The notes: a model not told the origin generated them from the letters alone. A stretch of DNA of 64,000 nt from Actinomycetes bacterium (GCA_024637095.1 JAGXFV010000018.1:1-64000), one strand, 5' to 3'. Counted from the first letter of the stretch, positions 1 to 64,000 are shown. Made by a program: numbers and translations.

Positions 1-1063
<1,063 letters not shown>

Positions 1064-1146
1064 GACTAACATTCTTACAGTTTGTTGCTATGCAGATTTG
1101 AAGGTGAGGCGGAAACGTTCCGCAGGAAGCAATAAGGTTTTGAGCT

Positions 1147-1264
1147 TTCCGGTGGCCATAGCGAGGGGGAAACACCTCTTCCCATTCCGAACAGAGCAGT
1201 TAAGCTCCTCAGCGCCGATGGTACTGCATGGGCAACCGTGTGGGAGAGTAGGTCGCCGCCGGGA
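1147..1264 (+). rRNA. rrf: 5S ribosomal RNA
   Basis: About 118 nt, starting TTCCGGTGGC and ending GCCGCCGGGA; these ends pair over ten positions (two G-U) as the 5S helix I. The conserved CCCATTCCGAACAG loop is present. It sits about 85 nt after the 23S end with no tRNA in between, so it is the last gene of the rRNA operon. Confidence 0.96.
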
Positions 1265-1274
1265 TTTTTCTTTT

Positions 1275-1307
1275 GAGCCCGTCTTCTAGAAGACGGGCTC
1301 TTTTTTT
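1275..1307 (+). terminator. rRNA operon intrinsic terminator
   Basis: A perfect inverted repeat, GAGCCCGTCTT / AAGACGGGCTC around CTAG, is followed directly by seven T residues. This is a textbook Rho-independent terminator ending the rRNA operon after the 5S gene. Confidence 0.95.
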
Positions 1308-1349
1308 GCCATGATCACGGAGTAAACGCAGACCGGCAAGGAGGCTCGG

Positions 1350-2252
1350 ATGGCTCGGAAGCTCGAGTGGGGAGTGCGCGGCGTCTTCCTGCCGATGATC
1401 ACGCCCTTCAAAGACGATCTCAGCATCGACTGGGAGGGCCTCGATACTCTGGTGGAATGGGCCATCGAAGAGGTCGGCGTCGACGGCCTGGTCCCCGTAG
1501 GCACCACCGGCGAATCTCCCACACTGGCTCACCAAGAGCACATCGAGGTCATCCGGCGGGTTGCGCAACGGACTTCTGGCCGAGTGCCTGTGATGCCGGG
1601 CTCGGGCTCCAACTCGACCAAAGAAGCGATCGAGCTGACCCTGGCGGCCAAGGGGGCGGGCGCGGATGCCAGCCTGCAAGTAACTCCCTACTACAACAAG
1701 CCCACCCAGGCGCAGCTCTACGAGCATTTCAAGGCAATCGGGCATGCCGCAGACCTACCTATTGTCCTCTACAACATTCCGGGCCGAACCGGTCGTAACA
1801 TCGATCCAGCGACCACCATTCGCCTCTGGAAGGAAGTGCCTCAGGTGGTGGGCACCAAGGAGGCGAGCGGCGACCTGCAGCAGGCGATGGCGGTGCTGGC
1901 AGAGACCGACGATACCTTCACCATGTACTCCGGCGAGGACATCATGACGTTCGCCCTCCTCTGCCACGGAGGCGCCGGCGCCATCGCGGCGGTCGCGCAC
2001 GTGGTGGGCAAGGAAATCTCCGAGATGTGCCGAGCGGTGTGGGATGGGGAGTTGGAGCGCGCCCGCGAACTTCACTTCCGGACCATGGCCGTGGTGCGGG
2101 CACTTTTCGTAGAACCCAATCCCATCCCCGTGAAGCAGGCGATTGCCTGGCTGGGTCTGCCCGCCGGACCGCTTCGTCCTCCGCTGGGGCCGCTCAGCCC
2201 GGAGGGGATGGAGGTACTGCGCCGTGAGATGAAAGCCGGCGGTTGGCTCTAA
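1350..2252 (+). CDS. dapA: 4-hydroxy-tetrahydrodipicolinate synthase
   Basis: Condenses pyruvate with aspartate semialdehyde, the first step of the diaminopimelate/lysine branch, in the cytoplasm. The 300-aa protein is full length. It shows the GTTGESPTL loop (about residues 50-58), the YYNKPT segment, the catalytic Tyr in LYNIPGRTG (about 142) and the Schiff-base Lys in VGTKEASGD (about 170). ATG follows AAGGAGG at good spacing. It is a single gene behind the rRNA terminator, convergent with the thioredoxin-like gene; no clear promoter hexamers were found in its short leader. Confidence 0.96.
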   Translation: MARKLEWGVRGVFLPMITPFKDDLSIDWEGLDTLVEWAIEEVGVDGLVPVGTTGESPTLAHQEHIEVIRRVAQRTSGRVPVMPGSGSNSTKEAIELTLAAKGAGADASLQVTPYYNKPTQAQLYEHFKAIGHAADLPIVLYNIPGRTGRNIDPATTIRLWKEVPQVVGTKEASGDLQQAMAVLAETDDTFTMYSGEDIMTFALLCHGGAGAIAAVAHVVGKEISEMCRAVWDGELERARELHFRTMAVVRALFVEPNPIPVKQAIAWLGLPAGPLRPPLGPLSPEGMEVLRREMKAGGWL

Positions 2253-2330
2253 GGCACTGATGGCGCTCGGCCGCGGCCGGCCACTGGGCTGAGATCCCAT
2301 CTGCGGGGACCGCAACGGCCGGCCCCCGAG

Positions 2331-2789
2331 TCAGGACAGAAAGCGGTGGAAGCGGTAGCGTAGCTGTTCTTCCGGTACCGCGCCTTCCAGCTTGTCCAGT
2401 ATCCGCCCCTGGTCGATCACCGCGACCGTGGGCGTCGCGTTAACGCCATAGCGGGCGGCCGTGATTCGGTTTTCGTCAATATTCAGCTTGGCCACGCGCA
2501 CGCGGTCAGAGACTTCCTTTGCCAGCTTTCTCATAACGGGTTCCAGGCGTTGGCAATACAGGCAGTACGGCGACCAGAACTCCATTAGCACCGGAACCGG
2601 TGACTTTTGCACGGTTTGCTCGAAGTTGGCATCGGTCACGGTCAGGGGCTCCGTCTGCCGCTGCGGCAGGTCGAGCGGCGCGTGACACTTCGCGCAGGTG
2701 GGCCGGGCCTGCTCCGCCCGCGCCAGGTCGACGCGGTTCTTTGTGCCGCACGAGGGACAGCGCACGACCACCTTTCCTGCTGGGTTCAC
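2331..2789 (-). CDS. Thioredoxin-2-like protein (TrxC type)
   Basis: Probable cytoplasmic disulfide oxidoreductase. The 152-aa protein has an N-terminal zinc ribbon (CPSC at 11-14, CAKC at 32-35) and a thioredoxin fold, the TrxC architecture. The redox motif is C76-LY-C79 in the context FWSPYCLYC. The usual WCGPC is therefore replaced, although the downstream cis-Pro segment NATPTVAVI is kept. GTG start with AAGGAG upstream. Standing alone and convergent with dapA, it has no operon partner to define its substrate. The LY dipeptide should change the redox potential or specificity, so general thioredoxin activity is inferred only. Confidence 0.85.
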   Translation of the reverse strand: MNPAGKVVVRCPSCGTKNRVDLARAEQARPTCAKCHAPLDLPQRQTEPLTVTDANFEQTVQKSPVPVLMEFWSPYCLYCQRLEPVMRKLAKEVSDRVRVAKLNIDENRITAARYGVNATPTVAVIDQGRILDKLEGAVPEEQLRYRFHRFLS

Positions 2790-3038
2790 CGGGAACTCCT
2801 TTTGTCTTTTCGGTCGGGGCGGGCTTCCGTTGCGCCTAACACTAGATACCCGAGAACCCGGCCGCCCATTACAACCGGTTCGCTGAGCCTACCTCGGACC
2901 AAGGACTCATTCGCTTCCTATTCGAGCTTGGTTAGCCTGAAAGCCGGTTTGCAGCGATTGCCAATGGATGCCCCATCCTCAAGCAATGCAATGAGCGGCC
3001 GATAGATGGGGTGGAGTTTCGTCGAAGAAGGGGTGACG

Positions 3039-3800
3039 GTGGATCTGATCGAGGCCTACATGGCGATGGTTGCCCTCCTGGCCGGGATGGTCGTGGGGAG
3101 CTTTCTTAATGTCGTCATCTACCGGTTGCCGGCCGGAGAGTCCCTCGTCGCTCCAGGATCTCACTGTCCCGAGTGCGGCCATCCCGTGCGCTGGTATCAC
3201 AACGTGCCCGTGATGGGATGGCTCCTCCTGAGAGGCAGTTGCTACGACTGCGGAGCCAGAATTTCCATTCGCTATCCGTTCATAGAATCCCTGACCGGCG
3301 CCGGCTTCCTGGTCGCCTATTTGGTGTTCGGGGTCCAGCCCGAGCTGATTCTGGCCTGGGCTTTCCTCGCGGCGCTTATTGCGGTGGCCTTCATCGACCT
3401 CGATCACTTCATCATTCCCAACCGGATCGTTCTGCCGGGCGCAGTGATAGGGGTGATGGCCTCCCTGGCGCTGCATCCCGAAAGATGGTGGGAGTACCTC
3501 TTGGCCGGGCTCGGGGCGGCCGGCTTCTTGCTGATCATAGCGATGCTTTGGCCGGGAGGCATGGGCGCCGGCGATATCAAACTCGCTTTGATGATGGGCT
3601 TCGTGCTCGGCCGGGACGTGCTGGTCGCGATGTTCCTGTCCTTTCTAGTGGGGGGCCTGGTCGGCATTGCTCTCTTGACCCTAAAGCTCAAGGGCCGCAA
3701 GGACCGGATCCCCTTCGGGCCCTACTTGGCGCTGGGTGCGGCCACGGGGATTCTGGTCGGACGGCAACTGCTCGACTCATATCTTTCTTTGTACGGTTAA
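3039..3800 (+). CDS. pilD: Prepilin leader peptidase / N-methyltransferase (A24 family)
   Basis: Integral membrane aspartyl protease that cleaves and usually N-methylates type IV prepilins. Visible: GSFLNVVIYRLP at the N-terminus, two CxxC pairs (CPECGHPVRW and CYDCGARIS) of the zinc-binding cytoplasmic loop, the catalytic Asp in FIDLDHFIIPN and the second in GAGDIKLALMMG, and several hydrophobic segments. The track start is ATG 3006. GTG 3039 is preferred because GAAGAAGGGG precedes it and it gives the usual short N-terminus; GTG 3033 is also possible. It precedes the pilMNO genes and likely serves the same pilus system. Confidence 0.93.
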   Translation: MDLIEAYMAMVALLAGMVVGSFLNVVIYRLPAGESLVAPGSHCPECGHPVRWYHNVPVMGWLLLRGSCYDCGARISIRYPFIESLTGAGFLVAYLVFGVQPELILAWAFLAALIAVAFIDLDHFIIPNRIVLPGAVIGVMASLALHPERWWEYLLAGLGAAGFLLIIAMLWPGGMGAGDIKLALMMGFVLGRDVLVAMFLSFLVGGLVGIALLTLKLKGRKDRIPFGPYLALGAATGILVGRQLLDSYLSLYG

Positions 3801-3953
3801 TGGTCGTCTCGACGCAAATTGCTGGAGACCGGCCGTATCTGAAGGCTTGCGAGGGCGTTAATGCACGGCAGGAGGCGGGTGCAGAGTGAGAAGCATCATA
3901 GGGCAAATAGTGGGAGTAGTGTCGTTGCTCACGCGCAATCTGGGTGAGGTTGA

Positions 3954-5063
3954 ATGATGGGCCTCTTTGGACGTCAGAACATGATTGGACTCGACATTGG
4001 CAAGTCGAGCATTGTGGGCGTGGAGGTGAGCGGTAGCTTGCCTTCCGCAGTGCTTAGCGCTTACCACGAGCGTCACATTCCCGAGGGCTTGGTCTTCGAG
4101 GGCGAGGTGATCGATTCGGCTGCTCTGGGCAAAGAGCTCAAGGCGTTTATGAAGGATTCCCCGCTGAAAGGCAAATCGGTGCATCTCGGCGTCGGCAACC
4201 AGAAAGTGATCGTGCGCACGATCGAGGTCCCCGAGATGGACGAAGAGGAGTTGCGCGGGGCCATCCAATTCCAGGCACAGGATTACATCCCCATCCCTGT
4301 CGACGAAGCGGTCTTGGACTTCCAGGTGGTCCGACGCTATGCGGACGAGGAGGGAGTGGGAATGCAGCAGGTATTGCTGGTGGCGGCTCAGCGGGACATG
4401 ATCGACGGATTCATGGATGCGGCACGGGTGGCCGGACTCAAGGTAGACGGCATCGACGTCTCGGCCTTTGCGCTCATCCGGGCGCTGGCTCCGCAGGTGG
4501 CCTTCGTCGACCAGGGGTCGGAAGATCAGGGCGCCTACGCCATCGTGAACATCTCCTCTTCAGTGTCGAGCCTTGTGGTGGCGCTCGACGGAGTGCCCAA
4601 GTTCACGCGGATCATCGGCACGGCCTTCGATCAGTTCATCTCGGTCCTCACCGAGGGCCAGGCCATCCTCCCCGAGGACGCCTTGCTGCTGGCGGAGCGC
4701 ATCGGGCTGCCCGGGCCGCAGGAACCGGAAAGCGAGACTTACAACCCCGCGGTCATCCAAGAGGTGCAGGAGGGCCTGGCGCGGATGGCGGAAGAACTGG
4801 GAGACGAAATCCGCCGCTCCCTGGACTACTACCAGAGCCAGGACTACTCCGCGTTCGTCGAGAAGGTCGCAATCACCGGCCGCGGCGCGATGATCCGCAA
4901 TGTTGACTCATACCTCTCGGACTTCCTCAACATGTCCGTCGAGTTGGGAAACCCCCTCCTGAAGATTGCCAACAACGCGACCGGTGAGGCGGACGAAGAG
5001 CTCGCTGCCGTGGCGCCGCGACTCGCCGTCGCCGTTGGCCTAGCCCTAGACGAGGTGGAGTAG
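3954..5063 (+). CDS. pilM: Type IV pilus assembly protein PilM
   Basis: Cytoplasmic actin-like (FtsA-fold) ATP-binding protein of the pilus alignment complex. It binds the N-terminal tail of PilN and links the motor to PilN/PilO. The 369-aa length is typical. The phosphate-1 type motif IGLDIGKSSIVGVEV is at residues 11-25, and the IPEMD and QAQDYIPIP segments are characteristic of PilM. Two ATGs in tandem (3954, 3957) follow GGGTGAGG. First gene of a tight pilM-pilN-pilO-pilP-like run with overlapping or abutting ends, implying one transcript. Confidence 0.95.
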   Translation: MMGLFGRQNMIGLDIGKSSIVGVEVSGSLPSAVLSAYHERHIPEGLVFEGEVIDSAALGKELKAFMKDSPLKGKSVHLGVGNQKVIVRTIEVPEMDEEELRGAIQFQAQDYIPIPVDEAVLDFQVVRRYADEEGVGMQQVLLVAAQRDMIDGFMDAARVAGLKVDGIDVSAFALIRALAPQVAFVDQGSEDQGAYAIVNISSSVSSLVVALDGVPKFTRIIGTAFDQFISVLTEGQAILPEDALLLAERIGLPGPQEPESETYNPAVIQEVQEGLARMAEELGDEIRRSLDYYQSQDYSAFVEKVAITGRGAMIRNVDSYLSDFLNMSVELGNPLLKIANNATGEADEELAAVAPRLAVAVGLALDEVE

Positions 5064-5758
5064 TGGTTCGCCGAATAAACCTAGTACCGCCGAGCGAGCG
5101 GCAGCGTAAGAAGACCGACCTTGGGCTCGTGGGTATCGTCGCGGGAAGCCTGCTGGTGCTGGGCGCCATTGGGCTGAGCTACTTCTACTTCACGGGAGTT
5201 GCCGGAGACAAGGAAGCGGAACTCGCCGACCTGCAGATGCAGCGACAGCAGATCGAGGCAGAGATCGCCCTGCTGGCTGAGTACGAAGCCTTGCAACTCG
5301 AAGTCGTGCGGACGGAGCAACTCGTTCAGCAGGTGTATGCTGGGCGGACGCTGGTCAGCGAGGTGTTTGGGGATATGAGCCTGGTGGTTCCCGATAACGT
5401 CTGGCTCGACAGCCTTGCCCTGCAGGCACCGGAAATACCGCTGACCGTCGCGGCCGCTCCCCAGGACACGGCGGCTGATCCGGCGGCTCCGCCGACGGCT
5501 CCCACCGCGCCTCCGGTAGCCTGGGCCCCCGGCACCGTCACGATCGCCGGAAAGACTTTCGATTACGACGATGTCGCTACCATGCTGGTCAGGCTGCAAC
5601 AGATACCGTCTCTCAAGAACGTTAGCCTCGCTCAGGCAAACGCCGACGGCGAAGATGACGAAGGCCTCAAGACCTTTTCGATCACTGCAGAACTCGTGAA
5701 CAAAACCCAGCCGGCGGACAATCCGCTGCCTCTGACCGCGGTGGAGGTGAGTAACTGA
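5063..5758 (+). CDS. pilN: Type IV pilus assembly protein PilN
   Basis: Bitopic inner-membrane protein of the alignment complex. The short cytoplasmic tail RRINLVPPSER carries the conserved INLxP PilM-binding motif. One transmembrane helix follows (about 21-45), then a coiled-coil segment rich in Gln/Glu and a C-terminal ferredoxin-like domain. A Pro/Ala/Thr-rich linker of about 30 residues splits the extracytoplasmic part, which is longer than in proteobacterial PilN. The GTG start overlaps the pilM stop (TAGTG), indicating translational coupling. Confidence 0.92.
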   Translation: MVRRINLVPPSERQRKKTDLGLVGIVAGSLLVLGAIGLSYFYFTGVAGDKEAELADLQMQRQQIEAEIALLAEYEALQLEVVRTEQLVQQVYAGRTLVSEVFGDMSLVVPDNVWLDSLALQAPEIPLTVAAAPQDTAADPAAPPTAPTAPPVAWAPGTVTIAGKTFDYDDVATMLVRLQQIPSLKNVSLAQANADGEDDEGLKTFSITAELVNKTQPADNPLPLTAVEVSN

Positions 5759-6438
5759 TGACCCGCCGGAACACCTACATGCTGACCGGTATCGTGCTGC
5801 TCATCGTGGTCGTGCTCTATTGGTTCTTCGCGTTGAGCCCCCTGCGCGGGGAGATTTCTGAGACCGAGACTCAGATCGCCAGCGAGCAGCAGGCGCTGGA
5901 CGCGGCGCGTGCCAAACTCGTGCAGATGGAACAAACCAGGGTCGAGGCGAAGCGCAACAACGCGCGTCTCATCGAATTGGCCAAGATGGTCCCGGTGGAA
6001 AACGAGGTCCCGAGCCTCATCCTGCAGATTCAGGATCTCGCCGCCGAGTCCGGCATCGAGTTCATGAGCATCTCGCCCTCACCGCCCGACGGCACCGTGG
6101 CGGACGTCGGCCAGGTGGCTCTGCTGCTGTCGTTCAAGGGTGACTTCTTCGACGTCAATGACTTTCTGTACCGGGCGGAGCAGATGGCGTCCGGACCGGG
6201 CCGGCTCCTGGCCGGAACCAGCGTTAATCTGACGGCGTCTGGTGAGCCCCGCGTGGGCTCCTCCCCGGAACTGCAGGTCGAAATCGCGTTGGATGCCTAC
6301 CGTCGAGCCGCGCCGGTCGGCCTTCCCCCTGTGCTAATGACGCCTCCGCAGCCGATTCAAGCCAATAACGAGCAGCCGACGCCCGACGCTCCCGCCGATC
6401 TCGAGAGCGAACAAGCCTCTGCGGCGCAGGCGAACTGA
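5758..6438 (+). CDS. pilO: Type IV pilus assembly protein PilO
   Basis: Partner of PilN in the alignment complex. It has a very short cytoplasmic tail, one transmembrane helix (about 8-27), a coiled coil (about 35-70) and a C-terminal domain with the PilO-like pattern around FKGDFFDVNDFLYRAEQM. The last 40 residues are a Pro/Glu/Ala-rich tail. ATG overlaps the pilN stop (TGATG). Assignment rests on topology, order after PilN and the family pattern. Confidence 0.88.
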   Translation: MTRRNTYMLTGIVLLIVVVLYWFFALSPLRGEISETETQIASEQQALDAARAKLVQMEQTRVEAKRNNARLIELAKMVPVENEVPSLILQIQDLAAESGIEFMSISPSPPDGTVADVGQVALLLSFKGDFFDVNDFLYRAEQMASGPGRLLAGTSVNLTASGEPRVGSSPELQVEIALDAYRRAAPVGLPPVLMTPPQPIQANNEQPTPDAPADLESEQASAAQAN

Positions 6439-6452
6439 CGGGGATGGTAGAT

Positions 6453-7016
6453 ATGACGCAAATGAACAAGACTACGAAGCTCCTGCTGCTGTCCTTCCTC
6501 GCTCTGCTCGTTCTGGCGGCGCTGGGTTGCGGGGGTGGCGAAGAAGCGGTTACTGAGCCGACTCTGGTCGCCGAGGAAGCCGAACCGGTCGCTGCGCCTC
6601 CGGTACAACCGGTCTCCGTCAGCACGACCGTACCCTTGGTCGTCGATGCTCTCTCCACCTTCGAGAGCAAAGACCCGTTCGTGCCACAGTCGGTTACCAA
6701 TCCGGGAGGGGGCGGCACCAACACCGGCGGTACCACCGTCACCACCAGCGACTCGACCGCGACGACCGCCCCGAGTTCTGTGAGTAACGCGCTCCATTCG
6801 CTCAAAGTGCTGAGCATCGACGCGGTCAACGACATCCCCGTGGTGACCTTCGAAGTGGACGACGTCATCTACGCGGACCGCGAGGAGGGCGACACGGTCG
6901 ACACCTCCTGGGGACAGATCAAAGTGATCGAGATAGACGCCGAAGACCAGGTGGTCGTTTTCCTCCACGGTAGCGAGACTCGCAGCCTGGGTGTGGGTCA
7001 GGAGTACCTCAAGTAA
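6453..7016 (+). CDS. PilP-like lipoprotein
   Basis: Signal peptide with lipobox LAALGC, so a secreted lipid-anchored protein. A Thr/Pro/Val-rich linker follows, then the ESKDPFVPQ motif typical of PilP-like proteins, a Gly/Thr-rich stretch, and a C-terminal beta domain of about 75 residues (LHSLKVLSIDAV to the end) resembling PilP/GspC. In Gram-negatives PilP connects PilNO to the secretin PilQ; no secretin gene is in the window. The track start is 6444; ATG 6453 or 6462 gives a more normal signal peptide. Last gene of the pilMNO run. Confidence 0.75.
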   Translation: MTQMNKTTKLLLLSFLALLVLAALGCGGGEEAVTEPTLVAEEAEPVAAPPVQPVSVSTTVPLVVDALSTFESKDPFVPQSVTNPGGGGTNTGGTTVTTSDSTATTAPSSVSNALHSLKVLSIDAVNDIPVVTFEVDDVIYADREEGDTVDTSWGQIKVIEIDAEDQVVVFLHGSETRSLGVGQEYLK

Positions 7017-7040
7017 CCCTCGGCCGCAAACCTTGCATTG

Positions 7041-7062
7041 AACGGCGCCTACGGGCGCCGTT
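7041..7062 (+). terminator. Hairpin after pil operon, terminator-like
   Basis: Perfect 9-bp stem AACGGCGCC / GGCGCCGTT closed by a TACG (UNCG-class) tetraloop, 24 nt after the PilP-like stop. Only a weak ATGCTTTAG follows, so it may terminate inefficiently, stabilise the mRNA 3' end, or allow read-through into aroC. Confidence 0.55.
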
Positions 7063-7135
7063 ATGCTTTAGAGGTTCCGACCGCGGATTGTCGAAGAGCA
7101 CGCCCGTAAGATGAGGGCGTCGTGAGGAGGAAGAC

Positions 7136-8329
7136 TTGCGTCGACTGAAGCTGGCTACCGCCGGCGAGTCGCATGGTCCCCTGGAGATCGCCATTCTCTC
7201 GGGCATTCCTGCCGGCCTGCCGCTCCTCGAGGAGCAGGTGGACCGCGACCTGGGCCGCCGACAACGAGGCTACGGGCGGGGTGGACGGCAGCAAATAGAA
7301 CAGGATCGGGTGCGCTTTCAGGCAGGCGTGCGGCGGGGTCGAACGACCGGCGCTCCCCTGGCGCTCCTCGTCGAGAACCGCGACCACGCCAACTGGTCGG
7401 CCACGATGGCGGCGGCGCCGTCGGCCGATCCCGATCCCCGTCCTGTGACCGTGCCCCGCCCTGGTCACGCCGACCTTTCCGGCATCGCCAAGTACGGCTT
7501 CGCCGACGCGCGGGACGTGCTGGAGCGCTCGAGTGCAAGGGAGACGGTGAGCCGCGTCGCCGCGGGGGCGGTCGCCAAGGCTCTGCTGGACCAATTGGGT
7601 ACCAGAGTTGCCGGACGGGTGGTGGCCATCGGCGGAATAGCCGACGAGCAACCCGTGGATCTGCGGGATCCTCTCTCGGTCGACTGGGAGCAGGTGGAGG
7701 CCTCCGATTTCGGACTGGCCTCGCCGGCCCTGGAGGAACGGGTCCGTGCTCGGGTTGACGAGGCCCGAACCCTTGGAGTCAGCCTGGGCGGGATATTCGA
7801 GATCTGGGCCTGGGATCTGTGTCCGGGCTTGGGCGGCTACGCAACCATGCAGGAGCGCCTGGATGGGCGTCTCGGCGGCGGCCTTCTCGGTATCCCCGCC
7901 ATCAAGGGGGTGGAGTTCGGTGCCGGCTTTGCCGTGGCCGCGGCTTCGGGGGACGAGGTTCACGACGCGCTCTACCCCGATGCGGCGGGGGGCGTCCAGC
8001 GCCGCACCAACAGGGCCGGCGGTCTGGAGGGGGGCATGACCAATGGCGCTCCCCTGGTGGTTCGGGCTGCGATGAAACCCATTCCCACCATGACCTCTCC
8101 GCTGCCATCGCTCGATGTGGAGACCCATGCATCCGCCTCCGCCCACCGTGAACGCAGCGACGTCGAGGCCGTGGCCGCCGCGCGGGTGGTGGGTGAGGCC
8201 ATGGTAGCTCTCATCCTGGCGGACGCGTATCTGGAGAAGTTCGGGGGAGACCGGCTAGCGGATACGCTCGCGTCTCTGGAGCACTACCGGCGTCGCGTGG
8301 AGGAGCGGGGGTTATGGCCGAGGTCTTAG
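7136..8329 (+). CDS. aroC: Chorismate synthase
   Basis: Converts EPSP to chorismate with reduced FMN, the last shikimate step. 397 aa, with GESHGPLE at the N-terminus, the RPGHADLSG and RDVLERSSARETVSRVAAGA signatures, and the C-terminal RERSDVEAV region. TTG start with the strong GTGAGGAGGAAG Shine-Dalgarno, just after a TGA-closed ATG reading. It leads aroC-aroK-aroB-aroQ. The position right after pilus assembly genes recalls the pilMNOPQ-aroKB linkage of proteobacteria. Confidence 0.97.
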   Translation: MRRLKLATAGESHGPLEIAILSGIPAGLPLLEEQVDRDLGRRQRGYGRGGRQQIEQDRVRFQAGVRRGRTTGAPLALLVENRDHANWSATMAAAPSADPDPRPVTVPRPGHADLSGIAKYGFADARDVLERSSARETVSRVAAGAVAKALLDQLGTRVAGRVVAIGGIADEQPVDLRDPLSVDWEQVEASDFGLASPALEERVRARVDEARTLGVSLGGIFEIWAWDLCPGLGGYATMQERLDGRLGGGLLGIPAIKGVEFGAGFAVAAASGDEVHDALYPDAAGGVQRRTNRAGGLEGGMTNGAPLVVRAAMKPIPTMTSPLPSLDVETHASASAHRERSDVEAVAAARVVGEAMVALILADAYLEKFGGDRLADTLASLEHYRRRVEERGLWPRS

Positions 8330-8850
8330 CCCTGACCGGCTTCATGGGCTCGGGAAAGTCGGCGGCGGGCCGACGGGCAGCAGAAAGGCTGGGGTGGGAC
8401 TTCGTCGACCTCGACGAACTGGTGGAAGACCGCGCACGAATGCCCATCCCCGAGATCTTTGCCAACAGGGGCGAGACCGGGTTTCGGGAAGCGGAGGTCG
8501 AGGCGCTGACAGCCGTGTTCGCGGAGATCCCGGAGAGGCCCGCTCGTAACCTGGTCCTGGCGCTGGGTGGGGGTACCATCACGAACGAGGTGGCGCGCGA
8601 TCTGCTGCGGGAGCAGGCCTTTGTTGTCTATCTGGCCACTCCGGTACAGGTCTGCTGGAATCGTACCCGCGCCTCGGACCATCGCCCGCTGGCCGGTGAC
8701 CGGGCGTCCTTCGAGGAACTTGCAGACGACCGGGAATCCCTGTACGAGAGCAGCGCCGACATGGTGATGGACGCGGAGGATCTGCCCCTCGAGGAGATTG
8801 CGCGGCGGCTGGAGGAGCTCGGCCGCGCACTCGAAGGCTCGCCCTCTTGA
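8314..8850 (+). CDS. aroK: Shikimate kinase
   Basis: Phosphorylates shikimate at O3. 178 aa with Walker A GFMGSGKSAAGR (9-20), the shikimate-binding Asp in FVDLDELVED, the RGETGFREAEVEAL substrate-binding region, LGGGTITN, and the lid Arg region around RASDHRPLAG. It overlaps aroC by 16 nt and shares its last bases with the aroB start, so translation is coupled. Confidence 0.96.
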   Translation: MAEVLALTGFMGSGKSAAGRRAAERLGWDFVDLDELVEDRARMPIPEIFANRGETGFREAEVEALTAVFAEIPERPARNLVLALGGGTITNEVARDLLREQAFVVYLATPVQVCWNRTRASDHRPLAGDRASFEELADDRESLYESSADMVMDAEDLPLEEIARRLEELGRALEGSPS

Positions 8851-9935
8851 GCTGGCGGCTGGAGCTGCGCGGGGCCTCACGCGACTCGGTGATCCGCGGG
8901 GGCCCCGGTGAATTCGGTGCCTTTGTCTCGGAGTTGTCCGAGTGGGGAGGGGAGGAGCGAGGCCGAGCTTACGTTATCACCGACGCAAACGTGGCCCGGG
9001 AGCGGGCGGACGAACTTGAGCGACTCTCGCGCTTCGGCCCTGCACGGCCACTGATCCTGCCTGCGGGCGAGCCCACCAAAGACCTGGAAACGTTGGGAGT
9101 CTGCTACTCCTGGCTGGCCGAGGGGGGCGCTCGGCGCGACGACGTCGTCATCGCCTTCGGCGGCGGAGTGATTGGCGACCTGGCCGGCTTCGCCACCGCC
9201 ACCTACCTGCGGGGCCTGTCCCTGTGGCAGGTGCCGACCTCGCTGCTCGCTCAGGTAGATTCCAGCGTGGGGGGCAAGGTGGCGATTAACCTACCCGCCG
9301 GTAAGAACCTGGCCGGGGCCTTCTATCTGCCGGACGTGGTGGTGATCGATCCGGTGTTGCTCGACACTCTGCCGCGGGAGGAGTTCCGCAACGGTCTCGG
9401 CGAGGTGCTGAAGTACGGCCTTCTGGAGGGTGAGGCTCTGGTGACTCTGATCGAGGGATGCCTAGCGGGGGTGAACCAGCGCCTTCCAAAAGCCCTGGAC
9501 GAGATCATCGAACGTTGTGTGCGCTACAAGGCCGCGGTCGTGCAGGAGGACGAGAGGGAGACAGGGTTGCGCGCCGTACTCAACCTGGGGCACACCATCG
9601 GCCACGCCCTCGAGAAGTATCTGGGCTATGGCAGGGTGGGACACGGCCAGGGAGTCGTCCTGGGATTGTTGGTCGCCCTGCGGGTGAGCGAGGAACTCCT
9701 CGGTCTGGATCGGGACGTGAGGCCGCGAATGCTGCGCTTGATAACCGCCCTGGGCATACCGACACAGGTCGAACTTCCCGACATCGACGGAGTGCTCGAG
9801 GCGACGGGTTGGGACAAGAAGCTCTCTGCTTCGGGCAGGGGTTACGTCGGGCTGCGGAGACTGGGCGAGCCGGTGCTGGGTCTCAACCCTCCGGACGATT
9901 TGCTGCTCGAGGCGTTGGAGATGATCCGCATATGA
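8847..9935 (+). CDS. aroB: 3-dehydroquinate synthase
   Basis: NAD- and metal-dependent cyclisation of DAHP to 3-dehydroquinate, the second shikimate step. 362 aa with LPAGEPTKD, GGGVIGDLAGFATATYLRG (NAD binding), DSSVGGKVAINLPAGKNLAGAFY, and the zinc ligand motifs LGHTIGHALE and GHGQGVVLG. TTG start overlaps the aroK stop (TTGA). Normal length and no missing key residues. Confidence 0.97.
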   Translation: MSWRLELRGASRDSVIRGGPGEFGAFVSELSEWGGEERGRAYVITDANVARERADELERLSRFGPARPLILPAGEPTKDLETLGVCYSWLAEGGARRDDVVIAFGGGVIGDLAGFATATYLRGLSLWQVPTSLLAQVDSSVGGKVAINLPAGKNLAGAFYLPDVVVIDPVLLDTLPREEFRNGLGEVLKYGLLEGEALVTLIEGCLAGVNQRLPKALDEIIERCVRYKAAVVQEDERETGLRAVLNLGHTIGHALEKYLGYGRVGHGQGVVLGLLVALRVSEELLGLDRDVRPRMLRLITALGIPTQVELPDIDGVLEATGWDKKLSASGRGYVGLRRLGEPVLGLNPPDDLLLEALEMIRI

Positions 9936-10432
9936 CCCGCGAAGGAGAGCCGAGAGAAAGCACCGCGAGCGCTCCACTGCTCGTGGTGATCCACGGCGTC
10001 AACCTTAATCTTCTGGGCGAGCGCCCCAGCGTTCACTACGGCAGCTTCACCCTGGGCGAGCTCGAGGACCGGGTGCGCGAGGCGGCGGAAGCGCGGGGAT
10101 ATTCGGTGGTCTTCGCTCAGACCAACCACGAAGGCGAATTCGTCGAACTCATCCATCGTTTCCGTAAAAAGGCAGCGGCCTTTCTGGTCAATCCCGGAGC
10201 CTGGACCCACTACAGCTACGCCATCCGCGACGCGCTCGAGTTGGTAAAGGGACCCATCGCCGAGGTCCACCTTTCCCAGATCGAGGAGCGGGAGGAGTGG
10301 AGGCGGGTCTCCGTCATCGCAGAGATCGCGCGCGTCCGGGTGATGGGTAAGGGCCCGGAGGGGTATGTCGAAGCGGTGGACCGGTTGGCCGCTGTGGCGC
10401 GCGGAGACGCACGTCCAGGAGGAGATGGATGA
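9932..10432 (+). CDS. aroQ: 3-dehydroquinate dehydratase, type II
   Basis: Dehydrates 3-dehydroquinate to 3-dehydroshikimate. In the ORF track this lies inside the longer 9458-10432 frame; the true start is the ATG overlapping the aroB stop (ATGA), giving 166 aa. Motifs: HGVNLNLLGERPSVHYG, TNHEGEFVELIHR, NPGAWTHYSYAIRDAL with the catalytic His, and EVHLSQIEEREEWR. A 17-residue N-terminal extension precedes the domain. Overlaps the next start by ATGA. Confidence 0.95.
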   Translation: MTREGEPRESTASAPLLVVIHGVNLNLLGERPSVHYGSFTLGELEDRVREAAEARGYSVVFAQTNHEGEFVELIHRFRKKAAAFLVNPGAWTHYSYAIRDALELVKGPIAEVHLSQIEEREEWRRVSVIAEIARVRVMGKGPEGYVEAVDRLAAVARGDARPGGDG

Positions 10433-11556
10433 ACGCGCAGGATGAGCGGATGCCCGTGGAGGGCGACAACCACGCTCCCGAGGTGGAAGCCAGGAAGCTG
10501 AGGCGGGTCCGCCTGCGTTCTCGCCTGGCCGATGACGGTATCGCCGGCCTATTGGTTTTCGATCTGCATAACATTCGGTATCTCACCGGTTTTTCGGGGA
10601 CGAACGCGGTGGTCGCCGTGCTTCCCGACGAGGTCGTGCTGCTCACGGACTTTCGCTATCGCCTGCAGGCGGCAGACCAAGCTCCGGATTCCCGCTATCT
10701 GGAGATCGAGCAGAAGGTCTCCGGTTTGCTGCCCGAGGTCCTGGTAGGCGTCGACGGGCCGATTGGGATTGAGGACAGCCTTTCCGTCGCGCGTTGGAAC
10801 TCGCTGGAGGACTCCCTCGCAGAGATCGAGTATCGTTTTGCCGGAGGACACGTCGAGCAGCTGCGCCGGGTCAAGGGCTCCGAAGAGCTCGAACCCCTGC
10901 GCCGCGCGGGCCAACTCCTCGCCCAGACCATCGGCTCTTTGGCGGAGAGGCCCGTGGTGGGCCGGGCCGAGAGCGACGTGGCGCTCGCTCTGGAGGTGTA
11001 CGCGCGTGAAAGGGGATCAGCGGCACCCCCTTTCGACTTCATCGTCGCCGGAGGGGCCCGAGGAGCGATGCCGCATGCGGAGGCTTCGGCCGCTCTGATC
11101 GAACCGGACGGTCTCCTCGTGGTGGATATCGGGACCGAGGTCGACGGCTACGCCTCGGACATGACTCGGACCTTCGCCACCGGGCGCATCAACGAGGAGA
11201 AGAAGCGGATCTTCGACGTGGTGCGCAAAGCTCAGGAGAAGGCTCGGCGCGCGGCGAGAGCTGGGATCACCTGTCGCGAGTTGGACGCAGTGGCCCGGGA
11301 CGTCATTGCCGAGGCCGGATACGCGGCCTATTTTGGGCACGGCTTGGGTCATGGAGTGGGCCTCGAAGTCCATGAAGCCCCCCGGGTCAGCCGGTTGAGC
11401 GAGGACGTGCTCGAGGCGGGCATGGTCGTCACCATCGAACCGGGCATCTATCTCCCCGGTTTGGGCGGGGTGCGCATAGAGGATACGGTGCTCATCGAGG
11501 AAGACGGGATCGAGATTCTTACCCCCCTGGATCACGGTTGGGTTCGCCTCACCTAG
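10429..11556 (+). CDS. Xaa-Pro dipeptidase/aminopeptidase (M24 family)
   Basis: Metallopeptidase releasing residues next to proline. The 375-aa protein has an N-terminal creatinase-like domain (LHNIRYLTGFSG) and a C-terminal pita-bread domain. Metal ligands are seen in VVDIGTEVDGYASDMTRTFA, GHGLGHGVGLEVHEAP, TIEPGIYLPG and GVRIEDTVLI. It sits between aroQ and efp, the usual place of this PepQ/YqhT-like gene in many Gram-positives. Substrate range is not readable from the sequence. Confidence 0.93.
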   Translation: MNAQDERMPVEGDNHAPEVEARKLRRVRLRSRLADDGIAGLLVFDLHNIRYLTGFSGTNAVVAVLPDEVVLLTDFRYRLQAADQAPDSRYLEIEQKVSGLLPEVLVGVDGPIGIEDSLSVARWNSLEDSLAEIEYRFAGGHVEQLRRVKGSEELEPLRRAGQLLAQTIGSLAERPVVGRAESDVALALEVYARERGSAAPPFDFIVAGGARGAMPHAEASAALIEPDGLLVVDIGTEVDGYASDMTRTFATGRINEEKKRIFDVVRKAQEKARRAARAGITCRELDAVARDVIAEAGYAAYFGHGLGHGVGLEVHEAPRVSRLSEDVLEAGMVVTIEPGIYLPGLGGVRIEDTVLIEEDGIEILTPLDHGWVRLT

Positions 11557-11600
11557 GACATTCCGGGGGGCCTGCGCTTCAACCCAGACCTTTCCTGGTG

Positions 11601-11606
11601 TAGAAT
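11601..11606 (+). promoter_or_regulatory. Candidate -10 box for efp
   Basis: TAGAAT lies in the gap between pepQ and efp; no convincing -35 is seen at 16-18 nt. It would give a leader of about 50 nt ending in the AGGAGG ribosome-binding site. Confidence 0.4.
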
Positions 11607-11661
11607 TCGGCGCTGCTGCCTCGGGAAGGACACCCTTGGGGCACTCCTAGGAGGTTACCTT

Positions 11662-12219
11662 TTGATCTCGACCAATCAGTTCAAGACCGGTATGACGATC
11701 CGCCACGAGGGCGACATCTTCCGCATCGTCGAGTTCCAACACGTCAAGCCGGGTAAGGGCCCCGCTTTCGTCCGCACCAAGCTGCGCAACATGGATAACG
11801 GTCGGGTGTTGGAGAAGACCTTCCGCCCCGAACAGAAATTCGAACAGGTGCACGTGGAGACCCGCACGATGCAGTATCTCTACGACGAACCTGACACCGT
11901 TGTCTTCATGGATCAAGAGACCTTCGAGCAGACCCATCTGCCCAGAGAGATGATCGAAGAGCGCTTCGACCTGATGAAGCTCAACATGGAGGTGGATATC
12001 GTCTACATGGACGGCACTCCGGTCGACGTCGAACTGCCGTTCTTCGTTGAACTCCAGGTAACCGACGCGGCTCCCGGAGTCAAAGGCGACACTGTCAGTG
12101 GAGGCAGCAAGGAAGCCGTCCTCGAAACCGGGGCGACCATTCAGGTGCCACTCTTCGTGGAGCCGGGCGACGTAATCCGGGTGGACACCCGCACCCGCGA
12201 ATACAACACCAGGGTTTGA
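11662..12219 (+). CDS. efp: Elongation factor P
   Basis: tRNA-mimicking factor that rescues ribosomes stalled at polyproline. 185 aa with the KOW-like N-domain and two OB domains; the tip Lys lies in HVKPGKGPAFVRTKLRN (about residue 32-34), and the C-terminal signature VPLFVEPGDVIRVDTRT is complete. TTG start, AGGAGG seven nt upstream. The many Pro-rich linkers encoded nearby (PilN, PilP-like, deacetylases) are plausible clients, which is inference. Confidence 0.97.
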   Translation: MISTNQFKTGMTIRHEGDIFRIVEFQHVKPGKGPAFVRTKLRNMDNGRVLEKTFRPEQKFEQVHVETRTMQYLYDEPDTVVFMDQETFEQTHLPREMIEERFDLMKLNMEVDIVYMDGTPVDVELPFFVELQVTDAAPGVKGDTVSGGSKEAVLETGATIQVPLFVEPGDVIRVDTRTREYNTRV

Positions 12220-12253
12220 GCATGATAGGCGAATTCTCCCCGGACGGAGCCCG

Positions 12254-14170
12254 ATGAGGGCGCGACGCATCGGGATAACCGATACCTCCCTGCGGGACGC
12301 ACCTCAGTCGCTGTGGGCTACGCGGATGCGCATCGGCCACATCGTGCCGGTGCTGCGGACGATGGAGCGCGCGGGCTTTCACTCCATCGAATGCTGGGGA
12401 GGCGCCACATTCGACACCTGCCTGCGCTTTCTGGAGGAGAACCCCTGGGAGCGCCTGCGCACCATCAAACACCATCTACGCACCACACCCATTCAGATGC
12501 TCCTCCGCGGGCAGAACCTGGTGGGTTACCGGCACTACAGCGACGAGATCGTGCGTCTTTTCATCCAGCACGCCTCTGATTCGGGAATGGACATCTTCCG
12601 AGTGTTCGACGCGCTCAACGACACGCGTAACATCCGTACTTCCGCCGAGGCGATCAAAGAGCAGGGCAAGCATTTCCAGGCCGCCGTGGTTTACACCATC
12701 AGCCCGGTGCACACGCTGGATCACTACGTGGAGGTGGCTCACGAACTGGCCGAGATGGGCGCCGACAGCATCGCCATCAAAGACATGGCTGCGCTGCTGT
12801 CGCCCTATTTCGCAGAGCGCCTGGTCAAGCGTCTGAAGAGCGAGATCAACCTGCCGTTGCAGCTCCACTGTCACTACATCGGCGGGCTCGCGCCTATGAC
12901 CTATCTCAAGGCGATCGAAGCCGGCGTGGACGTGGTGGATACGGCCACGGTGCCGCTCGCGTTCGGCGCCAGCCAGCCGGCGACCGAGATGATCGTCACC
13001 GCGCTGAAGGGGACTCCCTACGACACCGAACTCGATCTGGACACGCTGTTTCAGATGGCCGAGTACTTCGAAGCGGTGCGAGAAGAGGGCGGCTTCGAGC
13101 GGGGGGTGACCTCGCTGACCCACATGCGGGTCTACTCCCATCAGGTGCCCGGCGGAATGATCTCCAACCTGGAATCCCAGCTTCGCGAGCAGAAGGCGGA
13201 GGCCCGGCTGGATGAGGTGCTCGAGGAGATACCCCGAGTACGGGAAGAGGTGGGCTATCCGCCTCTTGTGACTCCGCTCAGTCAGATCGTAGGCACCCAG
13301 GCGGTGCTCAACGTGCTGACCGGCAAACGCTGGCAGGTGGTGCCCGACGAGATGAAGTCCTACCTGCGCGGACGATACGGCAAGGCCCCGGGACCGGTGA
13401 ATCCCGATATCATGCGCCGCGTGCTCGGTGACGAGAAGCCCATCGAGGGAAGGCCCGCCGACCTGATCGAGGAGACCCTCGAGGAATTCTCGGAGCAGAT
13501 CGGGGATCTGGCCCGAAGCGAAGAGGACGTCATCAGCTACGCGCTCTTCCCCAACGCGGCCCGCAGCTTCTTCGAGCGGCGCCACCACGGCGCCGAGGAG
13601 GACGTCTTCCTGACCGGCGAGCCGGAGGAGCCGGCCCCCGCGGCGGCGGCAGGTCTTGGGGTCGACCGCGTGCGGGACATCATTGCCGCGGTTGAGGCGG
13701 CCAATATCGAGGAAGTTACGCTGGAGGATGCCGGGGTGCGCATCACAGTCCGCAAGAGCGGAAGCTCACCCAGCGGGGAAGGCCCGTCGGTATCGCGGAC
13801 CATCGAGCATGCCCCGCCTCCTCCCCCGGTGCCCGATCAAGCCCGGGCGGTGCTGCAGACGGCGGCCCTCCCCCCGGAAAGCCCCACGACTCCCACGCCG
13901 CCCCCCGAGGCCGACTCATCATCGGACTTCTACGAGGTGGTGGCGCCGATGGTGGGTACCTTCTACGCCTCGCCCTCGCCGGCCAGCCCGCCTTTCATTC
14001 AAGCGGGGCAGCACGTGTCCGTGGGGGAGCCCCTCTGCATTCTCGAAGCGATGAAGCTGATGAACGAGGTGACATCCGAGGTGGACGGGACGGTCAGGGG
14101 TGTGCTCGCCGAGGACGGGGCGCCCGTGGAATTCGGGCAGCCTCTGTTCGCCATCGAGCTGGACGAGTAA
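12254..14170 (+). CDS. Biotin-dependent carboxyltransferase fused to AccB-like BCCP
   Basis: A 638-aa fusion. Residues 1 to about 290 form a pyruvate/oxaloacetate-type carboxyltransferase barrel: metal Asp in ITDTSLRD, IFRVFDALND, the Lys of IKDMAALL expected to be carbamylated, and LQLHCHYIGG metal histidines. A PYC/OADA-conserved domain follows to about 460. The C-terminal third resembles AccB: a helical VRDIIAAVEAANIEEVTLEDAG segment, a Pro-rich linker and a biotinyl domain with EAMKLMNEV (Lys about 600). The common LRDAHQS reads LRDAPQS here. Placed before accC, so probably one carboxylase. Pyruvate is the likely substrate by family, but the AccB-like tail leaves this open. Confidence 0.88.
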   Translation: MRARRIGITDTSLRDAPQSLWATRMRIGHIVPVLRTMERAGFHSIECWGGATFDTCLRFLEENPWERLRTIKHHLRTTPIQMLLRGQNLVGYRHYSDEIVRLFIQHASDSGMDIFRVFDALNDTRNIRTSAEAIKEQGKHFQAAVVYTISPVHTLDHYVEVAHELAEMGADSIAIKDMAALLSPYFAERLVKRLKSEINLPLQLHCHYIGGLAPMTYLKAIEAGVDVVDTATVPLAFGASQPATEMIVTALKGTPYDTELDLDTLFQMAEYFEAVREEGGFERGVTSLTHMRVYSHQVPGGMISNLESQLREQKAEARLDEVLEEIPRVREEVGYPPLVTPLSQIVGTQAVLNVLTGKRWQVVPDEMKSYLRGRYGKAPGPVNPDIMRRVLGDEKPIEGRPADLIEETLEEFSEQIGDLARSEEDVISYALFPNAARSFFERRHHGAEEDVFLTGEPEEPAPAAAAGLGVDRVRDIIAAVEAANIEEVTLEDAGVRITVRKSGSSPSGEGPSVSRTIEHAPPPPPVPDQARAVLQTAALPPESPTTPTPPPEADSSSDFYEVVAPMVGTFYASPSPASPPFIQAGQHVSVGEPLCILEAMKLMNEVTSEVDGTVRGVLAEDGAPVEFGQPLFAIELDE

Positions 14171-14180
14171 CCGGACCGCC

Positions 14181-15551
14181 GTGTTTCGCCGAGTCCTCGT
14201 CGCGAACCGGGGAGAGATAGCGCTGCGGGTCATCCGGGCCTGCCACGAGATGAGGATAGAAGCGGTCGCCGTATACTCGACGGCGGACGTGGACAGCCTC
14301 CACGTCCGCGAGGCCGACGAAGCCGTCTGCATAGGGCCCCCGGACCCCCGGTCGAGCTACCTCCAGCAGTCCAATTTGATTGCGGCCGCTCTCACCCGCG
14401 GCTGCGAGGCGGTCCATCCCGGCTACGGCTTCCTCTCGGAGAACTCTGATTTCGCGCGCCTCTGCTCGGACCAGGAACTGGTCTTCATCGGGCCGTCCCC
14501 AGAAAGCATGGAAAGGTTGGGAGACAAGTCGCTCGCCAAACAGCTCTTTGCCGAGGCGGGACTTCCCACCATCCCCGGGAGCGAGGGTCCCCTGTCCGGC
14601 GCGGATGAGGCTCGGGCAGTGGCGGCGAAAGTGGGTTACCCCGTGCTGCTCAAAGCCGCTGCCGGCGGCGGCGGCCGGGGAATGCGCCAGGTGGACCTGC
14701 CGGACGAACTCGAGCGCAACTTCGCCGCCGCCTCGTCCGAGGCCCAAAGCGCCTTCGGCAATGGTGCCTTGTACCTGGAGAAGGTTATCGTCGAGCCTCA
14801 CCACATCGAAGTTCAGGTGCTGGCCGACGGACACGGGGGCGTGCTCGTTCTGGGGGAGCGGGATTGCTCGATTCAGCGCCGCCATCAGAAACTCCTGGAG
14901 GAAACGCCGTCCCCGCTCCTGACCGCGGAGACCCGACAGGATCTCGAGCGCAAGGTGAGCCGCGCTGTAGCGCAAATCGGTTACCGGAACGCCGGGACGC
15001 TGGAGTTTCTCGCCGACCAAGGCGGCCACTTCTACTTCATGGAGATAAACACCCGAGTGCAGGTGGAGCATCCGGTGACCGAGATGGTGACCGGTTTCGA
15101 CATCATCCGCGAGCAGATCGCACTGGCGGCTGGCCGCCCGCTGACGCAGACGGGCAGGATTCGCACTCAGGGCCACGCCATCGAGATGCGCATTTGCTCC
15201 GAGGATCCGGCCAAAGACTTTCGTCCCCAGGGGGGAACGGTCACGGCTCTTCGCCTGCCGGGAGGGCCGGGAGTCAGGGTGGACACGCACATCTACTCGG
15301 GCTACACGATCCCCACCTTCTACGATTCCCTGATCGCCAAGCTGATCGTCTGGGACGTCGATCGGCCCGCCGCGATCATGAGGGCCCTCCGCGCCCTGGG
15401 CGAACTCCGGGTCGAGGGAGTGCCCACGACGGCGCCGGCTCTGGCAGAGGTGCTGGCCCATCCCGATTTTCAGTCAGGCGACTTCTCCACCGGGTTCTTG
15501 GATGCCCACCGGAGTGAGCTGTCATCTCTGCGGGTACAGGAGGCCGGATGA
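14181..15551 (+). CDS. accC: Biotin carboxylase
   Basis: ATP- and bicarbonate-dependent carboxylation of the biotin carrier, here presumably the BCCP domain of the preceding gene. Motifs: FRRVLVANRGEIALR, HPGYGFLSEN, the ATP-grasp glycine loop AAAGGGGRGMR, HIEVQVLADG, GERDCSIQRRHQK and MEINTRVQVEHPVTE. The track ORF starts at 14100 in another gene's coding region; GTG 14181 gives the standard N-terminus and 456 aa. Followed by a four-base overlap into the Asp23-like gene. Confidence 0.95.
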   Translation: MFRRVLVANRGEIALRVIRACHEMRIEAVAVYSTADVDSLHVREADEAVCIGPPDPRSSYLQQSNLIAAALTRGCEAVHPGYGFLSENSDFARLCSDQELVFIGPSPESMERLGDKSLAKQLFAEAGLPTIPGSEGPLSGADEARAVAAKVGYPVLLKAAAGGGGRGMRQVDLPDELERNFAAASSEAQSAFGNGALYLEKVIVEPHHIEVQVLADGHGGVLVLGERDCSIQRRHQKLLEETPSPLLTAETRQDLERKVSRAVAQIGYRNAGTLEFLADQGGHFYFMEINTRVQVEHPVTEMVTGFDIIREQIALAAGRPLTQTGRIRTQGHAIEMRICSEDPAKDFRPQGGTVTALRLPGGPGVRVDTHIYSGYTIPTFYDSLIAKLIVWDVDRPAAIMRALRALGELRVEGVPTTAPALAEVLAHPDFQSGDFSTGFLDAHRSELSSLRVQEAG

Positions 15552-15868
15552 ATCAGGACGAAGTAGTCAACTACCGCATCGCCGCCTCCGTGCTGCAGGA
15601 CATCGTCAAGGTGTCGCTGCGGGCGGACGACCGCTTTCGGGTGCTTTCCGGAGGAGGTCTCAAGCGGGCCCGCGGAGTCGAAGTGGAGGTGGAGGAGGGT
15701 AGCTGCCGTGTCCATCTTCCGCTTGAGGCACGCTTCGGCGAGGATCTGCTGGCCTTGGGCGCCGAGGTGCAGGAGCGCGTGGCGGACTCCTTGCGGCACA
15801 TGACCGGGCTCGAGGTGGAGGCGGTCGACGTGGTCATCGCCGGGGTTTATCCCCGGGGTGAGGAGTAG
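15548..15868 (+). CDS. Asp23/Gls24 (YqhY-like) family protein
   Basis: 106-aa protein with the Asp23/Gls24 pattern: NYRIAASVLQDIVKVSL, a central VEVEEGSCRVHLPLEARFG strand pair and VADSLRHMTGLEVEAVDVVIAGV. In Bacillus the homologue YqhY lies between accC and nusB, the same order as here, and is linked to control of acetyl-CoA carboxylase; a similar role is inferred from position. ATGA overlap with accC and TAGTG overlap with nusB. Confidence 0.88.
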   Translation: MNQDEVVNYRIAASVLQDIVKVSLRADDRFRVLSGGGLKRARGVEVEVEEGSCRVHLPLEARFGEDLLALGAEVQERVADSLRHMTGLEVEAVDVVIAGVYPRGEE

Positions 15869-16266
15869 TGGCTGAGCCGGGACGCCGCCGGGCGAGGCGG
15901 GATGCCGTGGTCGTTCTCTACCAGCAGGATCTGCTGGGGCTCTCGGCCGATGCCGCGCTCGAGCGGGCCGTGGCCGGGGGCAGTCAGATTTCCGCCTACA
16001 CGCGCCGTCTGGTTCATGGGGTCGAGGAGCACCGGCAGGAGCTTGACGGGTGGGTGGACGCCAACCTCAAAGGCTGGAGCGTCGAGCGGCTGGGCGCAGT
16101 TGAGCGCAACATTCTCAGAGTCGGGGCTTTCGAGCTTCGCCACGTTGAGGAGTTGGGAGAAGCTGTCGCCATCAACGAGGCGGTCGAACTGGCCAAGCGT
16201 TTCGGCTCATTCGAGGCCGCCGGCCTGGTCAACGGGGTCTTGGGGGCCATGGCCGAGGGGGAGTGA
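15868..16266 (+). CDS. nusB: Transcription antitermination factor NusB
   Basis: All-alpha RNA-binding protein that, with NusE/S10, binds boxA in rRNA operons. 132 aa: RRRARRDAVVVLYQQDLLG at the N-terminus and the hallmark C-terminal AVERNILRVGAFEL / AVAINEAVELAKRFGS segments. GTG start overlapping the preceding TAG. Last gene of the carboxylase-yqhY-nusB cluster. Confidence 0.95.
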   Translation: MAEPGRRRARRDAVVVLYQQDLLGLSADAALERAVAGGSQISAYTRRLVHGVEEHRQELDGWVDANLKGWSVERLGAVERNILRVGAFELRHVEELGEAVAINEAVELAKRFGSFEAAGLVNGVLGAMAEGE

Positions 16267-16309
16267 GCGCGCACACCCTGGGTTGTCGGTTCTCATTCTA
16301 GCGGTCGCG

Positions 16310-16315
16310 TATACT
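16310..16315 (+). promoter_or_regulatory. -10 box of dxs, probably leaderless
   Basis: TATACT ends 8 nt before the dxs ATG, so transcription should begin at or within a base or two of the start codon. No good -35 at 16-18 nt and no Shine-Dalgarno in the gap. Matches the arrangement seen at 30244, 54834 and 58747. Confidence 0.6.
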
Positions 16316-16323
16316 GATATTTT

Positions 16324-18291
16324 ATGTCAGGAAGCGAACTGAAAGGGCACGGGCAGGGCGAGACGCCCAAGAGGCCCCTGCTCGAAACTCTCGATCTTCC
16401 CGGTGATCTTGCCTCGCTCGAGGACGAGGATCTGCGCCGCCTGGCCTACGAACTCCGACAGGAGATCATCCGCACGATTTCCCGCACCGGGGGGCACCTG
16501 GGACCCAGTCTGGGCGTGGTGGAGCTCACGTTGGCGCTTCACTCGGAACTCTCCTCGCCGCGGGACCGCATCATCTGGGACGTGGGTCACCAGTGCTACG
16601 CCCACAAGCTGCTGACCGGGCGGCTGCACCACTTCTCGGGGATCCGCACCATGGAAGGCATTTCCGGCTTCCCACGCAGGTCCGAGAGCCCGCACGACAT
16701 CTACGGCACCGGCCACAGCAGCACCTCGATCAGCGCCGGCACCGGCATTGCCGAGGCGCTGCGGCTCCTGGAGGCTCAGGGCAAGGGAGAGAACGCCAGC
16801 GTGGTCGCGGTGATCGGCGATGGCGCCCTAACCGGGGGAATGGCCTTCGAAGGGCTGAACTATGCGGGCGACGTCAAGACTCCGCTCGTGGTGGTGCTCA
16901 ACGACAATGAGATGTCCATCAAGCGCAACGTGGGAGCCATGAGCTCTTACCTGTCCCGTCTGCGGACCACCCCCACGCTTTACCGCCTGCGCCGGGACAT
17001 GGAGCGTCGGCTACAGCGTTTCCCTGGGATCGGCGAGGTAGTCGCCTCCATGGGAGAGCAGCTGAAGGAAGGGGTCAAAGCCGCCATCGTCCCCGGGATG
17101 CTCTTCGAGGAGTTGGGCTTCACCTACATCGGGGTGACCGACGGCCACGACGTGGCGGCTCTGCGCCGGGACATCCGGCACGCGCTTGCCCTCCGGGGGC
17201 CCGTGGTGGTCCATGTCAAGACGACCAAGGGAAAGGGCTATCTGCCGGCGGAGGAGCAGCCGGCCCGTTTCCACGGCATCTCGCCTTTCGACGTCAGCAC
17301 CGGGCGCTCCCTGGGCGGCGGCGCCAAAGCCGTCTCCTATACTGAGGCCTTCGGCCGTGCGCTCGTTTCGCTCGCGCGGAAGGACGAGCGCATCGTGGGT
17401 ATCACCGCCGCCATGGGCCCGGGTACCGGCCTGGACCTGCTGGAGGAGGCTTTCCCCAAGCGTTTCTATGATGTCGGCATCGCCGAGGCCCACGCCACGG
17501 TCATGGCGGCGGGTATGGCGGCCACCGGCCTCCGCCCCGTGGTGGCGCTCTACTCGACGTTCATGCAGCGCGCCTACGACCAACTGATCCACGATGTCTG
17601 CCTGCAGGATCTTCCGGTGGTATTCGCGCTCGATCGGGCCGGCTTGGTGGGGGACGATGGGCCCACGCACCACGGCGCCTTCGATCTCTCCTTCTTGCGC
17701 GTGGTGCCCAATCTAACCGTGCTCGTGCCGAAAGACGAATCCGAACTGCAGCGGCTGTTGGCGACGGCGCTGACCCTCGAAGGCCCGGTGGCTCTGCGCT
17801 ATCCTCGTGGCCGGGGACGCGGAGTGCCCCTTCCCCAAGAGATCACCCCGCTTAGCGGTCCTTGGGCGGAGGTGCTCGCCGAGGGGACTGAGGTTCTGAT
17901 CCTGGGAACAGGTACCGGCGTCGCTCTGGCTGAACTGGCCGCGGAGTTGCTGTCCAAAGAGGGGGTGGCGGCCACGGTGGTCAACGTGCGCAAGGTGGCT
18001 CCGCTTCCAGTCGAAGAACTGCGTACCCTCCTGGCGGATCACCCGGCCGTGGTCACCGTCGAAGAGAATGTCCTGGCCGGGGGCTTCGGCTCCTCAGTGC
18101 TGGAGATGGTAGCCGACGAGCGGCTGGATAACGTCGTCGCCCGCGTCGGCCTGCCAAACACCTTCGTGGGACACGGCCCCACTGGCGTGCTGCACGAGCA
18201 GGTGGGATTCACCGCGAGCGCCGTCCGCGACAAAGCTCTTCGGCTGCTGAGGGAGAGGCGGCGTCTCGGGGGACACGTGCGGGAGCGCTAG
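16324..18291 (+). CDS. dxs: 1-deoxy-D-xylulose-5-phosphate synthase
   Basis: Thiamine-diphosphate enzyme joining pyruvate and glyceraldehyde-3-phosphate, the entry to the MEP isoprenoid pathway. 655 aa. GHLGPSLGVVELTLALH and WDVGHQCYAHKLLTGR at the N-terminus; ThDP motif GDGALTGGMAFEGLN; DGHDVAALR; KGKGYLPAEEQPARFHG; transketolase domain with DVGIAEAHAT, LDRAGLVGDDGPTHHGAFD and a C-terminal domain. ispH downstream is another step of the pathway. Starts at an ATG lacking a Shine-Dalgarno. Confidence 0.97.
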   Translation: MSGSELKGHGQGETPKRPLLETLDLPGDLASLEDEDLRRLAYELRQEIIRTISRTGGHLGPSLGVVELTLALHSELSSPRDRIIWDVGHQCYAHKLLTGRLHHFSGIRTMEGISGFPRRSESPHDIYGTGHSSTSISAGTGIAEALRLLEAQGKGENASVVAVIGDGALTGGMAFEGLNYAGDVKTPLVVVLNDNEMSIKRNVGAMSSYLSRLRTTPTLYRLRRDMERRLQRFPGIGEVVASMGEQLKEGVKAAIVPGMLFEELGFTYIGVTDGHDVAALRRDIRHALALRGPVVVHVKTTKGKGYLPAEEQPARFHGISPFDVSTGRSLGGGAKAVSYTEAFGRALVSLARKDERIVGITAAMGPGTGLDLLEEAFPKRFYDVGIAEAHATVMAAGMAATGLRPVVALYSTFMQRAYDQLIHDVCLQDLPVVFALDRAGLVGDDGPTHHGAFDLSFLRVVPNLTVLVPKDESELQRLLATALTLEGPVALRYPRGRGRGVPLPQEITPLSGPWAEVLAEGTEVLILGTGTGVALAELAAELLSKEGVAATVVNVRKVAPLPVEELRTLLADHPAVVTVEENVLAGGFGSSVLEMVADERLDNVVARVGLPNTFVGHGPTGVLHEQVGFTASAVRDKALRLLRERRRLGGHVRER

Positions 18292-18298
18292 GTTCGCC

Positions 18299-19111
18299 TT
18301 GGCGTCCTCACGGCAACGCTTGGATCACCTGCTCGTGCAGCGCGGTCTAGTTGAGACGCGCAGCGCGGCCAAGGGGCTGATCATGGCGCGGCGGGTACTC
18401 GTGGATGGCGAGGTGGCGGATAAGGCCGGAGCCCAGGTCCTGCCGTCGGCGGGGCTGGAGATCAAGCAGGGTCCCCGTTTTGTCTCGCGGGCCGGGGAGA
18501 AGCTGGCGCGGGCCCTCGAGATCTTTGCAGTGGAACCCCGGGGACGGCTTTGCCTCGACGTCGGGGCCTCCACCGGAGGGTTCGTGGATTGTCTGCTTCA
18601 GGCAGGCGCCGGCGAGGTCGTCGCCGTCGACGTCGGTTACGGACAATTGGATTCCCGGCTGCGTGACGATCCGCGCGTCCACGTGCTGGAACGCACCAAC
18701 GCCCGGTATCTGACCTCGGACGATCTGCCCTTCGCCCCCGAACTTATAACGGCGGACGTGTCCTTCATCTCGCTCAGGAAGCTGCTCCCGGCCATCATTC
18801 GTGTGGCGGCGCCCGGATTTCTCGCCCTTCTAATGCTTAAGCCTCAGTTCGAAGCGGGGCGCCAGCGTGTAGGAAAGGGAGGTATCGTGCGGGATCCGCA
18901 GGTTCACGAGGAGACTTTGCTCAGCTTCATCGCACATCTCAGAGGGGAGGGGCTTACCGTGCTGGGAGTCACCGACACCGGGCTTCCTGGAATGGGGGGT
19001 AACCGGGAGTTCTTCGTCTATGCCTCGGCCGCTGTTGCCGAGGGGCCCTCGCTTGCTACCCTTGAGCTCGACGTGAAACGGGCGGTATGGGGAGTTCCGC
19101 AGAGTGAGTAA
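18299..19111 (+). CDS. tlyA: TlyA-family rRNA 2'-O-methyltransferase
   Basis: S4 RNA-binding domain at 1 to about 65 (RLDHLLVQRGLVETRSAAKGLIMA), then an FtsJ-like methyltransferase with the SAM motif CLDVGASTGGFVDCLL and AVDVGYGQL. TlyA proteins methylate ribose in 16S/23S rRNA and affect capreomycin susceptibility in mycobacteria. 270 aa. TTG start, 7 nt after dxs; overlaps nadK by 8 nt. The dxs-tlyA-nadK-recN order is common in Gram-positives. Confidence 0.94.
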   Translation: MASSRQRLDHLLVQRGLVETRSAAKGLIMARRVLVDGEVADKAGAQVLPSAGLEIKQGPRFVSRAGEKLARALEIFAVEPRGRLCLDVGASTGGFVDCLLQAGAGEVVAVDVGYGQLDSRLRDDPRVHVLERTNARYLTSDDLPFAPELITADVSFISLRKLLPAIIRVAAPGFLALLMLKPQFEAGRQRVGKGGIVRDPQVHEETLLSFIAHLRGEGLTVLGVTDTGLPGMGGNREFFVYASAAVAEGPSLATLELDVKRAVWGVPQSE

Positions 19112-19991
19112 AGAGATTAAGGGAGAACCGATCCGCACGGTCGCGGTGATCACCCATCAGGTGCCGGCGGTGGTCCACGACACGCTCGTTCAGGTGCTCG
19201 GCCTCCTTGAGGAACGCGACATCGAACTGTTGGTGCCCGCCGGGGAGCTGAAAAAGCACGGCGACCTGCTTGTCGGCGCGGCGCATTGCTGCCGTACCGA
19301 GCGTGAGGAACTGGGAGAGGCCGATCTCTGCCTGGTTCTGGGGGGCGACGGCACCGTGCTGCGCGCCCTGCGCTACACGCGCGGGCTCGGTGTGCCGGTG
19401 GCCGGGGTCAACCTGGGCCGGGTGGGTTTCTTCGCCACCGTGCCGCGCAACCGGGTGGCAGAGGACCTGAGCCGCCTGCTCGAGGGGGAGTACGTTTCGC
19501 ACGACCTGCTGGGCCTCTCCAGCCGGCTCAACGGGCTGGAGATCCAGGCGGTCAACGACATCCTCATCGGGCACGGGCAAGAGACCGGCGTGGCCCGGCT
19601 GGCTTACGAGATCAACGGTGTGCCCATCTTCGATATCGCCTGCGACGGACTGCTGGTGAGCACCCCCGCCGGCTCCACCGCCTACAACCTCGCGGTGGGC
19701 GGTCCCATCCTGGGGGTTGCCATGCAGGCCTACATCCTCTCCTTCGTGGCCCCGCACTCGCTGGCCACGCGTTCCGTGGTCGCCGATGCCAACGATGTTC
19801 TCGTGGTGCACAACCGCTCCGAGTACCTGGAGGCTCAAGTGGTCATGGACGGGGCCCACGTGGGCTCGCTCGAACCGCTCGACCGTCTCGAGGTGACCAC
19901 CACACCGGCGCTGGCCACGCTGGCGCTGCTTCCCGGCAGCAGTTTCTACTCTCAGTTCCGGGAGCGCTTCATCGAGACTCCTCCGGGTTAG
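19104..19991 (+). CDS. nadK: NAD kinase
   Basis: Phosphorylates NAD to NADP. 295 aa with the LGGDGTVLRALR diphosphate-binding loop, VNLGRVGFFATV, AVNDILIG and the STPAGSTAYNLAVGGPI signature. ATG start inside the end of tlyA; two nt separate it from recN. Confidence 0.96.
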   Translation: MSKEIKGEPIRTVAVITHQVPAVVHDTLVQVLGLLEERDIELLVPAGELKKHGDLLVGAAHCCRTEREELGEADLCLVLGGDGTVLRALRYTRGLGVPVAGVNLGRVGFFATVPRNRVAEDLSRLLEGEYVSHDLLGLSSRLNGLEIQAVNDILIGHGQETGVARLAYEINGVPIFDIACDGLLVSTPAGSTAYNLAVGGPILGVAMQAYILSFVAPHSLATRSVVADANDVLVVHNRSEYLEAQVVMDGAHVGSLEPLDRLEVTTTPALATLALLPGSSFYSQFRERFIETPPG

Positions 19992-19993
19992 AC

Positions 19994-23454
<3,461 letters not shown>

Positions 23455-23456
23455 CC

Positions 23457-24602
23457 GTGGGGCCGGCAGCCGGGGAAATGGAGGCGACTACCGAGGGTCT
23501 CGCCGAACTGTTCATGGAACTGGCCGCCATCCCCAGCCCGTCCCGCAAGGAGGGCGTGGTGGCTGCCCGGGTGCGGAGCTACCTCGAGGACCTTGGACTC
23601 GACGTTTACGAGGATAAGGCGGGCGAGGACTTCGGGGGCGAGGCCGGCAACCTCTGGTGCCGGGTGCCCGGGGTGGGCGCGACACCGCAGATCACACTGG
23701 GAGCTCACCTGGACACGGTGCTGCCCACCGATGCGATCCAGCCCGAAATGATTCACGGCTTGATCCGCAACGCGAAGCCCACCATCCTGGGCGCGGACAA
23801 CAAGGTGGCGGTGGCCTGCCTGCTGCACGTCACCCGGTTGCTGCGGGAGCGTCAGACCGAACACGCCACTTTCGACCTCCTTTTCTCGGTGGGAGAGGAG
23901 ATCGGTCTGCAGGGAGCGAAACACCTCGACCGCGACCGGCTCAAGAGTCCCATAGGACTGGTCTTCGACAGCTCGGGCACAGTGGGCGGCATAGTCACCC
24001 AGGCACCGAGCCAGCAGACGATGCAGGCCTTCTTTCGAGGCAAGGCGGCGCACGCAGGCCTGGTGCCGGAGGAGGGCCGCAGCGCCATTCAGGCGGCGGC
24101 ACTGGCCATAGCCGACATGGAGTTGGGACGCCTGGACGAGCGGACCACGGCGAACGTGGGAGTGATCGAGGGGGGCATCGCCGGCAACATCGTCCCGGAG
24201 AAATGCCGCGTGCGTGCCGAGTGCCGGAGTCTCGATGACGAGAGATTGGCCGAGGTGGTCGCGCAGATGGTCACGGCCTTCCAGAGCGGGGCGGCGCGAA
24301 CCGGCTGCGAAGTGGATATCGATCTGATCAGGGAGTATCAGGGATTCACGATCGGCTCCCGGGCCCCCGTGCTTCGCCTGGTTAGGGACGCCTTGAGTAA
24401 AATCGGAGTGGAATCTCACACCCACGGGAGCGGCGGCGGCTCGGACGCCAACGTACTCAACGAACTGGGTGTCCCGACGCTCAACCTGGACTGCGGCATG
24501 CAGAAGGTCCACACCTCGGAAGAGGAGGTCTCGGTCGACGACCTCCATCGGGTGGCCGCGGTCGTGCTGGAAGTCATCAAAGCGCTCCCCACCGATGCCT
24601 GA
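23457..24602 (+). CDS. M20 peptidase, PepT-like
   Basis: Zinc-dependent di/tripeptidase family. Zinc ligands are visible in LGAHLDTV, ILGADNKVAVA, SVGEEIGLQG and MQKVHTSEEE, plus the dimerisation-domain AHAG motif and HGSGGGSDANVLNE. 381 aa from GTG 23457; the track start at 23412 overlaps pyrG. This matches the peptidase T-like (YqjE-type) subgroup that often neighbours the Nudix hydrolase seen next. Substrate not determined. Confidence 0.9.
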   Translation: MGPAAGEMEATTEGLAELFMELAAIPSPSRKEGVVAARVRSYLEDLGLDVYEDKAGEDFGGEAGNLWCRVPGVGATPQITLGAHLDTVLPTDAIQPEMIHGLIRNAKPTILGADNKVAVACLLHVTRLLRERQTEHATFDLLFSVGEEIGLQGAKHLDRDRLKSPIGLVFDSSGTVGGIVTQAPSQQTMQAFFRGKAAHAGLVPEEGRSAIQAAALAIADMELGRLDERTTANVGVIEGGIAGNIVPEKCRVRAECRSLDDERLAEVVAQMVTAFQSGAARTGCEVDIDLIREYQGFTIGSRAPVLRLVRDALSKIGVESHTHGSGGGSDANVLNELGVPTLNLDCGMQKVHTSEEEVSVDDLHRVAAVVLEVIKALPTDA

Positions 24603-25209
24603 GGACGTTCGCTCAGGGCGGCCGGCGGGGGAGGAGTCGCCAAAACCGGTGGTCACCTCCACCGAGCGGGTATTCGAGGGTCGGCTGGTCAAGGTGAGGG
24701 TGGACCAGGTTCGCTTCCCCGACGGCTCCGAGGGCCGGCGCGAGGTGGTCGAGCATCCCGGAGCGGTGGTGGTGGCAGCGGTCGACGATAGCGGCCGGAT
24801 CGTGCTCGCGCGGCAGTACCGGCATCCCGTGGGGGGAGACCTGCTCGAGCTACCTGCGGGCACGCTGGAGCCGGGGGAAGAGGCGGAGGCCACCGCGACC
24901 CGCGAACTGAAAGAGGAGACCGGCCTGACCGCGAAGCGTTGGGATTACCTTGGCTCATTCTTTTCCTCACCGGGGTTCCTTCGCGAAGAACTGCACGCCT
25001 ATCTCGCCCGGGATCTGCAGCAGGCAGAGCAGGAACTCGAGGCCGACGAAGACATCCACCTGGAGTGGCGCGATCTTGGAGGACTGCTGGCCCGTCCCGA
25101 CGAAATCCGTGACGCCAAGACCCTGGCCTGCCTCCTCCTGCTCGCGCATCGCATGGAGGCCGAGAGACTGGGATTGGGGCACGCCGCGGAGCGACAGGAG
25201 GGGAACTGA
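24595..25209 (+). CDS. nudF: ADP-ribose pyrophosphatase (Nudix hydrolase)
   Basis: Hydrolyses ADP-ribose to AMP and ribose-5-phosphate. The Nudix box GTLEPGEEAEATATRELKEE followed by TGL is complete, and the preceding LARQYRHPVGGDLLELPAG pattern and SSPGF downstream are typical of ADPRases. Starts at ATG 24595, overlapping the peptidase gene by 8 nt, 204 aa; the track start lies in another frame's gene. Stop overlaps the ald start (TGATG). Confidence 0.92.
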   Translation: MPEDVRSGRPAGEESPKPVVTSTERVFEGRLVKVRVDQVRFPDGSEGRREVVEHPGAVVVAAVDDSGRIVLARQYRHPVGGDLLELPAGTLEPGEEAEATATRELKEETGLTAKRWDYLGSFFSSPGFLREELHAYLARDLQQAEQELEADEDIHLEWRDLGGLLARPDEIRDAKTLACLLLLAHRMEAERLGLGHAAERQEGN

Positions 25210-26330
25210 TGCGGATCGGAATCCTTCGGGAGATCAAGAGGGACGAGTACCGGGTGGCCCTGACCCCTGCCGGCGCCCGCGAGTTGACCTCGCTGGGCCA
25301 CGAGGTCTTCGTGGAGACCAGAGCCGGCATGGGCTCTTCGTTCTCGGATGCGGCCTACATCGCGGCCGGTGCGCAGATCGCTGTCGACGCCGACGAGGTC
25401 TTCCAACGGGCCACCCTGCTGCTCAAGGTTAAGGAGCCGCTCGAGCAGGAGTACCTCCGCCTGCGCGAGGGCCATATCCTTTTCACCTACCTCCACCTTG
25501 CTCCGAATCAGGCGCTCACACAGGGACTCGTGGATAGCGGGGCCACCTGCCTCGCCTACGAGACGGTGCAGTCGGAGAACGGCAATCTGCCTCTTCTCGC
25601 TCCCATGAGCGAGATAGCCGGACGACTGGCCCCCCAGGCCGGGGCCAACTTCCTAGAGAAGATGAACGGGGGCAAGGGTAAGCTGTTGGCCGGAGCGACC
25701 GGTGTGGCCGCGGCCCGGGTGCTGGTTCTGGGAGCGGGCATCTCCGGTACCAACGCGGCGCTCATTGCCGCGGGCATGAGAGCGCGGGTCGTGGTGCTCG
25801 ACAAGAAGGTCGACCGGTTGGCTGAGGTCGAGAGGATCCCGGGCGTCGAGGCGCTGATGAGCAACCGGCTCACCATCGAGGAGCAGGTGCTGAGGGCCGA
25901 CGTGGTCATCGGGGCGGTGCTGGTTGCCGGCGCCAAGGCACCCTTGCTGGTGGAAGAGGACCTGGTGCGCCAGATGCAGCCGGGATCGGTCATCGTCGAC
26001 ATCAGCATTGACCAGGGCGGCTCAGTTGCCACCTCGCGCATGACCACCCACAGCGATCCCACCTACATCGTGCACGAAGTGGTTCACTATGCGGTGGGCA
26101 ACATGCCCGGCGCCGTGCCCATCACCTCGACCCTGGCTCTCACCAACGTCACGCTGCCTTACATCATCGAGATCGCGGAACGGGGGGTCACCGAGGCGGC
26201 GCGACTCGACCCGGTGCTCGCGCGCGGGGTGAACGTGATGGAGGGCAAGGTCACCAACGAACAGGTGGCCGGGGCGACGGGGCACCATTACTTCTCGCTC
26301 GAAGCGATCCTGCCCATCGAATATACCTGA
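25209..26330 (+). CDS. ald: Alanine dehydrogenase
   Basis: NAD-dependent interconversion of L-alanine and pyruvate plus ammonia. 373 aa. N-terminal REIKRDEYRVALTPAG, substrate Lys in LLLKVKEP, HLAPNQALT, the Rossmann motif VLVLGAGISGTNAALIAAGM, and VDISIDQGGSVATSRMTTH. Complete and of normal length. It may assimilate ammonia or support anaerobic redox balance; direction cannot be read from sequence. Confidence 0.96.
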   Translation: MRIGILREIKRDEYRVALTPAGARELTSLGHEVFVETRAGMGSSFSDAAYIAAGAQIAVDADEVFQRATLLLKVKEPLEQEYLRLREGHILFTYLHLAPNQALTQGLVDSGATCLAYETVQSENGNLPLLAPMSEIAGRLAPQAGANFLEKMNGGKGKLLAGATGVAAARVLVLGAGISGTNAALIAAGMRARVVVLDKKVDRLAEVERIPGVEALMSNRLTIEEQVLRADVVIGAVLVAGAKAPLLVEEDLVRQMQPGSVIVDISIDQGGSVATSRMTTHSDPTYIVHEVVHYAVGNMPGAVPITSTLALTNVTLPYIIEIAERGVTEAARLDPVLARGVNVMEGKVTNEQVAGATGHHYFSLEAILPIEYT

Positions 26331-26348
26331 TGCGGGCGTGGCGCCGGG

Positions 26349-27260
26349 GTGCCTGAGGCCTCCTTAAAGGACTTCCTGACCCATCTGAGCCTGGAGCGGC
26401 GGCTGGCCCAGGCCACCGCCGCGGCCTATCGGCGCGACCTCTTGCAGTTGGAAGGCTTTCTTGGCGAACGCGGTCTGTCGCTGCTGGAGGCGAATTCTTC
26501 AGATCTGCGCGAGTTCCTGGCCACTCCCGGGTGGAGTGCCCGCACGCGGGCGCGAAAGACCTCGACCGTGCGCGCCTTCTACGGCTTCCACGTCGCCCAA
26601 GGAGTTCTGCCGGAAGACCCGGCGCACCGTCTGGCGGCTCCGCGCTCCGAGCAGAAACTGCCGCACGTCCTCTCGCAGGCGGAGGTCGAGCGCCTGCTCT
26701 CCCGTCCGGACGGCTCCGCCACCGGGCTGCGCGACCGGGCGATGCTCGAACTGCTCTACGGTTCAGGGCTGCGCGCCTCCGAGGCGCTCGCGCTGCGTCG
26801 TCAGGACGTCGACCTCGAGGTGGGTTACGTGCGCACCGTGGGCAAGGGCGATAAAGAGCGAGTGGTCCCGCTAGGCCGCCCGGGGGTTGCGGCGGTCAGC
26901 CGGTATCTCAGGGAGGGCCGGCCCCGCCTGGGCCCGCCCAACCGGGTCAAGGCCCGGGAGCTATTCCTGAATGCCCGGGGCAAACCGCTCTCCCGCCAAG
27001 GGCTTCATTTGGTGATCAAACGTCATGTTCAGGCGGCGGGCCTGCCGAGCAGCATCTCGGCCCACACGTTGAGGCACTCCTTCGCCACCCACCTGCTGGA
27101 AGGGGGCGCGGATCTACGGGCGGTGCAGGAAATGTTGGGGCATTCCGATCTCTCCACCACGCAGATTTACACGCACGTCACCACCACGCGGCTCAGGGGC
27201 ATCTATCGCGAGGCTTTCCCCCGGGCGCGCCGGCCGGAGTCGGAGGTCGAGGCGGAGTGA
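26349..27260 (+). CDS. xerD: Tyrosine recombinase XerD/XerC
   Basis: Site-specific recombinase resolving chromosome dimers at dif. 303 aa. N-terminal SAM-like core-binding domain (1 to about 90) and catalytic domain with Arg in YGSGLRASEAL, Lys in GKGDKER, HTLRHSFATHLLEGG, and the nucleophile Tyr in STTQIYTHV. GTG start. Location next to nudF/ald and a phosphopentomutase matches the xerD-deoB order of Bacillus and actinobacteria, favouring the housekeeping enzyme over a phage integrase. No dif site was recognised here. Confidence 0.92.
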   Translation: MPEASLKDFLTHLSLERRLAQATAAAYRRDLLQLEGFLGERGLSLLEANSSDLREFLATPGWSARTRARKTSTVRAFYGFHVAQGVLPEDPAHRLAAPRSEQKLPHVLSQAEVERLLSRPDGSATGLRDRAMLELLYGSGLRASEALALRRQDVDLEVGYVRTVGKGDKERVVPLGRPGVAAVSRYLREGRPRLGPPNRVKARELFLNARGKPLSRQGLHLVIKRHVQAAGLPSSISAHTLRHSFATHLLEGGADLRAVQEMLGHSDLSTTQIYTHVTTTRLRGIYREAFPRARRPESEVEAE

Positions 27261-29290
27261 GCCGCGGTCGTCGCTTCGTCATCATGGTGCTGGACGGCGT
27301 GGGCATCGGCGAACTTCCCGACGCCGCTGCGTACGGCGATGTCGGGAGCGATACGCTCGGCAACCTGGCACGCTTTCTCGACCTGCGGCTGCCCCACTTC
27401 GAGCGCCTCGGGCTGGGCAACATCGCTGCTTTGCCGGGGATTTCGCCGGTGAAGAACCCCCTGGCGCTCGCCGGCCGCCTGGCCGAGCTGTCCGCGGGCA
27501 AGGACACCACCGCCGGTCACTGGGAGCACATGGGGGTGGTGACGAAGTACCCACTCCCGACCTATCCCGAGGGTTTCCCCGCCGATCTCATTGCGGAGTA
27601 CGTGCGGAGAATCGGGCGAAAAGTGATGGGAAACCGGCCTGCTTCGGGGACCGAGATAATCGCGGAGCTGGGTGAGGCTCACCTCGAGAACGGACGCCCG
27701 ATCGTCTACACGTCCGCCGATAGCGTTTTCCAGATCGCAGCACACGTCGACGTCATTCCCCTGGAGGACCTCTACCGGTATTGCGAAATAGCGCGCGAGT
27801 TGCTCGCGGGCGAGCACGCCGTCGGCAGGGTGATAGCCCGCCCCTTCGAGGGTGTCCCCGGCGCTTTCCGGCGTACGTCCCAGCGGAAGGACTTCTCCCT
27901 CGAGCCGCCGGAGGACACCTACCTCGATCTCTTGGGCGCCAAGGGGATCCCGGTGACGGCCATTGGCAAGGTGGCGCAGATCTATGCCGGCCGGGGAATC
28001 ACCAAATCGCTGCCGGCCGCCTCCAACGAGGAGAATCTGGAAACGCTCAGGCGCGTGCTGGCGGAGGAACCAGCCGGCCTGATCTTCACCAACCTGGTCG
28101 ATTTCGACATGAAGTGGGGCCACCGTAACGACCCCGAGGGTTTCGCCGCCGGGTTGAAGCGGGTGGATGCGGAACTCCCCAGCCTTCTGGCGCTGCTGGG
28201 GTCCGACGACAGGCTGCTGCTCACGGCGGATCACGGGGTGGACCCCACCACGAGTTCTACGGACCATACGCGCGAGTACGTGCCTCTGCTTTACCTGCCG
28301 CGCCCGTCGCGGACGCCGGACGCCGTTTACGAAGGCACCTTCGCCGATACCGGCGCAACCATGTACGCCCACCTGACCGGAGAGGATCCGCCGGGGGCGG
28401 GTGTCTCCGTGGAGCGTCTATCACCCAAAGGAGGATGGCGCCCATATGCCGCCCGCCCGAGTGATGACCTGAGCGAGGCGGTCGCCCTCCTCGAGCGCGA
28501 ACTGGGCCCGGCCCCTGAGTCTGCCGTGGTTCTGGGCTCGGGCCTGGATGGCTTGACGGACGGCCTGCAGAAGGGCGGAGAGATGGAGTACTCACGAGTG
28601 CCCGGCTGGCCGGTACCGCGGGTCGAGGGCCACGCCGCTGGCCTGGTTCGTGGGGGGCTCCAGGGACGCGACGCCCTGTGGGCGAGGGGGAGAGCTCACC
28701 GTTACGAGGGTTATTCGGGCGAGGATCTGAGGTTTCCCCTGCGCGTCCTTTCGGCCTGGGGAGTCCGCCGCGTATTGCTGTTGAATGCCTCCGGCGCGCT
28801 CCTTTCTGGAATCTCTCCCGGTTGGGTCGCCGAGGTGCGGCGGATCGTCGACCTCCAAGCCAGGCTGGAAAATCCGGCAGAAGGCGCGGTGGATGTGCAG
28901 CTCGGGCCGCTGTCGGTTCCGGGTTCCGCGGTCTCCGAGGGGCCTCTGCCGGATCCCGTGGCGGCGGCTGCGCCCAGCACGGCGGCTTCGCGCTCGCGAG
29001 ATCCGGGCACGGTGGTCTACGCCGCGGTGGGGGGCCCGCAGTACGAGACCGCGGCGGAGGCGGCGGCGCTGAGTTCTTTGGGCGCCGACGTGGTGGGAAT
29101 GTCGACGGCCGACGAGGTGCGCGCCGCGCGGGTACTCGGCCTTGACGTCGCGGTATTGACCGTGGTTACCAACCAGGCCGGGGCAGAGCCGCGCGCCGGC
29201 GAGGACGGGCATGCCGACGTCTTGGATGAGGTGGAGCGTCTGTTGCCCGCGGTTCGCGCCCGGATCATCCGGTGGCTCGACTCCGGCTGA
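27257..29290 (+). CDS. Phosphopentomutase - purine nucleoside phosphorylase fusion
   Basis: Two enzymes in one 677-aa chain. Residues 1 to about 395 are DeoB: metal motif VLDGVGIGELPDA, the phospho-Thr loop KDTTAGHWEHMG, FTNLVDFDMKWGHRND and DHTREYVPLLYL. Residues about 402-677 match type-I PNP: VVLGSGLDG, RAHRYEGY, NASGALLSGISPG, GGPQYETAAEAAALSSLGAD, GMSTADEVRAARVLGL, TNQAG and a late His in GHADVLDEVE. PNP makes (deoxy)ribose-1-phosphate, which DeoB isomerises to the 5-phosphate, so the fusion joins consecutive steps of nucleoside salvage. The central PNP region is replaced by an Ala/Pro/Ser-rich stretch. ATGA overlap with xerD. Confidence 0.93.
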   Translation: MSRGRRFVIMVLDGVGIGELPDAAAYGDVGSDTLGNLARFLDLRLPHFERLGLGNIAALPGISPVKNPLALAGRLAELSAGKDTTAGHWEHMGVVTKYPLPTYPEGFPADLIAEYVRRIGRKVMGNRPASGTEIIAELGEAHLENGRPIVYTSADSVFQIAAHVDVIPLEDLYRYCEIARELLAGEHAVGRVIARPFEGVPGAFRRTSQRKDFSLEPPEDTYLDLLGAKGIPVTAIGKVAQIYAGRGITKSLPAASNEENLETLRRVLAEEPAGLIFTNLVDFDMKWGHRNDPEGFAAGLKRVDAELPSLLALLGSDDRLLLTADHGVDPTTSSTDHTREYVPLLYLPRPSRTPDAVYEGTFADTGATMYAHLTGEDPPGAGVSVERLSPKGGWRPYAARPSDDLSEAVALLERELGPAPESAVVLGSGLDGLTDGLQKGGEMEYSRVPGWPVPRVEGHAAGLVRGGLQGRDALWARGRAHRYEGYSGEDLRFPLRVLSAWGVRRVLLLNASGALLSGISPGWVAEVRRIVDLQARLENPAEGAVDVQLGPLSVPGSAVSEGPLPDPVAAAAPSTAASRSRDPGTVVYAAVGGPQYETAAEAAALSSLGADVVGMSTADEVRAARVLGLDVAVLTVVTNQAGAEPRAGEDGHADVLDEVERLLPAVRARIIRWLDSG

Positions 29291-29406
29291 GGAATGGGAC
29301 CTCGCCGTTTTGGCCAAAGCCTCGCTGGTTAATAGGAGGCAGCCCTCACGGGGAAAAGGCCGAGCAATCTAATGCTTTTGCTACTAAAAAGCGATAACGC
29401 TAACGA

Positions 29407-29412
29407 TATAAT
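29407..29412 (+). promoter_or_regulatory. Consensus -10 box before SLH gene
   Basis: A perfect TATAAT in a locally AT-rich stretch (about 29340-29415) that contrasts with the GC-rich surroundings. No -35 at exact spacing (TTGCTA lies too far upstream). The expected transcription start is about 29419, shortly before the GTGAGGAGGA ribosome-binding region of the SLH-protein gene. Confidence 0.6.
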
Positions 29413-29436
29413 CCTGGGGAACAGGTGAGGAGGATC

Positions 29437-30198
29437 GTGCCGGATCGGGAAAAAGAGAATATTCCTACACTCGCAAATGAGTTCGAGGAAGAACGCACCG
29501 AAGCGGCGTGGGGTGTCTGGAAGATCGCCTTGCGTGTCGCCGTCCTGGCCGGCTTCTTCGTTGCCCTCTTCGCGGTGTACACGCTGCTCGAGGCCACTGG
29601 GGTCATCGGCCCAGAGGCGGTGGCCGATGATCAACCGCTCTTCACCGACGTTGGTGTCGACGATCCCCGCCGGGAGGCGGTCGAGTTCGTGGTGGACGAG
29701 GGACTGATGAGCGGGGTTAGCACCGACGTCTTCGCTCCCGACAACCCCGTCAGCCGCGCCGATTTTGCCAGGATAGTCGTGGAGACCATGGGTTGGGAGG
29801 TCGAGCCCGACCTGGACGCCGGCTTTTCCGACGTCGAAGGCAGAGCCTTCTTGGACGAAGCCGATTACATAGCGACCGTGGTCGAGCGCGGGGTGATGCA
29901 GGGGAGCGGCGAACTGGGCGAGTTCAGGCCCGGAGAGGAGACTCAACTCGCGCACGCCATCGTTGTCTTTGTGCGCGCGGCGCGCGCCGAACTGCCTCAG
30001 CCTCAACCGGAGGTCCCTGATGACATTGGAGCCTTGGCTCATTCCGAGGCGATGAAGGACGCCCTGGCCGTGGTCCAAGCGAATGGGCTGCTTCAGGGGA
30101 GCAGGGTTGATCTCCTCGCGGAGGACCTCACCCGCCCGGTGACTCGCGGCGAACTCGCCGTGCTGACCGGCAACGTGAGGCTCCAGATAACCGAGTAG
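29437..30198 (+). CDS. Membrane-anchored S-layer homology (SLH) domain protein
   Basis: 253 aa from GTG 29437 (the track GTG 29425 sits inside the ribosome-binding site). A charged N-terminal segment of about 35 residues is followed by one transmembrane helix (ALRVAVLAGFFVALFAVYTLL), then outside the membrane SLH-like repeats: FTDVGVDDPRREAVEFVVDEGLM..., AGFSDVEGRAFLDEADYIATV..., and a third around SEAMKDALAVVQANGLLQG. SLH domains bind pyruvylated wall polymer, so the protein probably bridges membrane and wall. No enzymatic domain. Downstream of its own promoter. Confidence 0.85.
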   Translation: MPDREKENIPTLANEFEEERTEAAWGVWKIALRVAVLAGFFVALFAVYTLLEATGVIGPEAVADDQPLFTDVGVDDPRREAVEFVVDEGLMSGVSTDVFAPDNPVSRADFARIVVETMGWEVEPDLDAGFSDVEGRAFLDEADYIATVVERGVMQGSGELGEFRPGEETQLAHAIVVFVRAARAELPQPQPEVPDDIGALAHSEAMKDALAVVQANGLLQGSRVDLLAEDLTRPVTRGELAVLTGNVRLQITE

Positions 30199-30243
30199 AC
30201 GGACACGGCAGCCCGGCGGGACGGGTCCGTTCCAAGGCTGTCG

Positions 30244-30249
30244 TATACT
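30244..30249 (+). promoter_or_regulatory. -10 box of CCA-transferase fusion gene, probably leaderless
   Basis: TATACT ends exactly 6 nt before the ATG, placing the expected transcription start on the A of the start codon. No Shine-Dalgarno and no recognisable -35. Confidence 0.65.
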
Positions 30250-30255
30250 TGGCCG

Positions 30256-33009
30256 ATGTCCGGAGCCGGTGACACCAAAGCCGAAGTTGTCGTCACGAGC
30301 CACCAGAACGTGGACTTCGACGCATTCGCCGCCGCGGTGGCGGCGACCAAGCTGTACCCGGATGCCACCATCGTCTTCGCCGGTTCGCTCAACCCCAATG
30401 TGCGCGAGTTCGTCTCGCTGCAGGGTGACCGGCTTCCGTTGATCCCTCTGCGCTCGTTGGACCGCTCGCAGGTGCGCCGCCTGATCATAGTGGACACCGC
30501 GGAGTGCGACCGGCTGGGAGAGCTGGGAGAACTCTGCCGCGACTCCAGCATCGAGGTCACGGTCTTTGATCATCATCAGTCGGGAATACCGAAGAAGCCG
30601 GCCTTTGTCAGGGGGGACAACTGGGTGATCACGGGCGACGGCGCGCAGGCGACTTCGATGGTTCACCTGCTGCTCGAGCGCGGCGTGGAGATCTCGCCCC
30701 ACGAGGCAACCATCTTCGCTCTCGGCATACACGAGGACACCGGCTCGCTCACCTATCCACGTACTACCGTCCGCGACGCGGAGATGCTGGCGGTTTGCCT
30801 GCGGTTGGGCGCCTCCCAGCCCCTGGTCGAGCACTATCTCCACAGCCCCCTGACGGCGGAGCAGAGAGAGCTCTTCCTGCGGTTGGTGGACTCGGTCGAA
30901 ACCCATCATCCTGCCGGACAGGAGGTCCATACCGCGGTCCTCGACGAGACGGTTTACGTCGATGGGTTGAGCGTGATAGCCCACAAACTGATGGATCTAC
31001 TAAACAGCGAGGTGTTGATCCAGGCGGTTGCCATGGAGGGCCGGGTTTTCGTTACCGCTCGTTCAAAAGCCCCAGTGGTGGATGTGGGCGCCGCCATGGA
31101 GGCGGTAGGCGGCGGGGGCCACGCCCAGGCGGGCTCGGCGGTGGTCAAAGGGGCAGATCCCCGAGAGGTGGCACTCCGCGTGATTGCGGCCCTCGACGTA
31201 CAGGGAGGGATGCCCACCGCCAGAGAGATCATGAGCACCCCGGTGCGCTTCGTGGATGCGGAGACCACCGTGGCCGAAGCCCTCATGGCTGCTCAGCGCT
31301 TCGGGCACTCCGGGATCAGCGTCCGGGAGGGCGAACACGTCGCCGGCATCGTCGCCCGCCGCGATCTGGACAAGGCCGTGCGTCACGGTTTGGGGCACGC
31401 ACCGGTCAAGGGGGTGATGACCAGGGACGTGGTGCTGGCTCCCGCCTCGGCCACGGTGGAAGAGTTGCGCCGCATCATGGTGGAGACGGGAGTCGGGCGG
31501 CTGCCGGTGGTGGCCGACGATATCTACGAGCAACTGCGGGAGGGCGGCGCTCCCCTCGTCGACCAGGTTTGGGGGATCGCCACCCGGACGGACGTGCTCG
31601 CCGCCTATCAGCCGCCTTCCAGCGGAGAGGAGCCGACGGCCCGGCAGATGCCGGCACCCCAATCCCTCGCGGAACTGCCCTTCCTGGGTTCGATCTTCCG
31701 GGCGGCTTCGGCCCTGGCCGGGGATTATCGCGGCGTCTTCCTGGTCGGGGGCTTCGTGCGTGACCTGCTGCTTGGGCGGCCCAACGCCGACGTAGATATC
31801 GCCGTCGAGGGGGACGGCATCGAATTCGCGCGTCGCCTGGCCGAGGTGCTCGGCGGACGCGTGCGGGCCCATAAGAAATTCAGGACCGCCGTGGTGCTCC
31901 TCACCCCGGAGGAGTTGGGCGGAGCCCCGCCCTGGTTGGCCCCCACCGACGAGCCCTTCCACATCGACGTGGCCACGACCCGCACCGAGTTCTACGATTA
32001 CCCGGCGGCGCTGCCCCAGGTGGAGCACGCCTCCATCCGGCAGGATCTCTTTCGCCGAGATTTCACCATCAACGCCATGGCGGTTTCGCTCCGCGGGGAG
32101 GACTTCGGCACGGTCTACGACTTCTTCGGGGGGCTGCGCGACCTGGACCGCAAGGTGATCCGGGTACTGCACAATCTGAGCTTCATCGAGGACCCGACGC
32201 GCATCTTCCGCGCCGTGAGATACGAGAACCGCTACCGCTTCCGCATGGATGAGCAGACCCTGTCTCTGGCACGCGCCTGCGTGGAGATGCACCTGGTTGG
32301 CGACCTCTCCAGCGCCCGCCTGCGCGACGAATTGATAGCGATCTTGGGAGAGCGCGACCTCGACTGGTCCCTGGAGCGTCTGTTCGATCTGGGGGTGGCC
32401 CGGGAGGTGCATCCCCGCCTGGCCACCGGCGAGCGCACGCTCGCGCTGACCCACGAGGCAGATCGCCTCACCGGCCAACTGGAGCTTCGCCGCGAGATCG
32501 AACGCTGGCGCATTCGTCTCTCTGCTCTGGCCCGAAACATGTCTCACGAGGAACTCTACGTCTGGCTGGAGAAGCTCAAGCTGAGGCAGGCCGATGCCCA
32601 GGTCGTGCGCACCACCGTGGTGGCGGGACCGCGAGTGCTGGAGCAGCTCGAGGACTCCGATCTGGGAGAGTGGGGAACCTATCAGCTGTTAAGCCGCCTG
32701 CCCTTGGAATCGGTGGTGTTCACCCTAGCCCGCGCCGAAGCTCCGGGCGGGCTGGAACCGCCCCCGCTGGTGCGCAAGCGCCTCTGGGAGTACCTCGAGG
32801 TACTGCGCCATCGCTCGCTGACGGTGACCGGCAAGGAGTTGCTCGATCTGGGCCTGGCCGAGGGGCCCCAAGTGGGAGAGTTGTTGGAAGAGCTGCGCCG
32901 TCTGCGGGTCACGGGACAGATCAGCAAGGCCCAGGAGGAAAACGCCGCGGCGAAGCGGCTGGTCGAGGAGCGACGCTCTCGGCCTGAGCAACAGCAACCG
33001 GCAGACTAA
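30256..33009 (+). CDS. DHH phosphoesterase - CBS pair - tRNA nucleotidyltransferase fusion
   Basis: 917 aa with four modules. Residues 1 to about 300 are a DHH/DHHA1 phosphoesterase with all motifs (SHQNVDFDAF, VDTAEC, FDHHQSG, HEDTGSLTY, GGGGHAQAGSA). Two CBS domains span about 318-450 (ISVREGEHVAGIVARRDLDKAV; VKGVMTRDVVL). From about 490 comes a class II CCA/poly(A) polymerase head: GGFVRDLLLGRPNADVDIAVEGDG, RRDFTINAMAVSL and EDPTRIFRAVRYENRYRF, then helical RNA-binding domains. It adds CCA or A to tRNA 3' ends; the DHH part may degrade short RNA or cyclic nucleotides. CBS domains suggest adenylate sensing. This architecture occurs in other bacteria. Confidence 0.93.
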   Translation: MSGAGDTKAEVVVTSHQNVDFDAFAAAVAATKLYPDATIVFAGSLNPNVREFVSLQGDRLPLIPLRSLDRSQVRRLIIVDTAECDRLGELGELCRDSSIEVTVFDHHQSGIPKKPAFVRGDNWVITGDGAQATSMVHLLLERGVEISPHEATIFALGIHEDTGSLTYPRTTVRDAEMLAVCLRLGASQPLVEHYLHSPLTAEQRELFLRLVDSVETHHPAGQEVHTAVLDETVYVDGLSVIAHKLMDLLNSEVLIQAVAMEGRVFVTARSKAPVVDVGAAMEAVGGGGHAQAGSAVVKGADPREVALRVIAALDVQGGMPTAREIMSTPVRFVDAETTVAEALMAAQRFGHSGISVREGEHVAGIVARRDLDKAVRHGLGHAPVKGVMTRDVVLAPASATVEELRRIMVETGVGRLPVVADDIYEQLREGGAPLVDQVWGIATRTDVLAAYQPPSSGEEPTARQMPAPQSLAELPFLGSIFRAASALAGDYRGVFLVGGFVRDLLLGRPNADVDIAVEGDGIEFARRLAEVLGGRVRAHKKFRTAVVLLTPEELGGAPPWLAPTDEPFHIDVATTRTEFYDYPAALPQVEHASIRQDLFRRDFTINAMAVSLRGEDFGTVYDFFGGLRDLDRKVIRVLHNLSFIEDPTRIFRAVRYENRYRFRMDEQTLSLARACVEMHLVGDLSSARLRDELIAILGERDLDWSLERLFDLGVAREVHPRLATGERTLALTHEADRLTGQLELRREIERWRIRLSALARNMSHEELYVWLEKLKLRQADAQVVRTTVVAGPRVLEQLEDSDLGEWGTYQLLSRLPLESVVFTLARAEAPGGLEPPPLVRKRLWEYLEVLRHRSLTVTGKELLDLGLAEGPQVGELLEELRRLRVTGQISKAQEENAAAKRLVEERRSRPEQQQPAD

Positions 33010-33034
33010 GAGAGCCGAAAGGAAGCCTCAGCCC

Positions 33035-33712
33035 TTGACCACCATACTCGAGTTCGCCCTGCTGATCCCGGTGCTGCTGGTATCGATGATGGCCCACGAG
33101 GTCGCGCACGGTTTCGTGGCCTACCGTCTCGGCGACCCCACGGCCAAAGAGCATGGAAGGCTCACGCTCAACCCCATCCGCCACTTGGACCCCTTGGGGA
33201 CACTGATGTTCGTGATCACCTACCTTTCCGGGCGGTTCATCTTCGGTTGGGCCAAGCCGGTTCCGGTGAACCCTCACTACTTCCGCAACCACCAGAAGGG
33301 GATGATGGCAGTGAGTATCGCCGGGCCCTTCACCAACTTCATGATCGCCGTGGGCATCGCCTTGCTCCTCAACTTCGTGGTGCCGGAGTCCACGTTCTTG
33401 GACTCTTTTGCGCTGAGGGACGGCACCATCGACTTCCAGTTCGCCGCCTTCTTCGCGGGGGTCCTCTGGTTGGCGTATCAGGTCAATATCGTGCTGGGAT
33501 TGTTCAACCTGGTGCCCATCCCCCCACTCGATGGCTCGCGCGTCTTCGGCGGCCTCTTGCCCCCCGATCTCTACTACCGCTGGGCCGGACTCGACCGCTA
33601 CGGCATCCTGTTCATCCTGATCCTGTTCTTCCTGGTGCCCGGCTTCTTCTTCGGCCTTTTGAGCGGGGCCTTCGAGTTCGTCAGCGGCATCTTGTTGCCG
33701 CGGTACTTCTAG
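33035..33712 (+). CDS. Site-2-protease-like M50 zinc metalloprotease
   Basis: 225-aa integral membrane protease. Zinc motif HEVAH in MMAHEVAHGFVAYRLGDPTAK near residue 21, second motif NLVPIPPLDGSRVFGGLL with the third ligand Asp, and about five hydrophobic segments. It belongs to the short YwhC/Rip3-like group without PDZ or CBS domains. TTG start; GGAAG upstream. Lies before scpAB, a widely conserved order in Gram-positives. Substrate unknown. Confidence 0.9.
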   Translation: MTTILEFALLIPVLLVSMMAHEVAHGFVAYRLGDPTAKEHGRLTLNPIRHLDPLGTLMFVITYLSGRFIFGWAKPVPVNPHYFRNHQKGMMAVSIAGPFTNFMIAVGIALLLNFVVPESTFLDSFALRDGTIDFQFAAFFAGVLWLAYQVNIVLGLFNLVPIPPLDGSRVFGGLLPPDLYYRWAGLDRYGILFILILFFLVPGFFFGLLSGAFEFVSGILLPRYF

Positions 33713-33777
33713 CGCCTTGCCCCGGGGTGCAGGCGAACGCCCGCGATCACTTCAAGTCCGGGTCGGTTATCAGTAAT

Positions 33778-34521
33778 ATGAACGGGATGAACCGACTGGA
33801 ACTCGACCTCGACGTCTATCAGGGTCCTTTCGACCTACTCTTCACGCTCATCCTCAAAGAAGAGGTCGACATCTGCGAAGTCCCGCTGGTCGACGTGATT
33901 CTCGCCTACGTGGAGCACATCATCCAGCGCGAGGAGGTGGACTGGGAGTCGTTGACCGAGTTCCTGGTTCTTTTCGCCGCTTTGCTGGAACTGAAGTCGC
34001 GCGCCCTGCTGCCCGCCTTTCACCCGGCCGAGGGGGAGCTCGATCCGGAATTGGCCCGCGAGGTGCTGGTTGAGCGGTTGCTCGCCTACCGCAAGTTCAA
34101 GGCCGCCTCGGCAGCGCTCGAGACCAGGCTGGACGGCGAGTACGGCCACCTTTTCCGCCCGGAGAGCAGAGAGGGCGCCCGCGCCCGGGTCCCCGCAGCC
34201 CGCCTGGCAGGCTCGAAGAAGCCCGAGGTCCTGCGTGACCGGTTGGAGGCTCTGCTGAGGGCGCGCTCGGGGCCGGACACCAGCCACTTGGCGCGGATCA
34301 AGGTCGACCTGCCCCGTCAGGTCGCCCTCCTCCGCAGGCTGCTCAGAGAGCGTTCCCGGCTGTCCTTCAACGAGACCTTCGCCGGGCAAGAGCCGCTGGC
34401 CCAGGCCATGGGCATCCTGGCCATCATCGACCTGCTGCAAAGGGGAGAGGTGGACGTCGAGCAGGCGGACTGCTTTTCCGACATCACCGTGTTGGCCAGG
34501 GAGGCGCGGCAGATTGCCTGA
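33778..34521 (+). CDS. scpA: Segregation and condensation protein A
   Basis: Kleisin subunit linking SMC heads in chromosome condensation. The track ORF starts far upstream in the protease gene; ATG 33778 (or 33787) gives 247 aa with the diagnostic YQGPFDLLFTLILKEEVDICEVPLVDV N-terminus (residues about 13-40), FLVLFAALLELKSRALLP, and the winged-helix C-terminus LAQAMGILAIIDLLQRGEV. Overlaps scpB by 8 nt. Confidence 0.95.
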   Translation: MNGMNRLELDLDVYQGPFDLLFTLILKEEVDICEVPLVDVILAYVEHIIQREEVDWESLTEFLVLFAALLELKSRALLPAFHPAEGELDPELAREVLVERLLAYRKFKAASAALETRLDGEYGHLFRPESREGARARVPAARLAGSKKPEVLRDRLEALLRARSGPDTSHLARIKVDLPRQVALLRRLLRERSRLSFNETFAGQEPLAQAMGILAIIDLLQRGEVDVEQADCFSDITVLAREARQIA

Positions 34522-35128
34522 GTCCCCCGAACAATCCGGAGTGGACCGCGAAGCCGGCATCAAGCGCGACGTGGAGGCGCTGCTGTTCGCCTCCGGGCGT
34601 CCGCTGTCCGTGAAGGCTCTGCTGCAGGCGTTGCCCGCGCAGGGCGCGACCGCGGAAGGGGTCGAGCAGGTGCTCGCGGAACTGGCCGCGGAGTTTCCGG
34701 TCGACGGAGCACGGGGTTTCGAACTCACCCGGGTGGCCGAAGGTTGGGCCTTCCGGACGAACCGCGCCGCGGCCGACGCCCTCTCCCTGCTCTTCAGTCT
34801 GTCCGACGAGCAGCGCCTCTCTGCCGCGGCCCTCGAGACCCTGGCGATCGTGGCCTATCTGCAGCCGGTTACCCGCCCGCAGATCGCCGAGATCCGCGGA
34901 GTATCGGCCGATTCGGCCGTGCAAACCCTCACCGAACGCGACCTGCTGCGCGAGGTGGGCCGGGCCGAAGGGGCAGGAGCCGCCATCCTCTACACCACCA
35001 CGGAACGCTTCCAGCTGATGTTCGGCTTGGACGGCCTCAGGGAACTGCCTCCGCTGGAGGGATTCGCGCCCGGCGAAACCGAACGGGAGGAGCTCCTCCG
35101 GCGCCTCACACTGACAATGACGGACTGA
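34514..35128 (+). CDS. scpB: Segregation and condensation protein B
   Basis: Winged-helix accessory subunit of the SMC-ScpAB complex. 204 aa: DVEALLFASGRPLSVKALLQAL, ELTRVAEGWAFRTN, and LSAAALETLAIVAYLQPVTRPQIAEIRGV. TTG start inside scpA. Confidence 0.95.
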   Translation: MPESPEQSGVDREAGIKRDVEALLFASGRPLSVKALLQALPAQGATAEGVEQVLAELAAEFPVDGARGFELTRVAEGWAFRTNRAAADALSLLFSLSDEQRLSAAALETLAIVAYLQPVTRPQIAEIRGVSADSAVQTLTERDLLREVGRAEGAGAAILYTTTERFQLMFGLDGLRELPPLEGFAPGETEREELLRRLTLTMTD

Positions 35129-35133
35129 GGCGT

Positions 35134-35853
35134 GTGGGCGAGCAGCGGTTGCAGAAGTTCCTGGCCTCGGCCGGCGTCGCCTCTCGCCGGGCTTCCGAGG
35201 AGCTCATTCGCAAGGGCCGCGTGACCGTGAACGGCGTCACAGCCGAGTTGGGGAGCAAGGTCGACCCGGATCGCGACCAGGTGCGGGTGGATGGGCGCCT
35301 GCTCGAGGCGGAGGCCAAGGAGTACTGGCTGCTCAACAAACCTCCCGGCTTGGTTACCACGGCTCGCGACCCGCAACACCGCGGGACGGTACTGGACCTG
35401 GTGCCGGCCGTCGGAAGGGTATTCCCGGTGGGGCGGTTGGACCTGGACACCTCGGGCGTCCTTCTGCTGACCAACGATGGAGACCTCGCGAATCGCCTGC
35501 TCCATCCTCGCTACGGCGTGGACAAGCTATACGAGGTCGAGGTGGAGGGAACGCTCAGTGAGGCCGCGATAGAGCGGTTGGAACAAGGAGTAACCTTGGA
35601 GGACGGCAAGACCGCTCCGGCAGAGGTCAACGTCGAGAAGGCCACTCCGAAAGGCAGTAGGATTTCCATGAAGATCCACGAAGGGCGAAAACGACAGGTG
35701 AAACGGATGCTCGCCGCGGTGGGACATCCCGTCCTCGGTCTGCATCGCCGCCGCTTCGGGCCACTCGACGACGCCGGCCTCCAGATCGGCCGGTCCCGGC
35801 GGCTGAACGCTGTCGAAATCGAGGCGCTGCGCCGCTACGCGGAGGACGAATGA
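35134..35853 (+). CDS. rluB: 23S rRNA pseudouridine synthase, RsuA/RluB family
   Basis: S4 domain at the N-terminus (RLQKFLASAGVASRRASEELI) and catalytic domain with the active Asp in VGRLDLDTSGVLLLTNDGDL, plus LDLVPAVGRVFPVG and IHEGRKRQVKRML. The frame in the track runs back into scpB; GTG 35134 gives the standard N-terminus and 239 aa. Follows scpB by 5 nt and overlaps aroH (ATGA), as in many Gram-positives. Confidence 0.94.
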   Translation: MGEQRLQKFLASAGVASRRASEELIRKGRVTVNGVTAELGSKVDPDRDQVRVDGRLLEAEAKEYWLLNKPPGLVTTARDPQHRGTVLDLVPAVGRVFPVGRLDLDTSGVLLLTNDGDLANRLLHPRYGVDKLYEVEVEGTLSEAAIERLEQGVTLEDGKTAPAEVNVEKATPKGSRISMKIHEGRKRQVKRMLAAVGHPVLGLHRRRFGPLDDAGLQIGRSRRLNAVEIEALRRYAEDE

Positions 35854-36233
35854 TGTCGCCGCAGGAGGCCGGGCAAGTGAGGGCCGTCCGCGGAGCGACC
35901 ACGGTGGACGAGGATTTGTCTGCCCAGGTGAATGAGCGCACCTCCGAACTCGTCCGCGAGATCCTCGCACGAAACCGTATCGCTCCAGAGGACCTGGTCT
36001 CCATCGTCTTCACGGCGACCCCAGATCTGGTGAGCGACTTTCCCGCAGTGGCGGCCCGGGGGATCGGCCTATCGGACGTCCCCTTGCTCTGCTGCCAGGA
36101 GATCCCGGTGAAAGGTGCGATCGAGCGCTGCGTTCGGATGCTCATCCATTTCTACACCCCGTTGGCCCGCGCCGAGATCAGGCACGTCTATCTCCGCGGA
36201 GCCCGACAGCTTAGGCTGGACCTGCCCGAGTAG
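35850..36233 (+). CDS. aroH: Chorismate mutase, AroH type
   Basis: Monofunctional chorismate mutase with the Bacillus AroH trimeric fold, converting chorismate to prephenate. 127 aa: VRGATTVDED, ILARNRIAPEDLVSIVFTATPDL, FPAVAARGIGLSDVPLLCCQEI and VKGAIERCVRMLIHF. Opens the second aromatic cluster (aroH, hisC, aroF, tyrA, aroA), with a 38-nt gap before hisC. Confidence 0.95.
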   Translation: MMSPQEAGQVRAVRGATTVDEDLSAQVNERTSELVREILARNRIAPEDLVSIVFTATPDLVSDFPAVAARGIGLSDVPLLCCQEIPVKGAIERCVRMLIHFYTPLARAEIRHVYLRGARQLRLDLPE

Positions 36234-36271
36234 GATGTACCAAGACTAGAAACTGGAAACGGACCGGAGTT

Positions 36272-37453
36272 ATGAGAAAGAATCTGGCACTGGAACAGCT
36301 GAACCCTTACAAGGGTGCCCCGCCCCTGGAGCAGATTCGGGAGCACTACGGGCTGGACCGGGTGGTGAAGCTGGCCTCGAACGAGTGCCCTGAGCAGCCC
36401 TTCCCCGAGGTGATAGAGGCGATCGAAGCGGCTGCGAGCGGGCTCAACCGCTACCCGGACGGTGGCTGGCGCGATCTGCGCGAGGCCCTGGGCGAGCACT
36501 GGAGTGTCGATCCTGCCAGCGTGGTTCTCGGAAACGGTTCCTGCGACCTGCTGCTCGCACTGGCCCGAGCCACGCTGATGCCCGGAACTGAGTTCGTGTT
36601 TCCCTGGCCTTCGTTCGTGATCTATCGCACCATGGCCGAGGGTGCGCTCGCGGTCCAGGTGCCGGTTCCCCTGGTCGACTTCAAGCACGACCTGAGGGCG
36701 ATGGAGGCGGCGGTCAACGACAACACCCACCTGGTGGTCATCTGCAACCCGAACAACCCGACCGGCACCTACCTTCAGGCCAAAGAGGTGCGGCGTTTTA
36801 TCGAGGCCATGCCTGCGGATCTGACAGTGGCTTTGGACGAGGCTTACATCGAGTACGTCGAGACCGAGGATGAGGACACAACTCAGTGGATATACGAGTT
36901 CCCCAACCTGGTCATCTTCCGGACCTTCTCCAAGGTGTATGGCCTCGCGGGACTGAGGGTGGGCTATGCACTGGCGGATGAGCCCTTGGTCACCGCGCTC
37001 AACAAGATGCGGCAGCCCTTCAACCTGAACACGCTCGCGCAGGTGGCGGCGGCCGAAGCTTTGAGGCACAAGGAGCGGTTGCAGGAGCGCACGCACCGGG
37101 TGTGGCGGGAACGCGATAGGATCGAGGACGAGCTGGGGGGCATGGGGCTCCAACCGGTTCCGACCGAAGCCAACTTCATTGTGTTTCACGCGGATGGGCT
37201 GACCGTCCCCCCGGAAGAGGCGGCACAGGCTTTGATGGAGCGCGGCGTCTTGATTCGCTCGGGATATGCGCTGGGCATGCCGGGATACCTGCGGGTTACC
37301 GTGGGCACAGCGGAGGAGAACCGCCTATTCCTGGATACCATTGGTCAGTTCCTGCCCGCGCCCATAGACGCAGGCGCAGCGTCGGAGGGTGAAGGTCTCG
37401 AGGAGGACGCTCCTACTATGAAAGACGAAGCCCAGCGCCTGCAAGGAGTCTGA
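36272..37453 (+). CDS. hisC: Histidinol-phosphate/aromatic aminotransferase (HisC family)
   Basis: PLP-dependent class I/II aminotransferase, 393 aa. NPYKGAPP, KLASNECP, NRYPDGGWRDLREAL, CNPNNPTGTY, DEAYIEY and the PLP-Lys motif FRTFSKVYGLAGLRVGYAL. The C-terminus has an acidic tail of about 30 residues beyond the family end. Being placed between chorismate mutase and DAHP synthase/prephenate dehydrogenase, it probably transaminates aromatic oxo-acids, possibly also histidinol phosphate as in Bacillus. GGAG before the ATG. Confidence 0.9.
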   Translation: MRKNLALEQLNPYKGAPPLEQIREHYGLDRVVKLASNECPEQPFPEVIEAIEAAASGLNRYPDGGWRDLREALGEHWSVDPASVVLGNGSCDLLLALARATLMPGTEFVFPWPSFVIYRTMAEGALAVQVPVPLVDFKHDLRAMEAAVNDNTHLVVICNPNNPTGTYLQAKEVRRFIEAMPADLTVALDEAYIEYVETEDEDTTQWIYEFPNLVIFRTFSKVYGLAGLRVGYALADEPLVTALNKMRQPFNLNTLAQVAAAEALRHKERLQERTHRVWRERDRIEDELGGMGLQPVPTEANFIVFHADGLTVPPEEAAQALMERGVLIRSGYALGMPGYLRVTVGTAEENRLFLDTIGQFLPAPIDAGAASEGEGLEEDAPTMKDEAQRLQGV

Positions 37454-37454
37454 G

Positions 37455-38501
37455 ATGTCCTTCGCCGAGGGAGGAAGCATAGAGATGATGATCGTCATGC
37501 GAGAAGGCTCAGACGAAGCCGAGATCGAGCAGATTCTCGAGCGTCTGGCCGAGGCGGGGGCCACCGGTCATGTCTCCAGCGGAGACGTGGTCACGGTGAT
37601 CGGCGTTATCGGGGACCGGGAAGTCATCGCCGGTCTGCCTCTGGAAGCCTACGCCGGCGTCGACAAAGTGCTCCCCATCCTCAAGCCGTACAAGCTGGTG
37701 AGCCGAGAGTTCAAGGAGCGGGATTCCGTCATTCAAGTAGGCGAAACCCGGATCGGCGGCGGCCATGTGGGCCTTATCGCCGGCCCCTGCTCGGTGGAGA
37801 GCCGGGAACAGCTTCTCAGCTCCGCGCGTTACGTCAAGGCGGCCGGAGCGACCATGCTCCGCGGCGGGGCATTCAAACCGAGAACCTCCCCCTATGCCTT
37901 CCAGGGGCTGGGTGTGGATGCACTCAAGATCCTTTCCGAGGCTCGCGATGAGACCGGGCTGCCCATCGTCACTGAACTGATGGACCCTCGTCACCTGGAA
38001 GACGTGCGCGAATTCGCCGACGTCATTCAGATTGGCGCGCGCAACATGCAGAATTTCCAGCTGCTTTCGGCGGTAGGCACCGTCGACCGCCCCATCCTCC
38101 TCAAACGCGGGTTGGCCGCCACCATAGACGAGTTGCTGATGGCCGCCGAGTACGTGGCCAAGGGCGGGAATCAGGACATTGTTCTCTGCGAGCGCGGCAT
38201 CCGCACTTTCGAGACCGCCACCCGCAATACCCTGGATATCGGGGCGGTCCCGGTGCTCAAGCAGCGCTCGCACCTTCCAGTCGTGGTCGATCCCAGCCAT
38301 GCGACCGGCCGAGTCGACCTGATCGAGCCGCTATCCCTGGCCGCCATAGCCGCGGGTGCCGACGGCCTGTTGATAGAGACGCACCCCACCCCGGAAACGG
38401 CGCTCTGTGACGGTGGGCAGTCGCTCAACCCGGGCGATTTCGAGAAGACGGCGGCCCGCATCAAAGACATGATCGAGTGGACCGGGCGGAGGCTGGGCTG
38501 A
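37455..38501 (+). CDS. aroF: DAHP synthase, type I-beta with N-terminal regulatory domain
   Basis: First step of the shikimate pathway, joining PEP and erythrose-4-phosphate. 348 aa. A ferredoxin-like regulatory domain covers about 1-90 (ending [22 protein letters not shown]) and the barrel carries [48 protein letters not shown] and [14 protein letters not shown]. This is the Thermotoga-type layout, feedback-inhibited by Tyr/Phe through the N-domain. ATG 37455 has AAGGAG upstream; ATG 37485 with GGAGGA is an equally good, more family-like start. Confidence 0.95.
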
Positions 38502-39622
38502 ACGGCGCCAACCAGGTGCGGCGGCTCGCGGTCATCGGCGTAGGCCTGATGGGGGGCAGCTTCGCGCTCGCCGCCAAACGGGCCGGAGTGGAGAGCGTCG
38601 TTGGTTTCGATCTGGAGCCCGAGGCCCTGAACGCCGCATGCGAACTCGGGGTGATCGACGAAGCCGCCGTCTCCCCGGTGGAGGCCGCCGCGGGAGCCGA
38701 CGTCGTTCTTCTCGGCACGCCGGTGCGGGCGATCCCCGAACTGGCGGAGCTGGTGTCCACTGCCGATCCGGCTCCTCACGTGGTCACCGACATAGGCAGC
38801 ACCAAGACCTCGATCATCGCCGGACTGAGCTATCGCGCCGCCGAACGTTTCGTCGGGGGTCATCCGATGTGTGGAGCCGAGACGAACGGGGTCCGCTTCG
38901 CCCGTGCCGATCTGTACGAGGGAGCGAGTTACTTCCTTACACCCTCCGCGCGCGTGCGGCCCATGGTCTACGAGAGCCTGCATGGACTGGTGGCTGCTAT
39001 CGGCGCTCGTCCCGTGCGGATCGAACCCGAGGCCCACGATCAGATCATGGCCCGGGTGAGTCACGTGCCGCACGTGCTGGCCAACGTGCTGATGAACCAG
39101 GTGGGCTCCTACAGTGCGGGCGGCCGACGGGCGCTTCACTCGGTTGGTCCCAGCTTCAAGGACCTTACCCGGGTGGCCGGAGCAAACCCGCGAATGTGGC
39201 GAGACATCTTCCTGGAGAACCGGGAAGCCCTGATCAGTTCGCTGGAAGCGGTCGGGGAAGAACTGGATGAGTTCTGCCGGCTACTCCGTCAGGAAGACCT
39301 GGAGGGCGTGGTCGAGAACATCGGCGAGGCCCGGTCCTACCGGCGGCAGCTCCTAGAACTCGAAGATTTGGAGCCGGAAAACCTCTTCCGGGTGGTGGCG
39401 CGCATCCCGGATCAGCCCGGCGTGCTCGGCGAGGTAACCGGAGCTTTGGCGGAAGCCTCCATCAACGTGGAGGACCTTACCCTGCACCACTTCAACCGGG
39501 AAACCGGGGGGGACCTGGTGCTCTACGTGTCGGGTGACCGCGCGGCGAGCTCTGCGGCCGCGCTCCTCTCCGACCGCGGCTATCCCACCTTCGTCAGCTC
39601 GCCCCGGGCGAACAGAGAGTAG
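38477..39622 (+). CDS. tyrA: Prephenate dehydrogenase with C-terminal ACT domain
   Basis: NAD(P)-dependent oxidative decarboxylation of prephenate for tyrosine. 381 aa. Rossmann motif [53 protein letters not shown] and [16 protein letters not shown]-terminal ACT domain (about 300-370, [21 protein letters not shown]) suggests allosteric control by an amino acid, probably tyrosine. GTG start within the end of aroF (25-nt overlap). Confidence 0.94.
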
Positions 39623-39627
39623 CGCGC

Positions 39628-41019
39628 GTGCTACCCGGCACCGGCTCCCCGGAGCAGAAGGCGGGCTCCGCTGAATCTGGCTCGGCCAAACGGCCCGTGA
39701 CCTTCCGGACCGCGCACGGCGGCCTTCACGGCGAAGTCCGGGTCCCCGGTGACAAGTCGCTTTCACATCGGGCGCTCCTTCTGGGGGCGGTGGCCACCGG
39801 GCCCGTCCCGATCAGCGGCTTCCTGCGCGCGGCGGACACCTTGTCCACCTTGGCGGCCATCCGTTCCCTGGGAGTGACAGTCGAGGACGGCGGCGGTGAG
39901 GAGCTGCTCGTACGGGGCCGGGGTTGGGAAGGCCTATCGGAGCCCGAGGACGTGATCGATGTGGGGAACGCGGGCACCCTCATTCGCCTGCTGCCCGGGA
40001 TCCTCGCCGGGATAGACCGCTTCGCGGTGCTCACCGGAGACGCCAGCATTCGCCGGCGGCCCATGGAACGCATCGTGCGACCACTTGCCGCGATGGGCGC
40101 TGCCGTCAGCGGCCGCGAGGGCGGACGCTACGCCCCTCTGGCCCTACGGGGAGGCAACCTGCGGGGCATCGAGCACCGCATGGAGGTGTCCTCCGCCCAA
40201 GTGAAGTCTTGCCTGCTGTTCGCCGGCCTGCGGGCCGAGGGAGGCACCACCGTCATCGATCCCGGCGCCTCGCGGGATCACACCGAGCGGTTGCTCGAGT
40301 TCGCCGGAATTTCGGTAAAGCGCAGCCCGCAGGGCGCCCCGGGAGAAACCTGGGTCCGGGTTGAGCCTGTGGATTCGTTTCGCCTCCCGGCCGTGCGCAT
40401 CCCTGCCGACACCAGTTCGGCGGCCTTCCTCGCGGTGGCAGCGCTGGTGGTTCCCGGCTCGGAGGTCAGCCTGGTTCAGGTGGGGCTCAATCCGACAAGG
40501 ACGGGATTGTTCCGGGTACTTCGGCGGATGGGCGCCCGCCTGGAGATCGCGCCGGACGCCGGCGAAAGCTCGCGAGCGAGCGGCCCGGAACCCATGGGGA
40601 CAGTTCGTGCTCACAGCAGCGAACTGCGGGCTACCGACGTCGGTCCGGAGGAAGTTCCCGGCATGATAGACGAGCTCCCCATCTGGGCTGTGGCGGCCGC
40701 CAAGGCTGTGGGCACCTCTCGGTTGCGGGGGGCGGCCGAGTTGCGGGTCAAGGAGAGTGACCGGATAAGCGGCATGGCCGAACTCCTGCGCGGCATTGGC
40801 GTTGAGGTCTTCGAGTACCAAGACGGCCTGGATATAGTCGGCCGGCCTCAGGGCTGGCCGGGGGGCACCGTGGAAGCCCGCGTCGACCATCGTCTGGCTA
40901 TGGCGGGCGCCGTCGCCGGACTCGCCTCCAGCGGACAGGTGACCGTGGACGACATGCGTTCCGCGGCGGTGTCCTTCCCGGGTTTCATTGCTACGATAGA
41001 GTCTCTGCAGGCCGGTTGA
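39628..41019 (+). CDS. aroA: 3-phosphoshikimate 1-carboxyvinyltransferase (EPSP synthase)
   Basis: Transfers the enolpyruvyl group of PEP to shikimate-3-phosphate. 463 aa, with PGDKSLSHRALLLGAVATG, VGNAGTLIRLLPGILAG, DASIRRRPMERI, SSAQVKSCLLFAGL, DTSSAAFLAVAALV, DELPIWAVAAA and RVKESDRI. An N-terminal extension of about 30 residues precedes the first motif. The class I or II glyphosate-sensitivity type is not assigned. GTG start 5 nt after tyrA; stop overlaps a TTG that is not the preferred cmk start. Confidence 0.96.
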   Translation: MLPGTGSPEQKAGSAESGSAKRPVTFRTAHGGLHGEVRVPGDKSLSHRALLLGAVATGPVPISGFLRAADTLSTLAAIRSLGVTVEDGGGEELLVRGRGWEGLSEPEDVIDVGNAGTLIRLLPGILAGIDRFAVLTGDASIRRRPMERIVRPLAAMGAAVSGREGGRYAPLALRGGNLRGIEHRMEVSSAQVKSCLLFAGLRAEGGTTVIDPGASRDHTERLLEFAGISVKRSPQGAPGETWVRVEPVDSFRLPAVRIPADTSSAAFLAVAALVVPGSEVSLVQVGLNPTRTGLFRVLRRMGARLEIAPDAGESSRASGPEPMGTVRAHSSELRATDVGPEEVPGMIDELPIWAVAAAKAVGTSRLRGAAELRVKESDRISGMAELLRGIGVEVFEYQDGLDIVGRPQGWPGGTVEARVDHRLAMAGAVAGLASSGQVTVDDMRSAAVSFPGFIATIESLQAG

Positions 41020-41066
41020 GGCAAAGGCCGAGCAACCCATCAGCAAAGAATGAAGGAAATCAACAG

Positions 41067-41750
41067 TTGATCATAGCCATCGACGGCCCGGCAGCTTCGG
41101 GTAAGAGCACGATCGCGCAGCGGGTCGCCGGGCGGCTAGGCCTAACCTACCTGGACACGGGCGCCATGTACCGCGCCGTCACTCTTCTCGCCTACGAGCA
41201 GGGCGTTTCGTTCGAGGACGACGACGCCTTGGGCAGCATGGCCCTGGAGCTGAAACTCCGTTTCGAGGAAGATTCCGCGGGCCCACCGCGGGTGTTCGTC
41301 GCAGACCGGGACGTCACCGAGGGGATCCGGGGCCAGCTGGTCACACAGAAGGTCAGCCTGGTGTCCGCGCACCCCAAGGTGCGCCACGCACTGACCCTTA
41401 GGCAACGGGAGTTGGCCGCCGAGGGCGACATGGTCCTCGAGGGAAGAGACACCGGCACCGTGGTCTGTCCAACTGCCGGGCTGAAAGTCTACCTGAGCGC
41501 CTCGGTCGAGGAGCGCGCCCGTCGCCGCAAGAACCAGCTGGAAGAGCAGGGAGTCTGCATCTCCCTGAAGACCCTGGAGCGGGATTTGCTGCTGCGCGAC
41601 AGCTACGATTCGGGTCGCGCGCTGGCTCCCTTGCGTAAGGCCAAGGAGGCACTCGACTTGGACACGACCACCATGTCCGTCGATGAGGTGGTCGCGGCGA
41701 TCGTGTCCGAAGCAGAACGGCGGGGGCAGGAGGATCAGGAACGATGTTGA
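41067..41750 (+). CDS. cmk: Cytidylate kinase
   Basis: Phosphorylates CMP/dCMP. Walker A IAIDGPAASGKSTIAQRVAG at the very N-terminus, YLDTGAMYRAVTLLA, the LVTQKVSLVSAHPKVR region, LEGRDTGTVVCP, and the lid with RDSYDSGRALAPL. The track start (TTG 41016) adds 17 residues; TTG 41067 follows AAGGAA at 8 nt and yields the usual 227 aa. Begins the cmk-plsC-ispH-der-plsY-gpsA run. Confidence 0.94.
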   Translation: MIIAIDGPAASGKSTIAQRVAGRLGLTYLDTGAMYRAVTLLAYEQGVSFEDDDALGSMALELKLRFEEDSAGPPRVFVADRDVTEGIRGQLVTQKVSLVSAHPKVRHALTLRQRELAAEGDMVLEGRDTGTVVCPTAGLKVYLSASVEERARRRKNQLEEQGVCISLKTLERDLLLRDSYDSGRALAPLRKAKEALDLDTTTMSVDEVVAAIVSEAERRGQEDQERC

Positions 41751-42397
41751 GGGGGCCCCTCGATACGGGCCTCTACCGCTTTCTTCATCTCTGGCTGCCG
41801 ATTTCGTTCCGCATCTTGTACCGGATGAAGATCACCGGATTGCAGAACATTCCGCGCGAAGGCGGCGTGCTGCTGGCCTGCAACCACGTCTCCAACAGCG
41901 ACCCCATCTTCGCCGCTCTCGGCGCCCCGCGGCAGGTCCATTTCATGGCAAAATCCGAGCTCTGGAAGTTCGCTCCACTTGGCTGGATCATGGATGGTGT
42001 AGGCTCCTTCCCGGTGCGGCGGGGCCAGGCGGACAGGCAGGCGGTGACGCGTGCGCTGGACGTCCTCAAAGCAGGGGCCGTCCTGGGGGTTTTCCCGGAA
42101 GGGCATCGGCAACCCGCGGGCCAACTCGGCGACCCCCAACCCGGGGTCAGCATGTTCGCCACCCGCAGCGGCGTGGTGACCATTCCCGTTGCGGTGGTGG
42201 GCACCGACCGAGTGTGGAAGGGCTGGAGACCCGGGTTTCCCCAGGTAGGCGTCCACTACGGCCCGCCGGTCGACACCGCGGTACAGGCGGAGACGAAAGT
42301 CGAGCGGCACCGGATCGTGGCCGACAGGTTGATGGCCGCGATCGCCCGTTTACTCGAGCGAGACCGGCTGCGCCAACGGCCGGGGAGGTCACGGTAA
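41744..42397 (+). CDS. plsC: 1-acyl-sn-glycerol-3-phosphate acyltransferase
   Basis: Makes phosphatidic acid at the membrane. 217 aa. Acyltransferase motif I is NHVSNSDPIF (NHxxxxD); motif III is the VFPEGHRQPAG segment, where FPEGTRS is usual; SGVVTIPVAVVG precedes the C-terminus. N-terminal hydrophobic segment FLHLWLPISFRILYRM. Starts inside cmk (7-nt overlap). Confidence 0.92.
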   Translation: MLRGPLDTGLYRFLHLWLPISFRILYRMKITGLQNIPREGGVLLACNHVSNSDPIFAALGAPRQVHFMAKSELWKFAPLGWIMDGVGSFPVRRGQADRQAVTRALDVLKAGAVLGVFPEGHRQPAGQLGDPQPGVSMFATRSGVVTIPVAVVGTDRVWKGWRPGFPQVGVHYGPPVDTAVQAETKVERHRIVADRLMAAIARLLERDRLRQRPGRSR

Positions 42398-43251
42398 TGG
42401 CACGATCACCGCTGGAGATCCGCATCTCCGATTCCGCCGGCTACTGCTGGGGGGTGCAGCGCGCGCTGGAAACGGCGCAACAGGCCGCCGACGTCGCGCA
42501 GGGGCCCATCCACACCCTGGGGCCGCTGATCCACAATCCGGCGGTCATCGCCGGCCTGGCCGAGCAGGGAATCGAGGTCATCGAGGATGCTTCCGAGAAG
42601 CAGGTCGGTACCGTGATCATCCGCTCGCACGGCGTGGCTAAAGAGGCCTTGGAGGCGCTGGCCTCCCGGGCAGTCAACATCGTCGATGCCACGTGCACCT
42701 TCGTCAAAGCCGCCCAGGAGAAGGCCGCCCGTCTGCGCGAGCAGGGCTACCTGGTAGTGGTCTTGGGCGAGCCGGATCATCCGGAGGTGCTGGGGATCCG
42801 TTCTTATGCCGGCCCCGACTCCCTGGTGGTCCAGGGTCCCGAAGACCTGCCCACGGAGTTGCCCGGCCGGCGAATCGGCGTCGTGGTGCAGACCACTCAG
42901 TCCCAGGAGAGCCTCGCCGCGCTGACCAGCGCACTTTCTCCGCGGGTGCGCGAACTGCTGGTTCACAACACCATCTGCAGCGCAACCGAGAGACGGCAGC
43001 GGGCGGCGCGTTCGATGGCCGCCGAAGTCGATCTGGTCGTGGTGGTCGGCGGAAAGAACTCGGCCAATACCACTCGACTGGCGGAGCTCTGTCGCGAGGT
43101 TCAATCCCGCACCCATCATGTCGAGTCCCCGGACGAAATTCGCCCGGAATGGATGGAAGGCGTGCGTTCGGTGGGCGTGACGGCGGGCGCCTCCACTCCC
43201 TCGGGGCAGATAGAACGCGTCACCGCCCGGCTGCGGGAGTTGGCCACATGA
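42397..43251 (+). CDS. ispH: 4-hydroxy-3-methylbut-2-enyl diphosphate reductase
   Basis: Iron-sulfur enzyme, last MEP-pathway step producing IPP and DMAPP. 284 aa starting at the ATG overlapping the plsC stop; the track frame starts earlier in another gene. The three cluster cysteines are in AGYCWGVQRAL, VDATCTFV and HNTICSAT. Also TLGPLIHNPAVI, RSHGV, VVGGKNSANTTRL and GVTAGASTPSGQIE. Complements dxs upstream. Confidence 0.96.
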   Translation: MARSPLEIRISDSAGYCWGVQRALETAQQAADVAQGPIHTLGPLIHNPAVIAGLAEQGIEVIEDASEKQVGTVIIRSHGVAKEALEALASRAVNIVDATCTFVKAAQEKAARLREQGYLVVVLGEPDHPEVLGIRSYAGPDSLVVQGPEDLPTELPGRRIGVVVQTTQSQESLAALTSALSPRVRELLVHNTICSATERRQRAARSMAAEVDLVVVVGGKNSANTTRLAELCREVQSRTHHVESPDEIRPEWMEGVRSVGVTAGASTPSGQIERVTARLRELAT

Positions 43252-44570
43252 GTGCGGCCGTGCTCCCTCGCGTCGCCATCGTGGGTTATCCCAACGTGGG
43301 CAAGTCCACTCTATTCAACCGACTAACCGAGAGCCGCGAAGCGGTGGTATCGCCGGAGGCAGGGGTGACCCGCGACCGCAAGGAAGGCCTCGCCGAATGG
43401 ATCGGCCGGGACTTCCTGATGGTCGACACCGGCGGAATCGACCTCAAATCCCAAGATTCCTTCGGAGAGCAGGTGAGGGCGCAGGCTCGTTTTGCCATCG
43501 CCGAAGCCTCGGTCGTGGTCTTCCTCGTCGACGGCAAAACCGGGGTGGGCCCCGCCGAACACGAGATCGGGGACATCCTCCGCCGCAGCGGCATACCCGT
43601 GATTCTGGCGGTTAACAAGAGCGACACCAAGTTGGCAGGAGACCGGGTGCACGAGTTCTGGGAGCTCGGACTGGGGGAGCCCTATCCGGTATCCGCGGAG
43701 CACGGCATGGGCACCGGCGACCTGCTGGATGCGGTGGTCGCCCGCCTCCCTGACCCGGAAGAAATGGGCGAGGCAGACGAACCGGTGAGGATCGCCATCG
43801 TGGGGCGCCCGAACGTGGGTAAGAGTTCGCTGGTCAACCGTCTGCTCGGCAACGAGCGGGTGATCGTCTCACCCATCCCCGGAACGACCAGAGACGCAAT
43901 CGATACTCCGGTCACCTATGAAGGCCAGGAGCTGCTCCTGGTCGATACCGCGGGGCTGCGCCGCAAGGGCAAGCGGGTGTCGACCGATGTCGAGTTTTAC
44001 AGTTCGGTACGGACCATTAGAGCGCTGGAGCGCGCCGACGTGGCGCTGATACTGGTAGACGCCCGCGAAGGGTTGGTGGATCTCGACCTGCAGGTGGCCT
44101 ACGAGGCGCAACGGGCCAGGTGCGCGACTGCCATCCTCTTCAACAAGTGGGACGAGAGCGAACTCGACCTCGAGTACGCCACCACCCGCCTCTACGCCAA
44201 GGTGCAGATGCGCCCGCCTTGGCTGACCATTTCCGCCCTGACCGGCCGCAACGTGCACCGCGTGCTGCCACTGGCACTCGACCTCTACGCACGCTACAGC
44301 CACCGCCTCCCCACCGGCGAGCTCAACCGTTGGCTGGAAACTCTGAAAGAGGTGCACTCACCTCCGCAGAAGGGGGGCAAGTCGCTCAAGTTCTTCTACA
44401 TGAGTCAGTACGAGGACTCGCCGCCACGCTTCAACGTGCGCATCAACACTCGTGCCCTGATCAACCGCAGCTACGGCTTCTTCTTCGAGAACCGCCTGCG
44501 CGAGGCCTACGGTCTCTGGGGCATTCCGCTGATCATCGACTTCGAGGGCAAGGAAGAGCGCTACTCGTGA
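43248..44570 (+). CDS. der: Ribosome-assembly GTPase Der (EngA)
   Basis: Tandem GTPase for 50S maturation. 440 aa from ATG 43248 overlapping the ispH stop. First G domain: VAIVGYPNVGKSTLFNRL, VDTGGI, AVNKSDTKL. Second: IAIVGRPNVGKSSLVNRLLG, VDTAGLRRKGK, LFNKWDESE. A KH-like C-terminal domain with KFFYMSQYEDSPPRFNV. Overlaps plsY. Confidence 0.97.
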   Translation: MSAAVLPRVAIVGYPNVGKSTLFNRLTESREAVVSPEAGVTRDRKEGLAEWIGRDFLMVDTGGIDLKSQDSFGEQVRAQARFAIAEASVVVFLVDGKTGVGPAEHEIGDILRRSGIPVILAVNKSDTKLAGDRVHEFWELGLGEPYPVSAEHGMGTGDLLDAVVARLPDPEEMGEADEPVRIAIVGRPNVGKSSLVNRLLGNERVIVSPIPGTTRDAIDTPVTYEGQELLLVDTAGLRRKGKRVSTDVEFYSSVRTIRALERADVALILVDAREGLVDLDLQVAYEAQRARCATAILFNKWDESELDLEYATTRLYAKVQMRPPWLTISALTGRNVHRVLPLALDLYARYSHRLPTGELNRWLETLKEVHSPPQKGGKSLKFFYMSQYEDSPPRFNVRINTRALINRSYGFFFENRLREAYGLWGIPLIIDFEGKEERYS

Positions 44571-45283
44571 GCGAATCGCTCCTCGGCTTGGGTCTGGTGC
44601 TCCTCGCCTACCTGGCCGGGTCCGTCTCGCCCGGCGTGATCTTGGGGCGGGCCTTTAGGGGCATCGATCTCCGGGAGCACGGCAGTGGCAACCCGGGAAC
44701 GACCAACGCTTTTCGCGTGCTGGGAACCCGGCTCGGTCTCCTGGTCTTTGCTGTCGATCTGCTCAAAGGATTTCTCCTGGTGCTTTTGGCACGGTACTTG
44801 GCGGGGCCCTGGGTGACCGTGCTTGTGGCCATGGCGGCGATACTGGGGCATAACTGGTCCCTCTTCCTGCGAGGACGCGGAGGGAAGGGAGTGGCTACGG
44901 GCGCGGGCGTCGTCCTCGCCATGATGCCGCTGACTCTGGCCCTGCTGCTCGCCGTTTTCTTTGCAGTCTTCGCCGTAACCCGCTACGTTTCCCTGGCTTC
45001 CATCAGCGCCACCGCCCTCTTTCCCGTGCTGGCCGTGGCCTTCGGTCAGCCCGACGCCTACGTTGCTTTCTCGGTGGCGGGCGCGGCCCTGGTGATAGCC
45101 GCGCACCATGCCAACATTCGCAGGCTGCTCCGGGGAGAGGAGCGAAGGGCGGTTCTGCCCCGGAGGGGCCGCCGGGGCAAGACGCACCCGCGGGGGAATA
45201 GGCATCCTGGGCGTCCACGCCGCTCCGCCCCCGGAATGGCTGCGGACAAGCCCCTGAACGGCTCCGGAGGCGAAGGCCGATGA
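44567..45283 (+). CDS. plsY: Acyl-phosphate glycerol-3-phosphate acyltransferase PlsY
   Basis: Membrane enzyme starting phospholipid synthesis from acyl-phosphate and glycerol-3-phosphate. GTG start (GTGA overlap with der), 238 aa. Conserved loops: GSVSPGVILGR, LREHGSGNPGTTNAFRVLG and GHNWSLFLRGRGGKGVATG; about five transmembrane helices. A basic C-terminal tail of roughly 45 residues (RRGRRGKTHPRG...) is longer than usual. Next gene gpsA supplies its substrate. Confidence 0.94.
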   Translation: MSESLLGLGLVLLAYLAGSVSPGVILGRAFRGIDLREHGSGNPGTTNAFRVLGTRLGLLVFAVDLLKGFLLVLLARYLAGPWVTVLVAMAAILGHNWSLFLRGRGGKGVATGAGVVLAMMPLTLALLLAVFFAVFAVTRYVSLASISATALFPVLAVAFGQPDAYVAFSVAGAALVIAAHHANIRRLLRGEERRAVLPRRGRRGKTHPRGNRHPGRPRRSAPGMAADKPLNGSGGEGR

Positions 45284-46311
45284 AGGACTGGGAATTCAGC
45301 CGCGAAAGGCCACCGAGGACCGCCGTGGTGGGTGCCGGCAGCTGGGGGACGGCGATGGCCGCGCATCTTTCCGCACTCGGAGTACCCACGACTCTTTTGG
45401 CACGCCGAAAGGAGCAGGCGGAGGCGGTGCGATCCACGCGGCATAATCCCGGTTATCTGCGGGATCTGGCCTTGCCCCAGGAGCTCGAGGTGGCGGTCAT
45501 TGGAGAGTATGACTTCTCTCGAGCTGAGCTGATGGTGCTGGCGGTTCCCAGCAAGGCCTTCACCGCCACCGTCGAGGCCTTGGCCGAGCACATAGAACCC
45601 AACACCGGCGTTCTCAGCCTGACCAAAGGGGTAGAGCCGGATACCGGTCGCCGGCTGAGCGAAGTTCTGCACAAGGTCTGGGCCGCCAAGGATCCGCACA
45701 TCGCTGTGCTCTCCGGACCAAATCACGCCGAGGAGGTCTCCCAAGGGCAGCCGACCGCCACGGTGATCGCCTCTGAGGACGAGGACTACGCCGCAGCCCT
45801 CCAGGAAATCCTGTCCAGCGAGAGCTTCCGGCCCTACCGTACGAGGGACGTGGTCGGGGTGGAACTTGCCGGGGCGGTCAAGAACGTGATCGCCCTTGCC
45901 ACGGGGATGGCCGACGGACTTGGTTTCGGCGACAACGCCCGCGCAGCCCTGATCACCCGCGGCCTGTCCGAGATGAGCCGTCTGGGCGAGGCTCTGGGCG
46001 CGAACCCCTTAACCTTCGCCGGTCTTGCGGGGATGGGGGATCTCATCGCCACCTGCACCTCGAGGCACAGCCGGAACCGGCGGGCGGGAGAGCTGATGGC
46101 CCAGGGGCACTCTCCGCTCACCATTGAGAGCGAAATGGGTATGGTGGCGGAAGGACTGACCGCGGCTCCCGCAGTTCTGGCTCTCGCCAGACGTTTGGGA
46201 GTGGAGATGCCGATCACCGACAACGTGGTTTCCGTGCTTCGCGGGGAGAAGGAAATGCAGGAGAGCGTGCGCGATCTCATGGGCCGGCCCTCTCGTCCCG
46301 AGCGGCACTAG
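45280..46311 (+). CDS. gpsA: Glycerol-3-phosphate dehydrogenase (NAD(P)+)
   Basis: Reduces dihydroxyacetone phosphate to glycerol-3-phosphate for lipids. 343 aa: AVVGAGSWGTAMAAHLSALGV, LAVPSKAFTATVEAL, LTKGVEPDTGRRLSE, LSGPNHAEEVSQGQPTATVIA, the catalytic Lys in ELAGAVKNVIALATGMADGL, and MGMVAEGLTAAPAVLALA. ATGA overlap with plsY. Last gene of the cmk-to-gpsA operon. Confidence 0.97.
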   Translation: MKDWEFSRERPPRTAVVGAGSWGTAMAAHLSALGVPTTLLARRKEQAEAVRSTRHNPGYLRDLALPQELEVAVIGEYDFSRAELMVLAVPSKAFTATVEALAEHIEPNTGVLSLTKGVEPDTGRRLSEVLHKVWAAKDPHIAVLSGPNHAEEVSQGQPTATVIASEDEDYAAALQEILSSESFRPYRTRDVVGVELAGAVKNVIALATGMADGLGFGDNARAALITRGLSEMSRLGEALGANPLTFAGLAGMGDLIATCTSRHSRNRRAGELMAQGHSPLTIESEMGMVAEGLTAAPAVLALARRLGVEMPITDNVVSVLRGEKEMQESVRDLMGRPSRPERH

Positions 46312-46313
46312 GC

Positions 46314-46322
46314 TGGTATACT
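46314..46322 (+). promoter_or_regulatory. Extended -10 promoter of tRNA-Pro
   Basis: TGGTATACT, an extended TGn-TATACT -10 element, lies directly after gpsA and 11 nt before the tRNA 5' end, so the tRNA has its own promoter with a very short leader. No good -35. Confidence 0.6.
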
Positions 46323-46333
46323 CGTTGCCGCGT

Positions 46334-46407
46334 CGGGACGTGGCGTAGCCTGGTAGCGCATCCGGCTGGGGGCCGGAAGGTCGCCGGTTCAAATCCGGCC
46401 GTCCCGA
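46334..46407 (+). tRNA. tRNA-Pro(GGG)
   Basis: Acceptor stem CGGGACG pairs perfectly with CGTCCCG and the discriminator is A. The anticodon arm is TCCGG / CTGGGGG / CCGGA, giving anticodon GGG (reads CCC/CCU proline codons). The T arm contains GGTTCAAATCC. The genomic sequence continues CCT, so the full 3' CCA is not encoded and would be added by the CCA transferase. Confidence 0.96.
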
Positions 46408-46414
46408 CCTAGTC

Positions 46415-46440
46415 ACCCCGCTCGCGCGGGGTTTCTGTCT
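46415..46440 (+). terminator. Terminator of tRNA-Pro
   Basis: Seven-bp stem ACCCCGC / GCGGGGT with a TCGC loop, followed by TTCTGTCTTCTCC. A plausible Rho-independent terminator 8 nt after the tRNA. Confidence 0.75.
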
Positions 46441-46473
46441 TCTCCTCTTCGCAGATTGCCACTTCGTTGGGTG

Positions 46474-46479
46474 TATCAT
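46474..46479 (+). promoter_or_regulatory. Candidate -10 box before sugar nucleotidyltransferase
   Basis: TATCAT, 10 nt before the ATG of a short leader ORF and about 95 nt before the main gene. No convincing -35. Confidence 0.4.
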
Positions 46480-46489
46480 TGCACCGAGC

Positions 46490-46561
46490 ATGGGCATTTC
46501 CCCGCGGTGCCGCTGTGGTTCCCTGCGGTACCGCCGTTGTCCGGCGATCCCGGCTCGCTGA
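46490..46561 (+). CDS. Possible 23-codon leader ORF
   Basis: An ATG-started frame of 23 residues, Arg- and Cys-rich (RCRCGS, YRRCP), whose TGA stop shares its last base with the AGGAGG ribosome-binding site of the next gene. This geometry would couple the two translations. It lacks a Shine-Dalgarno, consistent with leaderless initiation from the TATCAT box. It could also be chance; no homologue is recognised. Confidence 0.3.
   Translation: MGISPRCRCGSLRYRRCPAIPAR
46504..46534 (+). promoter_or_regulatory. Leader hairpin before sugar nucleotidyltransferase
   Basis: GCGGTGCCGC pairs with GCGGTACCGC over ten positions (one G-U) around an 11-nt loop. It lies inside the possible leader ORF, so a translating ribosome would melt it. 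No U-tract follows, so it is not a simple terminator. Confidence 0.45.
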
Positions 46562-46574
46562 GGAGGAGTTTGCA

Positions 46575-49094
46575 TTGAAGGCTGTGGTAATGGCGGGGGG
46601 CCACGGTACCAGGCTGCGCCCTCTCACCTCCAACCTGCCCAAGCCCATGATGCCGGTGGCCAACATTCCCACGGCCCACCATATCCTCGACCTGCTGGCG
46701 ATCCACGGGATCAACGACGTGGTGATGACCGTGGCCTTCCTCCCGCAGATGATCCGCAACTACTTCGGTGACGGCTCCGACTTTGAGATGAACGTGGAGT
46801 ACAGCGTGGAGGACAACCCGCTGGGTACGGCCGGTTCGGTCAAGGCAGCCCAAGACCACCTGGACGAGACCTTCATCGTGATCAGCGGCGATGCGTTGAC
46901 GGATATCGATCTGACAGCGGTTATCCGCTTCCACCGCGAACGCGGGGCCCTGGCGACTTTCGCTCTGGTTCGCGTCGAGAACCCGCTGGAGTTCGGGGTC
47001 ATCATCATGGATGAACAGGGGCGTATCGAACGCTTCCTGGAAAAGCCGGGTTGGGGTCAGGTCTTCTCGGACACGGTTAACACCGGCATCTACGTACTCG
47101 AGCCGGAAGTGCTCGACGAGATCCCGCCCGGCGTTTCCTACGATTTCAGCCACGAACTCTTTCCTGCCCTGCATGAGCGCGGCGCGCCCCTCTACGGCAG
47201 CATGTGCGAGGGGTACTGGCAGGACATCGGCACCATCGAGCAATACCAGCACGCCAACCGGGATGCGCTGGACGGCCGCGTCCGTGTAAATATTCCCGGA
47301 GTGCGACTGCGGGGCAACGTCTGGGTGGGTCAGGGCGTCAACCTTGACAGTCTCGAGAACGTGGTGGGACCTGCGGTGATCGGCAACTATGCGAAGATCG
47401 ACCCTTCGGCGGTCATTGGCCCGCACACGGTGCTGGGAAACAACGTGATTCTTCGCCCGGGGGCCCAAATATCGGACTCCGTGGTGGGCGAGAGTTGCTA
47501 CCTGGGGGAGGGGTCCCGCGTGCGCGGCGCCGTGCTGGGCAATTCGGTGGACCTCCGCACGAACGTAGTGATCTCCGAGGGGGCGGTCATCGGCGATCAG
47601 TGTTCGATCGAGGACAATGCCTTGATCGGCAACAACATCAAGATCTACCCTTTCAAGACCGTGGAGGCCGGCGCCTCGGTCAAGTCGAGCATCATCTCCG
47701 AGGTCAGGGGGATGACGACGCTCTTCGGTCAGCGCGGAGTGCGAGGCCTTATCAACGTCGACATCACTCCGGAGCGGGCGATGCGACTCGCCATGTCCTA
47801 CGGAACCCTGCTGCGCAAGGATGCAATGGTCACCGCCACTCGAGATTCGCATCCCGCCAGCCGGATGCTCAAACGGGCGATGATCGCGGGTCTGACTTCC
47901 ACCGGAGTATCCGTCCGTGACCTGCAGGTCGCACCGCTGGCCGTAAACCGCTTCGATCTCAAGAACGCCTCCTCTCAGGGCGGGATTCACATCCGCATCA
48001 GCCCGCACCACCCCGAGGAAGTGGAGATCATCCTCTCCGAGCCCCCGGGTCTGCCGCTCTCGGAGCAATCCCGGCGAACCATCGAGAACTACTTCCACCG
48101 CGAGGATTTTCGCCGAGCCTACTACGACGAGATGGGGCAGATCACCTATCCCGCGCACACGCTCGAGATGTACACCGAAGCGCTGGTCGAGAGCGTGAAC
48201 GCTCCTTCCATCCGTGCGCGCAATTTGCGCGTAGTGGTCGATTACTCCTACTCCCCGGGTTCAAAGTTGCTGGGGGCCATCCTCGACCGCTTGGGCGTAG
48301 AGACCATTGGCGTTAACGCCTTCTCGGGGATCAGCGGCGCTTTTCGTCTGGCGAAACATCTTCCCGAGGCCGAGGCGAAGGTCAAGCGCCTGGTCGATTC
48401 GATGGAAGCTGATCTCGGCCTGATCTTGGATCCGGGGGGCGAGCAGGTCTTCATTCTAGACGACGCCGGCCACACCTTGAGCCCGAACGAACTGCTCCTC
48501 CTACTGCTGGGTCATGTCTGCGTGCAGCGGGGGAAGGGGTCGGTGGTTCTTCCGCTGCATGCCACCGGCCGCGCCGAGGAGGTGGCCGAGCGCTGCGGCG
48601 CCACGGTTAGTCGTACCCGTAGCTCGGACCGGAGTGTGATGGAAGAGGCGAGCGCACCCCAGGTCATCTTCGCGGCCACGGCCAATGGCGGTCTGATCTT
48701 TCCCTCCTTCCTGCCTACCATGGATGCCTTTTTGACAGCGGCGATGGTGGTGGAGATGGTCGCGGGGGGCTTGTATCCGCTTTCTCAGCTGGCGGCCGAA
48801 GTCCCCGTCGTCCACCTCGATCACGACGTGGTGTGCTGCCCCTGGCAGGCCAAAGGGGCGGCCATGAGGATGATGGTCGAGGAACTGCGCAACGAAGCGG
48901 TCTCCCTGGTGGACGGGATAAAGGTATGGGTGAACCAGGACGAATGGGTACAGATCCTGCCCGACGCCGACGAACCGCTCTTCCACGTATACGCTGAAGG
49001 CAGGGACGACGAGCGGGCCGAAGGACTATTGCGGGACTACACAAGTCGCCTGGACGAGGTGATCGGCAAGGCCCGTACGGCAGTAGTCAGGTAG
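46575..49094 (+). CDS. Sugar-1-phosphate nucleotidyltransferase with degenerate phosphohexomutase domain
   Basis: 839 aa from TTG 46575, AGGAGG at 8 nt (the track start 46467 is upstream of this site). Residues 1 to about 235 are an NDP-sugar pyrophosphorylase: VMAGGHGTRLRPLTSNLPKPM, ISGDALTDIDL, NTGIYVLEPEVL, YWQDIGTIEQY. Left-handed hexapeptide repeats (about 240-370) follow. The rest aligns with phosphomannomutase/phosphoglucomutase, but the metal loop DxDxD reads DPGGE, the GExSGH sugar loop is ATANGGLIF, and the RPSGTEP phosphate loop is LPDADEP. The mutase half is probably inactive or regulatory. The family is often annotated mannose-1-phosphate guanylyltransferase; the real sugar is uncertain. 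Confidence 0.88.
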   Translation: MKAVVMAGGHGTRLRPLTSNLPKPMMPVANIPTAHHILDLLAIHGINDVVMTVAFLPQMIRNYFGDGSDFEMNVEYSVEDNPLGTAGSVKAAQDHLDETFIVISGDALTDIDLTAVIRFHRERGALATFALVRVENPLEFGVIIMDEQGRIERFLEKPGWGQVFSDTVNTGIYVLEPEVLDEIPPGVSYDFSHELFPALHERGAPLYGSMCEGYWQDIGTIEQYQHANRDALDGRVRVNIPGVRLRGNVWVGQGVNLDSLENVVGPAVIGNYAKIDPSAVIGPHTVLGNNVILRPGAQISDSVVGESCYLGEGSRVRGAVLGNSVDLRTNVVISEGAVIGDQCSIEDNALIGNNIKIYPFKTVEAGASVKSSIISEVRGMTTLFGQRGVRGLINVDITPERAMRLAMSYGTLLRKDAMVTATRDSHPASRMLKRAMIAGLTSTGVSVRDLQVAPLAVNRFDLKNASSQGGIHIRISPHHPEEVEIILSEPPGLPLSEQSRRTIENYFHREDFRRAYYDEMGQITYPAHTLEMYTEALVESVNAPSIRARNLRVVVDYSYSPGSKLLGAILDRLGVETIGVNAFSGISGAFRLAKHLPEAEAKVKRLVDSMEADLGLILDPGGEQVFILDDAGHTLSPNELLLLLLGHVCVQRGKGSVVLPLHATGRAEEVAERCGATVSRTRSSDRSVMEEASAPQVIFAATANGGLIFPSFLPTMDAFLTAAMVVEMVAGGLYPLSQLAAEVPVVHLDHDVVCCPWQAKGAAMRMMVEELRNEAVSLVDGIKVWVNQDEWVQILPDADEPLFHVYAEGRDDERAEGLLRDYTSRLDEVIGKARTAVVR

Positions 49095-49162
49095 ATAAGC
49101 AGGCAAGCCTTTCGGTTGACTGCTATCCTTCGCTTTTCGTAAGCACCTTTCCTGGAAGAAGC

Positions 49163-49939
49163 GTGACTGTAGGGCGCCATCATTACCTGATCCTGACCGC
49201 GTTAGCCTTCCTACTTGGGCTGGGCGCGATGGTGGCTTTCCAGGCCAATGTGGCCGCGGAGGAGGCCGCCGGGGACCAGGGTGAGCGCCATGATCAGTTG
49301 GTACGGATCGTGGAGCGACTCGAGGACAAAAAGCACTATCTCGAAGAGAGCCTGGCTACCCTACGGATCGAGGTTTCCCGCCGAGAGCAGCAGGCGGCCT
49401 CGGGACGCGGGCTTTCCCGCACCTACGGTCAGGAACTCGAACAGATGCGCATGGCGGCCGGTCTCGTGACCCTCGAGGGGCCGGGAATCGAGGTTACCCT
49501 CGCGGACAACCCGCAACCGCCCGAGCTGGGCGAGGACCCCAACAACTATATAATCCATGACTACGACGTCCGCATCCTGGTGAACGCCCTTTGGTCGGGC
49601 GGGGCTGAGGCCATCAGCGTAAACGGGCAGCGCATCGTGCAGGGCACTGCCGTGCGCTGCGTAGGCACTACCATCCTGGTCAACAACACCCGGATAGGTT
49701 CCCCGTTCACCATCCTCGCGATCGGCGAGCCTGTCCGGCTGAAAAACGTGCTCTCTCTGGACGAAGACGCCCGGTTGCTGCTCGAGCAATACTCCAAGCT
49801 GTTTGGATTGCAGGCCGCTGTCAATACTCGCGACGAGATTCTGGTGGCCGCGTACGCGGGCAGCCTGACCCCACGCGTGCTGCAGCCGCTCACCGACGAA
49901 GCCGTGACCATCGCCGGGCCCGGCAAGGAGGCCCCGTGA
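49163..49939 (+). CDS. DUF881 family membrane protein
   Basis: 258 aa, GTG start. One N-terminal transmembrane helix (YLILTALAFLLGLGAMVAFQ), a coiled coil of about 60 residues (ERHDQLVRIVERLEDKKHYLE...) and the DUF881 domain (GPGIEVTLADNP, HDYDVRILVNALWSGGAEAISVNGQRI, TTILVNN, IGEPVRLKNVL). Function unknown; in mycobacteria and streptomycetes DUF881 genes flank sbp near gcvH/garA. First of two paralogues here. Confidence 0.88.
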   Translation: MTVGRHHYLILTALAFLLGLGAMVAFQANVAAEEAAGDQGERHDQLVRIVERLEDKKHYLEESLATLRIEVSRREQQAASGRGLSRTYGQELEQMRMAAGLVTLEGPGIEVTLADNPQPPELGEDPNNYIIHDYDVRILVNALWSGGAEAISVNGQRIVQGTAVRCVGTTILVNNTRIGSPFTILAIGEPVRLKNVLSLDEDARLLLEQYSKLFGLQAAVNTRDEILVAAYAGSLTPRVLQPLTDEAVTIAGPGKEAP

Positions 49940-50265
49940 TCTACATGCCCCTGCTAGGTCTGCTGCTGGGAGTGGCCATCGGTTACGTGGTCAACTATGA
50001 GGTCCCGCCGGAATACGCGCGCTATCTCTCCATAGCCGTGCTGGCCGCGCTCGACTCGACTCTCGGCGGAGTCCGTGCCCTGCTCGAGCGGACCTTCAAC
50101 GATCGCCTGTTCATAACCGGTTTCCTCTCCAACACGATTCTCGCGGCGCTCATCACCTATCTCGGAGACCGCATGGGTCTCAGCCTTTACCTCGCGGCGG
50201 TTATCGCGTTCGGCGTGCGCATCTTCCAGAATCTGGCGATTGTGCGCAGGTTGATCCTGCGATGA
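49936..50265 (+). CDS. sbp: Small basic membrane protein (DUF1290, Sbp family)
   Basis: 109 aa with three or four transmembrane segments and the family pattern LGLLLGVAIGYVVNYEVPPEYARYLSIAVLAALDSTLGG, then NDRLFITGFLSN and VRIFQNLAIVRR. GTG overlaps the preceding stop (GTGA) and the following gene overlaps in turn, forming the conserved DUF881-Sbp-DUF881 triplet. Role unknown. Confidence 0.9.
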   Translation: MIYMPLLGLLLGVAIGYVVNYEVPPEYARYLSIAVLAALDSTLGGVRALLERTFNDRLFITGFLSNTILAALITYLGDRMGLSLYLAAVIAFGVRIFQNLAIVRRLILR

Positions 50266-50969
50266 GCGCCCGCAGCAAAACGGCCTGGGGGCTATTCCTG
50301 ACCTTCGCTGTCCTGGGTTTCATGCTCGTGACGCAGGCGCGCGTCCAGGATAATCGCAACCGGCAACTAGATCTGCAGAGCGTGGAAGAGCTCACCACCC
50401 TTGTGGGGACTCTGAGCCAGGAGAACGACCGTCTGCAGGAAGAGGTCACCGAACTCCGGCTGCTTGCCGTCGAGGACCGCTTCACCCAGCAAGACCGGGC
50501 CGATAGCCTGGTGGAGCAGGAACGGACTTTGGCCGGCTTGCGCCTCCTGAACGGGGTAATCGTGTCATCCGGACCCGGCGTGCGGCTCGAACTGCGCGAT
50601 CCGCTGCGGGAACTGCACGCCTACGAACTCGGGCAGGTGGTCAATGAACTCAAGTCCGCCGGAGCTGAGGCGATAATAGTCAATGGGAGGCGTCTCTCGG
50701 TGAGGTCGGCCTTCGGCAACTTCGGAGAGCAGGTTACCTTTGACGGGATAGTGCTGGCCGCCCCCTACGAGGTCGAAGCCCTGGGCGAACCCGATACTCT
50801 GGCTTCATCGATGGTCATGGCGGGTGGCGTCATTCCCACCTTAGAAGGCAGACCGGGGGTCTCAGTCGAAATCGCCAAGATGGAGGACCTGCAGGCAACC
50901 AGGCTGGAGGATCTGCCTAAGTACGTTCTGGCCGCTCCCTCCAGGGAAGACGGGGACGGGGCCGGATAG
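50262..50969 (+). CDS. DUF881 family membrane protein, second copy
   Basis: 235 aa. N-terminal helix (WGLFLTFAVLGFMLVTQARV), coiled coil (LTTLVGTLSQENDRLQEEVTEL) and a DUF881 domain (SSGPGVRLELRDP, YELGQVVNELKSAGAEAIIVNGRRLS, GIVLAAPYEVEALGEPDTL). ATGA overlap with sbp. Paralogue of the gene two upstream, but with a shorter middle. Confidence 0.88.
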   Translation: MSARSKTAWGLFLTFAVLGFMLVTQARVQDNRNRQLDLQSVEELTTLVGTLSQENDRLQEEVTELRLLAVEDRFTQQDRADSLVEQERTLAGLRLLNGVIVSSGPGVRLELRDPLRELHAYELGQVVNELKSAGAEAIIVNGRRLSVRSAFGNFGEQVTFDGIVLAAPYEVEALGEPDTLASSMVMAGGVIPTLEGRPGVSVEIAKMEDLQATRLEDLPKYVLAAPSREDGDGAG

Positions 50970-51021
50970 CCCTACCCACGGCTCGCCTGGCTCTTCCCAG
51001 ACCTCAACGCGGAGGTTCGAG

Positions 51022-52743
51022 ATCCGGCGCACGGTCGTCATAGTCCTACTGAGCCTTGTTTTGGTCGCGGGCGGATTCGCCTTGGCCGCCGACTCCTATC
51101 ATCATCAGGGACGCGCCTACCGTGGCGTAGAACTGCAAGGGAGAGCGCTGGGGGGATTGACTGAAGAACAGGTGGCCCAGGAGCTGACCACGTTGGCCGC
51201 CGGTCTCCTCGCGGCACCTGTTGAAGTGCGGCACGAAGGCACCCTGGTGGAGCTGGTTCCTGACCAAGCCGGCATCGCCTTGGACAAGAAGGCCACGCTC
51301 GCAGCGGTCATGGAGGTCGGGCACGAGGCGGGATGGCTCGAGCGCGGCCGGCAGCGGTTGGCCGCATCCGTTGGGAGCGTTGCGATCGAGCCCGTATTCG
51401 TCGTCGACGAGCAAGGCTTCCAATTCGAGGTGGATCAGCTCGCGCTGGCCTTCGAAGAGCTTCCGAAGAATGCCCGCCTGCTCCTCACCGAGAAGGGTCC
51501 TCGAGCCGTAGCGGCGGAGGAAGGCCTCTCGCTCCGGCGTGACCTGCTGCAGCAAGCAGTGCTGGCGGCTCTGCGCACGAGTTCCGCAGAGGTCGAGGCC
51601 CCGCTGGAATCCGTCCCCCCGAAGGTGGGCACCGACGCGGCCCGCCGGGCGCTGGAAACGGCCAAGGTCGCCTTCAGCCGACCGCTAGTCCTGCGATACC
51701 AGGACCTCAACTTTGAGCTATCCGTCGAACAACTGACAAGAATGGCCGCCGTTCCGGAAACCGAGAGGGCCACTGCGTTGAGTTTCGACACAGACACCTC
51801 ACGGGAGTTGTTGGAGAAGCTCTTGGCCCCGATTCGGCACCCCGCCGTCGACGCCCGGCTGAAGCCGGTCCTGGGGGAGAAAAATCTGGAAGTGATCCCG
51901 AGTAAGAGCGGGGTGGAGATCGACTGGGATTCGCTCTTCCGGGACCTCGCTCGCCTGGCCGGGGATCCGAACGCGGCCTACGTCCCGGTGCCGACCCTCC
52001 GAGCCGAGCCCAAGGTCACCACCACGGACGCGCTGGCTCTGGGAATGCGGAGGGAGGTCTCCTCCTTCACCACCTACTTCAAGGCCGGTGATACCGCCCG
52101 CGGCAACAACATCCGACAGGTAGCGAAGCTGCTGGACGGGACCATCGTGCATCCGGGAGAGACCTTCTCTTTCAACGGCACGGTTGGTCCGCGCACCAAG
52201 GCAGCCGGTTTCGACGAGGCGCCGGTCATAGTGGGTGGCGTCTTAACGCCGGGGGTCGGAGGCGGGATCTGCCAAGTCTCGACCACCCTCTTCAATGCCG
52301 TCTTCTTCGCGGGGCTGCCCGTGGACGAGCGAAAGCCGCACTCCTTCTACATCGACCACTATCCGCTTGGCCGAGATGCCACGGTTTCGTACGGCACGGT
52401 GGACTTCAAATTCCGCAACGACTCCGACCGGCCCCTGCTGATCAGCGCGCAGGCGGGGGAGAATTCGGTAGAGATCACCCTGGCGGCCTCCAGTTGGGAG
52501 CGCACGGTGGAATACGAGGCCCAGTCCCCGGACCGATTGCGGGAACCCCGCACCACGTCTTCCAACCCCCGCCGGCTGCGTGACCCCAGCCTCGCACGGG
52601 GAGAGCAGGCGCTGGAGCAGGGAGTACCCGGACGCGAGGTGACAGTGACCCGCGTGGTCAAGGATCTGGAGGGTGAGGTTCTGCTCCGCGATGAATTCCC
52701 CAGCGTCTACGCGCCCAAGGATTACGTGCTGCGGATCGGCTAG
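51022..52743 (+). CDS. VanW family protein with peptidoglycan-binding repeats
   Basis: Membrane-anchored wall protein. N-terminal helix RRTVVIVLLSLVLVAGGFALA, two putative peptidoglycan-binding (PF12229-like) repeats (about 40-330), and a VanW domain with SSFTTYFKAGDTARGNNIRQ, HPGETFSFNGTVGPRT, GGGICQVSTTLFNAVFFAGL and HYPLGRDATVSYGTVDF. The first canonical start (TTG 51061) would cut the helix. A good GGAGG at 51011 sits 6 nt before ATC 51022, which restores the expected N-terminus, so a non-standard start (or an assembly error) is suspected. Converges with mglA, overlapping by 4 nt. Confidence 0.88.
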   Translation: MRRTVVIVLLSLVLVAGGFALAADSYHHQGRAYRGVELQGRALGGLTEEQVAQELTTLAAGLLAAPVEVRHEGTLVELVPDQAGIALDKKATLAAVMEVGHEAGWLERGRQRLAASVGSVAIEPVFVVDEQGFQFEVDQLALAFEELPKNARLLLTEKGPRAVAAEEGLSLRRDLLQQAVLAALRTSSAEVEAPLESVPPKVGTDAARRALETAKVAFSRPLVLRYQDLNFELSVEQLTRMAAVPETERATALSFDTDTSRELLEKLLAPIRHPAVDARLKPVLGEKNLEVIPSKSGVEIDWDSLFRDLARLAGDPNAAYVPVPTLRAEPKVTTTDALALGMRREVSSFTTYFKAGDTARGNNIRQVAKLLDGTIVHPGETFSFNGTVGPRTKAAGFDEAPVIVGGVLTPGVGGGICQVSTTLFNAVFFAGLPVDERKPHSFYIDHYPLGRDATVSYGTVDFKFRNDSDRPLLISAQAGENSVEITLAASSWERTVEYEAQSPDRLREPRTTSSNPRRLRDPSLARGEQALEQGVPGREVTVTRVVKDLEGEVLLRDEFPSVYAPKDYVLRIG

Positions 52744-53324
52744 TTCTGCGCGGTTTGAGCGATAACCTGCTTGCAGATCACCTTGAGGGTCTCGAACACG
52801 CCCTGTCCGGTGAGCGCACACGCTTCCATGCCCGGCGATTTCGTGTGGTTGAGTAACTCGTCCAGGTCTTCGACCGAGAACACCTCGGACAGGTCGCGCT
52901 TGTTGTACTGGATCATCATGGCCAGCTTCGAGAGATCCTCGCCCTGCTCCTGGAGGTTCTCCCAGAGGTTTAGGTAGCTCTCGACATTCTCGTCCAGACG
53001 GGTGATCTGGCTGTCGGCCACGAAGACCATGCCGTCGACGCCCTGCAGCACCAGTTTGCGGGATGCGTTGTAATAGGACTGACCCGGCACGGTGTAGAGG
53101 TGGAAGCGGGTCTTCATGCCCTTGACGGTGCCCAGGGACAGGGGGAGGAAGTCGAAGTAGAGGGTCCGTTCCTCCTCGGTGGCGATGGAAACCAGCTTAC
53201 CCCGGGCGCTGGGGTTCACCTTCTTGTGGATGTATTGGATGTTGGTGGTCTTGCCGCAAAGACCGCAGCCGTAATAGACGATCTTGTAGTTGATCTCCCT
53301 GGCCGCGAAATTGATTAAGGGCAA
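52740..53324 (-). CDS. mglA: Ras-like GTPase MglA
   Basis: Small GTPase that sets cell polarity and type IV pilus or gliding direction in Myxococcus and Thermus relatives. From TTG 53324 it has 194 aa, the family length, starting PLINFAAREINYKIVYYG. P-loop GCGLCGKTTN, FDFLPLSLG switch region, YTVPGQSYYNASRKLVLQGVDGMVFVADS, and NKRDL. Starts 4 nt after the mglB stop; GGAG upstream. The track start at 53372 lies inside mglB. Confidence 0.95.
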   Translation of the reverse strand: MPLINFAAREINYKIVYYGCGLCGKTTNIQYIHKKVNPSARGKLVSIATEEERTLYFDFLPLSLGTVKGMKTRFHLYTVPGQSYYNASRKLVLQGVDGMVFVADSQITRLDENVESYLNLWENLQEQGEDLSKLAMMIQYNKRDLSEVFSVEDLDELLNHTKSPGMEACALTGQGVFETLKVICKQVIAQTAQN

Positions 53325-53328
53325 CTGG

Positions 53329-53823
53329 TCACTCCACGTCGGCGAACAGATCGTCGATGGCCTCGCCCACAAGGAGCGAGTAGTCGTCGTCGATCGTCAG
53401 TGCGTCCTGTTGCTCGTCATCGGCGGAGTCGAGGATGGGCTTGAGGACCTCGACCGCTCGGTTCGTGTACAACCGCACTTTGCCCACCTGGGTCTCGCGG
53501 CCGAAGGTGATCACCAAGAGAACCTGGTCGGTTACCTGGGAAACGTGCAGGTTGGACTCACGCCCTTCGTGGAACAAGAGAGTGAACTCGCGCTCCTCGA
53601 GAACCGCTGCGAGCTGCTGCGTCGCGGCAAAAGAGCTGGCCGCAAGCGAAGCAAGAGAGAGGGTGTCAGGGTGATGCTCGGACTCAGAGGCGGTGATCGG
53701 CTGTCCGCTGGTGGAAACCAGGGCAATGAAGCGCGATCCGGAAACGTCCCTAAGCTTCTCCAGGATCTCGTCGACCACCTGCATCTGCCGGTCACTGATG
53801 ACCAGTCCCTTTCGCCGCGCCAA
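53329..53823 (-). CDS. mglB: Roadblock/LC7 protein MglB
   Basis: 164-aa Roadblock domain protein, the GTPase-activating partner of MglA. VVDEILEKLRDVSGSRFIALVSTSGQPI, LASLAASSFAATQQLAAVL, ESNLHVSQVTDQVLLVITFG fit the family. The acidic C-terminal tail (about 40 residues) is an extension. TTG start after GAGGAGGA; it precedes mglA on the same transcript. Confidence 0.9.
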   Translation of the reverse strand: MARRKGLVISDRQMQVVDEILEKLRDVSGSRFIALVSTSGQPITASESEHHPDTLSLASLAASSFAATQQLAAVLEEREFTLLFHEGRESNLHVSQVTDQVLLVITFGRETQVGKVRLYTNRAVEVLKPILDSADDEQQDALTIDDDYSLLVGEAIDDLFADVE

Positions 53824-53863
53824 CGATCCTCCTCGAGCCGAAGATGAGGCTTGATTCGATCGG

Positions 53864-53869
53864 AGTATA
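53864..53869 (-). promoter_or_regulatory. -10 box of mglBA
   Basis: TATACT on the minus strand, about 40 nt upstream of the mglB TTG, giving a leader of about 35 nt that contains the ribosome-binding site. It lies back-to-back with the DUF4388 promoter. Confidence 0.5.
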
Positions 53870-53905
53870 GCAGGGCGGTTTAGTCTTTTCTATGCGGTGG
53901 GACGT

Positions 53906-53914
53906 TGGTAGAAT
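53906..53914 (+). promoter_or_regulatory. Extended -10 box of DUF4388 gene
   Basis: TGGTAGAAT, an extended -10 of the TGn-TAGAAT type, 24 nt before the GTG start. Divergent from the mglBA promoter, so the two units may be co-controlled. Confidence 0.5.
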
Positions 53915-53938
53915 GCGGCCGCGGCAGGGTCGGCGAGG

Positions 53939-54268
53939 GTGAAAAAGAGGGCGTTGACAGGCGATCTCAGCGATTTTGGGTTGGGAGAAATCCTTCAGGT
54001 GCTGGCTCTTGGCCGGCGCAGCGGCCACCTATTGTTGGAGGGCGACCGTACCCGGGGCCGTTTGGTGATCGCGCAGGGCGAGTTGGTTCATGCCGAGGCG
54101 GATGGGGGGGACCCGGGGGAGCCGGCCTTCTTCGTTCTCATGGAGAATGGGGCCGGGGCTTTCTGTTTCCTTTCTGCAGAGCAGGAGGAGGTGACGGTCT
54201 CAGAGGTCACCATTCAACGCAAGCTGGACAGCTTGCTGGTTCAGGCCACTATGCAGTACGGACAGTAG
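53939..54268 (+). CDS. DUF4388 (PATAN-type) domain protein
   Basis: 109 aa made almost wholly of a DUF4388 domain: LTGDLSDFGLGEILQVLALGRRSGHLLLEGDRTRGRLVIAQGELVHAEADG. Such domains are common in response regulators and polarity/motility proteins, where they act as protein-interaction modules. No receiver domain is present. Divergent from mglBA, so a link to the Mgl switch is inferred. GTG start; weak ribosome-binding site. Confidence 0.85.
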   Translation: MKKRALTGDLSDFGLGEILQVLALGRRSGHLLLEGDRTRGRLVIAQGELVHAEADGGDPGEPAFFVLMENGAGAFCFLSAEQEEVTVSEVTIQRKLDSLLVQATMQYGQ

Positions 54269-54327
54269 CGGGCGCACGGCCCCTGTTGTAAGATGCCTGA
54301 GGATCAGTGGTAAGAAAGGAGCGGCGG

Positions 54328-54714
54328 GTGAATCCCAAGAACCTGAAGTACCACAAGGAGCACGACTGGGCACGTATCGAGGGTGAGACTGCGGTATTCG
54401 GTGTCACCGACTATGCTCAGGAGCAGCTCGGGGACATCGTCTATGTGGAGCTTCCCGAGGAAGGTACCGAGGTGACGGCGGGGAGTTCCTTCGCCGAGAT
54501 AGAGTCGGTCAAGGCGGTTTCCGATGTCATTGCCCCGCTTAGCGGGACCATCGTGGAGATCAATGAGGAAGTGGTCGACGCGCCGGAGACCATAAATGAG
54601 AGCCCCTACGAAAACGGTTGGCTGGTGAAGGTCAAGGTCAGCGAGCCGGGCGAAGCGGACGATCTGATGAGCTCTGACGAATACGAGGGGATGCTCGCCC
54701 AAGAAGAGGAGTAG
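54328..54714 (+). CDS. gcvH: Glycine cleavage system H protein
   Basis: Lipoyl-carrier protein, 128 aa from GTG 54328 (AAGGAG at 6 nt; the track start is 7 codons earlier). Lipoylation Lys in AEIESVKAVSDVIAPLSG; also HDWARIEG, YAQEQLGDIVYVELPEEG and ENGWLVKVKV. No gcvT or gcvP nearby; in actinobacteria gcvH commonly sits alone beside garA. A short acidic tail follows. Confidence 0.96.
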   Translation: MNPKNLKYHKEHDWARIEGETAVFGVTDYAQEQLGDIVYVELPEEGTEVTAGSSFAEIESVKAVSDVIAPLSGTIVEINEEVVDAPETINESPYENGWLVKVKVSEPGEADDLMSSDEYEGMLAQEEE

Positions 54715-54742
54715 ACCGGCGAGCCATCGAGCGGATTGGCGA

Positions 54743-54780
54743 CGAGGAGCGGGCCGTAGCCTGCTCCTCGCGTCTTTTTA
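54743..54780 (+). terminator. Terminator after gcvH
   Basis: Eleven-bp stem CGAGGAGCGGG / CCTGCTCCTCG (one G-T) with a 6-nt loop, followed by CGTCTTTTTA. Good Rho-independent terminator separating gcvH from the RsiG-like gene. Confidence 0.85.
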
Positions 54781-54833
54781 TAGGTTATCGAGCTGAACCT
54801 CGACCTCGACTTTAAGGTTTGGACAAGAGGAGC

Positions 54834-54839
54834 TATACT
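54834..54839 (+). promoter_or_regulatory. -10 box of RsiG-like gene, probably leaderless
   Basis: TATACT ends 6 nt before ATG 54846, the same spacing as the CCA-transferase fusion gene. No Shine-Dalgarno between them. Preceded by the gcvH terminator, so this opens a new transcription unit. Confidence 0.65.
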
Positions 54840-54845
54840 AGAGCC

Positions 54846-55133
54846 ATGGACGCGCAAGGCCACACAGACTTCGACCTTCTGGTAAACATTCAGTCCTACG
54901 GCGACGAAGAGTTGAAGCAGCTCTCCGAATCCCTCGAGAAAGACGAGAGGGAGATCTCGAAGCGGCGAAGGCTTATCCATGGGCAGCTCGACATTCTGCG
55001 CGCGGAGATGGTGCGCCGGCTTCGGGACAAGCACCGTTCGGGCGAGCCGCTTTTTGGGGAAGGCGACGTCGATCGCTTGAGTTCGATCCTCAGCTCTCCG
55101 AAACGCGATCCTGCGGACGGCTCGTCGGAGTAG
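54846..55133 (+). CDS. RsiG-like small helical protein (possible c-di-GMP-binding anti-sigma factor)
   Basis: 95-aa, highly charged, helical protein from ATG 54846 (the track TTG 54819 precedes the promoter box). The segment REISKRRRLIHGQLDILRAE strongly resembles actinobacterial RsiG (formerly AmfC-like). RsiG binds c-di-GMP through E(x3)S(x2)R(x3)Q(x3)D and holds sigma WhiG. Here the spacing is exact, E-x3-S-x2-R-x3-H-x3-D, with His at the Gln position. Only one copy is present, so a homodimer would be needed. Family and motif are seen; anti-sigma function is inferred. Confidence 0.7.
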   Translation: MDAQGHTDFDLLVNIQSYGDEELKQLSESLEKDEREISKRRRLIHGQLDILRAEMVRRLRDKHRSGEPLFGEGDVDRLSSILSSPKRDPADGSSE

Positions 55134-55175
55134 ACACGGGATGAGGCGGCGACGCCAGGCCAGGGGAGGAATGTC

Positions 55176-55430
55176 GTGGGGGACCTGATAGAACGGATGA
55201 TCAGGGCCATCCATCAGCTCTTTGAGGAATTTGGGGTACACGTCCGGGAGGATCGGGTCCTCCGCTATGTGGCCGGCGAGCTCGACAAGGGCCGTCGGTT
55301 CGATGAGATTCTCGCCGATCCCTATGTGGTGAACAATACCGACGAGCAGGGCCGCAACCGCCTCCTCGAAAAGCCGGAGACCCTGCGCGCGGTGGAAGAG
55401 CAGCTGCTCTCGATGCGGCGCCGTCCTTAG
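55176..55430 (+). CDS. Hypothetical 84-aa protein
   Basis: GTG start with GGGAGGA at 5 nt. Mostly helical and charged (LIERMIRAIHQLFEEFGVHVRED, LRYVAGELDKGRRFDEILADPYV). No transmembrane segment or recognisable domain. It follows the RsiG-like gene by 42 nt and precedes the FHA gene, so it is probably co-transcribed with both. Not recognised; function unknown. Confidence 0.7.
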   Translation: MGDLIERMIRAIHQLFEEFGVHVREDRVLRYVAGELDKGRRFDEILADPYVVNNTDEQGRNRLLEKPETLRAVEEQLLSMRRRP

Positions 55431-55458
55431 GCTCTTCGGACACTATTCAGGAGGCCGG

Positions 55459-55923
55459 ATGCGCAACTGTCCCAAGTGTGGCTTCGTCAACAACGACGAG
55501 GCGAACTTCTGCCAGCAGTGCGGAAGCCGCCTGGTAGAGAAGGACCTCTCCGAGACCACGATCACGTACGCTCCCGGCCTCGACGAGGAAGCAGACGAAT
55601 CCACGGCGGCCGAAGCGGTTCACGCCTCACCCGTTCTGGTGATTCGCTCAGGCGGCGGCAGAGAGGGGGAGAAGGCCGTACTCGATACCGAGTTGTTGAC
55701 CATCGGCCGCGATCCCGAGAATCACCTGTTCCTGGACGACGTGACGGTGTCACGGCACCACGCGAGAGTGATCCGCGACGCAGTGGGTTACGTGATCGAG
55801 GACCTCAACAGCCTAAATGGCACCTACGTCAACCGCAAGCGGTTAGAGAGACACCACCTGAGCGACGGTGATGAGTTGCAGATAGGCAAGTTCAAGCTCG
55901 GATTCCTCGAACCGGTGGAGTAG
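55459..55923 (+). CDS. Zinc-ribbon FHA protein, GarA/OdhI-like
   Basis: 154 aa. N-terminal zinc ribbon CPKCG...CQQCG (4-22), then SETTITYAPG, which resembles the ETT phosphorylation motif of GarA/OdhI, an acidic linker, and an FHA domain (LLTIGRDPENHLFLDDVTVSRHHARV, EDLNSLNGTYVNRKRL). In mycobacteria phospho-switching of GarA controls 2-oxoglutarate dehydrogenase and glutamate metabolism. Gene order gcvH-[x]-FHA-MerR matches. The zinc ribbon is an addition to the short GarA form. AGGAGG-type site before ATG. Confidence 0.88.
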   Translation: MRNCPKCGFVNNDEANFCQQCGSRLVEKDLSETTITYAPGLDEEADESTAAEAVHASPVLVIRSGGGREGEKAVLDTELLTIGRDPENHLFLDDVTVSRHHARVIRDAVGYVIEDLNSLNGTYVNRKRLERHHLSDGDELQIGKFKLGFLEPVE

Positions 55924-55926
55924 GGG

Positions 55927-56676
55927 GTGCCCCGCGACTCTGACTCCGGCTCCATTGGGTCTTCGGTGGGCAAGGACCGGAAGGTTCCGGCTGATGACCA
56001 CTACACGATCGGTCGCCTGGTTGGCCTCCTTCAGGAGGAATTCCCGGATCTCAGCATCAGCAAGGTTCGCTATCTGGAAGACCGCCGGCTGATCCAGCCC
56101 GAGCGCACCGAGGGTGGATACCGTCGCTACGGCGGCTCTGACTTGCGCCGGCTACGGACCATCCTGCGCCTGCAAAGGGACGAGTACCTACCCCTCGAGG
56201 TGATCAAAGCGCGGCTGGAGCGGGGAACCGCAGCCACCACGTCGCGTCCACTGGGACCGACCCAGGATTCACGCGAACTCGGCGTCCTGCGGCAGCCCGC
56301 CGAGAGCTTCTCCTGGCATGAGGTCAAAGAGGCGACTGGCGCTGACGACGTCTTCCTTGCACAACTCGCCGATTTCAAATTGATCGCTGCCTCGCCTCGG
56401 ACGTTGGGGGGCGGTCTCCCCGAAACGGACGTCGAGGTCATCCGCATCTGCCAGATTCTGGCGCGTTTTGGGGTGGAGCCTCGGAACCTCCGTCTGCTCA
56501 AATCGTCTGCGGAGCGCGAAGCCGCCTTGCTCGAGCAGGCAGTCACGACCGCATTGCGCTCGCACCACGAGGAGCGCCGCGCGCAAGGTGAGAGGAATCT
56601 GCAGGAGCTCGCCGTCTTGGTCTCTCGCCTGGTCGAACTTCTTCTGTACAAGGAACTGCGGAGGTTGATCGAGTAG
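55927..56676 (+). CDS. MerR family regulator, FtsR/Rv1828-like
   Basis: 249 aa, GTG start 3 nt after the FHA gene. N-terminal winged helix-turn-helix HYTIGRLVGLLQEEFPDLSISKVRYLEDRRLIQPERTEGGYRRYG, a middle segment and a C-terminal helical domain (RNLQELAVLVSRLVELLLYKELRRLIE). The partner of garA in actinobacteria is Rv1828/FtsR, a MerR-type regulator implicated in ftsZ expression; the same position here supports orthology. No cysteines for metal sensing are apparent. Confidence 0.87.
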   Translation: MPRDSDSGSIGSSVGKDRKVPADDHYTIGRLVGLLQEEFPDLSISKVRYLEDRRLIQPERTEGGYRRYGGSDLRRLRTILRLQRDEYLPLEVIKARLERGTAATTSRPLGPTQDSRELGVLRQPAESFSWHEVKEATGADDVFLAQLADFKLIAASPRTLGGGLPETDVEVIRICQILARFGVEPRNLRLLKSSAEREAALLEQAVTTALRSHHEERRAQGERNLQELAVLVSRLVELLLYKELRRLIE

Positions 56677-56775
56677 CGCCCGCCCCGCCTGCTCGCCGAA
56701 CACTCGCAAATCCACGATCAATCAATTCAGCGCCCCAAGGTTTGAGGCGCCGGGAGCATCAACCAGGAGGCACGG

Positions 56776-57306
56776 ATGGACGCCGCGGACGCCTTGGACT
56801 TAAAAAAGTACATTCGGGACATCCCCGACTTTCCCAAAGAAGGGATTCTCTTCCGGGACATCATGCCCCTGCTGCAGGACCCGGTGGCTCTGCGCTACAC
56901 GGTCGACCGGTTGATCGAGTTCGGCACCGCGAAGAAGGTCGACGTGGTTTTGGGGGCAGAGGCGCGAGGTTTCATCCTGGGGGCGGCCCTGGCCTACGGA
57001 CTGGGGGCGGGATTCGTGCCCGCGCGTAAGCCGGGGAAACTCCCGTGGAACGTGGCCCGGGCGGAGTACGAGCTGGAATACGGCACCGACGTGCTGGAGA
57101 TGCACACGGATGCCATAAGGCCCGGGCAGCGGGTAATAATCCATGACGACCTGCTGGCCACCGGGGGCACCGCCAAGGCAAAGGTGGAGTTGGTGGAGCA
57201 GGCCGGGGGGACCGTGGTGGGGCTCGTTTTCGTCGTCGAGTTGGAATTTCTCAAAGGGCGAGACCGGCTTCACGGCTACGACGTGCTCAGTCTGATCCGC
57301 TACTAG
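56776..57306 (+). CDS. apt: Adenine phosphoribosyltransferase
   Basis: Salvages adenine to AMP with PRPP. 176 aa: [55 protein letters not shown], and the PRPP motif [19 protein letters not shown] after AGGAGG. Single gene in its own 100-nt spacer context; together with the DeoB-PNP fusion it indicates active purine salvage. Confidence 0.96.
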
Positions 57307-57328
57307 AAACTAGACGAGTCCAACAAAG

Positions 57329-57358
57329 CCGAAAGCCGCCCTTTCGGACGGCTTTCGG
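57329..57358 (-). terminator. Hairpin, likely terminator for minus-strand small transcript
   Basis: Perfect 10-bp stem CCGAAAGCCG / CGGCTTTCGG with a 10-nt loop. Read on the minus strand it is followed by CTTTGTTGG, on the plus strand by GTACTGATC, so it may end the minus-strand unit and, less well, apt. Confidence 0.5.
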
Positions 57359-57376
57359 GTACTGATCTGGCGAATG

Positions 57377-57454
57377 CTACCGGAGGCGCCGCCGGCGGCG
57401 TCTGACGAGTAGCTCGGCGACTAGCGGCTCACGCCACCTCCGGTCCTGTCGCAT
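57377..57454 (-). CDS. Possible 25-aa Arg-rich small ORF
   Basis: ATG-started minus-strand frame, Arg-rich (RRWREPLVAELL then six Arg). It lies downstream of a good promoter and an extended ribosome-binding site, but its ATG is about 31 nt from that site, too far for normal use. An alternative in another frame is an ATA start at 57477, 8 nt from AGGAGG, coding 18 residues and ending at 57421. No homologue recognised; the unit may instead be a small RNA. Confidence 0.3.
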   Translation of the reverse strand: MRQDRRWREPLVAELLVRRRRRRLR

Positions 57455-57477
57455 CGCCAACTGGGCAAATTGTCTAT

Positions 57478-57495
57478 CTGGACCACCTCCTTTCT
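57478..57495 (-). promoter_or_regulatory. Extended Shine-Dalgarno on minus strand
   Basis: Minus-strand AGAAAGGAGGTGGTCCAG matches the complement of the bacterial 16S rRNA 3' end at 17 of 18 positions, much longer than any other ribosome-binding site in the window. No standard start codon lies at the proper distance (ATA at 8 nt is the best). Confidence 0.5.
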
Positions 57496-57507
57496 GACGT
57501 TGAAGTG

Positions 57508-57535
57508 ATTGTACACGCTCCTTCGGATTTGTGAA
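57508..57535 (-). promoter_or_regulatory. Sigma-70 promoter of minus-strand small transcript
   Basis: On the minus strand TTCACA (57535-57530), a 16-nt spacer and TACAAT (57513-57508) form one of the best -35/-10 pairs in the window. The expected start near 57501 is just upstream of the extended Shine-Dalgarno; with the hairpin at 57358-57329 the transcript would be about 170 nt. Confidence 0.55.
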
Positions 57536-57539
57536 AGCC

Positions 57540-57849
57540 CTCGGAGAATCTTGTCCGCCCTGGGTGGGTTACGGACTCTTTGGAGTGCGGGCGATCACGC
57601 GAATTCTTTGGCACCCGGGCGCGCTCACGCGAATACCGGACCGAGCGCAAGTAGCCTGTTTCGGGTACTCGGCGGGGCCAGGGAGGGGATGCTTGGAATC
57701 TTGCCGGGGAGTTCGGCCGTCATACTCCGCCGGCGGGGGGACAGGCGATGTCCCTGCCGCCCAAAGGACGGCAACCCACTCACAATCGTTCTACTTGACA
57801 TAACATCTATTATGATGCACAGGGAGCGAGGACCAAGAGAGGGGGACCC
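57540..57849. other. Gene-free stretch
   Basis: No convincing gene on either strand; plus-strand frames here have no recognisable product. An AT-rich spot at 57794-57817 holds TTGACA and the short inverted repeat CATAA-6-TTATG, but TTGACA is not at promoter distance from TATTAT/TATGAT. It could be a regulator-binding site for the truncated ORF that follows. Confidence 0.5.
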
Positions 57850-57899
57850 ATGGCTCGGAGCAGGCAAGTCGGCACCCGGCTCTCGGACGAGCCGACGAT
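57850..57899 (+). pseudogene. Possible truncated start of a ribbon-helix-helix regulator gene
   Basis: ATG preceded by GAGGGGGA begins MARSRQVGTRLSDE, which looks like the opening strand of a CopG/Arc-type ribbon-helix-helix protein. After about 14 codons the frame runs antisense into the DUF1638 gene end and loses any family likeness. It may be a deletion remnant. The match is short, so chance cannot be excluded. Confidence 0.2.
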
Positions 57900-58740
57900 T
57901 CAACCGGTGGTGGGTGCCTGCCCCGCGTGGAACAGAAGGTCACGTACATCGATGGGCCGCCCAGGGTCGATCACAACGATCTCCTCGTCCCAAGGCCCGG
58001 TCAGGAGCCGTTCTAGCAGTTTCGTTGAGCCGGCCACGGTTTCATAATCGAGCTCCAGACGCTGCGCCATGGCGCGCATGCGTTCCTGCCATGCCGGCGT
58101 TTCGTAGGCCTTCGTGTCTATTAGGGTCAGCCGCTCATAGCCTTTTAGGTATGCTTCCCGCAGGCGCCGCGCACGTTCTGGTCCGTATTGCGCATCCCAG
58201 GACTCGTAGCTGTCCAGCATAAAGTTATCGTGGGTCAACCACCCCTTCGTCAAATAGAAGGCGTGCGCGTCGCGGACAACTTCTTCTCGGGAGCTGCCCT
58301 GATTTAGGAACAGGTGCACGCAGTCGTCCACCCGGGGAAACACCAACCGGCAGAATCGTGAAGACAGCCCCGCGAGTGAGTATCCACAGAAACCGTAGGC
58401 CAGCAGGATATCTTTGGGAGTCTGCACTGCGACGAGGTCCCTCCGTCGCGCCGCCGCTCCTCTGCCGGGATGGATACCCCCGAGGGTAACTGTGGGCAAT
58501 CTCCTGTCGACGGCCTCATCGATCTGGGTCGATGAGGCCCTGCAGACGCCCTCGAAGGTTCTCCGGAACGTCGTGCAGCCCGCTTTCTATCCAGACCACC
58601 TGCGGTGGCGAAGCCGCCGGTGGCTGCTCGAGATTGCGAGCATCCAGATTCGCCAGGACGTGACGGAGTTCGTCTTCGAAGATCTCGCAGGCCACGACCA
58701 GGGTGGGCGTCCGCGGCTCGAGATGTGCTGTTGGGACCAT
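57900..58740 (-). pseudogene. DUF1638 family gene, split by a +1 frameshift
   Basis: Two minus-strand frames together make one DUF1638 protein. The N-terminal part (58740-58516, 74 aa) has TLVVACEIFEDELRHVL and VWIESGLHDVPENLRGRLQ and stops at TGA. The C-terminal part in the +1 frame (open from 58586, ending 57900) has DILLAYGFCGYSLAGL, FYLTKGWLTHDNFM and VAGSTKLLERLLTGPW. DUF1638 proteins are often neighbours of corrinoid methyltransferases; their function is unknown. The break coincides with a perfect hairpin, so mutation, assembly error and recoding all remain possible. Confidence 0.75.
58512..58539. repeat. Perfect inverted repeat at the DUF1638 frame break
   Basis: GGCCTCATCGA / TCGATGAGGCC, an 11-bp perfect stem with a 6-nt loop. 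It covers the premature TGA of the N-terminal DUF1638 frame. No U-tract on either side. Confidence 0.8.
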
Positions 58741-58746
58741 ATTTCT

Positions 58747-58752
58747 ATTCTA
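58747..58752 (-). promoter_or_regulatory. -10 box of DUF1638 gene, probably leaderless
   Basis: Minus-strand TAGAAT ends 6 nt before the ATG at 58740 with no Shine-Dalgarno in between, the same layout as at 30244 and 54834. Confidence 0.55.
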
Positions 58753-58847
58753 GCCCACAGCCGTCGGCGGCCTCGGGTCCCCGGCCGACGCGGTGGTCTT
58801 GCTCGCGGGGTCTATGACGCGCCGCCGCTGTCGTCAAGCCAAGGAAT

Positions 58848-60284
58848 CTAGAAAGTTGCGGTGGCCGGCGACGTAGCGATGGTTGTGGTGGTCGTCGGCG
58901 GCACCTGGGTAGTGGTCGTCGGCGGAGCAAGCGAGGTTGTCGTGGATGGGGACTCCGTGGTGGTGGTCGGAGCGAGCGTGGTCGTGGTCGTCGGCGCGTC
59001 GGAGAGAGCTCTGTAGCGAGTCATCACCATGGCCACGTGAGCCCTCCTGGCAGATAGGTAGGGCTGAAACACGCCCCCGGTGTAGCCGCGCATCAGACCC
59101 AACTCCCTCGCCAGCGCGGCGTCCGCCAGCCCGTATTCGGGTACGTCTACGAAAGGCGGATTACCCGCCACCACAGGGACCGGAGCATACCCTTTGAGAT
59201 TCCGAGCCATTCGGGCGACTATCTGGGCCAACTGCAGGCGCGTGATGCTCTCCCCGGGACGATAGACCGGCTGTCCTGCGGCATCTTCGCTGCCCTGAAC
59301 CAGCCCGTAGGCCACCGCTTCCTGCACGTAATCGTAAGGGTAGGCCGAGATCGCCCCAGAGGTATCGCGTACTGTGGACACATCCGCGAAGTTCACCACG
59401 GCGGGTTCCACCACGGCGGTATGCAGACCGGCCGTCCTGACCGACACTTTAGCGAACTGCGCCCGGGTCATCGGATCGAACGGCCCGAACCAGTCGGCGT
59501 TGTAGCCCGCCAGGATCCCGGCGTCGACCAACCGTAGTATTGCCCGTCCGGCCTCGTCACCCTCAGAGACGTCGAAGAAGCGCCGGTTTCCTTTCAGCAC
59601 CCCGGCGACCGTGGTCAACTCGTAGCCCCGTGCACGCAGGCCGGTAATGATGGCCGGAAGCGCCTCGGCCGTGTGCGGGGCCGACAGGTGCATCAGTACT
59701 ATCGAGCCGTTGCGCGCGTACCGGAGCACATGATCGCGTATGCGGGCCGCGGAGTATCCTCGCCAGTCGTTCGTGTCGACGTCCCAGAGAATCTGGTAGA
59801 GAAAACCCTTCTCCCCAGCGACCTGTGCGACTGTGGCACTGGTCGCGCCGTAAGGCGGACGGAAGAAAGGCACGGTACGCGCCCCCGTCGCCGACCTGTA
59901 TGCGGCCGTACCGCCCCCGATCTCCCTACGCGCAAGGCTGGCGCCGACCGGGACAAGGTTCATATGGCTTCGGGTGTGGTCCCCTACCTCGAAGCCACCG
60001 CGCAGCAAGGCAGAGGTGATCCGCGGATACACGTTGACGTAGGACCCCACCACGAAAATCGTAGCCGGCGTATCGTAGCGCCGGAGCACATCGAGGATGG
60101 CCAGCGTCCGCTGCTCGTATAGGTTGTCGTCGAAAGTCAGGGCAATGCGCGGGCGATCCACAGGACCGCGCGTTACTACCGGGGCCGAAGCCGCATCTGC
60201 CTGGGGTTGCAAATCAAAGAGGCTGTAGAGAAACAGTAGGATCATTATGGCGGTCAGGCCGCGAGCGATCCGAGCAAGCACCAT
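58848..60284 (-). CDS. Secreted polysaccharide deacetylase with SLH repeats and Thr-rich tail
   Basis: 478 aa. Signal peptide (IMILLFLYSLFDLQPQADAASA), then a NodB-type CE4 deacetylase: ALTFDDN, HTRSHMN (metal histidines), FFRPPYGATS, WDVDTNDWRG, VLMHLS. Three SLH-like repeats span about 235-435 (FFDVSEGDEAGRAILRLVDAGIL...; VNFADVSTV...; FVDVPEYGLADAAL...), and about 45 residues of Thr/Pro-rich repeats end the protein. Likely removes N-acetyl groups from wall glycan while anchored in the S-layer zone. ATG after GGGAGGG. Confidence 0.92.
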   Translation of the reverse strand: MVLARIARGLTAIMILLFLYSLFDLQPQADAASAPVVTRGPVDRPRIALTFDDNLYEQRTLAILDVLRRYDTPATIFVVGSYVNVYPRITSALLRGGFEVGDHTRSHMNLVPVGASLARREIGGGTAAYRSATGARTVPFFRPPYGATSATVAQVAGEKGFLYQILWDVDTNDWRGYSAARIRDHVLRYARNGSIVLMHLSAPHTAEALPAIITGLRARGYELTTVAGVLKGNRRFFDVSEGDEAGRAILRLVDAGILAGYNADWFGPFDPMTRAQFAKVSVRTAGLHTAVVEPAVVNFADVSTVRDTSGAISAYPYDYVQEAVAYGLVQGSEDAAGQPVYRPGESITRLQLAQIVARMARNLKGYAPVPVVAGNPPFVDVPEYGLADAALARELGLMRGYTGGVFQPYLSARRAHVAMVMTRYRALSDAPTTTTTLAPTTTTESPSTTTSLAPPTTTTQVPPTTTTTIATSPATATF

Positions 60285-60355
60285 TTCCCTCCCCCACTCT
60301 GAGCCGCCGTATAGTGCATTGACCAGCGCCCGTGAAGTCGGGCTACGCTCTTACC

Positions 60356-61240
60356 CTACCGCTTAATCTCCGAAAGCGCGACGAAGCTGTAACCTTCAGC
60401 CTTGAGGTCGGTTATGAGCCGGGACAGGATCTCAGCGGTCTGCCGACTACCTACGTGCATCAGCACTATGGCGCCCGGTTGCAGCTTGTCCAGCACCGTC
60501 TGCCGAATTTGAGAGGGAGTGCGCTCCGGCTTCCAGTCGAGAGTGTCGATCGTCCAGTAGACGCTCACGTAGCCCTGATTGGCCAGCTCCTGGAGCACGC
60601 GGGCGTTGCGGGCACCGAATGGCGGCCTAAACAAGGGGCGCGGATCAGCGGCTCCCAGGGAGGCGAGCAATTCTTCTGTGCGCCTCAACTGATCGCGGAT
60701 GGCCGAGGAGTCCAACTCGGTGAAATCGGGGTGCGAGTAAGAATGGCTGCCAATGGGATGACCCGCATCGATGATCGAGCGGGTGGCCTCGGGGAAGTCC
60801 TCGACGAACTCCCCGGTGAGAAAGAAGGTCGCCGGTACCCCCGTGGACTTCAAGGTAGCCAGAATCTGGAACAGAGGGGCGGGGTCGTAGGCGGCGTCGA
60901 AAGTGAGTGCCACCACCGGCGATTCCGTGGGAACGGTGACATACTCCCGCGGTTCCCCGGCGACCAGGTCACGGCTGGGAACCGTAGTCGGGGCGGCGGT
61001 CGTAGGCGGCTCGGTTGTGTCGGGGGGAGCGGTCGTGGTGGTCGCCTGAACGGAGGTGCTGGTGTCTTCCGCAACCTGCTCGCCCGCGGTGGTCCCGGGT
61101 TCGGCGACCCGTCCTCCCTCGGTATCACCGGACGACCTGTCGAGCAGGCCACCGCAACCCGAGAGCAGAATGACCAACACGATCGACAACAGGGTCAAAA
61201 GGAGACCCGGCAGTCGATTCGCTGTCAGTCGGTGGAGCAT
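60356..61240 (-). CDS. Polysaccharide deacetylase lipoprotein
   Basis: 294 aa. Lipoprotein signal with lipobox LLSGC, a Thr/Pro-rich spacer of about 60 residues, then a CE4/NodB domain: VVALTFDAAYDP (second Asp of the usual TFDD changed to Ala), GSHSYSHPDFTEL, RPPFGARNARVLQ, WTIDTLDWKP, IVLMHVG. The TFDA variant occurs in PdaA/PdaC-like relatives. Paralogue of the downstream SLH deacetylase, 71 nt away, probably in one transcript with the sigma factor gene. Confidence 0.9.
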   Translation of the reverse strand: MLHRLTANRLPGLLLTLLSIVLVILLSGCGGLLDRSSGDTEGGRVAEPGTTAGEQVAEDTSTSVQATTTTAPPDTTEPPTTAAPTTVPSRDLVAGEPREYVTVPTESPVVALTFDAAYDPAPLFQILATLKSTGVPATFFLTGEFVEDFPEATRSIIDAGHPIGSHSYSHPDFTELDSSAIRDQLRRTEELLASLGAADPRPLFRPPFGARNARVLQELANQGYVSVYWTIDTLDWKPERTPSQIRQTVLDKLQPGAIVLMHVGSRQTAEILSRLITDLKAEGYSFVALSEIKR

Positions 61241-61307
61241 TGGCCAAGAGTAGCACCGGTCGATGAAGGGGGCGTAACCGACAGGTTACGCCGGGGTGCG
61301 GCTCGCT

Positions 61308-62180
61308 CTAGAAGATCTTTTTCGTGAGGATGGCTTTCAGGCGGTCGAGGGCGCGGGTCTGCTCTCGGGATACAGTCCGTTGGGACATCCCCAACTCGTC
61401 TGCGGCCTCTTGCTGGGTCAACCCTTTGAAGAAGAGGAGATAGAGCAATTTCTTGTGAGCCTCCGAGAGTGCTCCCAGAGCGTCGTAGAGCAAAATCCGG
61501 TCCTCGATGGGTAGATTGAAGTTCTCCGGGCGTAGCGCTTTGATCGCGCCCCGGTCCAGCCCATTGGGCACCTCCGCGCCATTATCCTCAAGGGAATGGA
61601 CGTCTATGGAACCGTAGAAGCGGATCAGCTCCAGAATCCCCTCTTCCTGAACATTGACGGCGTCCGCCAACTCCGACATCGTGGGCGAGCGTCCCTGGTC
61701 GCGCAGAAAATCGCCCTGCACCTGTTGGATACGGTCGTACAGGGACTTCGCCCAGCGAGGCTGCCTGACCAACATGTTGTCTCGGAGGTAGTGCCTTACC
61801 TCGCCCTCGACCAGAGGGAAGGCATAAGTGGAAAAGGCGGTTCCCCGCGTGCCGTCGAACCGCTGCGCCGCCTTCAGCAGACCCATTCGGGCGACCTGGA
61901 ACAGATCTTCGTAGGGTTCCTCGGAGCGGGCGAAGCGTTTGAGGACGTAGTGGCAGATCCGTTCGTTCCGGCACAGGAGAACTTCCAGGCACTGCATCCA
62001 ACCGTGATCCTGATATGCACGGGCCAGCTGCTCGTTGGTGAGGTTCTCGAGGGCTGTCGTGTCCGTCGGATCGATGGCGACTTCGAGACGGGTCCGCCTT
62101 GGCTTGAGCACCGCCCGCTTCGCAAGAACCCCCTCAACCGGCGGCAGAGCACGCACGACCGTGTTTGGCAGTGTCGACAA
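61308..62180 (-). CDS. RNA polymerase sigma factor, SigB/SigF/WhiG-like group
   Basis: Sigma-70 family group 3 protein. Region 2 LFQVARMGLLKAAQRFDGTRGTAFSTYAFPLVEGEVRHYLRD, region 3 RIQQVQGDFLRDQGRSPTMSELADAVNV, and region 4 LLYLLFFKGLTQQEAADELGMSQRTVSREQTRALDRLKAIL are complete. The track start at 62234 overlaps pilC; TTG 62180, 7 nt after the pilC stop, gives 290 aa and coupled translation. Encoded within a pilT-pilC-sigma-deacetylase run, so it may govern pilus or envelope genes. Whether it belongs to the WhiG or SigB/F branch is not resolved. Confidence 0.88.
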   Translation of the reverse strand: MSTLPNTVVRALPPVEGVLAKRAVLKPRRTRLEVAIDPTDTTALENLTNEQLARAYQDHGWMQCLEVLLCRNERICHYVLKRFARSEEPYEDLFQVARMGLLKAAQRFDGTRGTAFSTYAFPLVEGEVRHYLRDNMLVRQPRWAKSLYDRIQQVQGDFLRDQGRSPTMSELADAVNVQEEGILELIRFYGSIDVHSLEDNGAEVPNGLDRGAIKALRPENFNLPIEDRILLYDALGALSEAHKKLLYLLFFKGLTQQEAADELGMSQRTVSREQTRALDRLKAILTKKIF

Positions 62181-62187
62181 CTGGGCT

Positions 62188-63402
62188 CTACTCAACGAGC
62201 TGGAAGAGGTTGAAGATAGGCAGGTACATCGCAACCACGATCAGGCCCACCAGGCCGCCAATAAGGATCATCATGATCGGTTCTATGATCGAGGTGAGCG
62301 ACTTGACCGAGGAATCCACCTCATCCTCGTAGAAGTCGGCGATCTTGTGCAGCATCGTGTCCAATGCGCCGGTTTCCTCACCGATGGCGATCATCTGGGT
62401 CACCATCGGGGGAAACACCTTGACTCGTTCCAGCGGGCGCGCGATCGACTCCCCGCCCTTGACGTTCTCCTTGACCTCTTCCATGGCGTGTTCGACCACC
62501 CGGTTGCCCGAGGTTTTGCCCGTAATGTCAATCGCCTGCAGGATGGGGACACCTGAGGAGACCAGAGTGGCAAGCGTGCGGCTAAACCGCGCAACCACGA
62601 TCTTCTGAATGATGGGACCAAGCTTCATGGGAAGCTTCAGCTTGATGCGGTCCCACACATTGGTGCCTCTGTCGGAATTCTTGAGCTTCTTCAAGCCATA
62701 AGTGGCCAGGAAGAGCGCGGGGAAGATCACGAACCAGAATGATCGGGTGAAGTTGCTGGCTCCCACCATTATCCGGGTGAGCAGCGGGAGTTGACCGCCC
62801 AGGTCATTGTACATCTCGGCGAAGATCGGGATCACGAAGAGGATCAGGCCGAGCATGACCATCACGGCAAAGACGCCGATAAGGATCGGGTAAGTCATGG
62901 CGGACTTGATCGAGCGGCGCAGGCTGTCATCCTTCTCCAGCTGAGTCGCCAGACGCTCCAGCGTTTGATCGAGCACCCCACCGATCTCGCCGGCACGCAC
63001 CATGCTGACGTACAGGCGATCGAAGGCGACCGGATGGCGCTCGACCGAATCCGAGAGGGGCATGCCCGCCTCGACGTCCTGTCGGACGGCGGCGATGACC
63101 TTACGGAAGCGCTTGTTCTCGGTTTGCTCCTCGAGGATATAGAGCGCCCGCAGCAACGCTAGTCCGGCATTGATCATAGTGGCGAACTGGCGCGAGAACA
63201 CAACCTTGTCGCGCAGCTTGATCTTCGTCATGTTCTCGAGGAGCTCGTTGATGTCCGGGAGCCCCTTCTTCTCGTCGATAGAGAGAACGGTCAACCCTCG
63301 GCGGCGAAGCTCAGCGGAAACCGCCGCTTTGGAGACCCCTTCTATCTGGCCAATGCTCTGTCCGCCCCTCACAGGCCTGGCGGTATAAGTAAAGGTGCTC
63401 AC
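62188..63402 (-). CDS. pilC: Type IV pilus inner-membrane platform protein PilC
   Basis: 404 aa with two GspF/PilC domains: N-terminal FTYTARPVRGGQ, VVFSRQFATMINAGLALLRAL, DVEAGMPLSDSVERHP, MVRAGEIGGVLDQTLERLA; second copy FSRTLATLVSSGVPILQAIDITGKTSGN and MIAIGEETGALDTMLHKIADFYEDEV. Three or four transmembrane helices. The platform couples the PilB/PilT motors to pilus growth. GTG start with AGGAGGG; 16 nt after pilT. Confidence 0.96.
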   Translation of the reverse strand: MSTFTYTARPVRGGQSIGQIEGVSKAAVSAELRRRGLTVLSIDEKKGLPDINELLENMTKIKLRDKVVFSRQFATMINAGLALLRALYILEEQTENKRFRKVIAAVRQDVEAGMPLSDSVERHPVAFDRLYVSMVRAGEIGGVLDQTLERLATQLEKDDSLRRSIKSAMTYPILIGVFAVMVMLGLILFVIPIFAEMYNDLGGQLPLLTRIMVGASNFTRSFWFVIFPALFLATYGLKKLKNSDRGTNVWDRIKLKLPMKLGPIIQKIVVARFSRTLATLVSSGVPILQAIDITGKTSGNRVVEHAMEEVKENVKGGESIARPLERVKVFPPMVTQMIAIGEETGALDTMLHKIADFYEDEVDSSVKSLTSIIEPIMMILIGGLVGLIVVAMYLPIFNLFQLVE

Positions 63403-63418
63403 TCTTCCCTCCTGTTGG

Positions 63419-64000
63419 CTAAGCGGCGCCGGACATCAAGAGCCGGCCTAGATCTTCGGGATTAGAGCTTCGCTGGTCCGCCATCTCCCGACTGATCAGA
63501 TTGCGGCGAACCAGATCCGCCAGTGCGTAATCCATGGTCTGCATGCCGTACTTGGTCCCGGTTTGCATCACGGTGTAGATCTGATGAGTCTTGCCTTCGC
63601 GGATCAGGTTCCGCACAGCGGGAGTGGGCATCAGGATCTCGCAGGCGACGATCCGCCCCCGTCCATCCCGGCGCGGGAGCAGCTGCTGGGTGACGATGCC
63701 CTGAATGGTCGACGCGATCTGCACACGGATCTGCTCCTGCTGATGCGGCGGGAAGACGTCGATCATGCGGTCGATCGTCTGCGGCGCATCCTGGGTGTGC
63801 AGGGTGGCAAACACCAGGTGGCCCGTCTCGGCGGCGGTGAGGGCGGTCTGGATGGTCTCGAGATCTCTCAGCTCGCCGATGAGGATCACGTCGGGATCCT
63901 GCCTGAGCACCGACTTGAGTGCTCGGGCGAAGGACTGAGTGTCCGCCCCGACTTCGCGCTGATTGATCACGCAGCCCTTGTGGGCGTGAAGGAACTCGAT
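63419..64000 (-). CDS. pilT: Twitching motility ATPase PilT (5' end outside window)
   Basis: C-terminal part of the retraction ATPase; the frame is open to the window edge ([10 protein letters not shown] precedes the GTG listed in the track). ASP box [29 protein letters not shown], the His-box [17 protein letters not shown], and [21 protein letters not shown] near the end are diagnostic. The Walker A motif lies beyond the window. Drives pilus retraction; upstream genes probably include pilB. Confidence 0.95.

Follow-up and report, generated by a model that had tools for sequence, protein, structure and literature searches.

A Group 1 MglA/MglB pair next to rsiG and a stand-alone PATAN gene in Thermoleophilia: a candidate switch for type IV pili

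A complete mglA-mglB pair of the Myxococcus/Thermus type (Group 1), divergent from genes for a stand-alone PATAN/DUF4388 protein and an RsiG homologue, is encoded in the draft genome of an uncultured member of the actinobacterial class Thermoleophilia, within the 64,000-nucleotide stretch of DNA analysed here (JAGXFV010000018.1:1-64000, hereafter the window). Detailed knowledge of how Ras-like switches set the polarity of type IV pili comes from only a few lineages, mainly Myxococcus and Thermus, and these two have outer membranes. In the reading favoured here with moderate confidence, the pair is a GTPase/GAP switch that places the active type IV pilus motor (PilB/PilT/PilC), with the PATAN protein as adaptor. 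A preliminary description of this DNA had placed mglA, mglB, and a DUF4388 gene at 52740-54268 of an 'actinobacterial-type' genome that also carries pilM, N, O, C, T, and D. All three genes lie there, with domains above the cut-offs, the nearest named loci come from Thermoleophilia metagenome-assembled genomes (e.g., UBA2241 and RBG_16_64_13) and the relative BMS3Abin01, and the six pil genes are all present (Table 1). Families are referred to below by the labels of the search output (f1, which is that of the window, f2, f3, etc.).

Table 1. Features of the window discussed in the text (positions counted from its first nucleotide).
Feature	Position	Strand	Remarks
pilD, prepilin peptidase	3006-3800	+	
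pilM	3954-5063	+	
pilN	5063-5758	+	
pilO	5758-6438	+	
VanW-like protein	51061-52743	+	Convergent with mglA; conserved neighbour in f1 and f3
mglA	52740-53324	-	Group 1 (Myxococcus/Thermus-type) Ras-like GTPase, 194 aa, TTG start
mglB	53329-53823	-	Roadblock/LC7 protein, putative GAP, 164 aa, TTG start
mglBA promoter-like element	53864-53892	-	TAGAAA-N17-TATACT
Stand-alone insertion-less PATAN/DUF4388	53939-54268	+	109 aa, divergent from mglB
gcvH (glycine cleavage H protein)	54328-54714	+	Housekeeping neighbour; at the locus in f1 only
rsiG, homologue of single-motif c-di-GMP-responsive anti-sigma factors (predicted)	54819-55133	+	Motif E...S..R...H...D
84-aa protein, zinc-ribbon/FHA protein, MerR regulator, apt-like phosphoribosyltransferase	55176-57306	+	Conserved downstream
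SigB/F/G-type sigma factor	61308-62234	-	Beside pilC
pilC, type IV pilus platform protein	62188-63402	-	
pilT, retraction ATPase	63419-64000	-	Runs past the window end; pilB follows

The TTG start of mglA falls just beyond the mglB stop, that of mglB is preceded by GAGGAGG, and 115 bp separate mglB from the PATAN gene. At the other end, the stops of mglA and of the VanW-like gene overlap at CTAG. Compared with a genome of the same genus, dN/dS (NG86) is about 0.03 for mglA, 0.07 for mglB, and 0.33 for the PATAN gene, the least constrained of the three; all three are, therefore, coding and under purifying selection. At about 40 named loci, mglBA is transcribed away from the series (PATAN)-(gcvH)-rsiG-(84 aa)-FHA-MerR-apt, the 84-aa gene being undetected at the f3 loci among them. 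Contamination is ruled out by the recurrence of the same neighbourhood in about 40 separate draft genomes. An Rfam search of the window and the f6 loci returned rRNA and tRNA only.

Five MglA groups were defined by Wuichet and Sogaard-Andersen (PMC4316618), in which Group 1 has an Arg beside the G2 Thr and TVPGQ in G3, versus Thr at that position and GTPGQ in Groups 2-5. The window MglA reads EEERT in G2 (residues 50-54) and TVPGQ in G3 (residues 78-82); its 194 aa and the mglB gene directly upstream lie within the range for Group 1 (150-240 aa, mglB within four genes). The Arg is shared with 39 tabulated class relatives, and an exact TVPGQ is found in all but one of this set. The protein has an Arf/Ras domain above the cut-off in a domain search, and aligns with Thermus thermophilus MglA (E = 2.5e-66) and, gap-free over residues 1-190, with M. 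xanthus MglA (E = 1.4e-74). MglB is placed among Roadblock/LC7 proteins by a Pfam Robl_LC7 match of 42 bits (cut-off 23) and by its similarity to a solved MglB in the PDB (E = 7.6e-17), and at its C-terminus the tail IDDLFADVE can be aligned with the one in M. xanthus.

The system is like that of M. xanthus in its gap-free MglA alignment, Arg-Thr and TVPGQ motifs, adjoining mglB, and matching MglB tail. It differs in its P-loop (GCGLCGKT, with Cys in place of Pro), in its actinobacterial setting, and in having PATAN and rsiG as neighbours. With T. thermophilus it shares the GTPase group and the pair, which in Thermus is reported to be pilus-linked, but the window MglB reaches only 83 bits against the NCBIfam equivalog of Thermus MglB, far below the cut-off of 200. 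Small GTPases accompanied by roadblock proteins also occur in Actinobacteria as the Streptomyces conservons (CvnA-D), and the 2014/15 survey lists Actinobacteria with Groups 2 and 5, not with Group 1 (PMC4316618). A conservon (Group 2) identity is ruled out, as the window MglA carries the Arg and TVPGQ instead of the Group 2 motifs, and the neighbours are VanW, PATAN, gcvH, and rsiG rather than CvnA/CvnC partners.

Among 149 Thermoleophilia genomes, MglA is found in 48, distributed over three families only (17 in f1, 14 in f3, and 17 in f6), and DUF4388 in 49. A hand count of the overlap gives 47 genomes with both, 2 with DUF4388 only, 1 with MglA only, and 99 with neither, a co-occurrence that is confounded by clade, every positive falling within the three families. 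Nearly all MglA-positive genomes also encode PilT. The opposite picture, namely MglAB widespread in non-piliated relatives and with no DUF4388 link, is thus not what this class offers. The co-occurrence of MglAB, DUF4388, and PilT that the preliminary description proposed to look for is observed from the side of MglA, but does not extend to PilT as a whole: PilT-family proteins exceed the cut-off in 109 of the 149 genomes, so that pili are widespread without MglAB. In a broader sample of 297 genomes of the phylum, convincing Group 1 MglA is restricted to Thermoleophilia, with DUF4388 in 86 genomes.

In the MglA tree, all Thermoleophilia sequences form one fully supported clade, within which f3 and f6 each constitute one group and f1 is paraphyletic. 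This is the pattern expected for vertical inheritance inside the class. The clade stands apart, with full support, from Acidobacteriota plus M. xanthus. After Thermoleophilia and BMS3Abin01, the next nearest sequences are from Acidobacteriota (58-61%), in a scan whose seeds are lineage-biased and may miss other phyla; no donor phylum is claimed, because of this bias and of the few phyla sampled.

The divergent PATAN protein matches Pfam PF14332 at 52.4 bits (cut-off 25), and its AlphaFold2 model is confident (pLDDT 90.2), with no significant Foldseek match in the PDB (best E = 0.07). The alpha-helical insertion of PATAN, which is named in the title of Makarova 2006, is absent in the alignment at hand from the window protein and from all mglB-adjacent relatives, the rest of the domain being present; the remaining PATANs of this alignment have it, apart from a single receiver-PATAN protein. 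The mglB-adjacent PATANs of f3 add a C-terminal region, most of them ending in PQPELER. A second form, of about 230 aa and with a C-terminal cysteine motif, occurs in f1, f3, and f6, unlinked to mglBA.

The DUF4388-MglAB linkage noticed at the outset is real but patchy, and was overstated: the PATAN gene lies beside mglB in 13/14 f3 and 5/17 f1 MglA-positive genomes, and in none of the 17 from f6. As 12 of the 17 f1 and all the f6 genomes do without an adjacent DUF4388 gene, it cannot be obligatory. Such patchiness would suit another explanation, which we regard as unlikely, in which MglAB controls pili, the PATAN gene beside it is there as a bystander at a shared divergent promoter region, and the unlinked PATAN of about 230 aa is the one that matters. 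The latter is present in every MglA family and is the only DUF4388 protein of f6, and no gene of the three changes as fast as the adjacent PATAN. However, the adjacent PATANs, in the 13 f3 and 5 f1 genomes, are without exception insertion-less, and this favours a single old linkage over chance.

The most constant neighbour of mglBA is rsiG, which the preliminary description did not mention. According to a hand count, it is located about 3 kb or less from mglA in 46 of the 48 MglA genomes, the two exceptions having the genes on separate contigs. Its product, judged from sequence, is a predicted c-di-GMP-binding anti-sigma factor, with one motif copy, in which His, common in these families, replaces Gln as the fourth residue of E(X)3S(X)2R(X)3Q(X)3D. 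Since control of the pilus genes by RsiG-WhiG has been put forward for Rubrobacter (PMC8325347), the rsiG gene next door suggests a c-di-GMP connection. The genome does encode a WhiG above the cut-off (NF004935, 361 bits versus 343; G000:C38:29701-30456), and its PilB contains an MshEN domain. The sigma gene beside pilC was considered as WhiG and ruled out, as NCBIfam assigns it to SigB/F/G and the above-cut-off WhiG is on another contig.

These observations, together with the near-constancy of rsiG, could be taken to mean that the module is mainly a c-di-GMP output, with mglBA in the RsiG-WhiG regulon and the closeness of rsiG being a functional link. This seems quite improbable in view of the mglB upstream region. 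Its sole WhiG-like element, a FliA/WhiG-type promoter candidate (TAAA-N14-tCCGATcg), was rejected as it is not kept in the same-genus genome, whereas the housekeeping-like TATACT -10 box before mglB is preserved in the relatives from f1, that genome included, and in most of those from f3. The WhiG consensus, allowing at most two mismatches, has no match upstream of mglB, and across the whole window it matches 21 times versus 14.3 expected. In addition, the His residue departs from the RsiG motif, and the rsiG-FHA-MerR order is kept in class members lacking mglBA, so the closeness may be incidental. The conserved -10 box also bears on the 'back-to-back promoters' described earlier, which are half supported, a promoter being indicated on the mglB side only.

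Concerning the pilus genes, pilB lies just outside the window, and in f1 pilB-pilT-pilC follows the locus, pilT being about 11 kb or less from mglA in 13/17 genomes. At the f3 and f6 loci, no pilBTC was found within the 10 kb examined. A secretin was looked for in the window genome without result, so that the pili of the lineage may differ in use. This feature, along with the PilT-bearing relatives that have no MglAB and the convergence of mglA with a VanW/peptidoglycan-binding gene in f1 and f3, is compatible with MglAB serving some other envelope process (cell-wall growth, adhesion, DNA uptake, or secretion) instead of polarised twitching. We give this little credence, considering the closeness of pilBTC to mglA in f1, the location of a parallel GTPase module inside the pil operon of other classes, and the role in motility or pili of the Group 1 relatives investigated to date (PMC4316618).

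That parallel module is a recurrent trio composed of a roadblock protein, a PATAN protein, and a small GTPase of about 180 aa, of the GTPGQ type with Thr in G2. At a threshold of at least 170 bits, the trio GTPase occurs in 45 genomes of the 297-genome sample, with a PF14332 match within about 5 kb in 37 of them (hand count). Among 36 loci with this GTPase, 33 have pilB on the same stretch, the other three being contigs under 10 kb, and aroE and alaS mark a common chromosomal place in most of them. The trio and the window set comprise the same three kinds of proteins and are both tied to pilBTC. Unlike the window genes, those of the trio lie inside the pil operon, and their PATANs have the insertion and, mostly, long C-terminal regions.

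The two systems have complementary distributions, with Group 1 MglAB in Thermoleophilia and the trio in pil operons of other classes. No genuine match to the trio GTPase exists in any of the 149 Thermoleophilia genomes. In the window genome, the order is alaS-ruvX-mltG-aroE-pilB-pilT-pilC (ruvX, mltG, aroE, and alaS being named from sequence and not by domain search), with nothing between aroE and pilB, leaving the trio slot empty. Weak trio-GTPase matches in f1 and f3 correspond to the C-terminal part of a PATAN protein. When 17 of these C-terminal regions were compared as a profile with 36 GTPases of the trio, the match had a probability of 98.9% over 167 columns, with an E-value of 1.6e-17 that applies to a single template. 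As GPIDxYN replaces GPFxxGKT, this fused domain is GTPase-like without the P-loop lysine.

It is conceivable, although we would stop short of calling it probable, that a roadblock-PATAN-GTPase pilus module in the pilBTC operon, ancestral in Actinobacteriota, lost its GTPase as an enzyme in Thermoleophilia, and that MglAB, beside rsiG, took over spatial control. The PATAN fused to a P-loop-less GTPase-like domain would then be the survivor of this module, MglAB being often accompanied by the insertion-less PATAN.

In the favoured reading, that of a GTPase/GAP switch placing the pilus motor, MglA-GTP would mark a site such as a pole, and MglB, as a putative GAP, would return MglA to its GDP form. 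PATAN would couple this switch to PilB/PilC, in the manner of the Synechocystis PATAN proteins. Several characterized systems give precedents for these steps. The M. xanthus MglA exerts its action on PilB via SgmX, a protein whose co-occurrence partners in STRING include PATAN proteins (PMC11580455). In Thermus, pilus placement is altered by mglA/mglB deletion (PMC12024867). In Synechocystis, PATAN regulators bind PilB1 and PilC (PMC12288463). The window protein resembles the Synechocystis response regulators PixG and PixE in its PATAN domain and proposed role as adaptor to the pilus motor; unlike them, it consists of PATAN alone, without a receiver domain and without the helical insertion. 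Inferred in this reading are a GAP activity of MglB, localisation at a pole, an interaction of PATAN with MglA or PilB, and any effect on motility, including the polarised twitching suggested in the preliminary description.

The presence of PATAN near MglB/MglA was already noted by Makarova 2006 and by Wuichet and Sogaard-Andersen (PMC4316618), and the control of pili by MglAB is likewise already known. What appears to be new, provisionally and for a literature search that included few subscription papers, is a Group 1 MglAB in an actinobacterial class, with rsiG as near-constant neighbour, as well as the pil-operon trio of other classes and the PATAN fused to a P-loop-less GTPase domain. A Myxococcus-type switch is, thereby, placed in an actinobacterial lineage without a detected secretin. 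If confirmed, the control of pili by small GTPases would be more general than described, and PATAN as a link between GTPase and pilus motor would become testable.

Nearly all MglA sequences of the window's family (f1) and of a second Thermoleophilia family, f3, share the P-loop GCGLCGKT, in which a cysteine holds a position occupied by proline in M. xanthus MglA.

In many genomes of other actinobacterial classes, the trio of roadblock, PATAN (DUF4388, PF14332) and small GTPase genes lies within the alaS-aroE-pilB-pilT-pilC region. In G006, a receiver-PATAN response regulator without the helical insertion is encoded about 23 kb from mglA on the same contig, and PF14332 matches occupy a similar position in G004 and G013. 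A PATAN protein of about 230 residues, whose C-terminal part holds a conserved motif of cysteines (CxxC..C..C), occurs in f1, f3 and f6, the third family with MglA; in f1 and f6 its gene lies near argS and a gene for a channel. A 420-residue PATAN protein, found in 6 f1 and 11 f3 genomes, carries a C-terminal domain that, by sequence comparison, is akin to the trio GTPases, with GPIDxYN replacing the missing P-loop GKT.

Features and their locations
Feature	Location	Genome
MglA P-loop	residues 19-26 (mglA, window 52740-53324)	G000 (window)
Trio loci	L136-L138, L141, L142, L145-L175	
Receiver-PATAN regulator	L143:4585-5550 (C1)	G006
~230-aa PATAN	C49:33431-34114 (L134:9431-10114:-); also L176-L180	G000
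420-aa PATAN	C4:25174-26436 (L133:9174-10436:-); also L192-L207	G000
Two-motif RsiG-like frame	L188:9307-10062	G126
Two-motif RsiG-like frame	L190:7074-7616	G134

In f6 (loci L050-L064), the DNA upstream of mglB repeatedly shows a motif of the type TGCCGATAAGC...ATT that is similar to the -10 element of FliA/WhiG promoters; an Rfam search of this region gave no match.

Single open frames with two RsiG-like motifs were observed within Thermoleophilia, in G126 and G134 (tabulated) and also in G129, G140, G020, G088 and G030. Because one study (PMC8325347) detected RsiG, a predicted c-di-GMP-binding anti-sigma factor, in this class solely in its single-motif form, these frames may represent twin-motif or intermediate forms.
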